Assembly (NCBI GenBank): GCA_016192145.1
Contig: JACPUT010000002.1
Span: 434,001-498,000 of the forward strand
Reading direction: 5' to 3'
Origin: Acidobacteriota bacterium
Lineage (GTDB): Bacteria > Acidobacteriota > Holophagae > Holophagales > Holophagaceae
DNA length: 64,000 bases
Shown here: one piece after another, positions 1 through 64,000 of the stretch
Layout: each line of letters starts with the position of its first letter
How positions within the stretch are numbered: the stretch's first letter is position 1
Program-made: the position numbers and the translations under genes
Notes under the pieces: model-generated
Databases searched by the model: none
Seen by the model: only the letters and a program-made list of their open reading frames with translations
What the model was told of the DNA's origin: nothing

Positions 1-116
1 CAAGCGGACCCTCGAGAGTCCTCTTGGCGCCGCCTCCGAAGGCAGGCCCAGCTTCGCTGGACCTGGGGCCGTAGGCCCGGATGGCCTTGCAGACTGGCCG
101 AAGGCAGCCTGCTTTT

Positions 117-144
117 CTTGGTGACCTTGGTGCCTTGGTGGTTC
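117..144. repeat. Tandem-word repeat arm at window edge
   Basis: The word CCTTGGTG is repeated about three times in tandem and ends in GGTTC. It resembles one arm of the tandem-word hairpin elements seen elsewhere in the window. No matching opposite arm is visible in positions 1-117 or just downstream, so a partner, if present, lies left of the window. The remainder of positions 1-222 shows no gene I can support. Confidence 0.5.
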
Positions 145-222
145 AAAAGGAGGCGTTCATGCCCCGGGGTGCCCTGCGGGGTGCGGGGTCTGCGCCGGGC
201 CGTTTTCTTCGACCATTGGCGC

Positions 223-1947
223 GTGCTTGCATCGAAGCCAAATGAAGGAACGGATCCCCGTCTCACCCGCATCTCGTTCTGGCTGATGTTCGCCGGGTGC
301 CTCGGAATGGGACCCATCCTCGCCCAGGAACCTGTGCTCCACACCTGGCGCATGGATCACGGCCACTTGGAGATCTCCGAAGGCGCGTCCGACTCGCCCC
401 TGGCGGTGGGCTCCCTGCAGAAACCCTTCGTGGCCCGGGCCTGGGCGCACGCCCATCCGGACGCTCCCACGCCCCGCTTCGCCTGCTCTGGCGGTGGCGC
501 CTGCTGGCTGAAGCCGGGGCACGGCGAGCTGGGCCTCGCCACCGCGCTCGCCCGCTCCTGCAATGCCTATTTCCGCCAGTTAGCTTCGGCCACGCCCCCC
601 GAGGCCCTGGCTGAAGCCCTTGGGAGCGCGGGCTTCTCGCCGGCCCCCACCACGGCCGAGGAAGCCATCGGCCTCGCCGCCCCCAACCTCCTGCGCATCC
701 ATCCTTCCCGGCTGATGGAGGCCTATCGCGAGCTGCTGCGGGATCCCTGGGCCCAGGGCGAAGGCGTCCGGCGCGAGGTGCTCGCGGGGTTGCGGGAGGG
801 CGCGCGCACGGGAACCGGGGTCGGCGTGGGGGCCTGGGGCCTATGGGTGAAGACGGGCACCGTCCCCCTGGATGCCCAGCGCACCGTGGGCTTCGCCCTG
901 GCGCTGGATGAGGGGGGCCTGGCGATGCTGGCCCGCCTTCGCCCCGGCACCGGGGCCCAGGCGGCCGCGGCGCTGGCGGCGCCCCTGGCCGCCCGGCGGC
1001 CGGGCACGCCCGTGAAGCCTCCGGCGAGGGGCGACGTCACGGTGCGCCTCTTCGATCTCCTGCCTGCGACGCGCTTCACCGTGCGCAACGTCGGCACCAC
1101 GCCCCTCCCCGATGGCCGGGGTTTCCTGGGCCCCGGGGCCTCCCGCCCCCTCCAGCCGGGGGATCGCGTGGGGCCGGGCCCGCTGGAGCTCCGTGCCGAG
1201 GCCCGGGGCCTGCGCCGCCGTTTCACGGGCCGCCTGCAGGTGGCGAATGGACGCCTGCTCGCCACGCTCTCCCGCCGGGCCTATGCGGAGGGCGTCCTCG
1301 CCGCGGAGCTGCCTCACGGTTCACCGGCGCTGCGGCTGGAGCTGGGCGCCGCCACGCTGCGCTTCCTCGCCCAGGGCCGCCGCCACGTGGACGCGGACGT
1401 CTGCGACAGCACCCACTGCGCCTGGTTCGTGGGGCAGGGCCCGCGGCTGGATTGGACGGATCCCGCCCGGGCCCGGGAGACCCGCGAAGCCGATCCGGCG
1501 CCCCTGGCCGATGCCGATTGGGAGCGCATCGAACGCATGGCCCTGGGGCCCGGCCCGTCGCTGTGGTCCGCCCACTGCGGGGGCTCGCCGCTCAGCACCC
1601 GGCGCGTGTGGGGATTTGGCGAGGCCACGGCAGCCCCCTGCCCGCGGCATCCAGGCCCAGCGGACACCTGGGTTCGCACCTGGGGCCGAGCGGAGCTGGA
1701 GAAGGCCTTCGGTCCGGGCGTCGATGCCATCGCCTTGACGCCGGAACCCGGCGTGTGGGGGTTAATTCTCACCCGCCACGGCGTGCGGAGGACCTTCGGC
1801 TTCGACGAGGCCCACCGCCGCATCGCGGGCGTGCTGGGATGGGATGCCCTGCCGAGCCCTGCGGATCGCCTCGAATTCACCGCGGAGGGCGTGCGCCTCC
1901 AGGGCGCCGGGTCCGGGCACCGCGTGGGGCTGTGCCTCGGGGAGTGA
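223..1947 (+). CDS. Penicillin-binding-like (SxxK) domain fused to SpoIID domain, exported
   Basis: Probable bifunctional peptidoglycan enzyme acting outside the cytoplasmic membrane. The N-terminal part has the three serine penicillin-recognising signatures in order: SLQK (Ser at base 412, about residue 64), SCN (base 556, residue 112) and KTGT (base 850, residue 210). From about residue 330 to the end it matches the SpoIID family: an AEL with a candidate catalytic Glu near residue 362, DVCDSTHC, then SAHCGGSP followed by VWG, and a terminal GHRVGL. SpoIID of Bacillus is a lytic transglycosylase acting on glycan strands lacking peptides. The start is uncertain: GTG at 223 gives a basic n-region before the hydrophobic segment ISFWLMFAGCLGMGPILAQ; ATG at 286 and TTG at 118 are alternatives. 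No clear ribosome binding site is visible. The usual EALKAQAVAART stretch of SpoIID is degenerate here, so activity is not assured. Confidence 0.75.
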   Translation: MLASKPNEGTDPRLTRISFWLMFAGCLGMGPILAQEPVLHTWRMDHGHLEISEGASDSPLAVGSLQKPFVARAWAHAHPDAPTPRFACSGGGACWLKPGHGELGLATALARSCNAYFRQLASATPPEALAEALGSAGFSPAPTTAEEAIGLAAPNLLRIHPSRLMEAYRELLRDPWAQGEGVRREVLAGLREGARTGTGVGVGAWGLWVKTGTVPLDAQRTVGFALALDEGGLAMLARLRPGTGAQAAAALAAPLAARRPGTPVKPPARGDVTVRLFDLLPATRFTVRNVGTTPLPDGRGFLGPGASRPLQPGDRVGPGPLELRAEARGLRRRFTGRLQVANGRLLATLSRRAYAEGVLAAELPHGSPALRLELGAATLRFLAQGRRHVDADVCDSTHCAWFVGQGPRLDWTDPARARETREADPAPLADADWERIERMALGPGPSLWSAHCGGSPLSTRRVWGFGEATAAPCPRHPGPADTWVRTWGRAELEKAFGPGVDAIALTPEPGVWGLILTRHGVRRTFGFDEAHRRIAGVLGWDALPSPADRLEFTAEGVRLQGAGSGHRVGLCLGE

Positions 1948-1953
1948 ACCGAT

Positions 1954-3000
1954 TCAGTAGCGCGCCAACGCCGCCTTCAGGACGCCGCGCAGGTGCGCCT
2001 TCAACCCGGCCGGACTTTCCACCACCGCATCGGCCCCGAACTGGAGGATGAATCGCGTGGGCGCGTTGAACTCCGTGGCCTTGAATTGGAGGAGCACGCC
2101 GGGCTGACCCTTGCGGGCCTCCACGAGCACCTCGGGCAGGGCGGGGGGCGTTTCGCGGATGAAGGCGGGCCAGCTCTCGCCGGTGATGCGCACGGCCACT
2201 TCGAAGGGGGGCTCGGCCGATACCCAGCCGCCGATCTGATAGTCCCGGGCCCGCTCCATGAGCGCGCGATCCGTGAGGATCCCCGCGCGGCCCGTGAGGC
2301 GGAGGGCCTCGATGCGGTTGAGCCGGAAGTGGCGGGGCGCCGACTGCTTCGTATCCCAGGCCAGGAGGAAGGCGCCGCCGGAGAACACGTCGTGGGTGAG
2401 GGTGTAGGGCACCACGGTGCGCGTGCTCTGGCGGCCGTTGGCCGCGATGTACTCCAGCTCGACCTCCCGGGGGCCGGAGGCGTCGCCCAGGGCGGTGAAG
2501 AGCCGCAGCAGCACGTCCCGATCCAGGGGCACCGCGTCATCGGCGGCGGCGCGCACGTTGATGTGATCCCGCAGCTGCTCGAAGAGCTGCTTGTCCCGGG
2601 TGCTGAGGTGCTGCTCCGCCAGCTCCCGCAGCGATTGCAGCGGCGAACTCCACGCGTCGCTGCCCGTGCCCTCCAGGGCCAGCAGGGCCACCTCCAGGGC
2701 CAGCCGTGCATGGGGCGTCACCTTGCTATCCCAGGCGGGCGCCTTCTCCAGCGCGAAGTGGATCACCGGCGCCTGGTTCCCCACCCGCTGGCGATCCTTC
2801 CCGAAGCGCGCGCCCTGGGCCTCCAGCACGCCGATGGCCCGATCGATGGTGCGGGGCGTCTTGCCCAGCGCCTCCGCCAGCGCGGCCTTGGCGATGCCCC
2901 TGGGGCCCGCGTCCCGGATGCGATCCAGGAGCTCCTGGAGGACTTCCCTGGCCACGAGCTTCCCGGTGTCGGGCTTGGGGGCCTTGAGGGGGCGGGGCAT
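1954..3000 (-). CDS. WYL-domain transcriptional regulator
   Basis: A 348-residue protein of the WYL regulator family. Residues about 12-75 form a winged-helix part (KAALAEALGKTPRTIDRAIGVLE), and the middle carries a WYL-like core (VELEYIAANGRQS, VVPYTLTH, then RHFRLNRIEAL). WYL domains sense ligands such as nucleotides or single-stranded nucleic acid in several families, often in DNA damage or defence control. The gene is divergent from addB-addA, so a role in controlling that recombination operon is possible but is inference. It ends 6 bp from the SpoIID-fusion gene in a convergent arrangement. ATG at 3000 is preceded by a GGAGGACCC-like site. A long open frame on this strand continues into addB territory; it is only an artefact of GC-biased codons. 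Confidence 0.8.
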   Translation of the reverse strand: MPRPLKAPKPDTGKLVAREVLQELLDRIRDAGPRGIAKAALAEALGKTPRTIDRAIGVLEAQGARFGKDRQRVGNQAPVIHFALEKAPAWDSKVTPHARLALEVALLALEGTGSDAWSSPLQSLRELAEQHLSTRDKQLFEQLRDHINVRAAADDAVPLDRDVLLRLFTALGDASGPREVELEYIAANGRQSTRTVVPYTLTHDVFSGGAFLLAWDTKQSAPRHFRLNRIEALRLTGRAGILTDRALMERARDYQIGGWVSAEPPFEVAVRITGESWPAFIRETPPALPEVLVEARKGQPGVLLQFKATEFNAPTRFILQFGADAVVESPAGLKAHLRGVLKAALARY

Positions 3001-3035
3001 GGGTCCTCCGGGAAGGGGATCACCATCCCATGAAT

Positions 3036-3050
3036 GGACATGGAATGTCC
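3036..3050. promoter_or_regulatory. Short inverted repeat in the WYL/addB divergent promoter region
   Basis: GGACAT and ATGTCC are separated by 3 bp in the 108-bp gap between the divergent WYL regulator and addB. The position suits an operator for the adjacent regulator, but six-base arms can occur by chance. Confidence 0.25.
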
Positions 3051-3108
3051 CATGCGCCCGTGGATGATGGAGGGTGGCGGGATCCCCCAAGGTCCGCCGA
3101 GGAGCTTC

Positions 3109-6015
3109 ATGAGCTACGACCCCATCGACGGCGTGCTGCTGGATGATCCCCGCCCCGCCGTGCCCGGGGCCGTGAGTCTCATGCTGCACCTGAAGGTGGC
3201 CCGGAAGCTGGCGAAGGCGCAGGGCCTTCCCCCGCCGGGGTTGAAGGCCCTGCGATCCCGCGCCCAGGCCTGCCGGGAGCTGGTGGCCCACGGGCTGTTT
3301 CCGGAGACGGTCCGCGGCCTCCACGCCTTCGGCCTCGACCTCGGCCCCTTGAGGGCGGTCCATAGCCTCGCCAACCTCATGTCCCACCTGGAGTCCTACC
3401 TCGCCGAGGTGGAGGCGGCGGGCTACGTGGAGCCGGAAGTGGCCCTCTGGCGGGCGGTGGATCGGGAACTGGCGGGCGGGCGGGGCCTCTGGATCGAGCG
3501 CACGGTGGAGGATGGCCCGTTGAGGGTGGGGATGAAGGAGCTTTCCCCCGTGCGGCTCCGGGCCCTGGCCTGCCTGCCGGCGCTGGATGGCGCCATCTTC
3601 TCCCTGGCCACGGATCGCGGGGATTCCGGGCTCTTCGGCAGCGGCCAGCCCCTGGTGGATTGGTTCCTGGGCGGCCTGGAGGAGCACGGTGCCGGCCTGC
3701 CCAACACCCTCCACCTGGAGGCCCCCGCGGGCTGGGGGGAGGCGCCCTGGGCGCGGGCCCTGGGGGAACTCTTCGAAGGCCCCCTGGCCCTGGGAGAACA
3801 CCGGGCGGTCTTCCAGCGAGCCCTGGTGGAGGGACCCGCGGATCTCCTGCGCCATGCGGTGGAGCAGGTCTGCGAATGGCTGGATGCGGGCATCGAGCCC
3901 GGGGGGATGACCCTCATCCACCCGGATCCCGCCGCCATCGCACCCCTCCTCGCGCCCTTGCTGGCGGAGGAGGGGGTGGCGCTCCAAGTGCGCGGCGGGC
4001 TCAGGCCCCTGCGGGACAGCCCCAGCTGGAGCCCCCTCTGGAGCCTGCTGACGGGCCTGCGGCGCCTGGATCCCTGCGCCCTGTCCGCGGGGCTGCGCGC
4101 CTCCCGGCAGAAGGACCTCCGGGCCTGGGCGGAGGCCCTCTCGGCCGCGGATCAGAACGGTCCCCAGGCCTTCGAGGGGACGCTCCTCCACTTGGGTGAA
4201 CGGACGCGGGCCCGGGCCGAGGGGAGCTGGCGGCACCTGGCGGACCTCAGGGCCCATTCGGACACGGCCGCGGGCTGGGCGGAGCGCCTGGAGGCCCTGG
4301 CCGCCGACCTGAGCCTGCCCACGGATACGGAGGAATTCTATGGGCCCTTGGGCCTGCTGAAGGAATCGTGGGGCGTGGAGCCGTGGTCCTTCCCGGAGAT
4401 GCTCCAGGCCCTGGAGGTCTTCCTGGAGGCGGCCCGCAGCGGCGAGGGGGTTTCCTCCGAAGGGGGCCTGCGCCTGCTCTCGCCGGAGGCCCTGCTCGAC
4501 GGCTGGTCCGGGGCCCAGGCCACCCTTGTACTGGATCTCTCGGAAGGGGCCTGGCCCGCGCGCCCCGCGGAGAATCCCGACCTCGACGGAGCGCGCAAGG
4601 CCGCCCTGAACCGGGCCCTGCTCGCCGGTTCCCGCGGCGCGACCGCGCCCTTCCCCCCGGCGCTCCAGCGCTTCTGGCTGCCCCGCTGCGAGCCGGGCGA
4701 CGCGATCCCCCGGGCCTTCCAACGGGAGGCTTACGCCTTCAGCAAGGCGCTGGCCCTGACGCGGGAACGCCTGGTGGCGCTGAGCCCCGCCCAGGATGAA
4801 GAGGGCCGCGTGAAGGCGCAGGGGCCCTTCTGGAACGCCCTGGAGGGCGCGGGCGAAGGTTCCCCCGATGGGGCCCGCTTCCACAGCCGCCTGCGCGAAC
4901 GGTGGGAGGCGCTCGCCGCGGATCCGGTGCGCGAGGCCCGGGCTCGGGCCACCCAGGCCCGCACGGCGCCGGAGGCGCTGGGGGCGGAGGCCCCGGACTT
5001 CGACCGGAGCCCCGGGTTGCGGGAGCGCTGGATGAAGGGGCGCGCCGCCTTGAGCCCCACGGCCCTGGAGGGCCTGGCCACCTGCCCCTTCCGCTCCGTG
5101 GCCGAGCGGGCCTGGGGCCTTCAGACCTTCGATGCCCGCAGCCGCCTCCGCATGGCGGTGGGCACCCTCGCCCATGCGGTCCTGGAGGCGGCCCTCCTGC
5201 CCTTCGTGGGCGTGCCGGACTGGCCGGCCGCCTTCAGGGAGGCCCTGGGGCTCACGCCCGCGGCGGGGCCCGAGGACCTCCTGCCCCACCTGGAAGCGCT
5301 CTGGCGGGCCGGTGCCCCGGAATGGTTCGCGGCGCTGCGGGACGTGCCCGAGGAGCAGCACCCGGTGCTGGCCCTGGACGTGGAAGCCCTCTTGCCCAAC
5401 CTCGCCGCCTACCTCCATGGGGAACTGGAGGCCGACGGCCCCACCAAGGATGAGCGGGCCTTTCTGGATCCGCAGGCGGCGTCGCTCACGGCGGGGTGGA
5501 CCCGGACCCTCCTGGCCCTGGAGGGCACCCTGGGCCCCGTGGCCCTGGAACTTGCACCGGGCCGCACGTTGCCGGTGGATGGGAAGGTGGATCGGCTCGA
5601 GCGCTGGGACCACGCCGAGGGGCCCCGTTTCCTCCGGGTGGTGGACTACAAAACTTCCAAGGAGGCCACGCTTGCCGCCTATGCGGAGGAGGAGGCGCCC
5701 TTCGGGGCCCACCTGCAGATGCCCCTCTACCTGCTGCTGGCGGAGGCCCTGTACCCGGGCCTTCCCGTCACCGCCGCCCTCGTGCCCCTCCGGGAGGAAT
5801 CGCCCAAGCCCGTCACCAAGCACCTCCGGGTGCTGGCGGCGGCGGGCCCCGAGGGGGCCTGGCGGGCGAAACTGCGGGCCAACCTGGCCCGACTGGACGA
5901 GCGCCTCGAGACGGGCGACTTCCCCCCCACGCCCGGGGATCACTGCACCCAGTGCGAGCTGGCGGCCCTTTGCGGGCGCCCGGTGGACGTGGGCGCCGAT
6001 GGGGAGGAGGCCTGA
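3109..6015 (+). CDS. addB: AddB-like helicase/nuclease subunit (Fe-S PD-(D/E)XK nuclease)
   Basis: Second subunit of an AddAB-type recombination complex that processes double-strand DNA ends for RecA loading. The protein is 968 residues, shorter than Bacillus AddB, with no obvious Walker A motif near the N-terminus. The C-terminal PD-(D/E)XK nuclease has VVDYKTSKE around residue 848. The four cysteines of the AddB iron-sulfur cluster are present: Cys659 (LATCPF) and Cys946, Cys949 and Cys955 (CTQCELAALC), the CxxC-x5-C spacing typical of the family. ATG at 3109 is preceded by AGGAG six bases upstream. The in-frame ATG at 3034 lacks such a site. The stop codon overlaps the addA start (TGATG), which implies translational coupling and equal subunit amounts. 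Confidence 0.85.
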   Translation: MSYDPIDGVLLDDPRPAVPGAVSLMLHLKVARKLAKAQGLPPPGLKALRSRAQACRELVAHGLFPETVRGLHAFGLDLGPLRAVHSLANLMSHLESYLAEVEAAGYVEPEVALWRAVDRELAGGRGLWIERTVEDGPLRVGMKELSPVRLRALACLPALDGAIFSLATDRGDSGLFGSGQPLVDWFLGGLEEHGAGLPNTLHLEAPAGWGEAPWARALGELFEGPLALGEHRAVFQRALVEGPADLLRHAVEQVCEWLDAGIEPGGMTLIHPDPAAIAPLLAPLLAEEGVALQVRGGLRPLRDSPSWSPLWSLLTGLRRLDPCALSAGLRASRQKDLRAWAEALSAADQNGPQAFEGTLLHLGERTRARAEGSWRHLADLRAHSDTAAGWAERLEALAADLSLPTDTEEFYGPLGLLKESWGVEPWSFPEMLQALEVFLEAARSGEGVSSEGGLRLLSPEALLDGWSGAQATLVLDLSEGAWPARPAENPDLDGARKAALNRALLAGSRGATAPFPPALQRFWLPRCEPGDAIPRAFQREAYAFSKALALTRERLVALSPAQDEEGRVKAQGPFWNALEGAGEGSPDGARFHSRLRERWEALAADPVREARARATQARTAPEALGAEAPDFDRSPGLRERWMKGRAALSPTALEGLATCPFRSVAERAWGLQTFDARSRLRMAVGTLAHAVLEAALLPFVGVPDWPAAFREALGLTPAAGPEDLLPHLEALWRAGAPEWFAALRDVPEEQHPVLALDVEALLPNLAAYLHGELEADGPTKDERAFLDPQAASLTAGWTRTLLALEGTLGPVALELAPGRTLPVDGKVDRLERWDHAEGPRFLRVVDYKTSKEATLAAYAEEEAPFGAHLQMPLYLLLAEALYPGLPVTAALVPLREESPKPVTKHLRVLAAAGPEGAWRAKLRANLARLDERLETGDFPPTPGDHCTQCELAALCGRPVDVGADGEEA

Positions 6016-9000
6016 TGCGCACCCTCGACCTGCGGGATCCCGCGATCCTCGAACGCTCCCTGGTGGTGAGCGCCAGCGCCGGTTCCGGCAAGACCTTCAC
6101 GCTCACGGTGCTCGTGACGGCGGCCTTGGGCCGGGGCGAACTCCACCCGTGGGAAGTCGTGGCCACCACCTTCAGCGAGGCCTCCGCCGCGGACCTGCGG
6201 GAGCGCCTGCTGCGCCCCCTGGACCTGCTCGCCGGGTTCGGTGAAGCCGCCTGGGCCGACATCCTTTCGCGCCTGGCCACGTCCGAACTGGAGGCGGCCC
6301 TGAAGGCCCACGCGGCGTCCCCCCGGCTGGCGAAGGCCGCCGGGGAGGTGGCCCTGGCCGCCGCCCACTGGGACGCCGCCCACTGGCGCAAGTCCCCCGT
6401 CATCGCGCAGGCCTTCTGGCGCAGCCAACGCCGGGAGGCGGAACTGCTCCAGGTCGCCACCCTCCACAGCCTGGCCCTGAAGGTGCTCGGGCAGGTGGAG
6501 GGCACCGACGATGCCCTGCATGACGTGGCCCATCCCGCGCTGCTGCGGCTCCTGCGGCAGACGGTGCGGGAGTCGCTGACCCTGCCGCCGGGGCATCCGG
6601 ATCAGGGGCTGGCCCGGCGCGTGCTCGCCTGGGCCGAGCGGAACTGGGAGGACCTCTCCGCCGCCCACGATGGCCACCGGGATGCCCTGGGCCACCTCGC
6701 GCCGGAGGACCCGGCGCCCCATCGGACGGCCTTGATGGCTGCCCTGGCCGCGGCGCGGGCGGCCCTCGCGCCCTTTGCCGCGGAGCCGGCCTCGGCCCAG
6801 GACGCCACCAGTTCCCAGCGGCGGCACTTCAAGCCCGAGCAGGTGCTGGCCGTGCCTTCCGCCAAGGCCGACCTGGCCACCCTGCTGCGCTGGGCCGAAG
6901 CCCAGAGCGGTCGGGCCGACGCTTCGAAGAGCTACTTCAACCCCGCCTTCCAGGCGGCCCTCGGCACCTTCCAGCCCGTGGCCGATGCCCTGGAGGCCTG
7001 GATGCGGAGCCTCCTGGTGGGGGCCCTCCGCCGCTTCGAGGTGCGCAAGGTGGAGGAGGGCCTGGCCACCTTCGGCGACCTCGTGCGCCGCGCCCTGGAG
7101 GTGCTCGAACGGCACCCGGAGGCGCGCCTGGCGCCCAGGCTCCTGCTCGTGGACGAGTACCAGGACACCAGCCGGGCCCAGGACGCCTTCATCGAGGCCC
7201 TGGGCGCCGCGCGCCTCGTGCGGGTGGGCGACGTGAAGCAGGCCATCTACGGCTTCCGGGGCGGCGATCCCACGCTGCTGCGCGGGCACCTGCGGGCGGC
7301 CGGGGAGGGGGCCTTCCGCCTGCCCGCCAACTTCCGCTCCACGCCGGAGGTGGTGGCCCTGGCCAACCGCTTCGTGGACGAGGTGTGGCCCACCCTGGAT
7401 CCCGAGGCCACGGACCTGGATGGTCACCAGATCGCCGCCGCGGCCCCCGGGCGGCCCGTGGGCCTGGTGCGCACCTCGGCGCCGGATTCCCGCGCGGACC
7501 TGCCGGCGCTGGCGGAGTGGATCGCGGGGCTCTCCCGCGCCGAGGGCTGGGATGATGCCCTGGGCCGCGCCGAGGGCGCCGGTCCGCGGCGCCGGGCCCT
7601 GCTGCTCAAGCAGCGCACGAAGCTGCCCCAGTTGCTCCGGCGCCTCAAGTCCCAGGGCATCCAGCCCTACGTGGTGGCCCGCTCGGGCTTCTGGGACAGC
7701 CCCGGCATCCGGCTGATCATGGCGGCCCTGGAGGCCGTGGCCCATCCGGAATTGCCGCGGCCCTGCGCCGTGCTCCTGCGCCAGGTGGTGGGCCTCCGGG
7801 ATCCGGAGCTCGCCGAGCTGGCGGGGCAGGGCGGCGCGCGGCCGGGCCTGCCGGGATTGGGGATGCTGGATCCGGAGGCCCTGCCGGAGATCCACCGGGC
7901 GGGGGCCCGGGAGCTGAAGGGCTGGCTGGACTGCACCACCCAGGAACTGGCCGGCCGCTTGCTCCGCCACGGCGCGCTGCTGGAGGCCTTGGCGGCCTTG
8001 CGGGTGCACGGCGAGCTGGAGCCGCGTCGCGCCCGTCGGAACCTCGCCGCCTTCCTCGCGAATCTCCTCACCCTCCCCGCGAGTCCCGCCGTGGCCTATG
8101 CCCAGCTGGTGGATGACCGGGGCGGAGGCGAGCGGGGCGACCTGCCCGCCGCCGCCGAAGGCGCCGACCTCCTCATCCAGACCGCCCACGCCAGCAAAGG
8201 CCTGGAGTACGAGGACGTGATCCTGCCCCTGCTCCATGGGCATCCCCGCACCCTGAAGAAGGGGGACCTCCGTTCGGATCCGGAAAGCGGCGAGCTGCTT
8301 CTGGCCTGGAAGCTGGGGAACCACGCCGGCGCCGCCTACACGGCCCTCAAGCCCCAGCTGGAGCGTCGCCAGCGGCAGGACGACCTGGATCTCCTCTACG
8401 TGGCCCTCACCCGCGCGCAATCGCGCCTCTGCCTTCTGCTGCAGGAACCCAAGGATGTGAAGGCGCCAGAGGACTCCAAGACCTGGGCCCAGTGGGGCCA
8501 GCACCTCGCTTCGGCCCACCCGGAGCTGTTGACGCTCAGCGCGCCGCCCGCCCTCGCCCCCCCCGCCCTGGAGCCCCCGCCGTCGCCCGCCCCGCCCCCG
8601 GCGCGGGCGCCCTTGGTGGAGGCCCTTCCCCAGGCAGGCCCCCACCCCGGCGAAGCCCGGGCCCGGAGCCGCGCGCGCGAGGAGGGGGAGGTCATGCACG
8701 CCTTCCTGCGGGACCTCCTCGTGCGCTGGGAGGACCCGGCGGCCTTCCAGGCCTGCCTGGAGGTCGCCCCCGCCATCCCCCGATCCCGGGATCGCGCCCT
8801 GCGCTTCCTCGCGGCCTTCGAGGCCCGGGGCTGGCGGCGCCTCCGCCGCCGCACGGAACTCCCCCTCGAAGGGGCCGCGGCCAGCGGCGGCGTGGGTCGC
8901 GCGGATCTGGTGGTGTGGGAGGCGGATCGCATCCACCTCCTCGACTTCAAGCACAGCCTCGGCTTCGGGCCGGAGGAGCTGGAGGTCTACCGCGCCCAGC

Positions 9001-9113
9001 TCGCTCGCTACGCGGACGTGCTCGCCCGCACCTCGGGCCTTCCCGTTTCTCGCTGGCTCGTGCCGCTCCGCGCCCCCGAGGGCGAGGCGCTGTTCGTGGC
9101 CGTGGAGGGGTAG
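6015..9113 (+). CDS. addA: AddA-like UvrD-family helicase/nuclease
   Basis: First subunit of the AddAB-type double-strand-break resection complex: 3'-5' ATP-dependent helicase plus nuclease, 1032 residues. Seen in order: Walker A SASAGSGKT near residue 20; Walker B/motif II VDEYQDTS at residue 380; motif III VGDVKQAIYGFRGGDP; a late helicase motif TAHASKGLEYED; and LLYVALTRAQ (motif VI). The C-terminal RecB-type nuclease carries Asp964 (GRADLVV) and Asp977-x-Lys979 (LDFKHS). The start is the ATG that overlaps the addB stop; the frame remains open far upstream, but that part is a shadow of addB. A proline-rich linker at about residues 840-870 separates helicase from nuclease. Confidence 0.9.
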   Translation: MRTLDLRDPAILERSLVVSASAGSGKTFTLTVLVTAALGRGELHPWEVVATTFSEASAADLRERLLRPLDLLAGFGEAAWADILSRLATSELEAALKAHAASPRLAKAAGEVALAAAHWDAAHWRKSPVIAQAFWRSQRREAELLQVATLHSLALKVLGQVEGTDDALHDVAHPALLRLLRQTVRESLTLPPGHPDQGLARRVLAWAERNWEDLSAAHDGHRDALGHLAPEDPAPHRTALMAALAAARAALAPFAAEPASAQDATSSQRRHFKPEQVLAVPSAKADLATLLRWAEAQSGRADASKSYFNPAFQAALGTFQPVADALEAWMRSLLVGALRRFEVRKVEEGLATFGDLVRRALEVLERHPEARLAPRLLLVDEYQDTSRAQDAFIEALGAARLVRVGDVKQAIYGFRGGDPTLLRGHLRAAGEGAFRLPANFRSTPEVVALANRFVDEVWPTLDPEATDLDGHQIAAAAPGRPVGLVRTSAPDSRADLPALAEWIAGLSRAEGWDDALGRAEGAGPRRRALLLKQRTKLPQLLRRLKSQGIQPYVVARSGFWDSPGIRLIMAALEAVAHPELPRPCAVLLRQVVGLRDPELAELAGQGGARPGLPGLGMLDPEALPEIHRAGARELKGWLDCTTQELAGRLLRHGALLEALAALRVHGELEPRRARRNLAAFLANLLTLPASPAVAYAQLVDDRGGGERGDLPAAAEGADLLIQTAHASKGLEYEDVILPLLHGHPRTLKKGDLRSDPESGELLLAWKLGNHAGAAYTALKPQLERRQRQDDLDLLYVALTRAQSRLCLLLQEPKDVKAPEDSKTWAQWGQHLASAHPELLTLSAPPALAPPALEPPPSPAPPPARAPLVEALPQAGPHPGEARARSRAREEGEVMHAFLRDLLVRWEDPAAFQACLEVAPAIPRSRDRALRFLAAFEARGWRRLRRRTELPLEGAAASGGVGRADLVVWEADRIHLLDFKHSLGFGPEELEVYRAQLARYADVLARTSGLPVSRWLVPLRAPEGEALFVAVEG

Positions 9114-9125
9114 CCCGGTACCGGC

Positions 9126-10019
9126 TTAGGCCGCCGAAGAGGCCGCGGCCGCGCCGCCCTCCCAGCCGGGCACCACGAGGATGGGCAGGCCGTGGGCCAG
9201 GGCCGCCTCCCGCTCGCGGCGGATCCCTTCCGTCACGGCCTCCCCGTTCTGCAGGAGCGCGTCGCAGAGGCGCACGAGCTTCTCGCAGCTGGCGAGCACC
9301 TGGCTCCGCACCTGATGGCCGCGGGGCCCGCTCTCATCGACGAAGGCGAAGTTGCCATGGGGCACCACCAGGGTGGCCTTGGGCAGCACCGACTGTACCC
9401 ACCGCGCCCGCACGAGCATGGCGGCCTGGTTGGCGCGGATGGCTTCAGGGCTGCCGTCGCCCCGCAGGGGGCCCGCGAGGTAGAGCACGGGGGCTTGTCC
9501 CTGGAAGCGCGCCTGCAGGGCCTCCCAGGCCCGGAGTGACTCGTCGAGGCGCCGGGTGAGGGCCGCATCGGGACCCGCCCGGTGCAGGGCAGCGGGGGCC
9601 CAGCCCAGAGCTGTCGCCAGTTCGCCCAGGCCATGGCCGATGGGCGCCTCCCCGAGCAGTTGCCGGGCCCGCACGAAGGTGCAGTCCCACTGGATCGGCG
9701 GAAGGGCGAGGCCCTCGCGCTGCGCCCAGGCCTCCAGGAAATCCCGCTCGAACACGGCCTGATGGGCCACGACGCGCACCGGGTCGGAGCCCAGCACGCG
9801 GAGCAACTCCAGGAGCGCCTCCCGCCCCGCCCGGCCCTTCGCCTTGAGCTGCTCCTGGGAAAGCCCGTGCACGCGCTGGGCGGCCGCCTTGGAGGGCGGT
9901 GCGTCGGAGACGAGTGCGTCGAAGGTTCCCTCACCCCGGAGTCCCACCTCCACCACCGCATCCCGGAAGGGATCGAGGCCCGTGGTCTCGAAATCCAAAT
10001 AGAAGGTCGGCAGCGGCAT
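9126..10019 (-). CDS. DnaQ-like 3'-5' exonuclease fused to deoxyribosyltransferase-like domain
   Basis: A 297-residue two-domain protein. Residues 1-165 are a DnaQ/DEDDh exonuclease: DFETTG gives Asp9 and Glu11, and HRAGPDAAL gives His146 and Asp151. The motif II position after HQAVF is Glu91 where Asp is usual, with Asp93 two residues on, so catalysis is not certain. Residues about 176-297 (VLYLAGPLRGD, then PHGNFAFVDESGP, then CDALLQNG) look like the DUF4406/nucleoside 2-deoxyribosyltransferase fold, which binds or cleaves nucleoside glycosidic bonds. ATG at 10019 has GGAGG six bases upstream, favoured over the earlier in-frame ATG at 10067. It is convergent with addA, ending 12 bp away; a role in nucleotide or DNA-end clean-up is inference. 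Confidence 0.7.
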   Translation of the reverse strand: MPLPTFYLDFETTGLDPFRDAVVEVGLRGEGTFDALVSDAPPSKAAAQRVHGLSQEQLKAKGRAGREALLELLRVLGSDPVRVVAHQAVFERDFLEAWAQREGLALPPIQWDCTFVRARQLLGEAPIGHGLGELATALGWAPAALHRAGPDAALTRRLDESLRAWEALQARFQGQAPVLYLAGPLRGDGSPEAIRANQAAMLVRARWVQSVLPKATLVVPHGNFAFVDESGPRGHQVRSQVLASCEKLVRLCDALLQNGEAVTEGIRREREAALAHGLPILVVPGWEGGAAAASSAA

Positions 10020-10099
10020 GGATCCTCCGTGAGGTGGATCCCTACCTTCAGGGATAGGGGTGGACAACGGGTGTCCAATACTTGGGCCGTGGGGCCGAC

Positions 10100-10267
10100 C
10101 TACTTACCCAGCTGCTTCCGCCGGTCCAACTCCAGGGAGATCTCCGTGCGGAGGGCCATGAGCACCTTGGTCGTCAGCCCCTCGATCACCTCCCGGTTGA
10201 CGAGGTGGGGGCGGGGCTCGAGGGGTGTTTCCGCGGGCGTCTTCGGAGCCTTCCGTTCCTTAGGCAT
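10100..10267 (-). CDS. Small hypothetical protein, 55 residues
   Basis: A short basic protein with Lys/Arg/Pro-rich N-terminus (MPKERKAPKTP) and a predicted helical C-terminal half (VIEGLTTKVLMALRTEISLELDRRKQLGK). Codon use is like that of neighbouring genes, which supports real coding, but I recognise no family. It lies on the same strand between the exonuclease fusion and the response regulator, with about 80-95 bp on each side, so it may be a single-gene unit. ATG at 10267 has only a weak GGGG upstream. It could be a small DNA- or RNA-binding protein; this is a guess from charge. Confidence 0.5.
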   Translation of the reverse strand: MPKERKAPKTPAETPLEPRPHLVNREVIEGLTTKVLMALRTEISLELDRRKQLGK

Positions 10268-10363
10268 GCCCCAGGGTAGTCGAGTAGGCCCCACCCGGGA
10301 ATTCCCGGGCGTTCGGGGCCCCCCGTGGGGAATGGAATGGGGTCGGTTGGGGCGGGCCCAGGT

Positions 10364-10978
10364 TCACTCGATGGCGGCCTCCCGTGGCGCCTCGCGGATC
10401 CGGGCGGCGCACTCGGGGCAGATTCCGTGGGTCCAGGTGGCCCCGGAGTGGCGGCTCACATAGGTCTCGAGCTGCTCCCAATAGCCCTGGTCGTTCCGGA
10501 CCTTCTTGCACCACGCGCACAGGGGAAGGAGCCCCTGCAGCTCCTGCACGCGGGCCAGGGCCTCGCGCAGCTCCTCCACGAGGTGCCGTTCCCGGTCGTA
10601 GAGCCTCTTCATGCGGAGGTGGTTCCGCACCCGGGCCTTCACGAGGCTGGGATTCACCGGCTTGGTGAGGTAGTCCACGGCCCCGGCTTCGAAGCCCTTC
10701 GCCGCGTCGTCCTCCTCCCCCTGGGTGGTGAGGAAGAGGATGGGGACTCCCGCGAGCCGCTCCTCCGCCTTCAGGCGGCGGCACACCTCGAAGCCGTCCA
10801 TGCCGGGCATGACCACGTCCAGCAGCACCAGATCCGGGGGGATCCGCCCGGCGATCTCAAGGGCCTCGGCGCCGCTGGTGGCGAAGAGCACCTCGCATTC
10901 CCCGGCGAGCGCCTCCCCCATCACCAGGACGTTGCTGGGAAGGTCATCCACGATGAGCACCACCGGCCTAGGTTCCAT
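10364..10978 (-). CDS. Response regulator with C-terminal zinc-ribbon-like Cys motif
   Basis: A 204-residue protein. Residues 5-125 are a receiver domain with acidic pocket Asp11/Asp12, phospho-acceptor Asp54 ([11 protein letters not shown]) and Lys in YLTKPVN. A coiled-coil helix follows, then a tail with CAWCKK and CPECAARI, a four-cysteine motif that recurs at the ends of PAS/receiver proteins in Geobacter-like and acidobacterial genomes and probably binds zinc; its function is unknown. There is no DNA-binding output domain. The start overlaps the last 11 bases of the upstream hybrid kinase, so the two are translationally coupled; this is probably a cognate partner receiving phosphate from that kinase's HPt domain. 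Confidence 0.85.
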
Positions 10979-13900
10979 GGGCACCTCCCGCTTCCGCCAC
11001 GGCGGGGGCCGCGAGGGGCTCCAGGGCCGCCAGGAGCCCCCGGGCCCGGGCGAAGTCCAGCTCGTCCAGGGCTTGCCCCAGGTTTTGGGCTTCGGCTCCG
11101 AGGCCTTGGGCCACCAAAGCATTGCGGATGGGGGGGAAGGCGTGCAGGGTTTCCAGGCTGTTGCGCGCCAGCATGGCGCTCAGGTTCCGCAGGCTTTCCG
11201 GAAGGGGAAGGACCCTTCCCTCCATGGGGGCCGCCCCCGGTGGCTCCGGGGCCTCGGGCCCTTGGAGGAACGGGGCGAGGAGGGCCCCCAGGAACTCCAC
11301 CGAGAGGGCGGCTTCCGCGACCTTCCCGGCCTTGGCCGCCCGGTGGATCCGTCCCGCGGCCTCGGCCACCTCCACGGCCCCCACGTTGGCCGCGGCGCCT
11401 TTGAGGGCATGGGCCCACTCCGCCAGCCCCGCACCATCCCCCGTGCGGGCCGTCTGATCGATCCGCTTCAGGATTTCGGCAGACTCTTCGCGGAAGAGGT
11501 GCAGGATGCGGCGGCGGAGGTCCGGATCCGCGAAGAGCTCGGGAACCCGGCCCCCGAGCCGCAGCCCGGGTACCCGTTGCGGCGCGGGTTCGACGGGCCG
11601 GGTAGCAGCCCGGGGCGCCCCCATCGCCACCCGGAGGTGGCGCCCCAGAGTCGTGAAAAGCAGATCCGGATCCATGGGCTTGGTGAGGTAGTCGTCCATG
11701 CCCGCTTCCAGGCACTCGGCCCGCTCGGATTGGAGGGCGTGGGCCGTGAGGGCGAGGATGGGTGGATGGGGCCCGAGGCGCTCCCGGATGCGTCGCGTGG
11801 CCTCGATTCCGTCCATGACCGGCATCTGGAGGTCCATGAGGATCGCGTCGAAGGCCCCGACCGTGGCCGCCTCCACGGCTTGGCGCCCATCCATGGCCAC
11901 CTCCACCTCCAACCCCGCCCGCCTCAGCAGGTCCTCGGCCACCATGCGGTTCACGGCATTATCCTCCACCAGGAGGATGCGCGTCCCGGCTGGGAATGGG
12001 AGGGATTCCCCGGGGATGGGGGTCGCTCCCCCTTTCCCCGCCCGGCCCAACGCGGCCTGGAGGACGTCCAGGAGCGCGGAGGAATGGAGGGGCTTGAGGA
12101 GGAAGTCCACGATTCCGAGCCCGGCGGCCCTCCGGCGGGCCTCGGCGACGTCGTAGGCCGTGACGAGGAAGATCAGGGGCCGCTCCTCCGGCCCGAGAAC
12201 CTCCAAGATGCGCCGCGCGGTATCCAGCCCATCCATGCCGGGCATCTTCCAATCCATGAAGACCAGATCCGGAAGGGGGTTTCCCGCCGCGCGGCGCTCC
12301 GCGAAGTGGGCCAGGGCGGCCTCCCCCGAGGCCACCGTGGAGACGGCGGGGAGGAAGGGCCGGAGGGCCTCGGCGAGCAGTTCCCGGGAGCTGGCGCTGT
12401 CGTCCACGACGAGGGCCTCGAGGGGCCGGAGGGGGGGCAGGACTTCGGATTCGGTGGCCGCTTCGCAGGGGAGGCTCACCGTGAAGGTGCTGCCCCGCCC
12501 GGGCTCGCTCTCCACCGCCAGCTCCCCGCCCATGAGGCCCACGAGCTCGCGGCTGATGGCGAGCCCCAGTCCCGTGCCCCCGTAGCGCCGGGTGACGGAG
12601 GCGTCGGCCTGGGTGAAGGGCTGGAAGAGGCGGGCCCGCTGCACCTCGTCCATGCCGATCCCCGTGTCCCGCACCTGGATTCGAAGGCGCGGGGCCTGGC
12701 CCGGTTCCTGGACCGGCTCGAGGCCGAGGTGCAACACGACTTCACCGACCTCCGTGAATTTGAGCGCATTGCCGACGAGGTTCAGAAGCACCTGCCGGAG
12801 GCGCTGCGGATCTCCCCGGAGGCTCCGGGGCACGCCGGGATCCCAGAACATCCGGAAGGCCAGCCCCTTCGCCTCGGCCTCATGGCGGACCTGGAGGAGG
12901 AGCGCCTCGCACAGGGCGTCCAGGCGGTAGGGCAGGCGCTCCAGGGAGAGCATCCCCGCCTCGATCTTGGACATGTCCAGGACGTCGCTAAGCAGGCTCA
13001 GCAGGGCCTTGGCGGAGACCTGGATCTGGTCCAGGTACTTGCGCTGCTGAGCCGTGAGAGGCGGCGTGGTGGAGACGAGGTGGTTGAGGCCCACGATGGC
13101 GTTGAGGGGGGTGCGGATCTCATGGCTCATGTTCGCCAGGAACTGGCTCTTGCTCCGGTTCGCGGCCTCCGCCGCCTCCCGGGCCCGTCGGGAAGCCGCC
13201 TCCGCCTCCTTCCGCAGGGTCACGTCCCGGGCCACCGCATACACCTTCCCCTCGCTGGGAAAGGCCCGCCACTCCATCCAGCGATAGGAGCCATCCCGGC
13301 ACCGGTAGCGGTTCTCGAAACCGGCCGCCTCCCCCCCCGCCGCCAGCCCGGCCATCACCCCCAGGGTGGCTTCCCGATCCTCGGGGTGCACGAAGCCGAG
13401 GAAGGGCTGCCCTTGAAGCTCCTGAAGCGGATGGCCGAGGGCCCGCTCCCACTCAGGGTTCAGGCGGAGGAAGCGCCCCTCCAGGTCGGCGATGCAGAGG
13501 AGGTCGAGGCTCCGGTTGAAGTAGTGCTCCAGCTCCTCCGTCTTCAGTCGCAGGTCCGTCTCGGAGCCCTGCAATTTCAGGGTGGCCCGCCGCAATCGGC
13601 CGTGGGTGAAGCTGAAGAGGAACCCCATGAAGAGGAACATCAGCAGCGAGGCGAAGGGGAAGGGCTGCTCGGGGTGGAGGAAGTTCTCCGGGCGGAAGAA
13701 ATACCACCAGGCCAGGAACGTGGAGAGGGCCGTCGCCCCCAGCCCCGGCCAGAACCCGGCGATCCAGGAGCTGAAGAAGACGGTCGGGTAGAAGAGGAAC
13801 CAGGCGAAGGGCTTGACTTGGGGCCACAGGACGATCTGGAGGGCGCAGGCGAGGAACGGGGCCGCCAGGGCGGCGGCCACTTTGAGCTTCAGGATCCCGG

Positions 13901-14027
13901 GTGAGACTCCGGGCGACCTGGGTAAGGTGGCGGCAAGCTTTGGCGGCACGATGACCTTCACTGCCGAGGGCTCAGCGGGATCAACTTCCCCTCCAAGGGG
14001 AAACCTGTCAACGCTCCGGGGCCGCAC
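10968..14027 (-). CDS. Hybrid sensor histidine kinase (DUF4118-PAS-HisKA-HATPase-REC-REC-HPt)
   Basis: A 1019-residue membrane phosphorelay kinase. Domains in order: three or four membrane segments of KdpD/DUF4118 type (about 47-145), a PAS domain (165-275), HisKA with H-box NMSHEIRTP (His302), HATPase with NALKFTE, DTGIGM and GGTGLGL (405-520), REC1 with [11 protein letters not shown] (Asp592), REC2 with [11 protein letters not shown] (Asp732), and an HPt domain WAHALKGAA (His873). It can therefore carry a full His-Asp-His relay before passing phosphate to the coupled response regulator. The start is uncertain: GTG at 14027 has no clear ribosome binding site, and GTG at 13961 would remove 22 residues before the membrane part. 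The signal is unknown. Confidence 0.88.
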
Positions 14028-14100
14028 CTGTGACGGCCGTTCAAAGCGCTACGTTCGGGATTGGGCTCGCGGGATCAATACCGGTAGATCGCCGAGGAGA

Positions 14101-14499
14101 GTGGCGCCAGCCCACCCCGTGGCCGCCCAGGTCCTCGACTTGGAGCCCGAGGTGGAAGCAGCCGCCGCCCTTGAACCCCGCCCCTGGCCCAAAGATCTCA
14201 AGGATCAGCTCGCCGTCCTTCGGGCCGTGGTCACCGCGGCCCCCACCTTGTGGACCCTGGAACAAATCCCCCAGGCTTTCAAGAGCCGGGGGCGCTTCCG
14301 GGAGAGCCTCGCCAGTCATCTCGATTTACTCACCGACCTCGGCATGATCGCTCGCGTTGACACGACCGACGGCCCACGTTGGCATCGGCCGCAGGCGGTG
14401 GGGGCCTGGCGAGGGCCCATCGCATTCCAGATTTCGGCGTGGCCGCTCTTGGAGAGAGGAACCCCGGTTCAGCGCGATTCGGATTTGGTCCACGGATAA
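14101..14499 (+). pseudogene. Gene remnant, resembles tail of a DNA methyltransferase
   Basis: The reading frame from about 14101 contains a segment (PWPKDLKDQLAVLRAVV, then LEQIPQAFKSRGRFRESLAS, then LDLLTDLGMIARV) that looks like the helical C-terminal tail found in some SAM-dependent DNA methyltransferases of restriction systems. No catalytic part is present upstream; the DNA there belongs to the histidine kinase on the other strand. The last 40 residues look like noise. GTG at 14101 has AGGAG almost adjacent, too close for a good start. I read this as the end of a lost gene, next to the tRNA-derived repeats, and so perhaps the scar of a departed island. The family assignment is from memory and weak. 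Confidence 0.4.
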
Positions 14500-14614
14500 C
14501 GGGGGCCGGGTGGTTCACTCTGCTTCACCGTGGAACGCCTGCGTTCGGGAAAGGGTTTGCCCGATGGTTGCCCGATGAAGGGCCTTCGCCGACGCGCCAT
14601 GCCGAGCAAATACA

Positions 14615-14637
14615 AAAAACCCCTGATTTCTCAGGGG
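14615..14637 (-). terminator. Rho-independent terminator downstream of tRNA/repeat region
   Basis: On the minus strand, CCCCTGA-GAAA-TCAGGGG is followed directly by TTTTTT. It lies after the tRNA-Lys, tRNA-Glu and the two repeat units, so it may end a transcript covering all of them. Confidence 0.8.
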
Positions 14638-14650
14638 GCTTACCTGGTAT

Positions 14651-14826
14651 GGCCAACGGGGTTCCCTCCACGTCACCCGCTGCGGCTGCGCCTTCGCGCT
14701 TGACGTTCCGGCCGCAGGGCGACTAGGCGCGGGGCTGCGCTGCGCGCACCAGTTCGCACGCTCGCGCGTGCTCCACCTTCCCCAAGTCGCTGCCGATTCG
14801 AACCCCGTTGGCTCTGGGGTGGGTAC
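14651..14826. repeat. Structured repeat unit 1 with tRNA-Glu-like ends
   Basis: Unit of about 176 bp, near-copy of the unit at 14869-15055. It begins GGCCAACGGGGTTC and ends with GAACCCCGTTGGC, so its ends are 13-bp inverted repeats identical to the T-arm/acceptor part of the adjacent tRNA-Glu gene. Left of it, ACCTGGTA matches the bases that follow the tRNA-Glu 3' end. The interior is full of small hairpins (for example around 14755-14772). No protein is encoded. Confidence 0.8.
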
Positions 14827-14868
14827 GGAATTTCGCAGGGAAATATTTGGGGTCTCGAATCCGGCCCG

Positions 14869-15055
14869 GGCCAACGGGGTTCCCTCCACGTCACCCGCTG
14901 CGGCTTCGCCTCCGCGCCTGACGTTCCGGCCGCGGGGCGACTAGGCGCGGGGCTGCGCCTTCGGCGCACCGGCTACGCACGCTCTCGCGTGCTCCGCCTG
15001 CCCCTACCCGCCAAGTCGCTGCCGATTCGAACCCCGTTGGCCCTGGGGAGGGTAC
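14869..15055. repeat. Structured repeat unit 2 with tRNA-Glu-like ends
   Basis: Unit of about 187 bp, closely similar to unit 1 including the CGACTAGGCGCGGGGCTGCG core and the terminal GGGTAC. Its ends again copy the tRNA-Glu 3' region as inverted repeats. The interior can fold into hairpins such as GCACGCTCTCGCGTGC near 14978. It sits 39 bp from the tRNA-Glu gene on its 3' side. Confidence 0.8.
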
Positions 15056-15066
15056 ATAAACAACTC

Positions 15067-15086
15067 GGCCACCCTTTCGGGTGGCC
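15067..15086 (-). terminator. Terminator-like hairpin after tRNA-Glu
   Basis: GGCCACCC-TTTC-GGGTGGCC hairpin 7 bp past the tRNA-Glu 3' end; the following minus-strand sequence GAGTTGTTT is only modestly T-rich, so termination may be partial. Confidence 0.6.
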
Positions 15087-15093
15087 TTGAACC

Positions 15094-15168
15094 TGGTAGG
15101 GCCAACGGGGTTCGAACCCGTGCTGCCGCCGTGAAAGGGCGGTGTCCTAACCACTAGACGATGGCCCC
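15094..15168 (-). tRNA. tRNA-Glu (anticodon TTC)
   Basis: 75-nt cloverleaf on the minus strand. Acceptor GGGGCCA pairs with TGGCCCT, the D-arm region is TCGTCTAGTGGTTAGGA, the anticodon arm CCGCC-CTTTCAC-GGCGG gives anticodon TTC, and the T-arm is ACGGG-TTCGAAC-CCCGT. The 3' CCA is encoded. It follows tRNA-Lys by 12 bp and is probably co-transcribed with it. Confidence 0.95.
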
Positions 15169-15180
15169 AGGGTGTTGCGG

Positions 15181-15255
15181 TGGTGGGCCCAGCGGGATTC
15201 GAACCCGCGACCAACGGCTTAAAAGGCCGCTGCTCTACCGCTGAGCTATAGGCCC
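15181..15255 (-). tRNA. tRNA-Lys (anticodon TTT)
   Basis: 75-nt cloverleaf on the minus strand. The 5' end is GGGCCTATAGCTCAGCGGT, the anticodon loop CTTTTAA gives TTT, the T-arm is GCGGG-TTCGAAT-CCCGC and the 3' end is CCACCA with CCA encoded. It is the first gene of a two-tRNA unit. Confidence 0.95.
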
Positions 15256-15279
15256 GTGCCAATAACGCACGGTCCCAGT

Positions 15280-15308
15280 ATTTTGCCATGGATCCGGGGG
15301 CTGGACAA
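15280..15308 (-). promoter_or_regulatory. Probable sigma-70 promoter of the tRNA-Lys/tRNA-Glu unit
   Basis: Minus strand: TTGTCC (15303-15308) and CAAAAT (15280-15285) with a 17-bp spacer, ending 24 bp upstream of the tRNA-Lys 5' end. Confidence 0.5.
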
Positions 15309-15328
15309 GGACGGATCCTTTCCATAGA

Positions 15329-15356
15329 CCCCGGAGCGCGCATGCGCGTTCCGGGG
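15329..15356. terminator. Long GC hairpin after purA
   Basis: CCCCGGAGCGCGCA and its near-perfect complement form a 14-bp stem with one mismatch and almost no loop, 30 bp past the purA stop. There is no T-run, so it may be a terminator without U-tract or an RNA 3' stabiliser. Confidence 0.45.
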
Positions 15357-15385
15357 GGACAGCTGGAGCCGGAACGATCCTGCGG

Positions 15386-16702
15386 CTAATCCAGGATCTC
15401 GGCGAGGAAGGTGCCGGGCCAGGAGAACCCTTCGACGCGATCGGGGCCGGTACTGAGGTAGGCGATGGGCACTTCCACGGCTTCGGTGAGGGCTTCGAGG
15501 TAGACCTTGGCCTCCTCGGGGAGCTGGGCCATGTCGGTGATGCCGCGGGTGGTGGTCCAGCCCTTGAACATCTTCACCTCGGGCTTGAGGCCTTCCCACT
15601 CGGAGATGCAGCCGGGGAGCTTGGTGGTGAGCGTGCCGTTGGCGTCGCGGTAGCCCGTGACGAGGCCCACTTCCGGCAGGCCGTCCAGCACGTCCAGCTT
15701 CATGATGGCGAGGCCATCCACGCCGTTGGTGCGGCAGGCGTGGGCGGTGACGGGGGCGTCGAACCAGCCGCAGCGGCGGGGGCGGCCCGTGGTGGTGCCG
15801 AACTCGCGGCCCACCTGGCGGATCTTCTCGCCGGTCTCATCGAGCAGTTCGCTGGGGAAGGGGCCGGCGCCCACGCGGGTGGTGTAGGCCTTGGCCACGC
15901 CCACCACGTGCTTGAGGGCCTTGGGGGGCAGGCCGGTGCCCGTGAAGAGGCCGCCCAGGCTGCAGTTGGAGCTGGTGACGAAGGGGTAGGTGCCGTGGTC
16001 GATGTCGAGCAGGGTGGCCTGGGCGCCTTCGAAGAGGATGCTCTCGCCCTTCTCCCAGGCGCTCATGAGGTTGCCCTGGGCATCGCCGATGTAGCGGAGG
16101 AGGGGGGCGGCGGTCTGGATGAGGCCTTCCACGATGGCTTCCAGGCTGGGCAGGTCGCCCACTTCGGCGCCCAGGCGCAGGCGGACTTCCTCGTAGCCCT
16201 GGCGGATGCGGTCGGCCAGGAGTTCGGGGTGGCGCAGATCGCCCATGCGCACGCCCATGCGGGCGGCCTTCATCTCGTAGGCGGGGCCGATGCCGCGGCC
16301 CGTGGTGCCGATCTTGATGCTCTTGTTGGTGGCGCCCTCGCGCCACTTATCCAGTGCGATGTGGTGGGGCAGGATCAGGTGGGCCTTCTCGGAGATGAGG
16401 AGGCGGTCGGAGAGGTCGAAGCCGCGATCCTGAAGCCGGGCCAGCTCCTGGTTGAAGACCTCCAGGTTGAGCACCACGCCGCTGCCCACGGTCAGGAAAC
16501 AGCTGGCGTGCAGGGCGCCGCTGGGCACCTGATGCAGGGCGATGCTCTGGCCGTTCACGACGACGGTGTGGCCGGCGTTGTTGCCGCCCTGGAAGCGCAC
16601 GACGTGGCGATAGCGGGCCGCCAGGATATCCACCAGCTTGCCCTTCCCCTCGTCTCCCCACTGAAGACCGAGGATGGCCAGGTTTTCCTTGCGTTGGCTC
16701 AT
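15386..16702 (-). CDS. purA: Adenylosuccinate synthetase
   Basis: Cytosolic enzyme joining IMP and aspartate with GTP hydrolysis to form adenylosuccinate, the first committed step of AMP synthesis. The 438 residues equal the family's usual length. Visible signatures: the phosphate-binding loop QWGDEGKGK near residue 14, the His41-region motif NNAGHTVV, GTTGRGIGPAY, the central FEGAQATLLDIDHGTYP, and RPRRCGWFDA near the C-terminus. ATG at 16702 has GGAG seven bases upstream; an in-frame start at 16753 is less likely. It is divergent from clpC across about 165 bp and stands alone, with a hairpin after its stop. Confidence 0.97.
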   Translation of the reverse strand: MSQRKENLAILGLQWGDEGKGKLVDILAARYRHVVRFQGGNNAGHTVVVNGQSIALHQVPSGALHASCFLTVGSGVVLNLEVFNQELARLQDRGFDLSDRLLISEKAHLILPHHIALDKWREGATNKSIKIGTTGRGIGPAYEMKAARMGVRMGDLRHPELLADRIRQGYEEVRLRLGAEVGDLPSLEAIVEGLIQTAAPLLRYIGDAQGNLMSAWEKGESILFEGAQATLLDIDHGTYPFVTSSNCSLGGLFTGTGLPPKALKHVVGVAKAYTTRVGAGPFPSELLDETGEKIRQVGREFGTTTGRPRRCGWFDAPVTAHACRTNGVDGLAIMKLDVLDGLPEVGLVTGYRDANGTLTTKLPGCISEWEGLKPEVKMFKGWTTTRGITDMAQLPEEAKVYLEALTEAVEVPIAYLSTGPDRVEGFSWPGTFLAEILD

Positions 16703-16866
16703 GGTCCGCTCCGAACCGATCATTCTACCCCGAGGGAAGTTGCTTGAGGTCATGCAAATGCCGATAGTGAAGGCAGGGCATGGGGTTGCCTTCAGCGCTA
16801 ACCTTTAGATGAAGCGACCGGAACCCAACGGGAGCCGATCGCATCCAGCCCCTGAAAGGGTGTCCC

Positions 16867-19323
16867 GTGTTCGAAAAATTCACCGAAAAAGCCCGCCGGG
16901 TCATGTTCTTCGCCCGCTACGAGGCCAGCCAGTTCGGTTCCGAGAGCATCCAAAGTGGGCACCTTCTGCTGGGCCTTCTGCGCGAATCGGAAAAGACCAG
17001 CACCCAGCTCCTGGAGCGCATGGGCGTGCAGGTGGGCTCCCTGCGGGAGCGACTCGTGGCGGCCCTCACCCCCAAGGACCGGAAGGTGGTGCCCAGCTCC
17101 ACCTCCATCGACATCCCCATGGAGGAGGAGGTCAAGCGCATCCTCCAGCACGCCACCAGCGAGAGCGGCAAGCTCAACCACAAGCACGTGGGGGCCGAGC
17201 ACCTGCTCCTGGGCATGTTGAAGGAGGAGGGCAGCCTGGCCGGCCGCCTGCTGCGCGAAGCCGGGGCCGACCTCATCGCCGCCAAGGAGATCCTCCTGGA
17301 GAGCACCAAGGAGGAGAAGATCGCCAAGAAGAAGAAGGAGCACCCGCTCCTCTCCGAGTTCGCCCGCAATCTCAGCGAGATGGCGGAGCGGGGCATCTTC
17401 GACAACCTCATCGGCCGGGATACGGAGATCGAGCGCATCATCCAGATCCTGTCGCGCCGCCGCAAGAACAACCCGATCCTGCTGGGCGAGGCGGGGGTGG
17501 GCAAGACGGCCATCGTCGAGGGCCTGGCCCAGAAGATCTACGAGGGCGCCGTGCCGCCCACCCTGGCGGACAAGCGCATCTACGCCCTGGACCTGAGCCT
17601 CGTCGTCGCCGGCACCAAGTACCGGGGCCAGTTCGAGGAGCGGCTCAAGAGCATCATCGCCGAGGCCTCCAAGGACCCCAGCGTCGTCCTCTTCATCGAT
17701 GAGATCCACAGCCTCATCGGCACGGGCGCCGCGGAAGGCAGCCTGGACGCGGCCAACATCCTCAAGCCGGCCCTGAGCCGGGGCGAGATCCAGTGCATCG
17801 GGGCCACCACGCACAAGGAATACGTGAAGTACATCGACAAGGATCGCAGCCTCGTCCGTCGCTTCCAGCCCGTCACCGTGAACCCCCCCGACGAGGCGGA
17901 GAGCATGCGGATCCTGGAGGGCATCCGGAACCGCTACGAGCTCTTCCATCGCGTGAAGTACCCCCAGAAGACCCTCGAGGCCTCCGTCTACCTCTCCAAC
18001 CGCTACATCACGGACCGCTTCCTGCCCGACAAGGCCATCGACCTCCTGGACGAGGCCGGGGCCCGGGTGAAGCTGCGCGTGGGCGCGGGCGGAACCCAGG
18101 GCACCAAGGTGGAGGACGAACTCCACCGGGTCATCAACGAGATGAACGAGGCGGTGCTGAGCCGGGACTTCGAGAAGGCCGTGCTCCTCCGCCAGAAGGA
18201 GCTGCAGCTCCGCGAGCAGCTGACCCAGACCCGCTCCGAACTCACGGAAGAGGACTACGCTCGCTTCCCCGAGGTGACTGAAGCCGACATCGATGACGTG
18301 GTGGCCTCCTGGACGGGCATCCCCGTGAAGGCCCTGAAAAACGAGGAAAAGCAGAACCTCATCAAGATGGAAGCCCACATCAACACCCGGGTCATCGGTC
18401 AGGAGGCGGCCGTGTCCGCCGTGAGCCGGGCCGTGCGCCGGGCCCGGACGGGCCTCAAGAACCCCAACCGGCCCATGGGTTCCTTCCTCTTCCTGGGCCC
18501 CACGGGCGTGGGCAAGACGGAACTGGCCAAGACCCTGGCGGCCTTCCTCTTCGGGGACCCCAAGAAGATGATCCGCTTCGACATGAGCGAATTCATGGAG
18601 AAGCACGAGGTGAGCAAGCTGCTCGGGGCCCCTCCGGGGTACGTGGGGTATGAAGAAGGCGGCATGCTGACGGATCGGGTTCGCCGCAACCCCTATTGCG
18701 TGCTGCTTTTCGATGAGATCGAAAAGGCCCACCCGGATATGATCAACATCCTGCTCTCGATCTTCGACGATGGGCAGGCCACGGATGCCTTCGGGAACCA
18801 GGTGGACTTCAAGAACACCATCATCATCATGACCTCCAACGTTGGCAGCCGGGAGCTGCTCTCCGACAAGAGCCTGGGATTCGTGGAAGCGGACCCCAAG
18901 GCGGACGCCAAGTCCGGGGACGCCATGAAGGTGCTCAAGCGGACCTTCCCCCCGGAATTCCTCAATCGCATCGATGAGATCGTGGTGTTCAACCGGCTCG
19001 GGGATGAGGAGATTCGCGGAATTGTCCGGCTGCTCGTGGAGGATGTGAATCAGACCCTCGTCAAGCACAAGCTCCACGTGACCCTCACCGACGCCGCCGT
19101 GGACCACCTGGTGAAGACCACCGTGCGGGATCGGGCCTACGGGGCCCGCCCCCTCCGCCGGGCCATCCAGAAGCATGTGGAAGATCCCCTGGCCGAATTG
19201 ATGGTCGGGCAGGAAGAAGTGCCCTCGGGTGAGGTACGATTTGATCTGGAGGGCGACAAACTCGTCCCCACCCTGGTGGAAGGCTCCAACCAGGAATCGC
19301 AGTTGGTTGGGGTCCACGAATGA
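16867..19323 (+). CDS. clpC: ATP-dependent Clp protease ATPase subunit ClpC
   Basis: Hexameric AAA+ unfoldase that feeds substrates to ClpP. 818 residues: Clp N-domain repeats (1-145), AAA1 with GEAGVGKT and [13 protein letters not shown], a UVR-type middle region ([18 protein letters not shown]), AAA2 with GPTGVGKT and [11 protein letters not shown], and the C-terminal D2-small domain. The short UVR middle rather than a long coiled coil separates ClpC from ClpB. The start is GTG at 16867, preceded by GAAAGGGTG. The stop overlaps the bamA start by 4 bp (ATGA), so the outer-membrane assembly gene is coupled to this protease ATPase. No CtsR/McsAB genes are adjacent. Confidence 0.95.
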
Positions 19324-21863
19324 AGCAAAGACAGGGATGGGGAAGCCGGGTACCGGCCCCGGTTAAGGAAGGCCTGCGGGCGGCTGTGCTGCTCTCCGGC
19401 CTTGGGTTTTCGGCTCCACTATGGGCGCAGGAGCCACCGCAGGCCTCCGGGCCCGAGATGGAGACGATCTCCGAGATCAAGGTGAGGGGCACGCAGAAGC
19501 TGTCCGCCGAGACGGTGGCCTTCAAGGCCGGGGTCAAGGTGGGCGATGACATCCGCAATGTGGATTTCACCGCGCTCCTGGAGCGGCTCTGGGCCAGCAA
19601 CGCCTTCGACGACGTGAAGCTGGACGTGGAGGAGACCGACAAGGGCTCCATCCTCATCATCACGGTCAAGGAACGGCCCATCATCAAGGAAGTCGACTAC
19701 CGGGGCGGCACGGAGATCGGGCTCAGCACCCTCAAGGACAAGATCAAGGAGAAGAAGCTCGAGGCGAAGGCCGACAGCGTCTACGACCCCGAGATCGCCC
19801 GCAAGATCAAGAACCAGATCGTGGAAATCGCGGCCGAGAAGGGCTTCCGGAACCCCGTGGTCGACGTGGTCGTGGAACCCACGGGCCCTGGGGTCGCGCG
19901 GCTCGTCTTCGACGTGAAGGAAGGCGGCAAGGTCCACATCTACAAGGTGAAGTTCCGCGGGACGAAGAAGATCAAGGATGCCAAGCTCCGGGCCGCCATG
20001 GAGAAGACCCGGCAGCACTGGATGTTCTCCTGGTTGACCTCCCACGACCTGCTGGTGGACAAGAACCTGGAAGAGGATCTGGAAAACCTCAAGAAGGCTT
20101 ACTGGCGCCTGGGGTACAAGGACGTCTTCATCGGGAAGCCCACCATCACGGTGGAGGACAAGACCTCGGCCCGCCAGAAACGCAAGAACGAGAAGCGGAT
20201 CAAGGAAGCCCGGAGCCCCAAGTACGACCTGCGGGCGAGCCTGGAGATCCCCATCCTCGAAGGCGATCAGTTCTTCGAAGGCACCTTCAAGGTGGAGGAG
20301 GCCAAGCTCTTCAACGAGAAGTTCTTCAAGCAGAAGTACGCCGAGGCCAAGCGGGATAACAATTCCATGCTGAAGAAGTTCTTCGGCATCAAGCCCTCCC
20401 TCGATGCGCCCGCCGCCACGAAGAACATCCCCTTCGATCTGGATGCCGTCGCGGAGGCCCAGAAGAAGATCAAGGAAGCCTACGGCGACAACGCCTACAT
20501 CCGGGCCAACACCGATCGCACCCTCACGGTCCGTGAGGAAGGCGGCGTCAAGAAGGTGGACGTGGCCCTCAAGGTGAAGGAGGGGGAACGCCACATCCTC
20601 CGCCGCCTCGAATTCGAGGGTAACTCCACGACGAAGGACAAAGTGCTGCGCCGGAGCCTGCTGATGCGGGAGGGCGATGAGTTCAGCCTGGCCGCGTTCA
20701 AGGACTCGATGCTGCGCATCAGCCAGCTGAGCTATTTCGACGTCAAGAACTCCGAGCCCGACGTCCAGCCCGTGGCGGACAAGCCCGAGGTGGACGTCAA
20801 GATCAAGGGCGAGGAATCGGGCGTCAACGAGGTCCTGTTCCAGGGCGGCTATGGATCCGTGTTCGGGTTCTCGCTGGGCGCATCGTTCAGCACCCGGAAC
20901 CTCGGTGGCGGTGGCGAGACCCTGGCCGTGAGCTACAACGGCGGCAAGTTCCAGCGGAGCCTGAGCGTCTCCTTCTCGGAGCCCTACGTCTTCGACCTGC
21001 CCTACAGCCTCAGCGTCAGCGTGTTCAACTCCAGCACCGACTATGATGCTTCCCGCGTGGGCATCGAAAACGCCTACAGCCAGACGACCAAGGGCCTCGG
21101 CGTCAGCCTCGGCAGCCGCTTCTCCAACTGGTTCCAGTCCCAGCGCTGGGCGGCCTTCACCACCCTGAGCGTCGGCTACAACTACCGGATCATCGATATC
21201 AACGGCGGCAGGAACTACTACTACCGCGATATCCAATCCCAGCTCACCTCGAGCGTGACGCCCAGCATCTCCTATGACACGGTGAACCACCCCTTCAAGC
21301 CGACTCGCGGCACGAAGCTGGGCTTCAGCCTGGAATACGGCGGCTGGCAGTTCGGCGGGGACCGGCCCTTCCTGAGGGCGAGCTGGGAAGCCACGAAGTT
21401 CGCCAACATCGACGAGCGCCACATCTTCGCGGTGAACGCCTCCTACGGCTACATGAAGCGCCTGGGCAACGATCCCCTGCTTCCCTACGAACTCTTCCGC
21501 CCCGGCGGCGAGAACACGATCCGTGGCTATCGGTACGGATACGTGGGCAGCGTCAACCAGGATCCCAGCGGCCGGGACGTGGTGGTTGGCGGCAACAAGC
21601 AGTTCATCAGCAACCTCGAATACCAGTTCAAGATCGCCGATCAGTTCCGCTTGGTCGTCTTCTACGACATGGGTAATGCCTGGGCCCCCGGCTCCAAGGT
21701 GTTCTCCGAGTCCCTCCGCCGGAGCGCAGGCCTCGAATTCAGGTTCTTCCTGCCCATCAGCCCCGCCCCCATGCGATTGATCTGGTCGAAAAAGCTGAAC
21801 CCCTACGCCTTTGATACCGAAGGCACGAACGACTTCCAGTTCAGCATGGGCACGACCTTCTGA
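19320..21863 (+). CDS. bamA: Outer-membrane protein assembly factor BamA
   Basis: Core subunit of the BAM complex that folds and inserts beta-barrel proteins in the outer membrane. The 847 residues start with a signal peptide (hydrophobic AAVLLSGLGFSAPLWAQ). POTRA-type repeats follow to about residue 500 (first one ISEIKVRGTQKLSAET). The 16-strand barrel has the loop-6 motif ENTIRGYRYG and ends in aromatic Phe (FSMGTTF), as needed for BAM recognition. A Lys/Arg-rich stretch around residues 280-300 (ARQKRKNEKRIKEARSPKY) is an unusual insertion between POTRA repeats. The start ATG overlaps the clpC stop. An OmpH/Skp gene follows 47 bp later, the common bamA-skp order. Confidence 0.95.
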   Translation: MKQRQGWGSRVPAPVKEGLRAAVLLSGLGFSAPLWAQEPPQASGPEMETISEIKVRGTQKLSAETVAFKAGVKVGDDIRNVDFTALLERLWASNAFDDVKLDVEETDKGSILIITVKERPIIKEVDYRGGTEIGLSTLKDKIKEKKLEAKADSVYDPEIARKIKNQIVEIAAEKGFRNPVVDVVVEPTGPGVARLVFDVKEGGKVHIYKVKFRGTKKIKDAKLRAAMEKTRQHWMFSWLTSHDLLVDKNLEEDLENLKKAYWRLGYKDVFIGKPTITVEDKTSARQKRKNEKRIKEARSPKYDLRASLEIPILEGDQFFEGTFKVEEAKLFNEKFFKQKYAEAKRDNNSMLKKFFGIKPSLDAPAATKNIPFDLDAVAEAQKKIKEAYGDNAYIRANTDRTLTVREEGGVKKVDVALKVKEGERHILRRLEFEGNSTTKDKVLRRSLLMREGDEFSLAAFKDSMLRISQLSYFDVKNSEPDVQPVADKPEVDVKIKGEESGVNEVLFQGGYGSVFGFSLGASFSTRNLGGGGETLAVSYNGGKFQRSLSVSFSEPYVFDLPYSLSVSVFNSSTDYDASRVGIENAYSQTTKGLGVSLGSRFSNWFQSQRWAAFTTLSVGYNYRIIDINGGRNYYYRDIQSQLTSSVTPSISYDTVNHPFKPTRGTKLGFSLEYGGWQFGGDRPFLRASWEATKFANIDERHIFAVNASYGYMKRLGNDPLLPYELFRPGGENTIRGYRYGYVGSVNQDPSGRDVVVGGNKQFISNLEYQFKIADQFRLVVFYDMGNAWAPGSKVFSESLRRSAGLEFRFFLPISPAPMRLIWSKKLNPYAFDTEGTNDFQFSMGTTF

Positions 21864-21910
21864 TTGTTTTTCCCCCGATATACAATGGTTGTTCTAATCC
21901 TGGAGATGTC

Positions 21911-22480
21911 ATGCGTCGCTTTCTGACCCCCCTCATCGTCTGCGCGAGCCTTGCCCTTTCGGCGCAGATCCCCGAGCCCACCCGCATCGCCGTGTTCTCC
22001 ATGCGCGACTTCATCGGCAACAGCGTGAAGGCCCGCAAGGTCTACGCCGAGCTGGAGGTGCTCCAGAAGCAGCTCATGGACAAGCTGCAGGCCAAGCAGG
22101 CCGAGGGGCAGAAGCTCAACCAGCAGCTCCAGAGCACCAGCATCAGCGATGAGGGCAAGGTGCAGATCCAGAAGCAGCTCCGAGATCTCGAGTTCGAGTT
22201 CAAGAAGCTGCAAGAGGACGCTCAGGCCGACTCCCAGAAGGTGCAGCAGAAGGTCATGAAGGCCCTCAACGACCTCGCCGACCCCGTGGTGAAGGCTCTT
22301 GCCACCGAGCAGAAGCTGCAGCTGATCCTCTCCGCCGAGAACAGCCCCATCGTCTGGGCTCAGGAGAACTGGGCCACGGCCTTCACCTTGGAAGTGGCCA
22401 AGCGCCTGGATGCCGCCGATGGCGCCGCTCCCGCCGCCAAGCCCGCGGAGAAGAAGCCGGCTCCTGCCAAGAAGCCCTGA
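21911..22480 (+). CDS. OmpH/Skp family periplasmic chaperone
   Basis: Holdase that keeps unfolded outer-membrane proteins soluble on the way to BamA. The 189 residues include a signal peptide (MRRFLTPLIVCASLALSAQ), a start strand IAVFSMRDFIGNS, a long charged helical hairpin rich in Gln, Lys and Glu (residues 45-120), and the closing strand LQLILSAENSPIVWAQ. The tail after residue 165 is Ala/Lys/Pro-rich and probably disordered. Placement straight after bamA supports the assignment. It has a separate start after 47 bp and a strong terminator follows. Confidence 0.9.
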   Translation: MRRFLTPLIVCASLALSAQIPEPTRIAVFSMRDFIGNSVKARKVYAELEVLQKQLMDKLQAKQAEGQKLNQQLQSTSISDEGKVQIQKQLRDLEFEFKKLQEDAQADSQKVQQKVMKALNDLADPVVKALATEQKLQLILSAENSPIVWAQENWATAFTLEVAKRLDAADGAAPAAKPAEKKPAPAKKP

Positions 22481-22497
22481 GCTTTTCCCTTCCCAAT

Positions 22498-22527
22498 AAA
22501 GAGGGCGCCCGATGGGCGCCCTCTTTG
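22498..22527. terminator. Bidirectional terminator between skp-like gene and dut
   Basis: GAGGGCGCCC-GAT-GGGCGCCCTC stem with AATAAA before and TTTGTT after; it serves both convergent genes. Confidence 0.9.
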
Positions 22528-22534
22528 TTGGGGG

Positions 22535-22999
22535 TTACTGTTTGCCAGTACTTCCATAGCCGCCGGTGCTACGGGCGGTGTCGCCCAGGGATTCGCGATC
22601 GGCTTCGGGGGCCCAGGCCCAAGTCACCACGGGCGCCACGAGCATCTGGGCGATGCGTTCGCCGCGGGAGAGCTCGAAGGGGAGCTGACCCAGGTTGATG
22701 AGGAGCACCTGCACCTCGCCCCGGTAGTCGGCATCGATGGTGCCGGGGCTGTTGAGCACCGTGACCCCGTGCTTCAGGGCGAGGCCCGAGCGGGGCCGGA
22801 TCTGCGCCTCGAAGCCCTCGGGCAGGGCCATCACCAGGCCTGTGGGCACGAGCCGGCGCTCGCCGGGGGCCAGAGACCATGTCTCGTCCATGGGCAGCGC
22901 CGCGCGCAAGTCCATGCCGGCGCTGTGGGGCGTCGCGAAGGCGGGCAATTCCAGGCCTTGGGCGTGGGGGAGCTGATGGATGGGGATGGGGATGTGCAT
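22535..22999 (-). CDS. dut: dUTP diphosphatase (dUTPase)
   Basis: Trimeric enzyme hydrolysing dUTP to dUMP and pyrophosphate, keeping uracil out of DNA and supplying thymidylate synthesis. The 154 residues contain the five dUTPase motifs: [45 protein letters not shown], and the Gly-rich C-terminal arm [10 protein letters not shown] that closes over substrate. Length is typical. ATG at 22999 is used. It lies 27 bp downstream of rlmN on the same strand and is probably co-transcribed. Confidence 0.97.
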
Positions 23000-23026
23000 C
23001 CCCTCAGAATAAGGGTAGAGGGGCGG

Positions 23027-24106
23027 CTACGCCTTCTCCTTGACCAGCTGACCGCAAGCCGCCCGCACGTCCCGCCCCCGGCTGCGGCGGACGGTGACGA
23101 AGCAGCCCTGGGCCTTGAGGCGGTCACTGAAGGCCTGGATGCGATCCTCGGCGGGCTCGTGGAAGGTGGAGTGGTCGTGCTCGTTCATGGGGATGAGGTT
23201 CACGTTGTGGCCGCGCCTCAGATCGCCCAGCCAGTCGCCCAGGCGCTGGGCATCCTCGGGGGTGTCGTTGACGCCCGCGAGGAGGACGTACTCGAAGGTG
23301 AACTTCTCGCCGCGCTGGAGGCCCCAGGCGTCCAGCGCCTGCCGGAGGCGCGCCAGGTTCCACACCTTGTTCACGGGCATGGTGGCGCTGCGGGCCTCGT
23401 CATGGGTGGCGTTGAGGCTGAGGGCGAGCAGCGGCCGGGGTCGCAGCCTCGCCAGCTTCTCGATGCCACTCACGAGGCCCGAGGTGGACACGGTGATGCG
23501 CTTGGCGGAGAGGCCCAGGCCCTCGATCTCGCCGAGCACGCGGATGGCGCGGTGCACATGGTCGAGGTTGTGCAGGGGCTCGCCCATGCCCATGAAGACG
23601 AGCGTCACCTGCTCGCCGCGGTCGGGCCCGAGGTCGCGCATGAGGGCGATGACCTGGCCCACGATCTCGCCGGCCGTGAGGTTGCGCAGGATGCCCATGG
23701 CCCCGGTGGCGCAGAAGGTGCAGCCCATGGCGCAGCCCACCTGGCTGGAGATGCAGTAGGTGACGCGGGGGCTCCTCACCTTGCGGGGCATGTGCACGGC
23801 CTCGATGCGGTGGCCATCGCTGAGGCGCAGCACGAGCTTCGTGGAGCCGTCCATGGAGGGGTGCCGCTCGAGGATCTCGGGCAGGCTGGCGTCCGTCTCC
23901 GTTGCCACCCACTCCCGCAGGGCCTTGCTGATCCAGGGGGCGCCCTCCTTCCAGAGGTGGACGCGATGGAGGCGGTTGAAGAGGTGCGCGGCCCGGCCCG
24001 GGGCGCCCATGGCCTCGAAATCCTCGGGCAGCAGCGACCACACCGAGGGCTTCCCGGCCTTTTCGGGGGCGGGGCGATCCCAGGGCATGAGGGCGGTTTC
24101 GGCCAT
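23027..24106 (-). CDS. rlmN: 23S rRNA/tRNA adenine-C2 methyltransferase RlmN
   Basis: Radical SAM enzyme that methylates C2 of A2503 in 23S rRNA and A37 in some tRNAs. The 359 residues contain the cluster motif CAMGCTFC, FMGMGEPLHNLD, the SAM-binding ITVSTSGLV, SLNATHDEAR and the C-terminal catalytic Cys region RGRDVRAACGQL. A typical N-terminal accessory domain (FNRLHRVHLWKEG) precedes these. ATG at 24106. It is followed by dut on the same strand; the upstream DUF885 gene ends nearby. Confidence 0.96.
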   Translation of the reverse strand: MAETALMPWDRPAPEKAGKPSVWSLLPEDFEAMGAPGRAAHLFNRLHRVHLWKEGAPWISKALREWVATETDASLPEILERHPSMDGSTKLVLRLSDGHRIEAVHMPRKVRSPRVTYCISSQVGCAMGCTFCATGAMGILRNLTAGEIVGQVIALMRDLGPDRGEQVTLVFMGMGEPLHNLDHVHRAIRVLGEIEGLGLSAKRITVSTSGLVSGIEKLARLRPRPLLALSLNATHDEARSATMPVNKVWNLARLRQALDAWGLQRGEKFTFEYVLLAGVNDTPEDAQRLGDWLGDLRRGHNVNLIPMNEHDHSTFHEPAEDRIQAFSDRLKAQGCFVTVRRSRGRDVRAACGQLVKEKA

Positions 24107-24163
24107 CCAGCCAGTTTATCGGCCGGAGGGCGGATTCCATTCGGGGGATTGGGCCCGGGTGAC

Positions 24164-25933
24164 CTATTTTCCCGTGGGTCGCTTCATCCAAGCCCGCAGG
24201 TGGGCGTCGAGCACGGCCAAAGGCAGGGCGCCCTCCCGGAGGATCTCATCGTGGAAGGCCCGCAGGGGGAACCGGGCCCCCATGGTCTTCTCACCGAAGG
24301 TGCGCAGCTCGCGGAGCTTGAGCTGGCCCATCTTGTAGCCCAGGGCCTGGCCGGGGTTGGCCATGTAGCGCTCGATCTCGGGGATCTGCTCCTCGGGTGA
24401 CCCGCCCTCCTGTTCGGCGGCATAGGCCAGGGCCCGCTCCCGCGTCCAGCCCTTGGCGTGGAGGCCCGTATCCACCACGAGGCGGATGGCCCGGTGCATG
24501 TCGCCCAGCAACATGCCGAGGTACTGGTAGGGATCGTCGTAGATGCCGAGGTCCTTGCCCAGGCTTTCGCAGTAGAGGGCCCAGCCTTCCACGAAGGCGT
24601 TGCTGGCGTCGTAGCGGCGGAAGCGGGGCAGGGTGGGGCTCTCCATGGCGAGGGAGAGCTGGAAGTGGTGCCCAGGGATGGCCTCGTGGAGGAAGAGCTC
24701 GCCCATGTTCGGCGTGCGCATTTTCGTGGGGTCCACGATGGGGACGTAGAAACTGCCAGGGCGTTTCCCATCCGCGGAACCCGAGATGTACTCCACCGAC
24801 GCGGTGGCCGCGCGGAAGGCCTCCGTGGACCGGATCTCGAAGCGCGTGCGCGGCACCCGGCCGAACAGCTTCGGCACGGCGGCCATCACGCGGCTTTCCA
24901 GGGCGCGGTAACCATCCAGGACCTCGGCTTCCGTCTTGAAGGGGGCGAATTCGGGGGCCGTGGCCACGTGGTTCAGGAACTCGGGCAGGGTGCCCTTGAA
25001 GCCGACCTGGGCCTTGACCTTCTCCATCTCGCCGCGGATCCGGGCCACCTCCGCGAGGCCAAGGCCGTGGATGCGGTCGGGGGAGAGGTCCGTGGTGGTC
25101 TGCAGGCGCACGAGGTAGGCATAGGCGGCAGGTCCGCCAGGCAGGGCCCCGAGGCCGCTGTGGTTGCCGCAGCGGGGCAGGTACTCATCGCGGATGAAGG
25201 CGTGCAGCCGGGCGTAGGCGGGCAGGGCGATGGCGCGGAGACCCTCGCGGTAACCGGCCGAGAGCTGGGCCTTGGCCTCCGCATCCAGGGAGGCCGGGAG
25301 CTGCTTGAGGGGATCGAAGAGGATGTTGCCCGCGGCCTCCTCCTTCGTCAGGGCCTCCAGCTGGGGCAGGACGCGCTCCATGAGGATGCGGGGCTGCACG
25401 ATGCCCTTGGCCATGCCCTCGCGCATGTTGGCGATGGCCGTATCCACCCAGGCGCTGAAGCCGTGGGCGCGGCTGATGAAGTTGCGATAGTCCTGGGCGG
25501 TCTTGAAGGGATGGATGAAGGCGCCCGAACCCATCTGCGCGAAGGTCAGCGTGGCGCAGCTGAACTGGTTCACGGGCATCAGGTGGAGGGGTTGCCGCGT
25601 GCCCTCCTCCCGGGCGCGGAGGTTCCACGTCAGGCTGTCGTAGCTGAGGCGGTTCGTGGCCGGGAGCCGCTTGCGGTCGATGCGGGCGAGCTCCGCCAGG
25701 TATTTCTGGCAGGTTGCGGCGACCTGTTTCCGGAAGGCCGGGGTGAGGTCGTTGGGCCAGAGGGCCTCGACGCTCGGGTCGTTGTCCCCGTTGATCGCCG
25801 CTTCGATGGGGAAGAGCCGCAGGTAGTCGGTGTAGTACCGCTCCAGCAGCGCGTGGAAGCGCGCGGGCGCGTCGGCGGCGGGCAGGCTCACCCCCGCGAC
25901 GAGGGCCAGGGGAAGGAGGATGCGCTTGGACAT
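24164..25933 (-). CDS. DUF885 family metallopeptidase-like protein, exported
   Basis: A 589-residue protein with a signal peptide (MSKRILLPLALVAGVSLPAAD). It matches the DUF885 family through LFLHEAIPGHHFQLSLA, which supplies the HExxxH-type zinc ligands, and FVEGWALYCESLGKDLG downstream, the third-ligand region. Family members are presumed peptidases acting on extracytoplasmic peptides; substrates are not established. Length is normal for the family and all key His/Glu residues are present. It starts at ATG 25933 and is upstream of rlmN on the same strand. Confidence 0.85.
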   Translation of the reverse strand: MSKRILLPLALVAGVSLPAADAPARFHALLERYYTDYLRLFPIEAAINGDNDPSVEALWPNDLTPAFRKQVAATCQKYLAELARIDRKRLPATNRLSYDSLTWNLRAREEGTRQPLHLMPVNQFSCATLTFAQMGSGAFIHPFKTAQDYRNFISRAHGFSAWVDTAIANMREGMAKGIVQPRILMERVLPQLEALTKEEAAGNILFDPLKQLPASLDAEAKAQLSAGYREGLRAIALPAYARLHAFIRDEYLPRCGNHSGLGALPGGPAAYAYLVRLQTTTDLSPDRIHGLGLAEVARIRGEMEKVKAQVGFKGTLPEFLNHVATAPEFAPFKTEAEVLDGYRALESRVMAAVPKLFGRVPRTRFEIRSTEAFRAATASVEYISGSADGKRPGSFYVPIVDPTKMRTPNMGELFLHEAIPGHHFQLSLAMESPTLPRFRRYDASNAFVEGWALYCESLGKDLGIYDDPYQYLGMLLGDMHRAIRLVVDTGLHAKGWTRERALAYAAEQEGGSPEEQIPEIERYMANPGQALGYKMGQLKLRELRTFGEKTMGARFPLRAFHDEILREGALPLAVLDAHLRAWMKRPTGK

Positions 25934-25977
25934 GGTCCGTCCAGGGTAGCGAAATCCTCCAGGGACTTGGGGGCTAG

Positions 25978-26445
25978 CTAGGCGCGTGAGGCAAGCTCCG
26001 CGAACTGGGATTGGAACGCCTCGAAGGAGGGCATGCCCGGCCGATCCGGGTGGGACTGCTCCCAGGCGTTCTGGAGGGGCTTCCAGCCCACGTGGGGGTA
26101 ATACCCCTCGGCCAGGGGGGAGGCGAGCAGCACCCAGCGGACCCGGGGAAACTCCGGGAAGAGCAGGGCCATGAGGGCCTTCCCCACGCCGGCCTTCTGG
26201 TACCCGGGATGCACGGCCAGATCGCAGACGTACCCGTCGAAGGCGCCATCCGTCCAGCCCCGCAGGAGCCCCACGAGGCGGGGCCCATCCCAGGCGCTGT
26301 GGATGACGTTGGCGCCGTCGAACATCTGCTTCAAGCGGGCGGCATCCCCGATGGGGCGCCGCAGCGGGGAGGCGGCGTAGAGGGCCTGGATGGCCTCCAG
26401 CCCAGGGCGTTCATGGGGGGCGATGCGGAAGGTGGGGGGGGTCAT
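25978..26445 (-). CDS. GNAT family N-acetyltransferase
   Basis: A 155-residue acetyl-CoA-dependent transferase. The CoA-binding motif is clear in VCDLAVHPGYQKAGVGKALM (Q/RxxGxG/A type), followed by WVLLASPLAEGYYPHVGW, the usual strand-5/helix segment of GNAT proteins. The substrate is unknown. Its start overlaps the stop of the upstream CMD gene by 4 bp (ATGA), so the two are co-translated. The pair sits in an operon divergent from the MocR regulator; similar MocR/CMD/GNAT groups occur in other bacteria. Confidence 0.85.
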   Translation of the reverse strand: MTPPTFRIAPHERPGLEAIQALYAASPLRRPIGDAARLKQMFDGANVIHSAWDGPRLVGLLRGWTDGAFDGYVCDLAVHPGYQKAGVGKALMALLFPEFPRVRWVLLASPLAEGYYPHVGWKPLQNAWEQSHPDRPGMPSFEAFQSQFAELASRA

Positions 26446-26897
26446 GAACGCACCTCGAAGGCGGGGAGTTCGGGCAGGAAGGCGACACCCAGGCGGTTCC
26501 AGGTGTTCATGAGGGTGATGACGTGGGTGAGATCCACCAGGGCCTTCTCCTCGAAGTGAGCGCGGGTGGCGGTGACCAGCTCCGGGGAAAGGGCGTGGTG
26601 GCCCAGCACCGTGAGGGCCTCGGCCCAGGCGAAGGCGGCGCGCTCGCGCGGGGTGAAGCAGGGGGCGTCGCGCCAGGCGGCCACCAGGGCCAGGCGGCGG
26701 GGATCCTCGCCATCCTTCAGGGCCTCGGTGCCGTGCATGTCCAGGCAGTAGGCGCAGCCGTTCAGCTGGGAAACGCGCATTTCCACCAAGTGCAGCAGGC
26801 TGGGCTCCAGGCCGCAGGCCCGGGTGTAGCGGTACATCTGCAGGAGGATCTGGTAGGGCTCCGGGGCGAGCTCGGGATGGGGCTTGGTGAGGCGCAT
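26442..26897 (-). CDS. Carboxymuconolactone decarboxylase (AhpD-like) family protein
   Basis: A 151-residue all-helical protein with the AhpD-type CxxC centre and trailing histidine in NGCAYCLDMHGTEA. Related proteins act as peroxidase partners or lactone decarboxylases; the CxxC version suggests thiol redox activity. The tail VDLTHVITLMNTWNRLGV is typical of the family. ATG at 26897 has GGAG eight bases upstream. It overlaps the GNAT gene by 4 bp and lies downstream of a truncated cupin in what appears to be one MocR-controlled operon. Confidence 0.9.
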   Translation of the reverse strand: MRLTKPHPELAPEPYQILLQMYRYTRACGLEPSLLHLVEMRVSQLNGCAYCLDMHGTEALKDGEDPRRLALVAAWRDAPCFTPRERAAFAWAEALTVLGHHALSPELVTATRAHFEEKALVDLTHVITLMNTWNRLGVAFLPELPAFEVRS

Positions 26898-26993
26898 GGG
26901 GGCTCCGGGTGGAGGGGATCAGGCCGTGCGGGCGCGGAGGCCCAAGTGTAGGGCGCCGGGGGCCGGGCTGAAGACGGAGTGGTCCAAGGGGGA

Positions 26994-27146
26994 TTAGATC
27001 CCCTGAGAGAGGGCCATGGCGACCCTGGACAGGGTGGTCGGCGCGGCGTTGTCGGGAAGGTAGGCCAGGGGCTTGAAGGCGAGGCCGGGCTTCAGGGGAA
27101 CCCAGGGCAACCGGGCGGTGTCGATGGCGCTGGGGGAGAGGGGCAT
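26994..27146 (-). pseudogene. Truncated cupin (ChrR/dihydroxyacetophenone dioxygenase-like) N-terminus
   Basis: A 50-codon frame starting at ATG 27146 with GGAG six bases upstream. It reads IDTARLPWVPLKPGLAFKP then LAYLPDN, which resembles the N-terminus of ChrR-like cupins, but stops at 26994 after an unrelated tail (SRVAMALSQGI). The metal-binding His residues of the cupin barrel are absent. The intact start signal and placement at the head of the operon, divergent from mocR, suggest that the cupin was lost by deletion while the promoter was kept for the CMD-GNAT genes. It could still be translated as a short peptide. Confidence 0.5.
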
Positions 27147-27183
27147 GAACACTCCAGGGGAAGTGCCCAGGATCCGGCGAAAA

Positions 27184-27226
27184 TGGTCTATTCAAAAGAT
27201 CCATTTTTTAAAATTTTGATAGACCA
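27184..27226. promoter_or_regulatory. Likely MocR operator: AT-rich inverted repeat
   Basis: TGGTCTATTCAAAA and TTTTGATAGACCA face each other in the gap between mocR and the divergent remnant-cupin/CMD/GNAT operon, complementary except for one extra T. The stretch 27184-27226 is far more AT-rich than its surroundings, as expected of a promoter/operator. Confidence 0.65.
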
Positions 27227-27314
27227 CGATTCGGACTCCTGCCTTCGCCCTTCGGGCGGCGATGAGCTACCCAACCCATCCCGTCATTTCCCCCCTCCGC
27301 TCTGGTACGGTCGG

Positions 27315-28742
27315 ATGGTGCGCGCCTGGACCTTTCCCCTCGCCCTGGAAGCTGCGGCCACCGAGCCCCTCTTCCTCCAGATCGCCCGGGGGATTTCCGG
27401 AGATGTGCAGCGGGGGCGCCTCAGGGCGGGGGATGCCCTCCCGGGATCGCGCACCCTGGCCGCGGAGCTGGGCGTGCACCGGAACACGGTGCTCGCGGCC
27501 CTGCGGGAGCTGGCGGCCGAGGGGTGGATCGAGGCGGAGGCCCGGACCACCCGCGTGGCCCGTGACCTCCCGGCGCCAGCGGGCAGGGCGCGGCTGCCCA
27601 AATCGGGCCTGGGCTTTGATCTGACGCCTCCACCCCAGATCGCCGAGCTGGCGCCTCCCGGCTGGAGGGGGTTGGATCTCGCGGGCGGATTGCCCGATCC
27701 GCGGCTGATCCCCGTGGATGAGCTGGGGCGCGCCCTCCGGCGCGCGTTGAAGGCCCGCCCCACGCTGCTGGACTACGGCTCCCCGCTGGGCGAGCCCCGC
27801 CTCCGGGCCGCCCTGGCTTCGCTGCTGGGGGAGGTGCGGGGGTTGGCCTGCCCCCCCGAGCAGCTGATGATCACGTCCGGCAGCCTGCAGGCCGTGGACC
27901 TCGCGGCCCGCTGCCTGTTCCGGCCCGGGGACCGGGTGGGCGTGGAGGATCCGGGCTACCCGCCCGTATGGCAGACGCTGCGGGCGGCCGGCGCGGAGCT
28001 GGTGCCGCTCCCCGTGGACGGCGAGGGGCTCTGTGTGGAGAACCTCGAAGCCCTGCTGCCCCTGCGCGCCATCTACCTCACCCCGCACCACCAGTTCCCC
28101 ACCACCGTCACCCTGGGCGCGGCCCGGCGCATGCGTCTGTTGGAGCTGGCCCGGCGCCACCGCATAGCGTTGCTGGAGGATGACTACGATTTCGAATTCC
28201 ACTTCGAGGGGCGGCCGGTGCTGCCCCTGGCCAGCGGCGATACGGCCGGCGTCGTGGTCTACATGGGCACCCTCTCCAAGATCCTCGCGCCGGGCCTGCG
28301 CCTGGGCTGGGTGGCGGGACCGAAGGCGTTGGTGGAGGCCCTCGGCGCCCAGCGCCGGATGGGGGACTTGCACGGAAATCGCGTGATGGAGGGGGCGGTG
28401 GCGGAGTTCATCGAGGATGGCCTGCTGCAGCGCCACGCGCGCAAGATGCGGCGCATCTACGCCGAGCGCCGGGAAGCCCTCCTCGAGGCCCTGGATCGCC
28501 ACCTCCCCGGTCCGCTGGAAGTGGTGCCCACGGGCGGCGGCCTCAGTCTGTGGGCGCGCACGGCCCCAGGCGTGGATCCCGCGGCTTGGGCGACCCGGGC
28601 CCAGGCTGCGGGCGTGCTCGTGATGCCCGGGCGGCGCTTCGATTTTCAGGGGCGGAAGGTCCCCTTCCTGCGCCTGGGCTTCGCGGCCCTGGCGCCGAAG
28701 GAGATCCGCGAGGCCGTGCGGCGCCTGCAGGAGGCCCTGTGA
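27315..28742 (+). CDS. MocR/PdxR-type regulator: GntR wHTH fused to class I aminotransferase
   Basis: A 475-residue transcription regulator. Residues 1-80 are a GntR winged helix (GDALPGSRTLAAELGVHRNT). Residues 110-475 are a PLP-binding fold-type I domain with YMGTLSKILAPGLRLGW (Schiff-base Lys), EDDYDFEF and GSLQAVDLAARCLF. Such proteins sense PLP or an amino-compound adduct. ATG at 27315; the frame is open further upstream but that part is AT-rich promoter DNA. It is divergent from the CMD/GNAT operon and its stop overlaps the chrA start (GTGA), so it may control both. Confidence 0.92.
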   Translation: MVRAWTFPLALEAAATEPLFLQIARGISGDVQRGRLRAGDALPGSRTLAAELGVHRNTVLAALRELAAEGWIEAEARTTRVARDLPAPAGRARLPKSGLGFDLTPPPQIAELAPPGWRGLDLAGGLPDPRLIPVDELGRALRRALKARPTLLDYGSPLGEPRLRAALASLLGEVRGLACPPEQLMITSGSLQAVDLAARCLFRPGDRVGVEDPGYPPVWQTLRAAGAELVPLPVDGEGLCVENLEALLPLRAIYLTPHHQFPTTVTLGAARRMRLLELARRHRIALLEDDYDFEFHFEGRPVLPLASGDTAGVVVYMGTLSKILAPGLRLGWVAGPKALVEALGAQRRMGDLHGNRVMEGAVAEFIEDGLLQRHARKMRRIYAERREALLEALDRHLPGPLEVVPTGGGLSLWARTAPGVDPAAWATRAQAAGVLVMPGRRFDFQGRKVPFLRLGFAALAPKEIREAVRRLQEAL

Positions 28743-29830
28743 ATCCCCTCACGGAAGTGGTGCTGCTCTTCCTGCGCCTGGGCTTCACGGCCTTCGGCGG
28801 CCCCGTGGCCCACCTGGCCATGATGGAACGGGAGGTGGTGCAGAAGCGCGGCTGGCTCACCCGGGAGGCCTTCCTGGATCTCATCGGCCTCACGCAGCTC
28901 ATCCCCGGCCCCAACTCCACGGAGATGGCGATCCACTTGGGCAAGCTGCGGGCGGGCACGCCGGGCCTCATCCTGGGCGGACTCGCCTTCATCCTGCCCG
29001 CGGCGTGCATGGTGGGCGGGCTCGCCTGGGCCTACGGTCGCTACGGCACCCGGCCGGCCGCGGTGGGCTGGCTCTACGGCCTGAAGCCGGCCCTGCTCAT
29101 GGTGGTGGCCCAGGCCCTGCTCCTCTTCGGGAAGGCCCTGCTGAAGGATCGGCTCCGCTGGGCCGTGGCCCTGCTCTCCCTCGGGGCCGTGGCCCTGGGT
29201 GCGCCGGAGCTGGGCATCCTGTTGGGCGCCGGCCTGCTGCTCATGGGCGTAAAGGAGGGGTGGCCGCGCACCTCGCTGCCCGCCCTGGTCTGGCTTCCCG
29301 CGATGGGTCCCACGGGCAGCCTCTTCCTGAGCTTCCTGAAGATCGGCTCCGTGCTCTATGGGAGCGGCTACGTGCTGCTCGCCTTCCTGCGGGCGGAGTT
29401 CGTGGTGCGGCACGGGTGGATCACCGAGCGACAGCTGCTGGACGCCGTGGCCGTGGGCCAATTCACCCCGGGGCCCGTCTTCACCACCGCCTCCTTCGTG
29501 GGCTACCTCATCCAGGGTTGGCGGGGCGCCATGGTGGCCACCGTGGGCATCTTCTTGCCCTCCTTCATCTTCGTGGCCTGCTCGGGGCGCCTGTTGGCCC
29601 GGCTTCAAGGCTCGCCCCGGGCCCGGGCCTTCTTGGATGGCGTGAACGCCGCGAGCCTCGCCCTCATGGCGGCGGTGCTCGTGCCCCTGGGGCGCGCGGC
29701 CCTCGTGGATGCCCGGACCCTCCTGCTGGCCCTCGCCAGTGCCGGCTTGCTGGGGCGCACGAAGGCCAACCCCACCTGGATCCTGCTGGGCTCCGGCCTG
29801 TTGGGGTGGGCCCTGCACGCCCTCGGATGA
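28739..29830 (+). CDS. chrA: Chromate transporter, ChrA family
   Basis: A 363-residue inner-membrane protein of the CHR family, which exports chromate in characterised members. Two homologous halves are visible, each starting with a GFTAFGGP-like or KIGSVLYGSGY motif followed by a Pro-rich turn (LTQLIPGPNS and VGQFTPGPV). About ten membrane segments are predicted by eye. It starts at GTG 28739, overlapping the mocR stop by 4 bp, so expression is tied to the regulator. Substrate specificity for chromate versus sulfate or another anion cannot be read from sequence. Confidence 0.92.
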   Translation: MNPLTEVVLLFLRLGFTAFGGPVAHLAMMEREVVQKRGWLTREAFLDLIGLTQLIPGPNSTEMAIHLGKLRAGTPGLILGGLAFILPAACMVGGLAWAYGRYGTRPAAVGWLYGLKPALLMVVAQALLLFGKALLKDRLRWAVALLSLGAVALGAPELGILLGAGLLLMGVKEGWPRTSLPALVWLPAMGPTGSLFLSFLKIGSVLYGSGYVLLAFLRAEFVVRHGWITERQLLDAVAVGQFTPGPVFTTASFVGYLIQGWRGAMVATVGIFLPSFIFVACSGRLLARLQGSPRARAFLDGVNAASLALMAAVLVPLGRAALVDARTLLLALASAGLLGRTKANPTWILLGSGLLGWALHALG

Positions 29831-29844
29831 CTTTTTTACATCAA

Positions 29845-29862
29845 CTACTAAACGGTTAGTAG
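29845..29862. promoter_or_regulatory. Inverted repeat operator-like site upstream of DUF5916 gene
   Basis: CTACTAA-ACGG-TTAGTAG, 7-bp perfect arms, in the 79-bp gap before the DUF5916 gene. The form is like TetR-family operators. No TetR gene is in the window. Confidence 0.45.
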
Positions 29863-29909
29863 AAAGGCCCGTACGCCCTCGCAGACCCCGTTCCGTCTAG
29901 AGGAGGCCC

Positions 29910-32087
29910 ATGCGCGCCCTGCTCCTGGTAGTTGTCGGCCTCGCCCTGGGTGCCTCGGAAATCCCGGCTCCACCCCACCTCGCGATCCCGAGGGTGTCCA
30001 CGGCCCCTTCCATGGCCAAGGACACGGACCTCTCCACCTGGGAAGGGGCCCTGCTCATTACGGATTTCGGGATGATCATGCCCGATGACAAGGGTGTGAA
30101 CCGGTGGCGGACGACGGCCCACGTGCTCTTCGGGCCCGATGCCTTCTACCTGGCGGTGGAGGCCGAGGATCCGGAGCCGCACCTCGTCCGCGGGTTCCTC
30201 CACAAGCGCGACGACTTCAGCGGCGACCAGGATTTCGTCGGCATGGACCTCGACCCTTCGGGCAAGGGGCAGAGTTCCATCCGCCTCTTCGTGACGCCCC
30301 TGGGCGGCCAGTTCGACGGCCTCGTGAACGACACCACGGGCGAGGACTACAGCTACGACCTCCTCTGGGATTCCGTGGGCATGAAAACGCCCACGGGCTA
30401 CCTCATCAAGATGCGCGTGCCCTATTCGAGCCTGCGCCGGGATCCCGGCGACTGGGGCTTCCGCATGCTGCGCATCATCCCCAGGGAGCGGCGCTACGGG
30501 GTGGTGTGGCCGAAGATGAGCCGGGACGTGCAGTGCGACCTCTGCCAGATGGCCAAGGTGGCGGGCGCCCCCCAGGAGCAGGCCGGCAGCCCCTTCCTGG
30601 TGATCCCCACCGCCTCCGCGCAGCGCACGCGGACCCTGGATCCCCATCCTGACGATCCCGTGCGCACCGAGCGCCGCCTGGGAGTTGACCTGCGCTACGC
30701 GGGCCGGGCCGTCACGCTGGAGGGCACCTACCGCCCCGACTTCAACAACGTGGATGCGGACGTGGATCCCCTGCAGGTGAACAGCCGCTTCAAGGTGTAC
30801 TTCCCGGAAAAGCGCCCCTTCTTCCTCGAGGGAATGGATCTGCTCGGCGTGCAGGGGGCCCAGCGCCAGTTCTTCAGCCGCTCCATCCGGGATCCCCTGT
30901 ATGGCGTGAAGGCGTCGGGCACCAGCTCCCTGGGGAGCTGGACGGTGCTGCACGCCAAGGATGAGGGCGGCGGCGCGGTGCTCGCCGCCAGCGGCGCGGC
31001 CGAAGGGGATGGGCTGGCCTCCCGGGATACCGCGGCGGCCATGCGATTCCGGCTGGACGACCACGGCTCGGGCTTCTCGGTGGTGGGCACGGACAAGGGG
31101 CTCCTGGGCGCTCCCGGCTCGGCGGGCGGCCAGAGCGGCGGCATTTACGTGGACAAGGTGATGGGCAGCCAGTGGCGCTTCATCGGCAGCGGCATCCGTT
31201 CGGTGGCCCACCTGCCCCAGGCGGATGGCTCCCTCCGGTCCACCTCGGGCACGGCCACCTCCCTGGAGTTGGACTGGAACACGCGGAGGTGGTCGGCCTG
31301 GGTCGTGAACCAGGGGACGAGCCCGGGCCTGGTGCTCGCTTCGGGCTTCACGGATCTCGCCGGTTACCGCCGCCGGAGCGTGGGCTTCCAGTGGCACGAC
31401 AACTGGAACGAGGGTTGGCTGGCCCGGGCCAACGTGACGCTGCGGGGCCGCCGGTTCACCTGGTGGGAAGGCCGGAACCTGGAACGGACGGAAGGGCTGG
31501 ATGCCTACTTTGAAACGGCGGGTCGCTGGAGCCTCAACCTCTCCAGCGACCTGGCCGGAAGGGTGTGGAGCGACGATGGCACGGCCTCCGTCGCCTCCCG
31601 GAACCTCACCCTGAACCTGGGTTGGCGGCGCCTCTCCTGGGCCCAGCTGGGGGCCAGCGCGGGGTGGGGCCGCACCTTGGATCTGGCCTCCGCCGAGCCG
31701 GCCCGCTTCCACACCGCCAGCCTGAACTCCGAAGGGAGCGTCGCCTCCATCGCCTACAGCCTCAGCGCCAAATCCTACGAGCTGAACCGGGAGTCCACGG
31801 GCGAACGCCTCATCCGCGCCCGGCAGCTGGTGGCTGGCGGTACCTGGCAGCTGCCCCGGCACATCTACGTGAAGGTGCAGAGCTTCGTCGTCCGCTACGA
31901 CGGTTCCGAGGCCGAGGGCGTGGACAAGTTCCTGAAGGCCCTCCTGGGCTGGCAACCCAACGCCTTCACGGGCGCCTACCTGGGCTGGTCGGGCCAGCGG
32001 CGGCGGGACCCCGGCTCCGTGTTGCCCCACGAGCGCATGGTTGAGCGGGGGCTCTTCGCCAAGGTGGCCTACGCGTTGCAGTTCTGA
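29910..32087 (+). CDS. DUF5916 family outer-membrane protein with CBM9-like N-domain
   Basis: A 725-residue exported protein with a signal peptide ([17 protein letters not shown]). An N-terminal CBM9/endoxylanase-like beta domain (about 35-215) contains [13 protein letters not shown] and [13 protein letters not shown]5916 part follows, with the characteristic [18 protein letters not shown] then [12 protein letters not shown]. The remainder is rich in alternating hydrophobic strands and ends in Phe (AYALQF), suggesting an outer-membrane beta barrel. Function is unknown; family members are common in Bacteroidetes and Acidobacteria. An AGAGGAGG site precedes ATG 29910, and a TetR-like operator lies upstream. 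Confidence 0.8.
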
Positions 32088-32166
32088 GGGGAGGGGTCGG
32101 GGGATCCCGATTATTGGAACGGCAGCCAGGTTGGTGGCATCCCATCCTTGTCTGGGAGGTGCCGTC

Positions 32167-33213
32167 ATGGGAAAGATGAGCCGCTGGGGTTGGGCCGCGC
32201 TGCTGGCCACCAGCCTGGGCTTCGCGGCCCTCGCCTGCCGCGCCACCGCCCAGGATCCCCCACGAAAGGAAACCGCCGCCATGAATCCCTCGAATAAACC
32301 CACGCCTGAAGCCCTCGCCCGCCTCACGCCCATGCAGCGCCACGTCACCCAGGAGGCGGGCACGGAGCCCCCCTTCCAGAACGCCTTTTGGAACCACCAC
32401 GAAGAAGGGCTCTACGTGGACGTGGTGAGCGGGGTGCCGCTCTTCTCGTCCAAGGACAAATACGACTCCGGTTGCGGCTGGCCCAGCTTCACCAAGCCCC
32501 TGGAGGCCAAGCAGGTGGTGGAGCACCGCGACCTCACCCACGGCATGGTGCGCACGGAAGTGCGCAGCGCCGACGCCAACAGCCACCTGGGCCACGTCTT
32601 CGAAGACGGCCCCAAGGACAAGGGTGGCCTGCGCTACTGCATCAACAGCGCTTCCCTGCGCTTCATCCCCGTGGCGGACCTCGAGAAGGAGGGCTTCGCG
32701 TCGTACCTGCCCCTCTTCGGGAAGAAGGCGCCCCAGGTCCGCGAGGAACTGGCCACCCTGGCGGGCGGCTGCTTCTGGGGCATGCAGGACCTCCTGCGCA
32801 AGGAGCCCGGCGTCCTCCGCACCGAGGTGGGCTACACGGGCGGCCGCGTGGACCACGCCACCTACCGCAATCACGAGGGCCACGCCGAAGCAGTGAACAT
32901 CTGGTTCGATCCCAGCAAGACTTCATATGAAGTCTTGCTGCGGTTCTTCTTCCGGTTGCATGACCCCACCACCTTGAATCGCCAGGGCAACGATATGGGC
33001 AGCTCCTATCGCAGCGCCATCTTCTTCCACTCGCCCGCGCAGAAGGCCACGGCGGAGAAGGTGAAGGCTGAAGTGGGCGCCAGCGGCAAGTGGCCCAAGC
33101 CCCTCGTCACCGAGATCACCGCCGCCGGGCCGTGGTGGAAGGCGGAGGAGGAGCATCAGGACTATCTGATGAAGCATCCGGGCGGGTACACGTGCCACTG
33201 GGTTCGGCCGTAG
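32167..33213 (+). CDS. msrBA: Exported MsrB-MsrA fusion, peptide methionine sulfoxide reductase
   Basis: Repairs both R- and S-methionine sulfoxide in proteins. 348 residues: signal sequence ([16 protein letters not shown], then RATAQ), MsrB domain (about 45-180) with [21 protein letters not shown] and the active-site RYCINSASL, then MsrA domain (about 195-348) with catalytic GGCFWGMQ, the NHEGHAEA region and [13 protein letters not shown]. Resolving cysteines are present in both parts. The order B-A with a signal points to envelope repair. ATG at 32167; an in-frame ATG at 32281 ([12 protein letters not shown]) would give a cytosolic form, so dual targeting is possible. LAC might serve as a lipidation site but is not a good lipobox. 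Confidence 0.92.
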
Positions 33214-33225
33214 GCCAGTTCTGAT

Positions 33226-33330
33226 CAGCGCCACGAGGCCACGGCGCCACGAACAACGGGATGCAAGGCCCAACCGAGCTGGCCTCGGAGTGACCTATCT
33301 CATTACTTGTTTCGTGGCGCCGTGGCGCTG
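33226..33330. repeat. Tandem-word hairpin element D (GCGCCAC words)
   Basis: Left arm 33226-33254 and right arm 33307-33330 are inverted repeats built from an 8-bp word (like GGCGCCAC), three copies on the left and two on the right, separated by 52 bp without coding content. It fills the gap between the convergent msrBA and M16 genes. No T-run follows either arm. Confidence 0.8.
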
Positions 33331-33349
33331 AAAGGGAATTTGGAACCCC

Positions 33350-34618
33350 TCAGGCCACCAGATCCTTGTCCCGGATATCGCACCCGCGCCGCGTACCCAA
33401 CGCCGCGAGGCCGATCTGGGCGGGGTCGAGGCAGGACTTGGCCACGCGCATGACGTCGGCTTCGGTGACGGCGTTGAGCTCGGCCACCTGCTCATCGAGG
33501 CTCTTCAGTTCGCCCCAGTGGATGGTCTGGTGGGCGAGGCTGAACTGGCGGCTGCTGGCGCTCTCCTGGCCGAACACGAGCTGGGTGCGTGCTTGCAGCT
33601 TGGCGCGCTCCAGTTCCTCGGCGGTGACGCCCCCTTCGCGCAGGCGCAGGCATTCGGCGAGGCTGCGGCTCACGAGTTCGCGGGCGTGCTTGGGGGCGCA
33701 GGAGGCGCTGACCTGCAGGGAGCCGCTGTCGAGGTAGGGCGTGTGGTAGCTGCCCACCTGGTAGCAGAGGCCCCGGCGCTCGCGCAGTTCCATGAAGAGC
33801 CGCGAGGCCATGCCGCCGCCCAGCACGTGGCTGAGGATGCCCACGGCGGCGCGATCGGCGTGGCGGTGGCCCACGGAGGGGAAACCCAAGACGAGGTTCA
33901 CCTGCTGCAGATCCTTCCGGTTCACGTTGAGCAGGAAGGGGCTCGTGGGATTGGGGGCCGCGATGGCCGTGGGCAGCCCGGGCGCCAGGCGGGCGAGGAT
34001 GGGCTCCAGCAGGGGCAGCAGCCCCTCGGGCGTCACGTGGCCCGCGGCGCTGATGACCACCTGATCCGCGCGGTAGGTGTGCTTGAAGAAAGCGGCAGCC
34101 TCCTCGGAGCCGTAGGTAGCGACTTGTTCGGGGCGCCCGAGGATGGAGTGGGCCAGGGGGCCACCCTGCCAGAAGGATCCGTAGAAGAGTTCGCTCACCC
34201 AATCATCGGGGGTGTCCTCGCTCTGGGCGATCTCCTCCAGGATCACGCCCCGCTCGCGTTCCAGCTCGACGCGGTCGAAGGTGGGCGTGGTGACGAGGTC
34301 CCCCAGCAGCTTCACCATCTCCGGCAACTGCTCGGCGAGCACGCGGCCGTAGAAGCAGGCCACCTCCTTGCCCGTGAAGGCGTCCACGTGGCCGCCCAGG
34401 CGCTCGGTGGCCTCCGCCACGGCATCCGGCGTGGGGTAGGAGGCCGTGCCCTTGAACACCGTGTGCTCCAGGAAGTGGGCCAAACCCTCCTCCTGGGGCG
34501 TTTCATGGCAGGACCCCCGCCGCACCCAAAAGCCGATCGAGACGCTCCGGAGGTGCGGCAGCGTCTCGATGAGGATTTCAGTGCCCTGGGGGGTGAGGTG
34601 ACGGGTGGGTACGGCCAT
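33350..34618 (-). CDS. M16 family zinc metalloprotease
   Basis: A 422-residue protein of the pitrilysin/processing-peptidase family. The inverted zinc motif HFLEH (HxxEH) lies in EGLAHFLEHTVFKGT near residue 48, with the third ligand Glu about 76 residues on (LERERGVILEEI). The second half carries the R/Y-type substrate motif (RRGLCYQVGSY). Length matches single-unit bacterial M16B proteins that degrade peptides. No signal peptide is visible. ATG at 34618. It stands alone on the minus strand, flanked on both sides by repeat elements. Confidence 0.93.
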   Translation of the reverse strand: MAVPTRHLTPQGTEILIETLPHLRSVSIGFWVRRGSCHETPQEEGLAHFLEHTVFKGTASYPTPDAVAEATERLGGHVDAFTGKEVACFYGRVLAEQLPEMVKLLGDLVTTPTFDRVELERERGVILEEIAQSEDTPDDWVSELFYGSFWQGGPLAHSILGRPEQVATYGSEEAAAFFKHTYRADQVVISAAGHVTPEGLLPLLEPILARLAPGLPTAIAAPNPTSPFLLNVNRKDLQQVNLVLGFPSVGHRHADRAAVGILSHVLGGGMASRLFMELRERRGLCYQVGSYHTPYLDSGSLQVSASCAPKHARELVSRSLAECLRLREGGVTAEELERAKLQARTQLVFGQESASSRQFSLAHQTIHWGELKSLDEQVAELNAVTEADVMRVAKSCLDPAQIGLAALGTRRGCDIRDKDLVA

Positions 34619-34630
34619 CCGGTCAGTTTA

Positions 34631-35138
34631 GCCTGCGGCAGGCTGGAGGCTGGAGGCTGGAGTGGCGAGGGGGACGTCAGGAAATGAGGTTGCGGATCAG
34701 CCCGTTCAGTACTTTGGATACCTCGATGGCCTGATTGGGCAGGTCTTCATCAGGGGGCAGGAACCCCAGGCGGACGGCCACGGAGAGCTGGTACTCAACT
34801 TCCCTGGCAGAAGCATGGGCGATATCCAGGAATCTCAGGTAGTCGGCTTCCGTGCGGCGTGCGCACCCTTCGACGATATTGGAGGCGGTGGAGAGGCTTG
34901 ATCGGCGAAGTTGATTGCTCAGTCCAAAGCGCTCCTCTGAGGGGAAGGTCTGGGTCGCACGATAGACCGCCAGCACCAGCTCATCGGCCAAAGCGAATGC
35001 CTTCAGCTTGGTGTGATCCCTCATGATGCCTCCCCATTCCACTGAATGAGAGCGGAAGGATCGTGTGGGTCGCACTCATCCTCCGGTCTCCGGTCTCCAG
35101 TCTCCAGTCTCCAGCCTCCAGCCTCCAGCCTCCAGCCT
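34631..35138. mobile_element. Element A: heptamer inverted repeats enclosing an S23/IVP gene
   Basis: Left arm 34631-34662 contains three GCTGGAG heptamers after GCCTGCGGCAG. Right arm 35081-35138 contains eight heptamers on the plus strand: CTCCGGT twice, CTCCAGT twice, CTCCAGC four times. The arms are inverted copies and can pair. Between them, with 14 bp on one side and 56 bp on the other, lies a single four-helix-bundle gene. A 64-bp version without gene is at 62311-62374. The layout equals an IVS of 23S rRNA, a hairpin carrying an S23 ORF, but here it is intergenic. Confidence 0.65.
34677..35024 (-). CDS. Four-helix bundle protein, S23/23S rRNA intervening-sequence (IVP) family
   Basis: A 115-residue helical protein of the family first found encoded inside 23S rRNA intervening sequences. 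Family features: N-terminal KLKAFALADELVLAVYRATQ, the FPSEERFGLSNQLRRSS core, STASNIVEGCAR, and YLRFLDIAHASAREVEYQLS. These proteins form pentameric four-helix bundles; a related fold (Avd) assists diversity-generating retroelements, but no reverse transcriptase or variable repeat is nearby. ATG at 35024 has GGGGAGG upstream. The gene is enclosed by heptamer inverted repeats (34631-35138), which suggests mobility. The function of the free-standing form is unknown. Confidence 0.9.
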   Translation of the reverse strand: MRDHTKLKAFALADELVLAVYRATQTFPSEERFGLSNQLRRSSLSTASNIVEGCARRTEADYLRFLDIAHASAREVEYQLSVAVRLGFLPPDEDLPNQAIEVSKVLNGLIRNLIS

Positions 35139-35144
35139 GAATCC

Positions 35145-35942
35145 CTACCCTTCGCCCTCGGCCCCCGCCAGGCCGATGGGCATCCGGTGCAGGCGCCAGC
35201 CGGACCAGGCCCAGCAGGCGGCGCCGAAGGCGAGGAGTATGAAGAGGGCCAGGAAGGCGGGGGTGTCCACCTGGGTCTGGGCCAGGAGGTCGTGGGCCTT
35301 GGATTCGGTGTAGCGGCTGCCCGCGAGGCTGTTGGCGTAGTGGGTGAAGGTTAGGCGCTGCATCGAGGCGGGGAACACTTCCAGGAAGCCCTCCCAGATG
35401 AAGAGCCAGAGGGCGGCCCAGAGGGTGCCTTTCTTGAAGATGAGGCCCAGGAGGGTGACGAAGGCGAGCTCGGCCCACCAGGTGCCGACGAGGGCGCCCA
35501 TGCGGCCCGGCAGGCTTCCGAGATCGCCGCCGAGCACCTGGAGGAAGGCGGCGCCGAGCACGAGCCAGAGGGAGCCCCAGAGGAACCAGGGCAGGCCCTT
35601 GCCCAGGGGGAGGGCGGAAGCGGGGGCGGGGCGCGTGAGCATCAGGGGGAGCGTGCGCTGTTCCATGTCCTCGCGGATGCCGGCCCCGGCGGCGACGAGG
35701 GCCATGATGGGCACCATGAACTTCAGGAGCACCCCATGAAAGATCACGAGGCTGATCTTGGCCCCGATGAAGGCGAGGCCTTCCCGACCCTTGGCGACGA
35801 AGAGCAGGGCCACGAGGATGGCCCCGAGGACGGGGACCAACACGAGGGCGGCGAGCACCCAGCCGCGCACCTTGAACACGAGGGGGCCCGTGCCCTTGGC
35901 CACGGCTTTCACGGTGGTGAGGAAGTCGGGTGGGTTCGGCAT
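35145..35942 (-). CDS. ABC-2 type transporter permease, last gene of operon
   Basis: A 265-residue integral membrane protein with about six hydrophobic segments (for example VLAALVLVPVLGAILVALLF near residue 30 and ALFILLAFGAACWAWSGW near the end). It contains the REDMEQRTLPLMLTRP element found in ABC-2 permeases, which couples to the ATPase. Start ATG at 35942 overlaps the preceding ATPase stop (TGATG); GTG at 35945 is an alternative. With the adjacent ATPase it forms one of two ATPase/permease pairs in a four-gene coupled operon. The substrate is unknown. Confidence 0.85.
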   Translation of the reverse strand: MPNPPDFLTTVKAVAKGTGPLVFKVRGWVLAALVLVPVLGAILVALLFVAKGREGLAFIGAKISLVIFHGVLLKFMVPIMALVAAGAGIREDMEQRTLPLMLTRPAPASALPLGKGLPWFLWGSLWLVLGAAFLQVLGGDLGSLPGRMGALVGTWWAELAFVTLLGLIFKKGTLWAALWLFIWEGFLEVFPASMQRLTFTHYANSLAGSRYTESKAHDLLAQTQVDTPAFLALFILLAFGAACWAWSGWRLHRMPIGLAGAEGEG

Positions 35943-36865
35943 CACGCGTGGTCCTTGGTGAGATACTGGAAGACGGCGTCCAGGTTCAGATCCAGGGGAT
36001 CGAGGCTCGCGACGGCGAGGCGGCCGGCGGCGACCTCGGCTTGGAAGCGGGGCAGGAAGTCGTGGGGGCTGCGCACGGAGAGGACGAGGGCTTCCTCTTC
36101 CATGCGTAGGCCCGCCAGCTCGGGCTGGGCCACGGACCAGTGGGCCACCTTGTCGAGGTCGGCGCCCTTGAGGCGGAGCTCCACGGGGTGGCGATCCAAC
36201 AGGGCGCGGATCTCGCCCACGGTGCCCTCGGCCAGCAGCCGCCCGCGGAAGAGCAGGAGGATGTGGTCCGTGAGCATGGCTACTTCGCCCAGGATGTGGC
36301 TGGACACGAGGATCCGGGTGCCGGATGCGGCGAGGTCCCGCAACAGGGCCATGAGGGAGATGCGTCCCTGCGGATCGAGGCCATTGAAGGGCTCGTCGAG
36401 GATGAGCACCTTGGGATCGATGAGCAGCGCCTGGGCGAGGCGCATGCGCTGGCGCATGCCCTTGCTCATGGATTGGAAGGGCAGGTCGGCCCGTTCGGTC
36501 ATGTCCACGCGCTGAAGCGTGCGGGTGACCGCCTCGTCCAACTCGGTGCCGGTGAGCCCGGAGAGCTCGCCCATCATGCGCAGCCAGCCGCGGCCCTTGA
36601 GGCCCACGGGAAGGCGGTCGCCCTCCGGCACGAGGCCGATGTGCCGGAGCACGTCGGGATTACGGAAGGGGTTGCCTCCGACAACCTTCACCTCGCCGCC
36701 GCTGGGGGGCAGCAGGCCGGAGATCATCTGGATGAGGGTGGACTTGCCGGCGCCGTTGGGGCCCAGGAGGCCCGTGATGCCGCCGCCGTCGGGCAGCTGG
36801 AAGGAGGTGGGCGAGAGGCCCAGGATGTCGCCGTAGCGAAGGGAGGCGCGGATGAGTTCGATCAC
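35942..36865 (-). CDS. ABC transporter ATP-binding protein (second pair)
   Basis: A 307-residue ATPase. Walker A is GLLGPNGAGKST, the signature is the divergent SMSKGMRQRMRLAQALL, Walker B is VLILDEPFNGLDP and the switch His is in LVSSHILGEV. Residues 215-307 are a C-terminal domain typical of ABC-2 exporter ATPases. The start is GTG at 36865, overlapping the upstream permease stop by 4 bp (GTGA), and its stop overlaps the downstream permease start. Coupling implies fixed stoichiometry of the complex. Confidence 0.93.
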   Translation of the reverse strand: MIELIRASLRYGDILGLSPTSFQLPDGGGITGLLGPNGAGKSTLIQMISGLLPPSGGEVKVVGGNPFRNPDVLRHIGLVPEGDRLPVGLKGRGWLRMMGELSGLTGTELDEAVTRTLQRVDMTERADLPFQSMSKGMRQRMRLAQALLIDPKVLILDEPFNGLDPQGRISLMALLRDLAASGTRILVSSHILGEVAMLTDHILLLFRGRLLAEGTVGEIRALLDRHPVELRLKGADLDKVAHWSVAQPELAGLRMEEEALVLSVRSPHDFLPRFQAEVAAGRLAVASLDPLDLNLDAVFQYLTKDHA

Positions 36866-37722
36866 AGCACGGCCTCCGAGGGCAGGGTGCGCCGGCGGGC
36901 CACTTCGATCCACAGCACCACGTGGGCCGTGGTGCCGAGAATCGTAGCGCCCCAGCCGAAGACGGGACGTTCCACTCCGCACATCAGCTGGGGCCAGGCC
37001 AGGCAGAGAACGATGGGATTGAGGGCCATGAACTGGACGTTGTCCGTGAGGCCATGGAGCATGCCGGCCACGGCGGAGGCGCCCAACACCACGCCCAGCA
37101 CCCAGGCGATGCCGCTGCGGGGCGTGCCCGCGAGGCTGCTGGCGCCCACGGCCAGGGATCCCATCAGCAGGCTCATGGGGAGGATGGCGGGGATCAGGTT
37201 CAGGGGGAGGGTGACCCACACGGGCCCCTTGGCCCCGGCGATGAGGAGGCTCAGCAGCCAGGGCCCGAGGACGTAGGGCAGGAGGATGACGAAGGGCAGG
37301 GCGGTGGCGAATCCCAGCTTGGCGAGCAGGTAATCGCGGGGCCGCACGGGGTGGGCGTAGATCAGGGGCCGCACGCGGTGCAGCGTATCCCGGGCGATGA
37401 GGCCGCCGCCCACCATGGCCACGAGGAACCACAGCAAGTAGGAGGCGGGATCCAGGAGTCCGGCCTGGAAATGGGCCCCCTGGGCGAAGATCTTGTTGGT
37501 GAAGTTTTGGGCCTCCTTGAGGGCGGCCTGGGTCTCCAGGAGGTAGCGGACGTAGATGTAGATCAGCTTCGTCAGGAACATGCCCACGAAGATGAAGCCG
37601 AAGAAGCGGCCCACCTTCGTGCGTTGGAGCCGTTGCCACTCGAAGCGGAAGAGCACCAGCAGGGGGCGGATCTGCACTTCCCCTTCAGGGCGGGGGGGCA
37701 AGGTGGGGGCGTAGATCGGCAT
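36862..37722 (-). CDS. ABC-2 type transporter permease (first pair)
   Basis: A 286-residue membrane protein. After a cytosolic N-terminus and a coupling segment (LFRFEWQRLQRTKVGRFF) it has about six hydrophobic spans. RDTLHRVRPLIYAHPVRPRD is the cytosolic loop that usually contacts the ATPase. The start ATG 37722 overlaps the upstream ATPase stop by one base. The protein is hydrophobic in alternating blocks as expected, but specific substrate residues cannot be named. Confidence 0.85.
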   Translation of the reverse strand: MPIYAPTLPPRPEGEVQIRPLLVLFRFEWQRLQRTKVGRFFGFIFVGMFLTKLIYIYVRYLLETQAALKEAQNFTNKIFAQGAHFQAGLLDPASYLLWFLVAMVGGGLIARDTLHRVRPLIYAHPVRPRDYLLAKLGFATALPFVILLPYVLGPWLLSLLIAGAKGPVWVTLPLNLIPAILPMSLLMGSLAVGASSLAGTPRSGIAWVLGVVLGASAVAGMLHGLTDNVQFMALNPIVLCLAWPQLMCGVERPVFGWGATILGTTAHVVLWIEVARRRTLPSEAVL

Positions 37723-38660
37723 CAGTTCGCTCCCGTCATCGCAGGGGTGGCGGGTTGGAGGGCCCGGATGAGCACCTCGTCCAGGCGGTCATGGCGGGGC
37801 GTGAGCTGCACGAGGGTGGCGCCCCGCTGCACGGCCCAGGTGAAGGGGCGGGAGAGGTCCAATTCGGCGAGCTCCAGATCGTAGCGGCCCTGGCGGGCCT
37901 CGAGCACGATGCCGAGCTCGGGAAGCGCGATTTCCTGTTCCGGCGTGAGCGGCTCGAGGAAGCGCAGCTCGTAGCGGTGGGCGAGGAGCTTGCGGAGGTT
38001 CTCCACGGTGCCCGCGGCCTTGAGCTCCCCCTTGTCGAGGATGACGAGCTGGTCGGCCACGCGCTCCACGTCCGTTAGGAGGTGGCTGGCGAGGATCACC
38101 GTGGCGCCCAGCTCGCGGCGCACGCGCAGCACGAGGTCCAGCATGCGTTGGCGGCCCTCGGGATCGAGGCCGTTGGTGGGTTCGTCCAGGAAGAGCAACT
38201 CGGGGCTGTGGACGATGGCCTGGGCCAGCTTCACCCGCTGGCGCATGCCTGTGCTGTAGCCGCTTACGGGGCGGTATCGGGCTTCATCAAGCCCCACAAA
38301 ATAAAGCACCTCATGGGCGCGATCGCGGGCATTTTCGGAGCTGAGGCCGCTGAGTTCCCCCCAGAAGGCCACCTGGTGGTAGGCGCTCGTATCCTCAATG
38401 AGGGCGTCATACTCGGGCATGTAGCCGATGCGGGCCCGGAGGCGGGCGGCGGCCTCGGTGCCCAGGGCCACGCCCAGCACTTCCCCCCGGCCGGAGCTGG
38501 GCGTGAGGAGGCCGAGGAGGGCCTTCAGCAGGGTGGATTTGCCGGCGCCGTTGGGCCCCAGCAGGCCCACGACACCGGCCTGCAGATCCAGGGTGAGATC
38601 CCGGAGGGCGGGACGGGGCGCGCCCGGATAGCGCACCTCCAGATGGTCGAAGCGGATCAC
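37722..38660 (-). CDS. ABC transporter ATP-binding protein (first pair)
   Basis: First gene of the four-gene exporter operon, 312 residues. Walker A GLLGPNGAGKST, signature GYSTGMRQRVKLAQAIV, Walker B LLFLDEPTNGLDP and switch His in ILASHLLTDVERV are all intact. The C-terminal 90 residues form the regulatory domain typical of ABC-2 systems such as gliding or NatA-type exporters. ATG at 38660. It is divergent from a membrane protein of unknown function, separated by 69 bp containing a short palindrome. Confidence 0.93.
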   Translation of the reverse strand: MIRFDHLEVRYPGAPRPALRDLTLDLQAGVVGLLGPNGAGKSTLLKALLGLLTPSSGRGEVLGVALGTEAAARLRARIGYMPEYDALIEDTSAYHQVAFWGELSGLSSENARDRAHEVLYFVGLDEARYRPVSGYSTGMRQRVKLAQAIVHSPELLFLDEPTNGLDPEGRQRMLDLVLRVRRELGATVILASHLLTDVERVADQLVILDKGELKAAGTVENLRKLLAHRYELRFLEPLTPEQEIALPELGIVLEARQGRYDLELAELDLSRPFTWAVQRGATLVQLTPRHDRLDEVLIRALQPATPAMTGAN

Positions 38661-38710
38661 GGAATCTCCAGAGTTCCCGGGCTACGGGGCGATGCAACAA
38701 GGGATTAGCT

Positions 38711-38722
38711 GTACGATCGTAC
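38711..38722. promoter_or_regulatory. Perfect 12-bp palindrome in divergent promoter region
   Basis: GTACGATCGTAC in the 69-bp gap between the ABC operon and the divergent membrane-protein gene, 7 bp before the latter's start codon. The place suits an operator; the length allows chance. Confidence 0.3.
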
Positions 38723-38729
38723 CAACCCC

Positions 38730-39923
38730 ATGAACCCCATTCTCTGGCCCCTTCTGAATGCCCTCCAGGGTGGAGCGCTCCTGGCGCTCACGCTGAGCTT
38801 CGGCGCCGATGGGTTCGCGCGGCGGGACAAGGTGATGCAGCAGCTGGCCCTCAGTTGCGCCCTGGTGGCCCTGAGGCATGGCCTCATCGCTTCCGGCGAG
38901 GTGGGCCTGCTCCATCCCGAGGTGGTGCTCCGGGCCCAGAGCCTGCTCGTCTCCCTCGGCTTCGTCGCCCTGCTGGGGGCCTTCGCATCACTCTTTCCCG
39001 CCCACGTTCCCGCGCGGCTGTCGACATGGGTGGCCCTGGCCTTCATCCCCAACTACGTGCGCAACCTCTTCCTCGGGCCGGAGCACATCCTGGATCGCCC
39101 CCTCCACAACGTGGCGAACCTCGTCTATGTCGTGTCCAGCCTCTACCTCGTCAGCCGGGTGTTCCGGGCGCGGGGAGATGGGGAACCCATGGCCCAGCGC
39201 CTCGTCTGGGGCCTGGTGGGCGTCACGATCCCGGTGCTGGTGGAGGCTTTCCTCGACTCCGTCTTCGAATTGAAGGTGCGGCTCTCGGGCTTCAGCCTCC
39301 TCTTCCTGGCGGCCTTCCTGGGCGCGTCCTGGCACTGGGGCGTGGCCACGGGCCTGGAGGCCCGGGTGGAACGGGCCGAGACCGAGGCCCAGGCCTGGCG
39401 CAGGCTGGCACCGGGCCCCACCTTCCGCCTCGGATCCGAGAGTCCCCTCATGGAAGACCTCTTCGGCAAGGAGTGGGCCTCCCAGGTGGGCCATTCCACG
39501 CTGCGGGACCGCCATGGGGCCGCCTACGCCGTGCACGGGGTCGCGGAGCAGGGCGTGGGCTGGCTGGAACCGCTCCGGTTGGAATCCGGCTCCGAGGGTT
39601 TCCTGCGCGGCTGGAGCATCGCCCTCGGCATGCAGGATGGCCCCGAGGCCGAGAAGGTGATGGGCTGGCTGGAGGCCTGGGGGGGGCAGGTGGATGACTG
39701 GGGCACCCTGCCGCCCCGGGGCGGGCCCTATCCCAGCATCCTCATCTGGGGGCGGGAGCCCTCCATCCTCAGCGTGTGGCGGGAGGATGATCTCGCAAGG
39801 CGCCGATGCCGGTGGATCCAGGTGGGCGGCCCCCACACGGAGGGCCCCCATGCCTGGCTGGATCGGCCCGTGGATGAAGCCGCGCTGGAGCAGGCCCTGA
39901 GGGGGCTCCTCGTCGTGTCGTGA
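38730..39923 (+). CDS. Multi-pass membrane protein of unknown function
   Basis: A 397-residue protein. The first 215 residues hold about seven hydrophobic segments arranged like a 7TM sensor region (NPILWPLLNALQGGALLALT, then LLVSLGFVALLGAFASLF, then LFLAAFLGASWHWGVATGL). A short charged helix (VERAETEAQAWRRL) leads to a soluble C-terminal domain of about 170 residues without motif that I can name. It resembles sensor proteins whose output domain is missing, but there is no kinase, GGDEF or HAMP. ATG at 38730. It is convergent with plsC, 11 bp apart. Confidence 0.7.
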   Translation: MNPILWPLLNALQGGALLALTLSFGADGFARRDKVMQQLALSCALVALRHGLIASGEVGLLHPEVVLRAQSLLVSLGFVALLGAFASLFPAHVPARLSTWVALAFIPNYVRNLFLGPEHILDRPLHNVANLVYVVSSLYLVSRVFRARGDGEPMAQRLVWGLVGVTIPVLVEAFLDSVFELKVRLSGFSLLFLAAFLGASWHWGVATGLEARVERAETEAQAWRRLAPGPTFRLGSESPLMEDLFGKEWASQVGHSTLRDRHGAAYAVHGVAEQGVGWLEPLRLESGSEGFLRGWSIALGMQDGPEAEKVMGWLEAWGGQVDDWGTLPPRGGPYPSILIWGREPSILSVWREDDLARRRCRWIQVGGPHTEGPHAWLDRPVDEAALEQALRGLLVVS

Positions 39924-39934
39924 TTCAGCCGGGC

Positions 39935-40657
39935 TCAGGCGCGGAGCAGTTCCACCATCGCCTGGCGCGCTTCGGCCATGAGGACTCCGGGCTCCTTGCC
40001 CTCGGAGGCCAAGGGCGAGCCCACGAGCATGCGGTAGGGGCCCCCGGCCACCCGCCAATCGCCCTTGGGCAGGATCTCGCTCCCTCCATGGATGGCGATG
40101 GGCACGAGGGGCACGCCCGCTTCCAGGGCGATGCGGAAGCTTCCCGCCTTGAAGGGCAGCAGCTGGCCATCCCGGCTGCGGGTGCCCTCGGGGAAGACCA
40201 CGACGCTCTGGCCATCGTGGATGCGCTTCGTCGCGGCGCCCAGGGACGCCACGGCCTGGGTGCGGTCTCCGCGATCGATGAAGATGAAGCCCGCCAGCCA
40301 GATCACCCAGCCCAGGAAGGGCACCCGGCCGAGTTCCCGTTTGGCGATGAACACGGGGTGGCTGGGCAGCGTGCTGATGAGGAGGGGCGGGTCGAAGTGG
40401 GAGGCGTGGTTGGCGATGAAGATCACGGGGCGCCGCCCGCTGCGGATGTCCTCAGGCAGGGCCTCCCAGCCCTCCAACTGGCGGCGGATGCCGAAGAGCG
40501 CGGCGACCATCCGGATGTACCGGGGCGCGATGGTCCAGAAGCCCCTGGGCCCGCTTCGCCGGAGGGCGGCGGCCAGGAAGGCGAGGAGGACGGCCACGGC
40601 CAGGGCCGGGGCCGCGAAGGCCCAGACGAGCAGCGGGCGTAGCCAGGGGCGCGCCAT
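39935..40657 (-). CDS. plsC: 1-acyl-sn-glycerol-3-phosphate acyltransferase (PlsC-like)
   Basis: Inner-membrane acyltransferase making phosphatidic acid from lysophosphatidic acid. The 240 residues have an N-terminal hydrophobic anchor (LLVWAFAAPALAVAVLLAF) and the four acyltransferase blocks: NHASHFD (HX4D), GFIFIDRGD, VVFPEGTRSRDG and VPLVPIAIHGG. ATG at 40657 is chosen; TTG at 40669 is also possible and neither has a strong ribosome binding site. It lies 15 bp after a secreted cyclophilin gene on the same strand and is probably co-transcribed. Confidence 0.9.
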   Translation of the reverse strand: MARPWLRPLLVWAFAAPALAVAVLLAFLAAALRRSGPRGFWTIAPRYIRMVAALFGIRRQLEGWEALPEDIRSGRRPVIFIANHASHFDPPLLISTLPSHPVFIAKRELGRVPFLGWVIWLAGFIFIDRGDRTQAVASLGAATKRIHDGQSVVVFPEGTRSRDGQLLPFKAGSFRIALEAGVPLVPIAIHGGSEILPKGDWRVAGGPYRMLVGSPLASEGKEPGVLMAEARQAMVELLRA

Positions 40658-40672
40658 GGTGTCGGTCAAATC

Positions 40673-41311
40673 TCAGGGGTTCGGGAGCAGTTCGACGTTG
40701 CGGATGCGCACGGGGTAGTCGGGCACGGAGGCCTGCCCCTTGCTCCAGCTGGTCTTGACCTTGGCGATCTTGTCCACGTTGTCGAGGCCCTCGACCACGC
40801 GGCCGAAGGGGGTGTAGCCGATTCCTTCGGGGGTGTCGTTCTTCCAGTCCAGGGACTCGTTGTTGGCCACGTTGATGTAGAACTGGGCCGAGGCGCTGTC
40901 GGGATCGCTCGTGCGGGCCATGGCGAGGGTGCCCCGGGTGTTCTTGAGGCCAGCCTTGAAGGCGCGTCCCGCCTCGTTCTTCACGGAGTGGGGGGCCGTC
41001 TTCTCCTTCATGTCCTCGGTGTTGCCGCCGCCCTGGATCATGAACCCGTCGATGACGCGGTGGAAGATGGTGCCCTTGTAGTGGCCGGATTGCACGTAGG
41101 CGAGGAAATTGGCGCAGCTGAGGGGGGCGATCTCCGGCTCCAGCTCCACGACGATGGGGCCGTAGTTGGTGGAGATTCTCACCCGGGGCTTGCCGGAGGG
41201 GGCGGGAGCCGCGGCAGCGGGGGCTGCCGGGGTGGTCGCTGGGGCGGAGCTCGGCGCTTGGCCGGCCAGCGCGACGGCGAAGAGGAGGGAAAGGGGGAGG
41301 ATTCGGCGCAT
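40673..41311 (-). CDS. Exported cyclophilin-type peptidyl-prolyl cis-trans isomerase
   Basis: A 212-residue foldase accelerating Xaa-Pro isomerisation. A signal peptide (MRRILPLSLLFAVALAGQ) and an Ala/Pro linker precede a bacterial cyclophilin domain: NFLAYVQSGHYKGTIFHRVI with the catalytic Arg of FHRV, GFMIQGGG, MART, SASAQFYINVANN and FGRVVEGLDNVDKI. Secretion suggests help in folding periplasmic or outer-membrane proteins. ATG at 41311. It is divergent from the prepilin peptidase and upstream of plsC. Confidence 0.93.
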   Translation of the reverse strand: MRRILPLSLLFAVALAGQAPSSAPATTPAAPAAAAPAPSGKPRVRISTNYGPIVVELEPEIAPLSCANFLAYVQSGHYKGTIFHRVIDGFMIQGGGNTEDMKEKTAPHSVKNEAGRAFKAGLKNTRGTLAMARTSDPDSASAQFYINVANNESLDWKNDTPEGIGYTPFGRVVEGLDNVDKIAKVKTSWSKGQASVPDYPVRIRNVELLPNP

Positions 41312-41374
41312 GAATCCATTGTGCCATCCTGACCCCTTAGGATCTCCCCCCAAGGACGCTGTACGGAGCCCCGA

Positions 41375-42334
41375 ATGTCGATCCTCCTGGAATTCCCCAC
41401 CTGGATGCACAGCCTTTTCCTCCTGTGCTTCGGCCTGCTGGTGGGTTCGTTCGGCAACGTGCTCATCCATCGGCTGCCGCAGGAGGACCCCGAGGAGCGC
41501 GACGTGGTGCGGAAGGGCAGCCACTGTCCGGCCTGCAAGACCCCCATCAAGCCCTGGCACAACGTCCCGCTCTTCGGCTGGCTCTGGCTTCGGGGGCGCT
41601 GCGCCGCCTGCGGTTGGCGCATCCCCTTCCGCTACCCCCTGGTCGAGGGCCTCACGGGGCTCCTCTTCGCCGCGAGCCCCTGGCTGTTCCCCATCGGAAC
41701 GCTGATCTGGTTCAAGGGACTTCTGGCGGGCTTCGCGCTCATCGTCCTGTTCTTCACGGACTTCACGGAGTTCATGCTGCCCGACGCCATCCAGCTGCCG
41801 CTCATCGCGCTGGGGCTCCTGCTCACGCTCCCCCAGATGATCTGGCCCGACGCGTTCCGCCCGATCCGCGGCGCGGGGGATCTCTTCCTGAACGTGGAGC
41901 TCTGGCACAACGGCCTGCAACCCGCGCCCGGGTGGCACCTCTACGGCGCCCCGGTCACCTGGCGGGAGGCCCTGGCCGGCGCGGTGCTGGGCTATGGGGT
42001 GCCCGCGGGCATGAACGCCATCTACAGGGCCCTCCGCAAAACGGATGGCATCGGCATGGGCGATTTCAAGATGCTGGCCTGGCTGGGCGCCTTTTGGGGC
42101 TGGCAGGCGATGCTGGGGATCCTCTTCCTGAGCACCGTGCCCATGATCCTGCTCGGGGTGCCCTTCGCCCTGCTCAAATCGGCCCGGGATCCCCAACGGG
42201 AAGGCTCCGTGTGGGAGGGCCTCGGCCAGCACATGCTCCCCTGGGGCTGTGGCATGGCGGCGGTGACGCCCCTCGTGATCTTCTTCGGCCCTGGGTTGTG
42301 GGAGGCCTACATGGGCCTGCTCGGGGGGCGGTAG
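41375..42334 (+). CDS. pilD: Type IV prepilin peptidase/N-methyltransferase (A24)
   Basis: Inner-membrane aspartic protease that cleaves type IV prepilin or pseudopilin leaders and methylates the new N-terminus. 319 residues: first membrane span followed by GSFGNVLIHRLP, the zinc-type tetracysteine loop CPAC and CAAC, catalytic Asp in FTDFTEFMLPD and the GxGD-type motif GIGMGDFKML. About eight membrane spans are present. An insertion of about 45 residues (DAFRPIRGAGDLFLNVELWH and onward) between the two Asp regions resembles that of delta-proteobacterial and acidobacterial PilD. No pilin gene is nearby. Confidence 0.93.
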   Translation: MSILLEFPTWMHSLFLLCFGLLVGSFGNVLIHRLPQEDPEERDVVRKGSHCPACKTPIKPWHNVPLFGWLWLRGRCAACGWRIPFRYPLVEGLTGLLFAASPWLFPIGTLIWFKGLLAGFALIVLFFTDFTEFMLPDAIQLPLIALGLLLTLPQMIWPDAFRPIRGAGDLFLNVELWHNGLQPAPGWHLYGAPVTWREALAGAVLGYGVPAGMNAIYRALRKTDGIGMGDFKMLAWLGAFWGWQAMLGILFLSTVPMILLGVPFALLKSARDPQREGSVWEGLGQHMLPWGCGMAAVTPLVIFFGPGLWEAYMGLLGGR

Positions 42335-42365
42335 CCCGAAGCGTGCCTTGAATCGGGATCAGGGG

Positions 42366-42462
42366 TGGCTCTGGGCTCTAGGCTCTCGGCTCTTGCTGGG
42401 TACGGAATTGTGGTCGGCCCTTCGCGTTCTCGAAATCAGCAAGAGCCGAGAGCCCAGAGCCA
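42366..42462. repeat. Tandem-word hairpin element E (GGCTCT words)
   Basis: Left arm 42366-42398 holds four heptamers GGCTCTN (N = G, A, C, T); right arm 42437-42462 is the inverted copy with three (G, C, T). Both arms end in the same GCTG/CAGC. The 38-bp loop has no gene. It lies between the convergent pilD and M28 peptidase genes. Confidence 0.8.
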
Positions 42463-42488
42463 ACCAAACGATTCGGAATCAGGCAGCG

Positions 42489-43844
42489 CTACCTCGGCAG
42501 CATCGCCGGGAGGGCGGCCACCTTCCACCCCAGCCAGGCCATGACGACCGCACATTGCTGGAGTTCGGCGGGATCCACCTTGTCCAGGGTGTCTCCCGCG
42601 GAGTGGTGGTCCCGGGCATAGGTGTGCTGCTTCTGCTCCAGGCAGAAGGCGGGCACACCGGCTTCATGGAAGGGGATGTGGTCGGTGCCCGTCTCCATTC
42701 TCAAATCCGTGTCGACGACGCCGAGGGGCCTCAGGGGCTTCACGAGGGCCAGCATGGTGGCTTGCACCTTGCGGCGGCCCTGGAGGGCGATGCCATCCAC
42801 GGCCCCCGCGCCGGTATCCATGATGAACACGGCGCTAACCTTCCCCAGGTCCCTGCGATTCTGATTAACGTGCGCGTAGGCGCCCAGGTACCCCTGCTCC
42901 TCCGCCCCGAAGAGCACGAAGCGGACGGTGCGCCGGGGAGGGCGCTTCAGGCCCACGAGCAGTCGGGCGGCTTCCATCACGGCGGACACGCCGGCGCCGT
43001 TGTCCATGGCCCCGGTGGCGAGATCCCAGGAGTCGAGGTGGGCACCGAGGATCACCAGCTCATCGGCCTTCTCGCCACCCCGCAGCTCGGCGACGGTGTT
43101 GAAGGTGCGGCCGGGCGGGCCGAAGGCGCCGCCGAGCAGGAGCTCCAGCTCGGCGCCCCGGGCGGCGGCCTCCACCAATCCGATGTACTCGGCGTGGGGG
43201 ACGTAGGCCACGGGCAGCTCCGGTCCCCTCGCACGGAGGGCGTCGCCGTCCATGTTCAGGGCCTCACCGCTCTTGCCCGCATCCATCAGGACCGCCAAGG
43301 CCCCCGCCTGGGCGAGGGCTGGCAGGGTTCGGCCCGCGGGGAACTCGGGGGGGTGGGCCTGCGGGGCCTGCTTCATGCGCAGGGGGGGCCTCATCTGGGG
43401 GGGATCCAGCGCTTGGACGGGTTCGCCGCCGAGCACGATGCGGCCCTTGAAGGGGGAGAGGTCGCCCTGGGCTTGCGCGATGGGCAGCAGGGCCAGGGGG
43501 GCCTTCAGCCGGCCCGGCGTTCCAGGCGTCCAGGCCACCTGCGCCACGCGGAAGGGGCGATCTCCCAGGCGGGCTTCTTCGCGCCCCCGAGCCCAGGTAC
43601 GGGCCATGGGGATCTCCTCGGTGCGCACGGTGAGCCCCAGGGCCTTGAACCGCGCCGAGGCCCAGGCGTGGGCGGCCGCATCCTGCGGGCTGCCGGCCAG
43701 GCGGGGGCCGATCTCCCCGGTGAGGGCCTGGAGCGTTTCAAAGGCGCCCCGTTGATCCGTGGCCTTCAGGAGGTCCTTCGGATGGCTGGCGACCAGGAGG
43801 GCGCCGGCGAGGAGCGGGTAGAGAAGGGCCCTGACGTTACGCAT
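42489..43844 (-). CDS. M28 family zinc aminopeptidase/carboxypeptidase, exported
   Basis: A 451-residue protein with a signal peptide (VRALLYPLLAGALLVASH). The M28 co-catalytic metal site is intact: AHLDSWD (His and Asp), MDNGAG (bridging Asp), FGAEEQG (catalytic and metal Glu), MDTGAG (Asp) and DHHS near the C-terminus (His). A PA-like insert of about 130 residues separates the propart (EIGPRLAGSPQD) from the catalytic core, as in Q-type carboxypeptidases. ATG at 43844 lies inside the end of the upstream epimerase gene (8-bp overlap), so the two are coupled. Confidence 0.92.
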   Translation of the reverse strand: MRNVRALLYPLLAGALLVASHPKDLLKATDQRGAFETLQALTGEIGPRLAGSPQDAAAHAWASARFKALGLTVRTEEIPMARTWARGREEARLGDRPFRVAQVAWTPGTPGRLKAPLALLPIAQAQGDLSPFKGRIVLGGEPVQALDPPQMRPPLRMKQAPQAHPPEFPAGRTLPALAQAGALAVLMDAGKSGEALNMDGDALRARGPELPVAYVPHAEYIGLVEAAARGAELELLLGGAFGPPGRTFNTVAELRGGEKADELVILGAHLDSWDLATGAMDNGAGVSAVMEAARLLVGLKRPPRRTVRFVLFGAEEQGYLGAYAHVNQNRRDLGKVSAVFIMDTGAGAVDGIALQGRRKVQATMLALVKPLRPLGVVDTDLRMETGTDHIPFHEAGVPAFCLEQKQHTYARDHHSAGDTLDKVDPAELQQCAVVMAWLGWKVAALPAMLPR

Positions 43845-44295
43845 GATGGCTGGCGTGGTTATGGGCCTCTGCGATCTCGAGATCGGACTCATACCCCCCC
43901 TGGCTCAGCTCCACGAGCATCCCACCCGTCTCCGCGGGATGGATGAAGGCCACCCGGCACCCGTGCGCGCCCCGGCGCGGCTGGGTGTCCACCATGCGCA
44001 CCCCCTTGGCCATGAGTTCCGCCACCGCGCCATCGATGTCATCCACCTCGAAGCAGACGTGGTGGATGCCGGGGCCCCTCTTCGCGAGGAACTTGCCGAT
44101 GGGCCCTTCGGGATCCGTGGTCTCCAGCCACTCCAGGCGGCTCTCCCCCACGGGGTAGAAGGCGGTGTTCACCTTCTGCTCGGGCACGGCCTCCCGGTGT
44201 TCGGGCTCCATGCCGAAGAGGCGGCGCATGCGATCCATGGCCTCCTCCAATCCGGGGGCGGCGATGCCGAGGTGGTTGATGCGCAGGAGCTTCAT
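43837..44295 (-). CDS. mce: Methylmalonyl-CoA epimerase
   Basis: A 152-residue glyoxalase/VOC-fold enzyme converting (S)- to (R)-methylmalonyl-CoA, needed for propionate or odd-chain fatty acid use through methylmalonyl-CoA mutase. Metal ligands are visible in RINHLGIAA (His), GPGIHHVCFEVDD (His) and MLVELSQ (Glu). The phrase ESRLEWLETTDPEGPIGKFL is typical of the family. No mutase or propionyl-CoA carboxylase gene is in the window. The C-terminal His-rich tail (HNHASHHA) is unusual and overlaps the start of the M28 peptidase gene. Confidence 0.88.
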   Translation of the reverse strand: MKLLRINHLGIAAPGLEEAMDRMRRLFGMEPEHREAVPEQKVNTAFYPVGESRLEWLETTDPEGPIGKFLAKRGPGIHHVCFEVDDIDGAVAELMAKGVRMVDTQPRRGAHGCRVAFIHPAETGGMLVELSQGGYESDLEIAEAHNHASHHA

Positions 44296-44394
44296 GGGGG
44301 CCTCCGGGCCTTTCAGTGTAGGCGGGGAACCGCCAGGGGGCCTGTCCGTGTCATTCCCGGATCCGCGGCTCCCGCGGGTTACTTGGGCACGCTC

Positions 44395-46431
44395 CTAGAA
44401 CCGCCAGGTGAAATCCAGGCTCACCCGCCGGTCGTGGGCGGGCAGGGGCGCGTGGGCTCCGTAATAGGGCTGGAGCAGGGGGTAGCTGGAATTGGCGAGG
44501 TTGGTGATCGATAGCCTCAGATCCTGGCCGGTTCGGTAGACGGCACGCCAGGTGAGGGCGAGGTTGACAAGCACCTTGGCGGGGTAGTGGTCCGTCTGGA
44601 CCAGATTCGGCATGAGGGAATCCGGTGGAACGGAAGACTGGGCCGACGCGGCGTTCTGGTTCTCCCGGGCCGAGGCGTAGAATAGGCTGGGCGCGATATC
44701 CACGGGGCCGAACCGGTGGTTGAAACCCAGGTTGGCCTTCCACGGCGAGACGCCCAGGGGCTTGGAGCGATCGGGCGTGAGGAAGAAGGGATCCGAGCCC
44801 CCACCCGGCTTCGCGTAGCTGAAATTGAAGAAGCCGCTCCAGGCTTCCAGGTTCCACTCCAGGGTGCCTTCCACGCCCCGGGTGCGGTCGGCGCCGAAGT
44901 TGAGGATGTAGAAATTGTAGTTGTCGAGGCCGAAGGAGATGGCCTCGGTGACATCCATCTTGAAGAAGTTCAACCGGCCGATGATGCTCGGCGTGAAGCG
45001 GTATCCTAGCTCCAGCTCCCAGCTCTTGATGACCTCGGGCTCCAGGTAGCCCCGGAACGCGAAGAAGGTGCTGTAGGTCTGGAACAGGGTGGGAGATCGG
45101 AAGGCCTGGCCGTAGAGCAGCTTCGCGTTGAAGGGGCCCGCCGTCGCGGTGACGCCCAACCTCGGCGCGAACACCCCTCCCAGCTCCGCCTCCTCGTAGC
45201 GTCCCCCCAGGATGAACCCCACGGGGCCGGTCTGTTGGGTGTACTGGAAATAGCCGAAGCGCGTGGTCCAAGTGACCTGGGCCAGGCGCCGGGTGGGGTC
45301 GGAAGGATCCCGCATGCCCCCCTGGCCCTGGAGATCCACGCTGCGCTCCCAATCCTGGTACGCGCCCAATCCGAACAGGAACGTGGCGTTCCAGGGTGCA
45401 TCCCAATGGAGGTTCACGTCGGCCTGATGCCGTTCCCGCTCCGTGCCCGAGTGATTCACCCCGCTGCCGGTGCGGGCCTGGGGGAAGATGGCGCCCCCCG
45501 TGTTTTTCGTCAGCTCCACCCGGGGTTCCAGCGTGAGGCCGTCGACCAAGGTGAAGGGGTGGGCGATCTGAACCGCTTGCACATTCCGGGAACCGCTGCC
45601 GATGAGACCCGGCGGCAGGCCCGGCGGAATGGGGTCATGGATGCCTTCACCGCTGTTATCCACCTGGGCGCCGCGGAATTCATGGCGTACGAAGTGGATG
45701 GAGGTTCCGAGGGCCTTGAGGTCCCCCACCAGGTACTGGGTTTCCCGCCGCGTGTTCCCCTTTTCCTGGGGGCTCACGGATCCCGTGAAGAAGGTGTCCA
45801 CGTAGGGTTGGCGGCTGAAGGGGCTGGTCTGGTAGCCGACGTTCAAAGCGAGGCTGCCCTCTTGGGGGAACCGGGCCGCGGCGGTGAGGTAGCCGCCCCC
45901 CGCGTGGGTCCCCGCGCCCAAGGTATCGCCCCGAAGGGTGAATCGCCCCCCCTCGCCGTCGTCCACCTGGTGCGTGATCACGTTGATCACGGCCATGCCT
46001 GCGAATTGGCCGTACATGGCGGAGCCCGGGCCCCGGATCACCTCCACCCGCTCGATCATCTCCGAGGGGTAGCTTCCGTAGTAGTTGGCGTTGGCGTTGT
46101 GGAGGGGGCTCACGCAGATGCCATCCACCATCAGGAGGGCCTTGCCTTCGTGGGCCCAGATCCCCCGGGCGCTCAACCCCGTGAGCACGCCGCCGTCATT
46201 GGCGAAGTCGAAGCCGGGCAGGGCCCGCAGGATATCGGCCAATTCCCGCCAGCCGTAGCGTTCGATATCCGTCCGCGTGATCACGGAGACCACCGAGGGG
46301 GCCTCCTCCTGGCTCTGCTCCAGCCGCGTGGCGATGCTCACCTTGATGGCCCGCAGTTCCTGGAGATCCGGGATCTCCTGGGCCGCGAGGGCCAGGCTGA
46401 ACAGCGGGAGCAGCGTAAGTCGGATGGGCAT
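44395..46431 (-). CDS. TonB-dependent outer-membrane receptor
   Basis: A 678-residue outer-membrane active transporter. A signal peptide (MPIRLTLLPLFSLALAAQ) precedes a plug domain (about 35-150) with VVSVITRTDIERYGWRELAD, GLSARGIWAHEGKALLMVDG and IERVEVIRGPGSAMYGQFA. A 22-strand barrel ends in Phe (VSLDFTWRF). The substrate cannot be read; close neighbours give no clue. ATG at 46431 lacks a good ribosome binding site, and the frame stays open upstream. Its promoter region contains one copy of the 22-bp direct repeat (46510-46531), so the WD40 insertion changed the upstream context of this gene. Confidence 0.9.
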   Translation of the reverse strand: MPIRLTLLPLFSLALAAQEIPDLQELRAIKVSIATRLEQSQEEAPSVVSVITRTDIERYGWRELADILRALPGFDFANDGGVLTGLSARGIWAHEGKALLMVDGICVSPLHNANANYYGSYPSEMIERVEVIRGPGSAMYGQFAGMAVINVITHQVDDGEGGRFTLRGDTLGAGTHAGGGYLTAAARFPQEGSLALNVGYQTSPFSRQPYVDTFFTGSVSPQEKGNTRRETQYLVGDLKALGTSIHFVRHEFRGAQVDNSGEGIHDPIPPGLPPGLIGSGSRNVQAVQIAHPFTLVDGLTLEPRVELTKNTGGAIFPQARTGSGVNHSGTERERHQADVNLHWDAPWNATFLFGLGAYQDWERSVDLQGQGGMRDPSDPTRRLAQVTWTTRFGYFQYTQQTGPVGFILGGRYEEAELGGVFAPRLGVTATAGPFNAKLLYGQAFRSPTLFQTYSTFFAFRGYLEPEVIKSWELELGYRFTPSIIGRLNFFKMDVTEAISFGLDNYNFYILNFGADRTRGVEGTLEWNLEAWSGFFNFSYAKPGGGSDPFFLTPDRSKPLGVSPWKANLGFNHRFGPVDIAPSLFYASARENQNAASAQSSVPPDSLMPNLVQTDHYPAKVLVNLALTWRAVYRTGQDLRLSITNLANSSYPLLQPYYGAHAPLPAHDRRVSLDFTWRF

Positions 46432-46509
46432 GGAGGGGAGCGGGCGACAGGGACTCCTCGGGACCCCGGGCCCCGGTGGTGAATCCGGGCGCTGCCGTGT
46501 CAGGCTTCT

Positions 46510-46531
46510 GGCATGGATCCCCGAACCCCCG
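46510..46531. repeat. 22-bp direct repeat, copy 1
   Basis: Identical to positions 48480-48501 (begins GGCATGGATCCCC). The copies bracket the WD40 gene. The second copy contains the start codon and first codons of the methyltransferase gene, so this first copy looks like a duplicate of that start. Confidence 0.85.
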
Positions 46532-46537
46532 TGAGGG

Positions 46538-48415
46538 TCAGCATCCGGCTTCAAAACCTGCACCACTGATCCGGACTTTGCCATCCGGGGTGCCGCTACG
46601 CTGATCCACATGGGGATCCCGGCGCATGGGGAACCGGTCGGCCTCGGGCCCGGAAAAGGATTCAAGCTCTGGGCCGGACTTGATCAGGCTCCCTTTGGTG
46701 ATATCCCACAGTGCCCCCCAGACGGACTCCTCCCCTCCGTCATTCCAGCCGGCGGACCACCACAGCTGTGATCCATCCACGGAAAATGCCAGCAGCCCTG
46801 CTGCGAAAGGTGCATAGGTGACCTGGTATTCCACCTCCCCTTCCTTCTGAGTGGCGGGAGCCGGCGCCACCGGAGAGGGTAGGTGAGCGGTGGCCTCCAG
46901 GGTTTGCGAATCCAAGATGGTCACCCCAGTCGGATCGAGCATGGCCATTCGGGATCCATCGGCCGAGAACGCGATTTGCCGATCGGAAGCGGGGCGTTGG
47001 GGCAGGGTGCGGAACAGCTCACCGGTAGACGCGTCAAAAACCTTGAGGCCTCCAGGGGTGGGTAGCAGCAGCCAGGGGCGGGTGGGATGGAAGCGGAAAT
47101 GGGAATAGCCCTCGTTTAGAGGCGAGGGAATCCGGCGGACTGAGGCACCCTTGCTGACCTCCCAGATCCGCAGATCGGTACCCTTTTGCTCGCGGCTGGC
47201 GATCCAAGTGCCATCACCGGAAATGCGCACGGTCTCAAGTGGGGCCCGGTGTCCTTCCAAGGTCTGGATCAATCGATGCGAATGGGCATCCCATATCTTG
47301 ATGAGCCAATCCTGGCCGCCAGAGGCGATCCAGAGCCCTCCTGGATCTAAGTCGACGGACTCGACCCCGCCGAGGTGACCTTGCCATTCCGCTTTCTCGC
47401 GACCGCTTTCGAGGATGAGTTGGCCCAAGGGCGCAACGCCTGGTTCCGGAGGGCTCGAGGGGAGAATCATCGTCCGTGCATCTGAGGTGATGGCCACCTG
47501 CGCGGTACTGGCATAGGTATCCACGATGGCTGCGACTTTGGGGGCCGCAAGGTCCAGGACTTCCAAGGTGGAGTTGAAGGCTGAGCTCTCTCCGGACCGC
47601 AGGAGCCAGCGCCGATCGGGGGATCCATGGGGTAGGTTGTACGCGGATTCAAGGCTCCGGTTCACCCAGCCGGCCCAGGCATGATCGGCAGGGGTCAGGG
47701 CGGAGCCCGAAGAACCGCTGAGCTGGGCAGCGGAAATCCGTCCCATCGCTTTCCCGCTCGGGGCGGACCAGGATTGAACCCCTTTGAGATCGATGAGCGC
47801 CAGGAGCTTGCCATCTCCGAGCCAAGATAGGGTGGACTCGTCAGGTATTGGCATGACCGCCGTCTTGAACAACGCCTGCCCGGACTGGAGATAGCGGGCT
47901 TCCACGGAACCGCGATTCACACCTTCATTGCTCTGGCCCGCGATCCACCCCTCCTTGGGGTTGATTGCGAGAGGGGCATGGAGGTTGGGCAACGTTCGAA
48001 TCAAGTTTCCTTGGCTCACTGAGCGGACCTGAACATCCACGCCCTTGCCGCTGGTGACGATGAGATCCGATCCGCCCCAGGCCAAGGCGGTGGGCGCCTT
48101 CGCCAGGTCGAATCGGCGCAAGAGGTTGCACCTGGGGAAATCCCAGATGAGGATCCAGGCACCTTTCGATTTGGCGGCCGATGGGGAACTTAGGGTGGCC
48201 AGTTGATGGCCATCCGGCGAGAGGGCAAGCGCCTGGAGCTGCCCCGGCACCTTCAGGAAAGGCTTGGAAACATTGGAGGCGAGGTCCCGGATCTCCAGCT
48301 CGGTCTGGTTCGCATCGACAGGCAGCCCTTTGGGGGCCAGGCCGCCTTTCAGGGCCAGGGCTGCGGCGCCCGCAATGAGCAGGGCTGCGGCAATCCAAAT
48401 CCAGGCTCGTTTCAT
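46538..48415 (-). CDS. WD40-repeat protein with N-terminal membrane anchor
   Basis: A 625-residue protein. MKRAWIWIAAALLIAGAAAL is a single membrane anchor or uncleaved signal. The remainder forms beta-propeller blades: the clearest are GHLGGVESVDLDPGGLWIAS with IKIWDAH and GHRAPLETVRISGDGTWIAS with LRIWEVS; earlier and later blades are degenerate (LQALALSPDGHQLATL, RQIAFSADGSRMAML). No enzyme domain is present. Third codon positions look less G/C-rich than in neighbours (by eye). The gene is bracketed by a 22-bp direct repeat, which suggests insertion. ATG at 48415 has GAGG nearby. Probably a scaffold or binding protein facing the periplasm. Confidence 0.75.
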   Translation of the reverse strand: MKRAWIWIAAALLIAGAAALALKGGLAPKGLPVDANQTELEIRDLASNVSKPFLKVPGQLQALALSPDGHQLATLSSPSAAKSKGAWILIWDFPRCNLLRRFDLAKAPTALAWGGSDLIVTSGKGVDVQVRSVSQGNLIRTLPNLHAPLAINPKEGWIAGQSNEGVNRGSVEARYLQSGQALFKTAVMPIPDESTLSWLGDGKLLALIDLKGVQSWSAPSGKAMGRISAAQLSGSSGSALTPADHAWAGWVNRSLESAYNLPHGSPDRRWLLRSGESSAFNSTLEVLDLAAPKVAAIVDTYASTAQVAITSDARTMILPSSPPEPGVAPLGQLILESGREKAEWQGHLGGVESVDLDPGGLWIASGGQDWLIKIWDAHSHRLIQTLEGHRAPLETVRISGDGTWIASREQKGTDLRIWEVSKGASVRRIPSPLNEGYSHFRFHPTRPWLLLPTPGGLKVFDASTGELFRTLPQRPASDRQIAFSADGSRMAMLDPTGVTILDSQTLEATAHLPSPVAPAPATQKEGEVEYQVTYAPFAAGLLAFSVDGSQLWWSAGWNDGGEESVWGALWDITKGSLIKSGPELESFSGPEADRFPMRRDPHVDQRSGTPDGKVRISGAGFEAGC

Positions 48416-48479
48416 AATGGCATCCTCAGCTATATGGCCATTATCCCCGAAGCAACCCGTCACTTCCCGACACAATGGG

Positions 48480-48501
48480 GGCATGGATCCCCGAACCCCC
48501 G
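48480..48501. repeat. 22-bp direct repeat, copy 2
   Basis: Second copy of the repeat at 46510-46531. It includes ATG 48483 and encodes the first residues (MDPRTP) of the methyltransferase, so this is probably the ancestral location. Confidence 0.85.
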
Positions 48502-49067
48502 AGTACTGGCAGCAGGTCTACGACACCGAGGCCCGGCCCGGCTGGGACATGGATGCGCCCACGCCCCTGCTGGCGGAGCTGCTCGATCTCGCGGGGCTGG
48601 CGGCCGGGGCCCGTGTGGCCGTGCCGGGGTGCGGCTTCGGCCACGATGCGGCGGAGCTCGCGCGGCAGGGCTTCCGGGTGACCGCCTTCGATTTCGCGCC
48701 GGCGGCCCTGGCGGGGGCCCGCGCCCGGTATGGAACCGCCGTTGATTGGCGACAGGAGGACTGGTTCACCACGGAAGCCGGCCCCTTCGATGCCGTCTTC
48801 GACCACACCTGCTTCGTGGCCATGGAACCCGGGCGCCGCGAGGCCTACGTGGCTCGCACCGGGGAGCTGCTGAAGCCCCGCGGCCGTTGGCTGCTGGCCG
48901 CCTTCCACGACGTGCAGGATCGGCCGGGGCCGCCCTTCGCGGTGCCCATGGAAGACCTCCGCCGCCTGGCGGAAGCCCGGTTCGAAATCCTGCATCTGGC
49001 CGAGGCCACGCGCAGCCATCCCCGGCGTGCGGGGCGGGAGATGCTGCTGGTGGGGCGGACCCGCTGA
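48483..49067 (+). CDS. SAM-dependent methyltransferase, TPMT-like
   Basis: A 194-residue class I methyltransferase resembling thiopurine S-methyltransferase and thiol/halide methyltransferases. Motif I is VAVPGCGFGHDAAELA with the typical PGCG in place of GCG, motif II is VTAFDFAPAAL and VFDHTCFVAM marks the active-site side. The N-terminal PEYWQQVYDT and GWDMDAPTPLL are typical of the family. The start codon lies in the 22-bp direct repeat that is duplicated beyond the WD40 gene. The native substrate is unknown; a small thiol or selenium/arsenic compound is possible. Confidence 0.88.
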   Translation: MDPRTPEYWQQVYDTEARPGWDMDAPTPLLAELLDLAGLAAGARVAVPGCGFGHDAAELARQGFRVTAFDFAPAALAGARARYGTAVDWRQEDWFTTEAGPFDAVFDHTCFVAMEPGRREAYVARTGELLKPRGRWLLAAFHDVQDRPGPPFAVPMEDLRRLAEARFEILHLAEATRSHPRRAGREMLLVGRTR

Positions 49068-49070
49068 GCT

Positions 49071-49364
49071 TCAGGGGCCTTCCTTCAGCTCCCTGCGCCG
49101 GAGGCCCACCACGATCCAGACGGCGGCCGTCCACGTGGGTACCAGTTCCACGAAGGGCAGCAGCTCCACGAGGAAGGTGGGCAGGAAGGCCCAGGACCAC
49201 CCGAGCAGCCGCCACATCAGCACCATGGCGAGGAGGTCCAGGGGCTTGTCGAGCCAAGTGGAGAATCCCCCGCTGAGGGGGAAGAGGCCGATCTGGAGGG
49301 CGTCCACCGCCAGGGCGATGATCCAGGCGACGCGCAGGCGGGCGGGGGTGAGGTCCGGCTTCAT
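49071..49364 (-). CDS. Small membrane protein, 97 residues
   Basis: A short protein with three hydrophobic segments: WIIALAVDALQIGLFPLSG, LLAMVLMWRLLGWSWAFLP and WTAAVWIVVGLRR. I do not recognise a named family with confidence; the pattern resembles small uncharacterised acidobacterial and proteobacterial membrane proteins. It is convergent with the methyltransferase (3 bp apart) and follows mutS by 10 bp on the same strand in reading order, so it may be co-transcribed with mutS. ATG at 49364. Confidence 0.65.
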   Translation of the reverse strand: MKPDLTPARLRVAWIIALAVDALQIGLFPLSGGFSTWLDKPLDLLAMVLMWRLLGWSWAFLPTFLVELLPFVELVPTWTAAVWIVVGLRRRELKEGP

Positions 49365-49374
49365 GCGGCCGAGC

Positions 49375-51915
49375 TTATCGGACTTCCTTCTGCTTGGCCG
49401 CCAGCCAGTTGAGCGCGTCGAGGGGCGTCATGCGGGATAGGTCGAGCCCGTCCAGTTCCTCTCGGAGGGGATCAGGCGCCGACTCGAAGAGGGGCAGCAG
49501 CGGCTGGGCCACGTCCTGCCTGGGGCGCGCGGGTGGCGGCACGGGGGCTTCCGGCAGATCCTGGAGCAGGCGCCGGGCCTGCTGGATGACGGGCCGGGGC
49601 AGGCCCGCCAGCTTGGCCACCTGGATGCCGTAGCTGCGGTCGGCGGGGCCCTCCTGGATGCGGTGGAGGAAGAGGAGCTGATCCTCCCACTCCTGCACTT
49701 CCACATGGAGGTTGGCGATGCGGGTGTCATCCGCCAGCTTCGTGAGTTCGAAGTAGTGGGTGGCGAAGAGGGTGCGCGGGGCGCCGCCCTTGAGATCCCG
49801 CAGGAAGCAGGCGATGGCTTCGGCCAGGGCGAGTCCGTCGCGCGTCGAGGTTCCCCGGCCGATCTCGTCCAGGATCACAAGGCTGGCGGGGGTGACCTGA
49901 TTCAAGATGCGGGCGGTCTCCGTCATTTCCACCATGAAGGTGGACTGGCCCTTCGATAGGAAGTCGCTGGCGCCGATGCGGGTGAAGATGCGATCCACCA
50001 GGCCGAAGCGCAGCAATTCCGCGGGTACGAAGGAGCCCACCTGGGCGAGCACCACGAGTAGGGCTGCCGTGCGTAGGAAGGTGCTCTTGCCGCCCATGTT
50101 GGGACCCGTGACGACGGCCATGGGCAGATCGGCGCTGAAGCGCAGGTCGTTGGGGATGCACTCGCGGCCCATGCGGGCCTCCAGCATGGGATGGCGGGCG
50201 CCGGCCATCACGAGTTCGCGGGTGTCGCTCAATTCCGGCCGCGTCCACCCGGAGAGGCGGGCCCGCTCCGCGAAGGCGCAGAGCAGATCCAGCTTCGCCA
50301 AGGCCTGGCTCAGGGCCGTCAGCTCCGCGCGAGCGGCGAGGACGAGGGCCAGGAGCCGCTTGAAACCCGCTTCTTCGAGGCGCGCCTGATCGCTTTCCGC
50401 GGAGAGGAGCCGCTGCTCGAAGGCCATGAGCTTTTCCGTGGTGAAGCGCTCGGCGTTGGCGAGGGTCTGCTTGCGGATGAAGTGGGCGGGCGCGGCGGCG
50501 AGGTTGGCTTTGGTGATCTCGAAGTAGTAGCCGAAGACGCGGTTGTACTTGATCTTCAGGCTCTGGATGCCCGCGGCGGCGCGCTCCTCTTCTTCCAATT
50601 CCAGCATCACCTGTTTGGCGTCCCGGGCGAGGCGGCGCACGGCGTCCAATTCGGCGTTCTCACCTTCGGCGATGACGCCGCCCTTTTCGATAGCCAGGGG
50701 CGGTTGTTCCGTGAGGCAGCGCTTCAATTCCTCGCGCAGCCCATCGCAGAGGGGCGTTGCATCCTCCCAAAGCCCCAGCGAAAAGGCCTCCTCCAGGAAG
50801 CCCATTTCGCGAAGCTGCGAAGGCAGCTTCGCGGCCTGGATGAGCCCTTCGCGCAGGCTCGCCAGCTCCGGCGGGGTGGCCAGGTTCAGGGCCACGCGGC
50901 CCAACAGGCGATCCAGATCGGGGATGCCCTTGAGGATGGATTGCAGGGGATCGCGGCGGCTGTCGGCCGTGAGCCAGGCCACCTGTTGCCAACGGCGCTC
51001 CAGCGCTTCGCGTTCGCGCAGGGGTTGGTCCAGCCAGGTGCGCAAAAGGCGGCTGCCCATGCGGGTGCGGCCCAGATCCAGCAATTGGAAGAGGCTGCCG
51101 CTCTTCGAACCGTCGAGGCTGTTGCCGTGGATCTCGAGGTGGCGGGCGCTGGTGGCGTCGAGCAGGGGGCCCGTGGCACCCAGTTCCAGGGTGACGCCTT
51201 GCAGGTGGGCGGGCTTGCCGCGCTGGGTGGTCTCCACCTGATCCAATAGCGCGGCCAGCGCGCCGAGGGCGGCGGGGTGGGCTTCGAGGCCCACGCCCTC
51301 CAGGTGCTTCCATCCGAAGAAGGCCTTCACCGTCTCCGCGGCGCGGCTGGCTTCAAAACGCCAGAGGGGCTGCCGGGCGATGGGGATGTCCAGGGCGGGC
51401 GCCTCGGCGCCTTCGGCGAGCACCAGCTCGTGGGGGGCGAGCCGATCCAGGGTGGATTCCAACAGCTCGGGCCCCTCGCCGGGGATCACGCGGATCTGCC
51501 CCGAGGCCAGCTGCAGCAGGGCCAGGCCCCAGGTGGTGCCTGAGCGGTGCAGCGCGCCGAGCCACCGGCCGTCGTCATCCAGCCAGGTGCCCGGGGTGAT
51601 GATGCGGGAGATGGCCCGGGGCAGCAGCCCCTTCACTTCGTCGGCCTTGGCCGTGGGCTCCGCGATGGCCGCGGAGAAGCCCGCCGCCAGCAGCTTGGGC
51701 AGGTAGCTCTCCAACGCGAAGTGCGGCACGCCGCACATGGGCGTTTCGGATTCGGAGCCCTTGCCGCGCAGCGTGAGCGCGATCTCCATCACGGGCGCCG
51801 CCTTGATGGCGTCTTCGCCCAGCAACTCGTAGAAGTCCCCCATGCGCGTCAGCAGGATGGCCTCGCCCGCCTCGCGCTTGAGGCCGGCGATCTGCTGCAT
51901 CATCGGGGTGGACAT
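49375..51915 (-). CDS. mutS: DNA mismatch repair protein MutS
   Basis: Recognises mispairs and small loops and recruits MutL. 846 residues, normal length. Mismatch-binding GDFYEL (the Phe-x-Glu motif) is near residue 27. The connector, lever and clamp regions follow. The ATPase has Walker A VTGPNMGGKST, LVILDEIGRGTSTRDG (Walker B) and FATHYFELTKLAD. A MutL/beta-clamp-type tail is at the C-terminus. ATG at 51915. A hairpin element begins 10 bp upstream of the start, so the 5' leader of the mRNA would be strongly structured. Confidence 0.97.
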   Translation of the reverse strand: MSTPMMQQIAGLKREAGEAILLTRMGDFYELLGEDAIKAAPVMEIALTLRGKGSESETPMCGVPHFALESYLPKLLAAGFSAAIAEPTAKADEVKGLLPRAISRIITPGTWLDDDGRWLGALHRSGTTWGLALLQLASGQIRVIPGEGPELLESTLDRLAPHELVLAEGAEAPALDIPIARQPLWRFEASRAAETVKAFFGWKHLEGVGLEAHPAALGALAALLDQVETTQRGKPAHLQGVTLELGATGPLLDATSARHLEIHGNSLDGSKSGSLFQLLDLGRTRMGSRLLRTWLDQPLREREALERRWQQVAWLTADSRRDPLQSILKGIPDLDRLLGRVALNLATPPELASLREGLIQAAKLPSQLREMGFLEEAFSLGLWEDATPLCDGLREELKRCLTEQPPLAIEKGGVIAEGENAELDAVRRLARDAKQVMLELEEEERAAAGIQSLKIKYNRVFGYYFEITKANLAAAPAHFIRKQTLANAERFTTEKLMAFEQRLLSAESDQARLEEAGFKRLLALVLAARAELTALSQALAKLDLLCAFAERARLSGWTRPELSDTRELVMAGARHPMLEARMGRECIPNDLRFSADLPMAVVTGPNMGGKSTFLRTAALLVVLAQVGSFVPAELLRFGLVDRIFTRIGASDFLSKGQSTFMVEMTETARILNQVTPASLVILDEIGRGTSTRDGLALAEAIACFLRDLKGGAPRTLFATHYFELTKLADDTRIANLHVEVQEWEDQLLFLHRIQEGPADRSYGIQVAKLAGLPRPVIQQARRLLQDLPEAPVPPPARPRQDVAQPLLPLFESAPDPLREELDGLDLSRMTPLDALNWLAAKQKEVR

Positions 51916-51924
51916 AAAAGCCTA

Positions 51925-52001
51925 TTAACCACAGAGGTCACAGGGGGCACAGAGGAAAACGAGAAGGCTTTCTCTGTGCCCTCTGTGACCTCTGTGGTTA
52001 A
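51925..52001. repeat. Tandem-word hairpin element C (CACAGAGG words)
   Basis: Left arm 51925-51955 starts TTAACCACAGAGG and contains three 9-bp words like CACAGAGGT; right arm 51973-52001 is its inverted copy with about one mismatch. The loop is about 17 bp. It exactly fills the gap between the aminotransferase stop and the mutS start region. Confidence 0.9.
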
Positions 52002-53288
52002 TTAATTTTTTTCGCAGACCCGCCGCAGCGCTTCCACCAGCGGCTCGATGGCGTCGTCGTGGAGGGAGCAGAAGGCGAGGCGGAGATAGCGGTCGCCTTG
52101 GCTGACTATGCCGACGCTCTCGTCGTGGATGAGGGCCTGGCGCACGGCTTCGGCGTTGAGGCCTTCGCGCAACTCGAGCAGGCAGAAGCAGCCGGCGTTG
52201 AAGGGGAACACGGTCCAGTGGGGGGTGGGCTGGGAGAGGAGGTCCTTCAGCTTGCGATAGCGGGCGGCGAGGATCTGGCGGAGGCGATCGAACTCGGCTT
52301 CATGGCGGGGGTCGAGCAGCTCCTCTTCCATGAGGTACTGGCTGAGGCCCACGGGGCTGCCGATGCCGGCGCGGACGAGGCTCATGGCCTTGTCGCTGAG
52401 GATGGCGGCGGCGTCCTTCGCCACGCCGAAGGTGATGAAGCCCACGCGGCCGCCGAAGAAGCTCAGCTCCTTGGTGACCCCGTCGCACTTCACGGGGATG
52501 AGGTTGGGGGCGCGGCCGGAGGTGGCGGCTTCCGCGAGGTCGAAGAAGAGGCTCTTGGAGGTGGCGGTCTCTTCGAAGACGAGGCCGTGGTAGGCGTCAT
52601 CACAGTAGACGACCACGACGCGATCCCGGGCGGACTCGATCAACACCTCGGCGATGGCCTTGAGCTCCACGGGGGTGGGGCTGTAACCGCTGGGGTTCGA
52701 GGGGAAGTTCAGCAGTACGTGGGCCTTGGGGCCCTGGGTGGCAATGGTCGCGCGGAGGCCTTCGAGGTTGAAGCCGCCCTGGGCGTTGTAGAAGGGGTAG
52801 GTCTGGTAGTCGCCCTCCAGGCGCATGAGGAAGACCTGCTCGTAGTTGTCCCAGTAGAGGTCGGGGATGATGAGCGTCTCGCCGGCGGCGAAGAACATGT
52901 CCGCGGCCATGGAGAGGGCGTGGCAGATGCCGCTGCTCACGTTGGGCAGGGCCACCTGGGCCATGCGCGCGTCCTCCTTCAGGAGCTTGGCGTGCCAGGC
53001 TTCCCGGGCCCGCAGACGGCCCTGGATGGGGCTGTAGAGGAAGGCGTCCTTGGGGGGGAAGGCGGCGAGCTTTTCCTTGAGGGGGGCGAGGGGGATGGGG
53101 TTGCCGGCGCCGTCGGTGATCTGGCCGATGGTCGCGTTGATCTTGCAGCCGGCCGACTGGCCGGCCTGGAAGGGGATGCCCTTGGGGAAGAAGGCGCGTT
53201 GGCCCAAGGGGCTCAGGGCCTTGGCCACGGCGGGGGCCAGGGCGGCCAGCCGGGTATTGCGTTCCTGGGCTTCGGGGTGGATGCGCAT
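52002..53288 (-). CDS. Class I/II pyridoxal-phosphate aminotransferase
   Basis: A 428-residue PLP enzyme. Visible fold-type I marks: LPNVSSGICHALSMAADMFF (phosphate-binding helix), NFPSNPSGYSPTP (the NPxG-type substrate/cofactor loop), VVVYCDDAYHGLVFE (Asp binding pyridine N and Tyr) and CDGVTKELSFFGGRVGF with the Schiff-base Lys. The C-terminus holds YLRLAFCSL with the substrate-carboxylate Arg. Substrate is unknown; the sequence is not obviously AspC. ATG at 53288; GTG/ATG further up are less likely. It is divergent from clpB. Confidence 0.88.
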   Translation of the reverse strand: MRIHPEAQERNTRLAALAPAVAKALSPLGQRAFFPKGIPFQAGQSAGCKINATIGQITDGAGNPIPLAPLKEKLAAFPPKDAFLYSPIQGRLRAREAWHAKLLKEDARMAQVALPNVSSGICHALSMAADMFFAAGETLIIPDLYWDNYEQVFLMRLEGDYQTYPFYNAQGGFNLEGLRATIATQGPKAHVLLNFPSNPSGYSPTPVELKAIAEVLIESARDRVVVVYCDDAYHGLVFEETATSKSLFFDLAEAATSGRAPNLIPVKCDGVTKELSFFGGRVGFITFGVAKDAAAILSDKAMSLVRAGIGSPVGLSQYLMEEELLDPRHEAEFDRLRQILAARYRKLKDLLSQPTPHWTVFPFNAGCFCLLELREGLNAEAVRQALIHDESVGIVSQGDRYLRLAFCSLHDDAIEPLVEALRRVCEKN

Positions 53289-53399
53289 GGGGCCTCGCAA
53301 GGGGAAACGTCAAGGGTAACAAGGGTTCCGCAGGTCCGAAGGCGTTTTGACGAAGCGGCAGGAATGCGGACTTGTGACTTTGTATTTATAAAATCTTAG

Positions 53400-53428
53400 T
53401 TGACAACGCGCATATTTGAATGACACTG
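53400..53428 (+). promoter_or_regulatory. Promoter-like AT-rich region before clpB
   Basis: TTGACA at 53400-53405 in an AT-rich stretch (53381-53428), 40 bp before the clpB start. A fitting -10 box at 17 bp is not clear, and no CIRCE repeat is present. Confidence 0.35.
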
Positions 53429-53446
53429 AAATTCTGGAGGTTCTCC

Positions 53447-56017
53447 ATGCTTCCCTTCACCCAGAAAGCCAACGATGCCTTGGTGGCTGCCCGGGAGCGG
53501 GCCGTTCGGGAGCAGCACCCGGAACTGCTGCCGGTGCACCTCTTTCAGGCCCTGCTGCTGCCGGACATGGGCCTGCGCCCCGTGCTCGAAGCGGCGGGGC
53601 TGGGCGCCGAGGGGCTCAGGGGCCTCCAAGAGAAGGCGGAGTCCTTCGTGGACAAGCTGCCCAAGGCCGTGGGGGGCGCCGAGCCCCAGGCGGGCCCGGC
53701 CCTGCGCCACTTCCTGGAGGTGGGGATGGACACGGCCCGGGGCCTGGGGGACCGCTACATGGCCACGGACGCGCTGCTGCTCGCCTTCGCCAACGCGGCC
53801 ACGGATGCCAAGAAGGCCCTGGAGGGCTTCGGTCTCGATCGCAAGAAGCTGGAGGCCGCCATTAAATCCCTGCGCGGCGGGAGCAAGGTGGAGGATGAGC
53901 GGGCCGAGGAGAAGCAGGGCGCGCTGAAGAAGTACGCCAAGGACGTCACTGAGCTGGCGGAGGCCGGCAAACTGGATCCCGTCATCGGCCGCGACGAGGA
54001 GATCCGCCGCGTCCTGCAGGTGCTCAGCCGCCGCACCAAGAACAACCCCGTGCTCATCGGCGAGCCCGGCGTGGGCAAGACGGCCATCGTGGAGGGCCTC
54101 GCCCAGCGCGTGGCCAAGGGCGACGTGCCCGAGAGCCTGAAGGGCATCCGCCTCGTGAGCCTGGACATGGGGGCCCTCGTGGCGGGAACCCAATACCGGG
54201 GTCAGTTCGAGGAGCGGCTCAAGGGCGTCATCACGGAAGTGGAGCAGGCGGAGGGCAAGGTCGTGCTCTTCATCGACGAGCTGCACCTCCTTGTGGGCGC
54301 CGGGGCGGTGGGCGGGAGCATGGACGCCGCGAACCTCCTGAAGCCGGCCCTGGCCCGGGGCGAGCTGCGCTGCATCGGCGCGACGACCCTGAACGAATTC
54401 CAAAAGCACATCGAAAAGGACGCCGCCTTGGAGCGCCGCTTCCAGCCCGTTCTCGTGGACGAGCCCTCCGTGGAGGACGCCATCTCCATCCTGCGCGGCC
54501 TCAAGGAGCGCTATGAGCTGCACCATGGGGTGCGCATCAAGGATGCCGCGCTGGTGGAGGCCGTGCAGCTGAGCCACCGCTACATCTCCGACCGCTTCCT
54601 GCCCGACAAGGCCGTGGACCTCATGGACGAGGCGGCCTCCATGGTGCGAATCCAAATCGACAGCCGCCCCATCGAGATCGACGTGCGGGAGCGCCGCGAG
54701 ATGCAGCTGCGCATCGAGCAGGCCTCCCTGAAGAAGGAAAAGGACGCCCTTTCCAAGGAGCGGCTCAAGGAGCTGGAAGGGGAGTTGGGCGAGTTGAGCG
54801 AGGAGCTCACGCGCCTCCGGGGCCAGTGGGAGAAGGCCAAGAAGGCCATCGAAGCCACCCGCACCCTGCAGAAGCGCCTGGATGACCTCCGCCTGGAGCT
54901 GGACCACGCCAAGTCACGGGGCGATTACGACCGGGCTTCCCGCCTGGAGTACGGCGAGATCCCCACGCTGGAGAAGGAGATCGCCGCGGCCTCGGAGCAT
55001 GATGGCGACGCCATGCTCCGGCAGGAGGTGGGCGAGGCCGACGTGGCCACCGTCGTGAGCCGCTGGACGGGCATTCCCGTGGACAAGCTCATGGAGGGCG
55101 AGATCCAGAAGCTGCTGCACATGGAGGAGAAGCTCGGCCAGCGCGTGGTGGGCCAGGAGCCTGCCCTCGTGGCCATCAGCGATGCCCTCCGCCGCAACCG
55201 GGCGGGCCTCTCCGATGCCAAGCGACCCATTGGCTCCTTCCTCTTCCTGGGACCCACGGGCGTGGGCAAGACGGAAGTCGCCCGGGCGCTCGCCGAATTC
55301 CTCTTCGACGACGAGAACGCCATGGTCCGCATCGACATGAGCGAGTTCACCCACGAGGCCGACGCCACCCGCCTCATCGGCGCCGCGCCGGGCTACATCG
55401 GCTACGAGGAGGGGGGCCGCCTCACGGAGGCGGTGCGCCGCCGGCCCTACTGCGTGCTGCTCCTGGACGAGATGGAGAAGGCGCATCCTCGGGTCTTCGA
55501 CGTGTTCCTGCAGGTGCTGGAGGATGGACGCCTCACGGACGGCAAGGGCCGCACCGTGAACTTCCGCAACGCCGTGATCCTCATGACCTCCAACCTGGGC
55601 AGCCAGGCCATCTTCGCGGCGGGCGGCGATGCGCACAAGGCCGAGGCTGCGGTGCATCTGGCTCTCCACGGGGCCTTCCGGCCGGAGTTCTTGAACCGCA
55701 TCGATGAAGTGGTCACCTTCCGGTCCCTGGCTCCCGCCGATATGGAGGCCGTGGCCACCATCCAGCTCAAGCGGGTGGAGGGCCTGCTGGACGAGAAGCG
55801 GATCTCCCTGGATATTCCATCCGAGGCCCTGGTTTGGCTTGCCAAGGAGGGGTTCGACCCGGCCCTGGGGGCCCGGCCCCTCAAACGGCTCATCCAGCAG
55901 GTGGTGGTGAATCCCCTCAGCCGCATGGTGTTGAAGGGGGAACTGCAGCCCGGGAGCGTGGCCCGGCTGGAGGTTGAAGCGGGAGAGCTGGCGGTCCGCG
56001 TGGGGGCCATCCAATAA
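53447..56017 (+). CDS. clpB: Disaggregating chaperone ClpB
   Basis: Hexameric AAA+ disaggregase working with DnaK. 856 residues: N-domain (1-145), AAA1 with GEPGVGKT and [13 protein letters not shown], the long coiled-coil middle domain (about 395-520, from [20 protein letters not shown]), AAA2 with GPTGVGKT and [11 protein letters not shown], and the sensor-2 region [17 protein letters not shown]. The middle domain distinguishes it from the ClpC of this window. ATG at 53447 has GGAGG six bases upstream; an earlier in-frame ATG at 53420 lacks a site. It is a single gene with an AT-rich upstream region. Confidence 0.96.
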
Positions 56018-56140
56018 TTCGGCTCGGAAAGTCTCAAATCATGTGCAGGAAGTGCCTGGGATTTCGGGGTTTCTCCCGCTGCCCAGATTTGAGGCTCCGC
56101 TCCCTCCGGCCGAAGGGTAGGGGGTCATCCCGGAGCGCCT

Positions 56141-57571
56141 TTGCCCCTTCAACGCCCGATCCCCATCCTCGTCGTGGACGATGAGGCTGATCTCCGGCTC
56201 CTCCTCATGGAGGCCTTGGAGGACATGGGCTACGCCCCTGAGGGGGCGGAAGGGGGAGATCGCGCCCTGGCCCGCATCCGGGAGCGCCACTTCCCCCTGA
56301 TCTGCACGGATCTGAACATGCCCGGAGGGCTCACGGGGCTGGAGCTCATCAAGGCCATCCACGAGGTGGATGACAAGGCCCTCACGATCCTCATGACGGG
56401 CTACGCCACCACGGAATCGGCCATCCTGGCCCTCAAGCACGGCGCCTACGATTTCATCCAGAAGCCCTTCAAGCTGGCGGAGTTCGAGGCCAGCATCAAG
56501 CGGGCGCTGGAACACTACTCCCTCCTTCGCCAGAACGAGGACTACCAGCACAACCTCGAGCAGATGGTGGAGGAACGCACCCGCGAGATCCTCGGCCTCA
56601 AGGATGAGATCGAAAACCTCTTCGAAGGCTTCGTGAACGCCTCCATCACGGCCATCGAGGCCCGGGACCCGACCACGAGCGGCCACAGCTCCCGGGTGGC
56701 CACCCTCACCGTGGGCCTGGCGGAAGTCGTGAACAGCACCGAGGGTGGCCGATTCGGCCCCATCCGCTACGACGAGCGCCAGATCCAGGAGATCAAATAC
56801 GCGAGCCTCCTCCACGACTTCGGCAAGGTGGGTGTGAAGGATCACCTGCTGGTGAAGGCGAAAAAGATCGAGGGCGAGCGCCTGGAGCTCATCTTCCAGC
56901 GCCTCCACCAGCGGGCCGTGCAGCGCGTGATGGCCGAGATGGAGCGGGCCTGGCGCGCCGGGGACACCTTCACCGAAGGGCGGGTGGCCTATCTCCAGGA
57001 GCAGGTGGTGCTGGAGACCCAGCGCCTCGTGGCCCTGCTCATGCGGGCCAACGAGCCCTCCGTGCTGCCCCAGGACGTGAGCGAGGGTCTCATCGACGTC
57101 CAGCCCCTGACGTACAAACACTGGAGCGGGGAGGAGCGGACCCTCCTGACCCCTGAGGACTTCCAGATGCTCCAGATCCGCAAGGGCAGCCTCAGCCTTG
57201 AGGAACGCAAGGCCGTGGAGAACCACGTCGTCCACAGCTACAACTTCCTCAAGCGGATCCCCTGGACGGAAGAGCTGAAGCGGGTGCCTGACATCGCCCA
57301 TGCCCACCATGAGCGGCTCAACGGCAAGGGATATCCCCTGGGCCTGGCGGCGGATGAAATACCCCTCGAAAGCAAGATGATGGCCATCTCCGACGTCTTC
57401 GATGCGCTGGCCGCCCATGACCGCCCCTACAAGGTGGCCGTGAGCGTGGAGCGCAGCCTCCAGATCCTGGAGGAGGAGGCCAAGAGCGGGCTCCTGGATG
57501 CCGACCTCCTGCACCTCTTCATCGAGGCCCGCGTGTTCCAACTCACCAACCTCGGCAAGGCCGCGTCATGA
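56141..57571 (+). CDS. Response regulator with HD-GYP domain (c-di-GMP phosphodiesterase type)
   Basis: A 476-residue protein. REC domain (8-125) with VDDEAD, TDLNMPGG (phospho-Asp) and FIQKPFK. A coiled coil follows, then an HD-GYP domain: HSSRVATLT, LLHDFGKVGV, AHAHHERLNGKGYP and ISDVFDALAAHDRPYK. An insertion of about 110 residues sits between the HD motif and the GYP motif (about 245-355). HD-GYP proteins hydrolyse c-di-GMP to GMP. The start is TTG at 56141 with GGAG eight bases upstream. It overlaps the next gene by 4 bp (ATGA) and heads a four-gene signalling operon. Confidence 0.9.
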   Translation: MPLQRPIPILVVDDEADLRLLLMEALEDMGYAPEGAEGGDRALARIRERHFPLICTDLNMPGGLTGLELIKAIHEVDDKALTILMTGYATTESAILALKHGAYDFIQKPFKLAEFEASIKRALEHYSLLRQNEDYQHNLEQMVEERTREILGLKDEIENLFEGFVNASITAIEARDPTTSGHSSRVATLTVGLAEVVNSTEGGRFGPIRYDERQIQEIKYASLLHDFGKVGVKDHLLVKAKKIEGERLELIFQRLHQRAVQRVMAEMERAWRAGDTFTEGRVAYLQEQVVLETQRLVALLMRANEPSVLPQDVSEGLIDVQPLTYKHWSGEERTLLTPEDFQMLQIRKGSLSLEERKAVENHVVHSYNFLKRIPWTEELKRVPDIAHAHHERLNGKGYPLGLAADEIPLESKMMAISDVFDALAAHDRPYKVAVSVERSLQILEEEAKSGLLDADLLHLFIEARVFQLTNLGKAAS

Positions 57572-58437
57572 GTGCTTTACAGGATCCGATCCTCATCGTG
57601 GATGATGATCCCGAGGTGCGGGGCAGCCTCGTGGAGGCCCTCTTGGAGCGCAACTTCACGGCCGAGGCCGTGGATGGCGCCCGGAGCGCGCTGGAGCGCA
57701 TCCGGCTCCGGCACTACTCCCTGGTGGTCACGGATCTCAACATGCCCGGCGGGCCCTCCGGGCTGGAATTGCTGGGGGCGATCAAGGGGCTGGATCCCCT
57801 GGCGGTCTGCATCGTGCTCACGGGATACGCCACCTTGGAGGGGGCCATCCGCAGCCTGCAGCACGGGGCCTACGACTTCATCCAGAAGCCCTTCACGCTG
57901 AACCAGATCGAGATGGTGGTGAGCCGTGGCCTGGAGCATGCCCGGCTGCAGCGCCAGGTGCGGGAGTACCAGGCCGAGCTGGAACGGAAGGTCATGGGGC
58001 GCACCCAAGATCTCAAGAGCCTCTACCAGGAGGCCCTGGCCCTCTGCGATCTCACCGCCGCCAGTCAGCGCATGCCCGAGCAGGGCAGCCTCGCCCTCTT
58101 CATGGAACACCTGCAGGCCCGGTGGCGCCCCGATGGCCTCGGTTGTTATCTGCCCGGCTCCGCGGGATGGCGTCTGGCCTATGAGCATGGCCCCCGGCGA
58201 TTGCCCTCCAACCTGGGCACCCTCGAGGTGGGTTGGGAAGGGCGGCTCGGCTATCCCGAAGCCCACGGTGTGCTCCTCTCGGGCGCGGGGCCCCGCCCCT
58301 TCGGGGTGCTGGCCGTCGGCTACGAGGGGCGCAGCGCCTTCAGCCCCATGGATCCCGACTTCGTCCTCTTCCTCCGTCATCTGGAACTGGCCCTCGGGGG
58401 GGCGGGAGGGCCCGTCCCGGATAAAGTGGCTTCATGA
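57568..58437 (+). CDS. Response regulator with coiled coil and GAF-like C-terminus
   Basis: A 289-residue protein whose REC domain (7-120) is a close paralogue of that in the preceding gene (VDDDPE, TDLNMPGGPSG, YDFIQKPF). A coiled coil (about 125-170) leads to a domain of roughly 110 residues with GAF-like features (GVLAVGYEGRSAFSPMDPDF), as in degenerate GAF sensors. No effector motif is present. It overlaps both neighbours by 4 bp and so is made together with the HD-GYP protein and NagZ; it may modulate the activity of those partners. Confidence 0.85.
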   Translation: MSALQDPILIVDDDPEVRGSLVEALLERNFTAEAVDGARSALERIRLRHYSLVVTDLNMPGGPSGLELLGAIKGLDPLAVCIVLTGYATLEGAIRSLQHGAYDFIQKPFTLNQIEMVVSRGLEHARLQRQVREYQAELERKVMGRTQDLKSLYQEALALCDLTAASQRMPEQGSLALFMEHLQARWRPDGLGCYLPGSAGWRLAYEHGPRRLPSNLGTLEVGWEGRLGYPEAHGVLLSGAGPRPFGVLAVGYEGRSAFSPMDPDFVLFLRHLELALGGAGGPVPDKVAS

Positions 58438-59522
58438 GAACGCAGCAGGAAATCCTATGGATGGGCTTCACGGGGCGAAGCCCCGAGGAGGTCCGGACGG
58501 ACCTGCGGCCGGGGGGCGTCATCCTCTTCGGACGGAACCTGGAGCCTGATCCGGCCTCGGGGCCCGCGGCCTGCAAGGCGCTCAATGATGGACTCCAGGC
58601 CCGCTGGGGGGTTCCCGTCTCCAGGAACGTCAGCGACCGGGAGCGAGGCCCTGGGGGCCTTGCGATCGACGGAGGGGAACGGGCCTTGGCCATCGCCCTG
58701 GATCAGGAGGGCGGCGCCGTGAGCCGGCTCCGGCCCTGGGTGGGGGACACGCCCAACCTCCGCATCATCTGGGAGGAGGGCGGCGCCTCCGCCTGCGAAG
58801 CCTGGGGACGGCTCTGGGGCGAGGGTTTGGCCCTTCTGGGTTTCAACGTGGACTTCGCGCCGGTGGCGGATCTCTGGGATGGCCATGCGGGCACGGGAAT
58901 GGGCGATCGTTGCGCCAGCCGGAATCCCGCGGAGGTGGCTGCCGCCGCGGGGGCCTTCCTCCATGGCCTCGAGGCCACGGGCGTGCGGGGATGCCTCAAA
59001 CACTTCCCCGGCCTGGGCGGCACCCTGCTCGACAGCCACAAGGGCTTGCCGGAGCTCACGGATCAGGCCCGCATCGGCGAGAATGCCCGTCCCTTCATCG
59101 CCCTCTCCCACGAGGATCGCCTCGTCATGGTGGCCCACCTCAAGCTGCCCGCCACGGAAGGGTTGCCCGCCAGCCTCCACCGGGGCTCCGTGATCGATAA
59201 CCCTTGGGGCGTCCGGGGTCGCTTCCTGCCCGATGATCTGGAGATGGGTGGCTGCACGGATTGGGACTGGGATGCCCGGGTGCGCTTGTCCCTGGCGGCG
59301 GGGCACGAGTGGCTGCTGGTGTGCCAGACGGAGGCCGGTGTCTCCGCCTGCGCGGCGGCCCTGGAACGGTTGCCTTCGTCCGCCTGGGAGCAAGCCCTGG
59401 AGCGGTCCCGCGCCATGCGCGCCCACCTTCGCGAGCCCCGGCCCGGAGCCTTGGATGGCGCCGCATGGTCCGCGTGGGTAAGCCGGGTGCGCGCCGCGGC
59501 CGCTGCCCTGGCCGGGGTCTAA
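58434..59522 (+). CDS. nagZ: Glycoside hydrolase family 3, NagZ-like beta-N-acetylhexosaminidase
   Basis: Cleaves GlcNAc from muropeptides during peptidoglycan recycling. The 362-residue protein has PGGVILFGRN, ALDQEGGAVSRLR, LGFNVDFAPVADL, CLKHFPGLGG, the catalytic-loop DSHKGLP (His) and PDDLEMGG (nucleophile Asp), all in family order. Compared with E. coli NagZ there is an extra segment of about 25 residues before the DQEGG motif (VPVSRNVSDRERGPGG and onward). No signal peptide, so cytosolic. It overlaps the upstream regulator by 4 bp and is followed at once by a diguanylate cyclase, an unusual neighbourhood for this enzyme. Confidence 0.88.
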   Translation: MRTQQEILWMGFTGRSPEEVRTDLRPGGVILFGRNLEPDPASGPAACKALNDGLQARWGVPVSRNVSDRERGPGGLAIDGGERALAIALDQEGGAVSRLRPWVGDTPNLRIIWEEGGASACEAWGRLWGEGLALLGFNVDFAPVADLWDGHAGTGMGDRCASRNPAEVAAAAGAFLHGLEATGVRGCLKHFPGLGGTLLDSHKGLPELTDQARIGENARPFIALSHEDRLVMVAHLKLPATEGLPASLHRGSVIDNPWGVRGRFLPDDLEMGGCTDWDWDARVRLSLAAGHEWLLVCQTEAGVSACAAALERLPSSAWEQALERSRAMRAHLREPRPGALDGAAWSAWVSRVRAAAAALAGV

Positions 59523-59523
59523 C

Positions 59524-60519
59524 ATGGCCGCGAGCCGCATCCTCATCGTCGACGACAACGCCATGATCCGGCAGGAGATCAAGGCGGTGCTCATGAAGGA
59601 TGATTCCTTCGGCTCCTTCCTGGAGGCCGGGGATGGCCTGAGCGCCTTCAAGATCCTCATGGAGCAGCAGCCCGACGTGGTGCTCTGCGATCTGGTGATG
59701 CCCGGATTCGACGGGCTCAAACTCCTGGGGCTCAAGGCCAGCCGCCCGGAACTCGCGCAGATCCCCGTGATCATGCTGACGGCGGAGGACGACCTCGACC
59801 GCAAGGCGGAAATCCTCGAACGCGGCGCCTCCGACTACGTGCTCAAACCCTTCCACGAGAAGGAGCTGCTGGCGCGGGTGCGCATCCACCACAAGCTCAA
59901 GAAGCTGCAGGACGAACTGCGGGAGAAGAACGCCCAGCTGGAGGCGCTGTCCGTCACCGACGCCCTCACGGGCCTGCCCAACCGCCGCCACCTCATGAAG
60001 CGGCTGGAGGATGAAGTGGCCCGCGTGAAACGCTTTGATCAGCCCCTCTCCCTCCTCATGATGGACGTGGACCATTTCAAGATGGTGAACGACACCTACG
60101 GCCACGCCATGGGCGACGAGGTGCTCCGCAACATGGGGGCCCTGCTCAAGAGCGGCATCCGTTCCACGGACCTCGCGGCCCGCTACGGCGGGGAGGAATT
60201 CACCGTGCTCCTGCCCAACACGGATCTGGAGGGCGCGGTGCTGGCGGCCGAAGGCCTCCGCCTGAAATTCGAGGCCAGCTCCCACACCCTGGAAGGCCAG
60301 ACCATCCAGAAGACGATGAGCCTCGGCGCCGCCTGCTTCATGCCGGATGCGGAGCGCAGTCCAGAGGATCTCCTCAAGGCCGCCGACGAGGCCCTCTACC
60401 GCGCCAAGCATGGGGGCCGCAATCGCGTGGAGCGGGAGGAGGGGGTCGGATCCGGTGCGATTCCGCCCTCCGCCCCGGAGGTGAGCGGGCGACGGAAGCA
60501 GGAACGGCAGAAGGCCTGA
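59524..60519 (+). CDS. Response regulator diguanylate cyclase (REC-GGDEF)
   Basis: A 331-residue PleD-like protein making c-di-GMP from GTP. REC (5-125) has VDDNAM, CDLVMPGFDG (phospho-Asp) and YVLKPFHEK. A coiled coil is followed by GGDEF (about 145-300) with DALTGLPNRR, MMDVDHFKMVNDTYGH and active-site RYGGEEF. RSTD five residues before GGEEF is an intact inhibitory I-site, so product feedback is expected. A basic, disordered tail of about 35 residues ends the protein. It starts 1 bp after nagZ and closes the operon whose first gene has the opposing HD-GYP domain. Confidence 0.95.
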   Translation: MAASRILIVDDNAMIRQEIKAVLMKDDSFGSFLEAGDGLSAFKILMEQQPDVVLCDLVMPGFDGLKLLGLKASRPELAQIPVIMLTAEDDLDRKAEILERGASDYVLKPFHEKELLARVRIHHKLKKLQDELREKNAQLEALSVTDALTGLPNRRHLMKRLEDEVARVKRFDQPLSLLMMDVDHFKMVNDTYGHAMGDEVLRNMGALLKSGIRSTDLAARYGGEEFTVLLPNTDLEGAVLAAEGLRLKFEASSHTLEGQTIQKTMSLGAACFMPDAERSPEDLLKAADEALYRAKHGGRNRVEREEGVGSGAIPPSAPEVSGRRKQERQKA

Positions 60520-60710
60520 ACCGTTCGGCGGGTGTCCGGGCCCATCGGGCCGGGATGAGGGACTCCTCGAACCGGAAATACGATTCCATGGCACTTGGAG
60601 CAGGCTGGGGAAGACTTTGGGGGGCGGTCCGGTGGGCCTGGGGGGCCCTCGGATCCGTCACTTCCCCCGCCACCACCCCGGGGCCACGGCCCCCTTCCGT
60701 GAGGTGCACC

Positions 60711-61013
60711 ATGAATACGCCACGGCTCGCCGTCCTCTCCTCCCTCTTCCTCGCCGGGGGCCTCGCCTTCGCCGCCCCATCGGGGCCGAAGGTGGCCCTG
60801 CTGATCACGGGGGCGGACCCCTCCCCCCAGAAGGAACAGCCCGATGGAAGCGTCAAGTGCCCCGTGACGGGCCATAAGGTCCTCAAGGGCAAAGGCGTGA
60901 CGGCGCGGGCCCTCGGGCACGTCTACCGGGTTGAGGATGCCGCTGCGGCCAAGGAGCTCGAGGCCCACCCGGACCTCTACCTCCAGGCCGATGGGACGCC
61001 GAAGAACCAGTAA
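60711..61013 (+). CDS. Small secreted protein with CPVTG motif
   Basis: A 100-residue protein with signal peptide (MNTPRLAVLSSLFLAGGLAFA). The mature part carries SVKCPVTGHKVLKGKGV and ends with AKELEAHPDLYLQADG. The C-P-V-T-G start and the late NP-x-YL-like phrase recall the YHS/TRASH metal-binding fold, but only one cysteine is present. I cannot assign a function. ATG at 60711 has GAGGTG six bases upstream. It is separated from the c-di-GMP operon by 190 bp, in which I see no other gene. Confidence 0.7.
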   Translation: MNTPRLAVLSSLFLAGGLAFAAPSGPKVALLITGADPSPQKEQPDGSVKCPVTGHKVLKGKGVTARALGHVYRVEDAAAAKELEAHPDLYLQADGTPKNQ

Positions 61014-61040
61014 GCCCAGATAGGGAGGTCAATCGCGAAA

Positions 61041-61069
61041 AGGGCCGACTCATCGGATGAGCCGGCCCT
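61041..61069 (-). terminator. Rho-independent terminator of metK
   Basis: AGGGCCG-x-CTCAT and its complement form a long stem; on the minus strand CCCTTTTCG follows. It also lies after the small secreted protein gene on the other strand. Confidence 0.75.
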
Positions 61070-61090
61070 GCTTGTGGGGATCTGGTGGAT

Positions 61091-62233
<1,143 letters not shown>

Positions 62234-62310
62234 GGGGACTCCAAACGGGTGCGGGGGAGGGCGGGGTTCCTTGGAACCCATCATCTTATCAGCCCTCCGG
62301 GGAGCCTAGA

Positions 62311-62374
62311 GGCCGCAGGCTGGAGGCTGGAAGTCGGGAACTGCCTCCGGTCTCCAGCCTCCAGCCTGGCGGCC
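62311..62374. mobile_element. Element B: empty heptamer hairpin, same family as element A
   Basis: Left arm 62311-62332 (GGCCGCAGGCTGGAGGCTGG) and right arm 62345-62374 (CTCCGGTCTCCAGCCTCCAG then CCTGGCGGCC) are inverted repeats built from the CTCCAGC heptamer and the CTCCGGT variant. The loop is about 12 bp and contains no gene. Words, variants and flanks agree with element A at 34631-35138, so it looks like the form lacking cargo. Confidence 0.7.
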
Positions 62375-62461
62375 ACGGGTACCTTGCCCGGGGGATGGCC
62401 CCCCCTGTATCGTGGGGGACCACCCCAAAGGCCCGAAGACCCCCAGTTGTGGAGGATCCCC

Positions 62462-63589
62462 ATGAAGCGCGCCCTGCGAACCACCCTCTTGGCCGCCGTG
62501 GCCTCGATGGCCCTCGTGTTCACCGCCTGCAAGCGGGAAGACCCCCAGATCCGGGAGTTGACCCAGAAGGCCGCCGAAGCCGATAAGGCCGGGCAGCAGT
62601 TGGGCCAGGCCGGCAGCGAGCAGCAGAAGAAGCTGGCCCAGGCCGGCGTCACTGACGTTCGCGTGAACGCGGAGACCATGCAGCTCTCCGAGGAGCAGAA
62701 GAAGGCCCTCGAGGAGCGCATCAAGAACGAGAAGAACAGCTCCTACCAGGCCCTCCTCCAGGAAGTGCTGGACAAGGACAAGGAGATCAAGGATCTGAAT
62801 GGCAAGATCGCCAAACTGAAGCAGGACCTGCCCACCCCCGATCGGGCCCGTGAAGGGGACAGCCACTACGGCATGGCCATCAAGTTCCTGAAGAAGAAGG
62901 GCGTTTCCGACCCCGAGGCCCGCAAGCTCGTCTCCAACGTGAACATCATGGAGAAGCTGGCCCCCGGATTCGAGGTGTACCACTTCTACGCCAACGGCGT
63001 GTACGGCACCTGGGTGGCCAAGGGCCGCGCCAAGATCACCCCCTCCGAGCTGCAGAAGCAGGAGCGCGAGAAGATCGAGGGCGAGCGCGACACGGCCGTG
63101 GCCGAGAACGAGAAGCTCCAGGAGGACGTGCTGGATCTCGAGGACCAGAAGAAGCGCCTCTCCGAGGACATCGAGGGCCTGCGCGCCGAACGCTCCACCC
63201 TCATAGAGGAGCGCGCCAAGCTCCAGGGCGAGAATGCCGAGCAGCTCGGCAAGCTGAACAGCCTGCATTACATCGTGGGCAACCGCGACGCCTTGAAGAA
63301 GGAGGGCATCATCGAGATCCCCGTCTTCGCCAAGGATCGAGCCGGCAAGAACTGGCGCGACGACCTCTTCACCCTGAGCCTGGACCTCCGCTCCAGCGAG
63401 GTGATCACGATCAAGGCGGCCGACATGAACCTGAAGAAGATCGGCAAGGTGAACGTGGTGCCCGGTTCCTACGTGAAGGATGAGCACTACAAGCTCGTCA
63501 TCTCCGAGGACAAGCAGACCGCCACCATCACGCTGCTGAAGAAGGAACGCTTCAAGAACGACAAGGTGGTCTTCGCCGTCGCCGATTAG
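62462..63589 (+). CDS. Coiled-coil lipoprotein of unknown function
   Basis: A 375-residue exported protein. The signal MKRALRTTLLAAVASMALVF ends in TACKRE, an imperfect lipobox with Cys at about residue 23. Two long charged coiled coils follow (about 28-125 and 200-275; KLAQAGVTDVRVNAETMQLS and GERDTAVAENEKLQEDVLDL). Between them is a small folded segment (FLKKKGVSDPEARKLVSN, then FYANGVYGTWVA). The C-terminal 90 residues are beta-rich (IIEIPVFAKDRAG, VITIKAADMNLKKIGK). I do not recognise a family. The layout suggests an envelope scaffold. A strong terminator follows. Confidence 0.75.
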   Translation: MKRALRTTLLAAVASMALVFTACKREDPQIRELTQKAAEADKAGQQLGQAGSEQQKKLAQAGVTDVRVNAETMQLSEEQKKALEERIKNEKNSSYQALLQEVLDKDKEIKDLNGKIAKLKQDLPTPDRAREGDSHYGMAIKFLKKKGVSDPEARKLVSNVNIMEKLAPGFEVYHFYANGVYGTWVAKGRAKITPSELQKQEREKIEGERDTAVAENEKLQEDVLDLEDQKKRLSEDIEGLRAERSTLIEERAKLQGENAEQLGKLNSLHYIVGNRDALKKEGIIEIPVFAKDRAGKNWRDDLFTLSLDLRSSEVITIKAADMNLKKIGKVNVVPGSYVKDEHYKLVISEDKQTATITLLKKERFKNDKVVFAVAD

Positions 63590-63600
63590 GCTTTTCACCG

Positions 63601-63640
63601 CTCGCAAAAATGGCCCGCGAACGCGGGCCATTTTTGCGAG
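63601..63640. terminator. Bidirectional terminator, perfect 40-bp palindrome
   Basis: CTCGCAAAAATGGCCCGCG and its exact complement meet at a tiny loop; A- and T-runs flank the GC stem on both sides. Confidence 0.93.
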
Positions 63641-63786
63641 CTGGGGAAGGCGCCGAGGGCGAGCGGCGACCTGACCCGAGGTAGGTTCCTCGGACCCTCA
63701 ATTGAGGCTGGAAATCCCCCCGGGGAGTGCCTATCGTCAGGTCCACACACCCTTTGTCACTGTCCTGTTTCACCACGAGGTCACCC

Positions 63787-64000
63787 ATGTCCCGTCTTCA
63801 ACGCGGCGCCCTCCTCGGGCTTCCCCTTCTCGTCCTGCTGGGTTGCGGCGGGAGCACCGACGTAAAGAGCGTCCCGCCCCCCAATGCCGGGGATGCTCCC
63901 ACCACCAGCGGAACCTACCCCGTCTTCGACGCCTCCGCCGGAGCGATTCCCCTCCCCAACATCCTGGCGACGGCCACGGCGAAGGATCCCCTCACGGGCA
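63787..64000 (+). CDS. Lipoprotein, N-terminal part (cut by window end)
   Basis: The first 71 codons of a gene running off the window. The signal MSRLQRGALLGLPLLVLLGC has an excellent lipobox (LLGC) with Cys at residue 20. A Gly/Ser/Pro/Thr linker follows, then YPVFDASAGAIPLPNILATA, which resembles the FDPSxGxIPxPNDLL start of bacterial lipase-type N-domains (PF12262-like) and other Ig-like secreted proteins. ATG at 63787 has GAGG eight bases upstream. The function of the remainder cannot be seen. Confidence 0.75.
   Translation, partial: MSRLQRGALLGLPLLVLLGCGGSTDVKSVPPPNAGDAPTTSGTYPVFDASAGAIPLPNILATATAKDPLTG

Follow-up and report, generated by a model that had tools for sequence, protein, structure and literature searches.

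The 64,000-nucleotide stretch of Acidobacteriota DNA analysed here (the window) carries a single S23/IVP gene flanked on both sides by tandem heptamers that form inverted arms, and two gene-less heptamer elements further along (Table 1). A sequence-only reading had described this gene between arms of three and eight heptamers with gaps of 14 and 56 bp, a layout confirmed by coordinates, complementarity, TRF and profile searches. The arms are 100% complementary over a 24/24 nt stretch, and TRF assigned them a period of 7 with 3.3 and 8.4 copies. The 15-mer GGCTGGAGGCTGGAG occurs 44 times in the host genome compared to 0 times for the reversed control, and period 7 is the outstanding tandem period of that genome, with 46 arrays in 864 kb versus 0 after local triplet shuffling; the arm repeats are thus far beyond chance. 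According to the ORF list and profile searches, S23 is the sole coding content of the unit, and neither a transposase nor a recombinase was recognised in it. No Rfam family was found at the elements, and Rfam matches within the window were limited to two tRNA genes (15097-15168 and 15184-15255, minus strand). The same reading had called the unit IVS-like, a label that fails in the strict sense because the unit does not lie in 23S rRNA; its neighbours are the peptidase and permease genes.

Table 1 Positions of the S23 unit, its parts and the gene-less heptamer elements in the window
Feature	Position	Strand	Description
Whole S23 unit	34639..35139	-	Autonomous-type element, flanked by M16 peptidase gene and ABC-2 permease gene
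Left arm	34639..34662	+	Three AGGCTGG heptamers, family A (AGRCYGG); sequence CAGGCTGGAGGCTGGAGGCTGGAG
S23/IVP gene	34677..35024	-	115 aa four-helix bundle; ATG at 35024, in-frame GTG at 35075 as alternative start
Leader, right arm to gene	35025..35080	-	Contains one half of the shared core (sense GATGAGTGCGACCCACACGA), with TGGGTCG at 35066-35072
Right arm	35081..35139	-	Eight CTCCRGY heptamers, inverted relative to left arm, upstream of gene
Gene-less element, heptamer family C (RGGCTYT)	42366..42462	.	Core bounded by TGCTG..CAGCA
Short gene-less element, family A	62310..62367	.	Heptamer as in the window S23 unit

Structures of S23/IVP ("four helix bundle protein"), a widely annotated family, have been solved, and to our knowledge its function is not known. 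Judged by its profile scores, the window protein is a clear member of PF05635 (E 9e-30; 103.5 bits, cut-off 33.8), and it also matches TIGR02436 (E 4e-32; 110.7 bits, cut-off 24). Its AF2 model is a four-helix bundle (pLDDT 97) that resembles PDB 2GSC (TM 0.93), an entry with 5 chains, as well as 2RLD (TM about 0.8) and Avd of diversity-generating retroelements (4DWL, 8UB7 and 8UBE; TM about 0.75-0.8); the Avd profile NF033474 scored far under its cut-off. Invariant residues of S23 include H4, Y21, E31, Q38, R40, R41, N49, E52, R56, S72 and E75. No catalytic domain or motif was recognised in S23 by profile and structure comparison. The window protein is not basic (pI 6.1), and pI exceeds 8 in 66% of the S23 set. 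The X. campestris S23 protein XCC0516 was solved as a five-chain assembly (PMC4990558), and the same paper, citing Lin 2006, describes S23 as a pentameric ring.

Heptamer families and S23 genes in the host genome and across phyla

The host genome encodes a second PF05635 protein, 46% identical to that of the window, and its gene (C7:65906-66169) likewise lies between inverted heptamers, here of the type (A/G)GTCCTT. Three heptamer families were distinguished in this genome: A (AGRCYGG), which forms the arms of the window gene, B (RGTCCTT), which forms those of the second gene, and C (RGGCTYT). Both S23 genes have matching gene-less pairs of their own heptamer, about 60-165 bp long like the gene-less elements in general. 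Paired arrays are almost always convergent (41 convergent, 1 divergent, 2 same-strand), and the two pairs in the sampled host DNA that enclose more than 300 bp each surround an S23 gene. In addition, many elements of families B and C and some of family A share a common core, GCTGA..CCGACCCA..loop..TGGGTCGG..CAGC; all copies of CGACCCA-N4-30-TGGGTCG in 864 kb lie within elements (11/11), compared to 0-1 for permuted motifs. In both S23 units the 5' arm is also followed by half of this core, a match that is clearer in the second. There, the 20 nt after the arm are matched at 15 or more of 20 positions in 16 of 39 gene-less elements versus 16 of 2000 random 110-mers; for the window unit, the corresponding counts are 3 of 39 elements and 2 of 2000 random stretches. 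With their shared arms and internal sequence, the gene-less elements look like non-autonomous (MITE-like) relatives of the S23 unit.

Within the 864 kb sampled, family C outnumbers the others, and no S23 gene with family C arms was found in the 98%-complete host assembly; the driver of this family may have been lost or left unassembled. Several heptamer elements sit directly after stop codons. A family A element lies in frame inside the RluD gene (L029, about 1430-1560), where it accounts for about 28 extra residues between conserved blocks (36 residues versus 8 in E. coli RluD). A solo four-unit array was also seen in frame in a methylmalonyl-CoA mutase/GTPase fusion gene (L023, around 1500), adding DLQPPASSLQP-like residues.

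For comparison across genomes, S23 loci were gathered blind to arms, yielding 158 non-redundant genes from many phyla, which were scored as armed if an inverted repeat between their 300-bp flanks reached at least 16 (at least 14 in a separate gammaproteobacterial set). Strong inverted arms were present at 77 of the 158 genes versus 0 of 360 random intervals of the same loci and 4 of 474 swapped controls, in which the downstream flank came from another element (Fisher about 1e-47). Direct-orientation repeats were found at 15 of the 158 genes, and arms are still visible by eye at some sub-threshold genes. The gammaproteobacterial set gave arms at 18/27 S23 genes compared to 0/81. 

The arm repeat unit is mostly 7 nt long, with 6, 8 or 9 nt in some clades. 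In genome G005 (L056, L061, L066-L071), about ten S23 genes are flanked by hexamer arrays of the CGGCCA type; the unit length differs by S23 clade. Across phyla, arm k-mers correlated with S23 protein distance (Mantel r -0.43; permutation mean 0, sd 0.037), and the correlation was unchanged under GC-stratified permutation; some of it could stem from arms and gene being inherited together. Of 94 armed units, 80 have an upstream arm rich in G on the sense strand. All seven genomes with six or more AGNCTGN triple arrays are S23-positive, compared to 74 of 149 overall, and random 20-kb pieces contained 34 period-7 arrays in 400 kb from S23-positive genomes versus 0 in 284 kb from S23-negative ones, the latter mostly from the host's own family. 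Among 369 gammaproteobacterial genomes, G565 is the sole one with GGGAATC triple arrays, and its S23 gene, although frameshifted, lies between GGGAATC arms; a gene-less palindrome of this genome retains the first bases after the arm, GTTCAAGC (L356 versus L340). The arms also occur away from any S23 gene, in the gene-less relatives.

Filled and empty sites

At the window site, the S23 gene of G007, from another genus, stands in the same synteny with decayed arms, which partly bears out an objection foreseen in the sequence-only reading, namely a syntenic gene lacking the repeats, in this one case. In G002, also from another genus than the host, the site is vacant, with the flanking genes about 47 bp apart. 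This is the sole empty-site comparison for the window copy itself, and finer resolution came from cyanobacterial plasmids. The locus of G001 at C7 ~245.2 kb of the host was rejected as an empty site, as a solo right arm remains there. In the same-genus G001, the assembly is interrupted on either side of the orthologous S23 site (ends of G001:C100 and G001:C91), perhaps owing to the repeats.

Six sites in the cyanobacterial plasmids are either filled by an S23 unit or cleanly empty, with flanks 85-98% identical, and a seventh varies in the same way for a gene-less unit. At site 1, the unit is found in Trichormus and Scytonema plasmids and is absent in those of Aulosira, Nostoc linckia and Microchaete, with flanks about 97% identical; with slashes marking the borders, the filled site reads ..AAAAAGTAAT/AAATCAGAATTC..unit..TTCTTT/GTAATTAAC.. 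and the empty site ..AAAAAGTAATTAAC... Site 2 is occupied in three Nostoc plasmids and empty in five relatives. In one of these relatives, another S23 unit, with arms of the AAAAGGG type, separates the following two genes (site 3). Within this set, five plasmids contain a gene-less unit with AGTCAGG arms that four others lack (site 4). Site 5 is a type III-B CRISPR module, in which an S23 unit splits cmr2 from cmr3 on a plasmid of Picosynechococcus PCC 7003 (L416 1396-1845) and is absent in PCC 7002. At site 6, an Aulosira plasmid carries a unit that its homologues lack, and at site 7 a unit separates the beta from the alpha gene of ribonucleotide reductase on the Nostoc edaphicum plasmid pNe_5 (L418 1386-1880) and is absent in Calothrix NIES-4105.

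Comparing loci with and without the unit, as had been suggested for finding its borders, placed these at the outer arm ends at all seven sites, except for about 35 bp of one-sided extra sequence at site 3 and short replaced stretches at sites 4-7, which make the borders there less exact. The target duplication varies from 0 to 8 bp: site 1 shows 5-8 bp, site 2 has 5 bp in a single one of its three copies, site 3 has 3 bp, and the remaining sites show small replacements. Arms included, the units of sites 1, 2 and 6 share 78-82% identity over 416-419 bp in unrelated flanks, and in L415 a gene-less element interrupts an S23 gene. These comparisons show that the stretch from arm to arm comes or goes as a whole, single sites being compatible with gain or with precise loss. 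The filled and empty sites, the recurrence at unrelated sites and the gene-less insertions in an S23 gene and in RluD together show an arm-bounded mobile unit. The claim that they form one mobile intergenic unit was thereby borne out, with units across phyla and clean empty sites.

Proposed recognition of the arms and alternative explanations

An in-register identity test at the variable heptamer positions found no closer agreement between the left and right arms than between shuffled partners, so that selection for arm base pairing was not seen and a base-paired hairpin seems not to be what is kept. The conserved properties are the heptamer consensus, its phase and the convergent orientation, as would suit a protein that recognises each repeat. 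From these features, the fold and the reverse transcriptase-free genome, we propose that the arms are recognised by the S23 pentamer, which would recruit host functions. The S23 unit is probably a small transposable element made of two inverted tandem-heptamer arms and one S23 gene, whose pentameric product would recognise the arms. In this model, the homopentamer would bind tandem heptamers with one unit per repeat and in a fixed outside-to-inside orientation, and binding would mark its own element and the gene-less relatives for movement. Because the unit encodes no known nuclease, transposase or reverse transcriptase, S23 might act as a recognition factor specific to its element and rely on host enzymes of replication, repair or recombination. 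Points that speak against this reading are the inconstant target duplication, the lack of a recognised catalytic domain in S23, the absence of an S23 gene for family C, the decayed arms of the syntenic gene in G007 and the non-basic window protein. The idea that the protein acts on its own hairpin is supported in one part, since arm type tracks protein type as expected if S23 acts on its own arms, and weakened in the other, as base pairing is seemingly not under selection.

S23 could alternatively be a passenger or maintenance gene within MITE-like heptamer palindromes that an unrelated host enzyme moves. Most elements being gene-less, family C having no S23 gene in the host genome and S23 lacking a catalytic motif all agree with such a role, but long arm pairs in the host genome are filled by S23 genes only, arm type tracks S23 type across phyla, and period-7 arrays are confined to the S23-positive samples (the S23-negative DNA being mostly of one family), which makes it unlikely. 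We consider quite unlikely an RNA-level element in the manner of the IVS, with a transcript folding via its arms, RNase III cutting, S23 binding the hairpin RNA and mobility through an RNA intermediate. The protein family and the arm-gene-arm layout are those of the Coxiella IVS, which has a terminal stem of 28 bp (PMC4990558), the S23 fold resembles Avd, and S23-bearing Acidobacteriota genomes show a mild excess of reverse-transcriptase genes (31/47 versus 43/102, p 0.008; raw counts, genome size uncontrolled). Against it, arm complementarity is not kept in register, and no PF00078 match was found in the host genome or in 43 of 74 S23-bearing genomes of the phylum sample; a reverse transcriptase acting in cis was rejected because the host genome has no such match. 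That the arrays are ordinary simple repeats or transcription terminators next to S23 by coincidence is scarcely credible: heptameric repeats are known to be abundant in some bacteria (PMC4692102 and PMC4679880) and some elements follow stop codons, but the random-interval, swapped-partner, S23-negative and core-motif controls contradict it, as do the clean arm-bounded presence and absence and the insertions inside coding sequence.

Returning to arm recognition by S23, the heptamer-armed unit is apparently a widespread, undescribed kind of small mobile DNA unit, a cross-phylum element with arms matching its protein and with gene-less relatives. It links known but unexplained heptameric repeats to a protein family of no known function, gives both a testable role and revives the old question of how the 23S rRNA intervening sequences spread; as S23 is small, arm binding and movement are directly accessible to experiment. 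Whether it amounts to a new class of transposable elements without transposase or reverse transcriptase, in which a pentameric S23 reads inverted heptamer arms (6-9 nt by clade) and mobilises its own unit along with the gene-less families that match it in many phyla, we regard as evenly balanced. If true, this would account for the heptameric repeats of Xanthomonas and Nostoc and suggest that the 23S rRNA IVS are rRNA-dwelling members; should IVS prove to be nested in the heptamer-armed family, the claim to newness would be weaker.

Comparison with known systems

MITEs and REP/REPIN-RAYT systems combine an autonomous-like copy with many short, mostly intergenic, non-autonomous palindromes that have the same ends. 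S23 units resemble this layout in their coding copy and short gene-less palindromes with the same ends, and differ in having no RAYT/Y1 or DDE transposase, heptamer ends of variable number and an inconstant target duplication.

The S23-encoding 23S rRNA IVS of Leptospira, Coxiella and Brucella share the protein family and the single ORF between complementary terminal arms, as well as sporadic presence and horizontal spread, and a mobility role for the IVS ORF was already suggested by earlier authors (PMC4990558). In contrast to the heptamer-armed units, which sit between protein genes, IVS occupy helices of the rRNA, and RNase III cuts them out of the transcript; the heptamer-armed units further stand apart by tandem-heptamer arms whose type follows the protein, and by gene-less relatives.

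GGGAATC heptamers of Xanthomonas and heptameric repeats of Nostoc and other cyanobacteria (STRRs) are covered in the available part of PMC4692102, which reports that the Xanthomonas heptamers are often arranged in inverted pairs that converge (70 in Xcc and 75 in Xac) and describes them as quadruplex-forming simple repeats, that part mentioning no gene or mobile unit. The same GGGAATC heptamer forms the arms around the G565 S23 gene. No link between S23 genes and heptamer arms was found in the literature, which is weak evidence given the thin coverage of subscription journals. Avd has a related four-helix-bundle fold (TM about 0.77), a relation noted in PMC10053308, and it works with a reverse transcriptase, of which there is none in the host genome and none adjoining the window unit. 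The S23 unit is not an IVS, not a classical transposon and not a diversity-generating retroelement, and works like an autonomous element with MITE-like relatives.

Follow-up and report, generated by a model that had tools for sequence, protein, structure and literature searches.

How a single gene came to lie between two exact copies of its neighbour's start is the question raised by a locus in a genome of the Holophagaceae (Acidobacteriota). We studied this locus within a stretch of 64,000 nucleotides, hereafter the window (positions 434,001 to 498,000 of JACPUT010000002.1, assembly GCA_016192145.1), which was placed in contig C1 of an assembly of 3.80 Mb and 19 contigs. The 22-bp sequence GGCATGGATCCCCGAACCCCCG occurs at 46510..46531 and at 48480..48501, on the forward strand, as an exact direct repeat with a copy-to-copy spacing of 1970 bp; identity, coordinates and spacing are exactly those that a sequence-only reading of the locus had reported. 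The left copy, which duplicates the start of a methyltransferase gene, lies upstream of a TonB-dependent receptor gene. The right copy consists of GGC, the ATG of the methyltransferase, five more of its codons and one base. The sequence-only reading had correctly put this start codon inside the right copy, but it counted one codon too many in adding the first six codons, given that the methyltransferase starts at 48483. Bracketed by the repeat is one gene, encoding a WD40 protein (46538..48415, reverse strand), whose stop codon is 6 bp from the left copy. The unique segment between the copies (46532..48479, 1948 bp), a putative insert with dissimilar ends, matches one place in its own genome.

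The repeat is confined to these two positions. With up to three mismatches allowed, it matched nothing beyond both copies in the 3.8-Mb assembly, and the control pattern, read backwards, gave one match in the same genome. Frequent occurrence elsewhere in the genome, which had been named as evidence against an insertion, is thus not observed. When 136 bp spanning the left copy served as a probe, the right copy was the one match other than the probe itself, over exactly 22 bp. Outside the repeat, 8/40 and 7/40 positions agree, so that the surrounding sequences are unrelated and the pair does not belong to any more extended homology. On a random-sequence model, 0.0014 such repeats are expected in the window, and 9e-5 if the copies must lie within 2 kb of each other, which, together with the unrelated flanks, argues against a chance match. 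Such a model undercounts repeats in the window, where nine exact repeats of at least 20 bp were observed versus 0.018 expected. We read the other eight as repeats of obvious kinds: three appear to fall in a two-copy element beside a tRNA-Glu gene, one in a 7-bp array, and the remaining four at a near-constant offset of 36.6–36.8 kb that looks like the product of paralogous genes. The segment is also far from the ends of its 622,816-bp contig, which argues against an assembly error, and we regard chance or misassembly as extremely unlikely.

Comparison with relatives indicates which copy is the original. The methyltransferase is TPMT-like, with an intact frame (48483..49067, forward strand; PF05724, E 1.1e-28), and its closest relatives are in the Holophagaceae, where 64 of the 77 family genomes gave matches at E 0.001, some of them weak. 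In two related loci of genus g6 (L009 and L057), the methyltransferase start reads ATGGATCCC..CCCGAGTACTGGCAGCA, the same as the right copy and the bases that follow it. The best matches to the right junction among 172 loci likewise begin within the right copy, at its last 4 bases, and continue into the methyltransferase of L007/L055 (26 bp at 96%) and of L009/L057. Since the start aligns with relatives and the junction matches continue into the gene, the 22 bp belong to the methyltransferase and the left copy is the duplicate, as had been proposed from the sequence. The repeat is therefore a direct repeat of target sequence that bounds the insert on both sides.

We also compared the sequences upstream of the start. 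Methyltransferase relatives (L007–L035 and L055–L094) carry a conserved motif with the consensus TATCCTGG, followed by 4 nt and the ATG; of the 67 sequences compared, 40 are distinct. We take the motif to be a -10-like box, so near the ATG that a leaderless transcript is possible. The motif is not clear in the window at 48467-48482. The left flank scored 4.3 and the right flank 1.5, and the members averaged 10.9 (range -3.5 to 18.3). Both flanks outscore all but 0.2% (left) and 0.5% (right) of the window's 1534 ATGs, and the motif profile does not decide which of the two is ancestral.

The putative insert encodes a 625-aa beta-propeller protein with a hydrophobic N-terminus. Fifteen Pfam families match it, all of them WD40/propeller models, and PF00400 alone passes its cut-off (50.4 bits, cut-off 27). 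No transposase domain was found by Pfam in this protein, the one ORF of the insert that the search covered, in line with the earlier remark that no transposase is present, and neither NCBIfam nor PADLOC gave a match to it. A structure prediction without alignment reached a mean pLDDT of 37.8 and was set aside. The less GC-biased codon use that had been noticed by inspection was borne out by measurement: GC3 is 0.71 for the WD40 gene (0.65–0.75 in windows along its whole length) versus 0.87–0.94 in the eight neighbouring genes measured. Within the window's list of ORFs, one has a lower value (25981-27204, 0.66) and may be spurious; the next above the WD40 gene stands at 0.81.

No donor of the WD40 gene emerged from overlapping sets of 77 genomes of the family, 93 of the class and 396 of the phylum, in which every match other than the gene itself was a partial propeller match. 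Seven family genomes (own included) matched the protein at E 0.001, and besides the protein itself these were partial propeller matches of at most 36%; the same-genus genome, which is 76% complete, gave no match. At 1e-15, two class genomes matched, again including its own, and at 1e-12 there were 18 matches in the phylum set, own included, with a top identity of 49% over 82 residues. Among plasmids, 91 records matched, all below 60%, and the ten listed are 21.9–26.4% identical. Three records cover at least 80% of the protein, so that long but very distant relatives do exist.

Local alignments and short-match searches of the junctions bear on the possibility that the segment is a non-autonomous transposon or the remnant of an insertion sequence with long target duplications, as in the IS1202 group or some IS481 members. 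These duplications can indeed be long; the available excerpt of PMC10045372 gives 5–6, 15–17 and 24–29 bp for the IS1202 group and about 15 bp for some IS481 members, but 22 bp falls outside these ranges. The ends of the insert show no similarity, inverted or direct, above shuffled sequences, and its terminal bases read TG...GG rather than TG...CA. Six local alignments covered inverted ends, flank similarity and a remnant on the side of the methylmalonyl-CoA epimerase gene discussed below, and in each of them 95 to 263 of 300 shuffles reached the observed score. The segment is single-copy in the genome and its protein, matching propeller models only, has no DDE transposase, although a non-autonomous element would lack one too. 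When three junction stretches were compared by blastn-short with the window and 172 loci, no match among those listed was better than E 0.02, once self matches, the 22-bp pair and the methyltransferase starts of L007/L055 and L009/L057 were set aside. On this evidence, a transposon origin is very unlikely.

The neighbourhood in relatives shows that more than the WD40 gene is extra in the window. We compared 110 loci with a methyltransferase match at 1e-8, the window's own place left out; many genomes are represented twice and many flanks are short. In 10 of these, a gene for methylmalonyl-CoA epimerase (MCE) lies head to head with the methyltransferase gene, the matches being 24–132 bp apart. 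Judged by identical junction sequence, the 10 loci represent five genomes, one of them of the same genus. The same-genus genome (76% complete) keeps the window's gene order of aminopeptidase, MCE and methyltransferase; its MCE and methyltransferase matches are 24 bp apart, and its contig ends about 50 bp past the methyltransferase. In the window, the MCE gene (43837..44295, reverse strand; TIGR03081, 144.8 bits, cut-off 114.95) is separated from the methyltransferase by about 4.2 kb more than in the five relatives, comprising the TonB-dependent receptor gene (44395..46431, reverse strand; PF07715 plug domain) and the WD40 gene. Neither of these was found in any of the 110 loci at E 1e-8, many of them with short flanks. 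Because relatives have MCE beside the methyltransferase, the receptor and the WD40 gene are both additions in the window, which would take a minimum of two steps or else a single composite event. The five relatives are about 62–69% identical in the methyltransferase, so that their sites do not lend themselves to a base-by-base comparison with this one.

These data also bear on the expected ancestral state. From the sequence, relatives had been predicted to carry the TonB receptor adjacent to the methyltransferase with a single copy of the 22 bp; this arrangement was seen in none of the 110 loci, and it is MCE that adjoins the methyltransferase in five relatives. The absence of that empty site among the 110 loci counts against a simple insertion. 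It leaves room for a composite rearrangement, in which the receptor and the WD40 gene would have been acquired jointly or through several joins, with the left copy as a short templated patch from the methyltransferase start. A short templated copy at one join would yield the same sequence, and both genes are missing at the MCE–methyltransferase junction of the five relatives. Relatives of the receptor also lie elsewhere: at 1e-60 they occur in 10 of the 77 genomes (own included; 52–62% identical, two of them in two pieces), and the eight receptor-relative stretches that were opened contained no match to the methyltransferase or MCE. However, the receptor has a GC3 of 0.88, which corresponds to native codon use, and the contrast with 0.71 for the WD40 gene suggests different histories; moreover, the methyltransferase start is not repeated on the MCE side above shuffles, so no second remnant of the target was found there. 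Taken together, we consider a composite origin possible but rather doubtful.

We favour illegitimate insertion with a 22-bp target duplication, to which we assign a probability of roughly 0.6. Provided that the receptor preceded it, a single insertion of the WD40 segment is the simplest way to account for the repeat. By this account, a 1.95-kb segment carrying the WD40 gene would have been inserted at the methyltransferase start by illegitimate recombination, beside the TonB receptor gene, itself an earlier arrival between MCE and the methyltransferase. The target strands would have been broken or copied 22 nt apart, leaving the methyltransferase start duplicated on both sides and the gene whole behind the insert; copying of the start would thus have preserved the complete methyltransferase frame. 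One event probably made both copies, the receptor probably preceded the WD40 insert, and the mechanism may have been a staggered break or a template switch. Of the earlier interpretation, the foreign-looking gene with a target duplication still stands as the best explanation, while the predicted ancestral neighbourhood of receptor and methyltransferase was not observed among the loci compared.

We found no Ku gene in either of the two genomes of the genus (98% and 76% complete), with a search whose control matched Bacillus subtilis alone among 14 known genomes. Classical end joining is therefore unlikely, and we infer that the mechanism was probably either Ku-independent repair of a staggered break or a template switch at replication. 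The same final structure could be produced by homologous recombination at the methyltransferase with a circular DNA that bore both the WD40 gene and the 22 bp, a circle model having been drawn for transposed Arabidopsis genes in the excerpted text of PMC2869330. Such a circle must, however, already carry 22 bp of the methyltransferase, and this length is below the 30-bp RecA threshold for E. coli that is cited in part of PMC2884548. Integration of a circle is accordingly very improbable.

Insertion with a target duplication of this length has known parallels. By definition, insertion with long target duplication includes no transposase in the insert. It was named for Helicobacter pylori (Nobusato et al., 2000) and is described, in the excerpts of PMC1643837, PMC4978471 and PMC3154945 that cite this work, as a form of gene mobility distinct from the short duplications of transposons. 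As in the Helicobacter cases, a gene unit is flanked here by a direct repeat of target sequence; according to the same excerpts, those cases are frequently restriction-modification genes, whereas here there is one WD40 gene and no empty-site strain for comparison. A second parallel comes from part of PMC2884548, in which many small variable segments are put down to illegitimate recombination and 10–18% of variable segments have flanking repeats of at least 5 bp, most of them under 30 bp. The short flanking direct repeats and their attribution are alike, but that text stresses segments of 20–500 bp between strains of one species and deletions between repeats, whereas we compare different species, and the insert here measures 1.95 kb. 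Given the named Helicobacter parallel, the repeats in PMC2884548 and IS1202 lengths that do not include 22, the WD40 insert is plausibly a further example of insertion with long target duplication.

We also surveyed 49 sources (566,328 bases: the window, the 40 loci L055–L094 and 8 receptor loci) for recurrence. Fourteen exact repeats of at least 18 bp were found at 0.4–6 kb, and among these, before any annotation, the 22-bp pair was the one case recognised as a copied gene start. The lack of a second recognised case in 566 kb counts against a recurrent transposase-free route in the Holophagaceae, by which single foreign genes would be dropped at gene starts with target duplications of about 22 bp and the target gene left intact, and we hold such a route to be highly improbable. 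The value of the locus is that of one example. Most likely the scar of an old insertion, it can still be read as the capture of a gene with no recognised mobile element, a change of an ordinary kind for bacterial genomes; learning the mechanism would take a collection of such scars.

Several minor features of the locus deserve mention. Between the receptor start and the left repeat copy (46432..46509) there is, by eye, a CGGGATTC..CCCGG-like segment as in Geothrix receptor leaders. A hairpin-like segment, CGGGATTCA..CCCGG, is likewise common by eye to the receptor leaders of the window and of Geothrix-like relatives (L161, L168), and had no Rfam match. Because the receptor's best NCBIfam match, below cut-off, is a B12 receptor and its leader carries GCCAGAAGCCTGAC, which we took to be a cobalamin riboswitch motif, we considered whether the left junction cuts through such a riboswitch. 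This was rejected, as Rfam showed no riboswitch in this stretch of the window and gave no match in nine receptor-relative loci.

The methyltransferase matches positions 267–425 of the 492 of mad2 (PADLOC, E 8e-21), which probably reflects a shared methyltransferase fold. In three places, the methyltransferase matches as two segments whose query ranges overlap (L094 6001-6846, G009 C1:1459957-1460802 and G034 C1:56401-57249), as if part had been duplicated or something inserted; those in G009 and G034 fall within one open frame, and L094 may equal one of them. In L059 (5871/7741) and L075 (6092/7957), an exact repeat of 18–20 bp, of low complexity, links the methyltransferase gene with a site about 1.87 kb downstream. 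The window also holds a GC-rich element in duplicate, at 14651-14812 and 14869-15042; its copies are 87% alike and bounded by GGCCAACGGGGTT ... AACCCCGTTGGC. The ends of this element match the 3' end of the adjacent tRNA-Glu gene (15094-15168); only these two copies were matched in its own genome, and the same-genus genome has a match to a piece of 34 bp.
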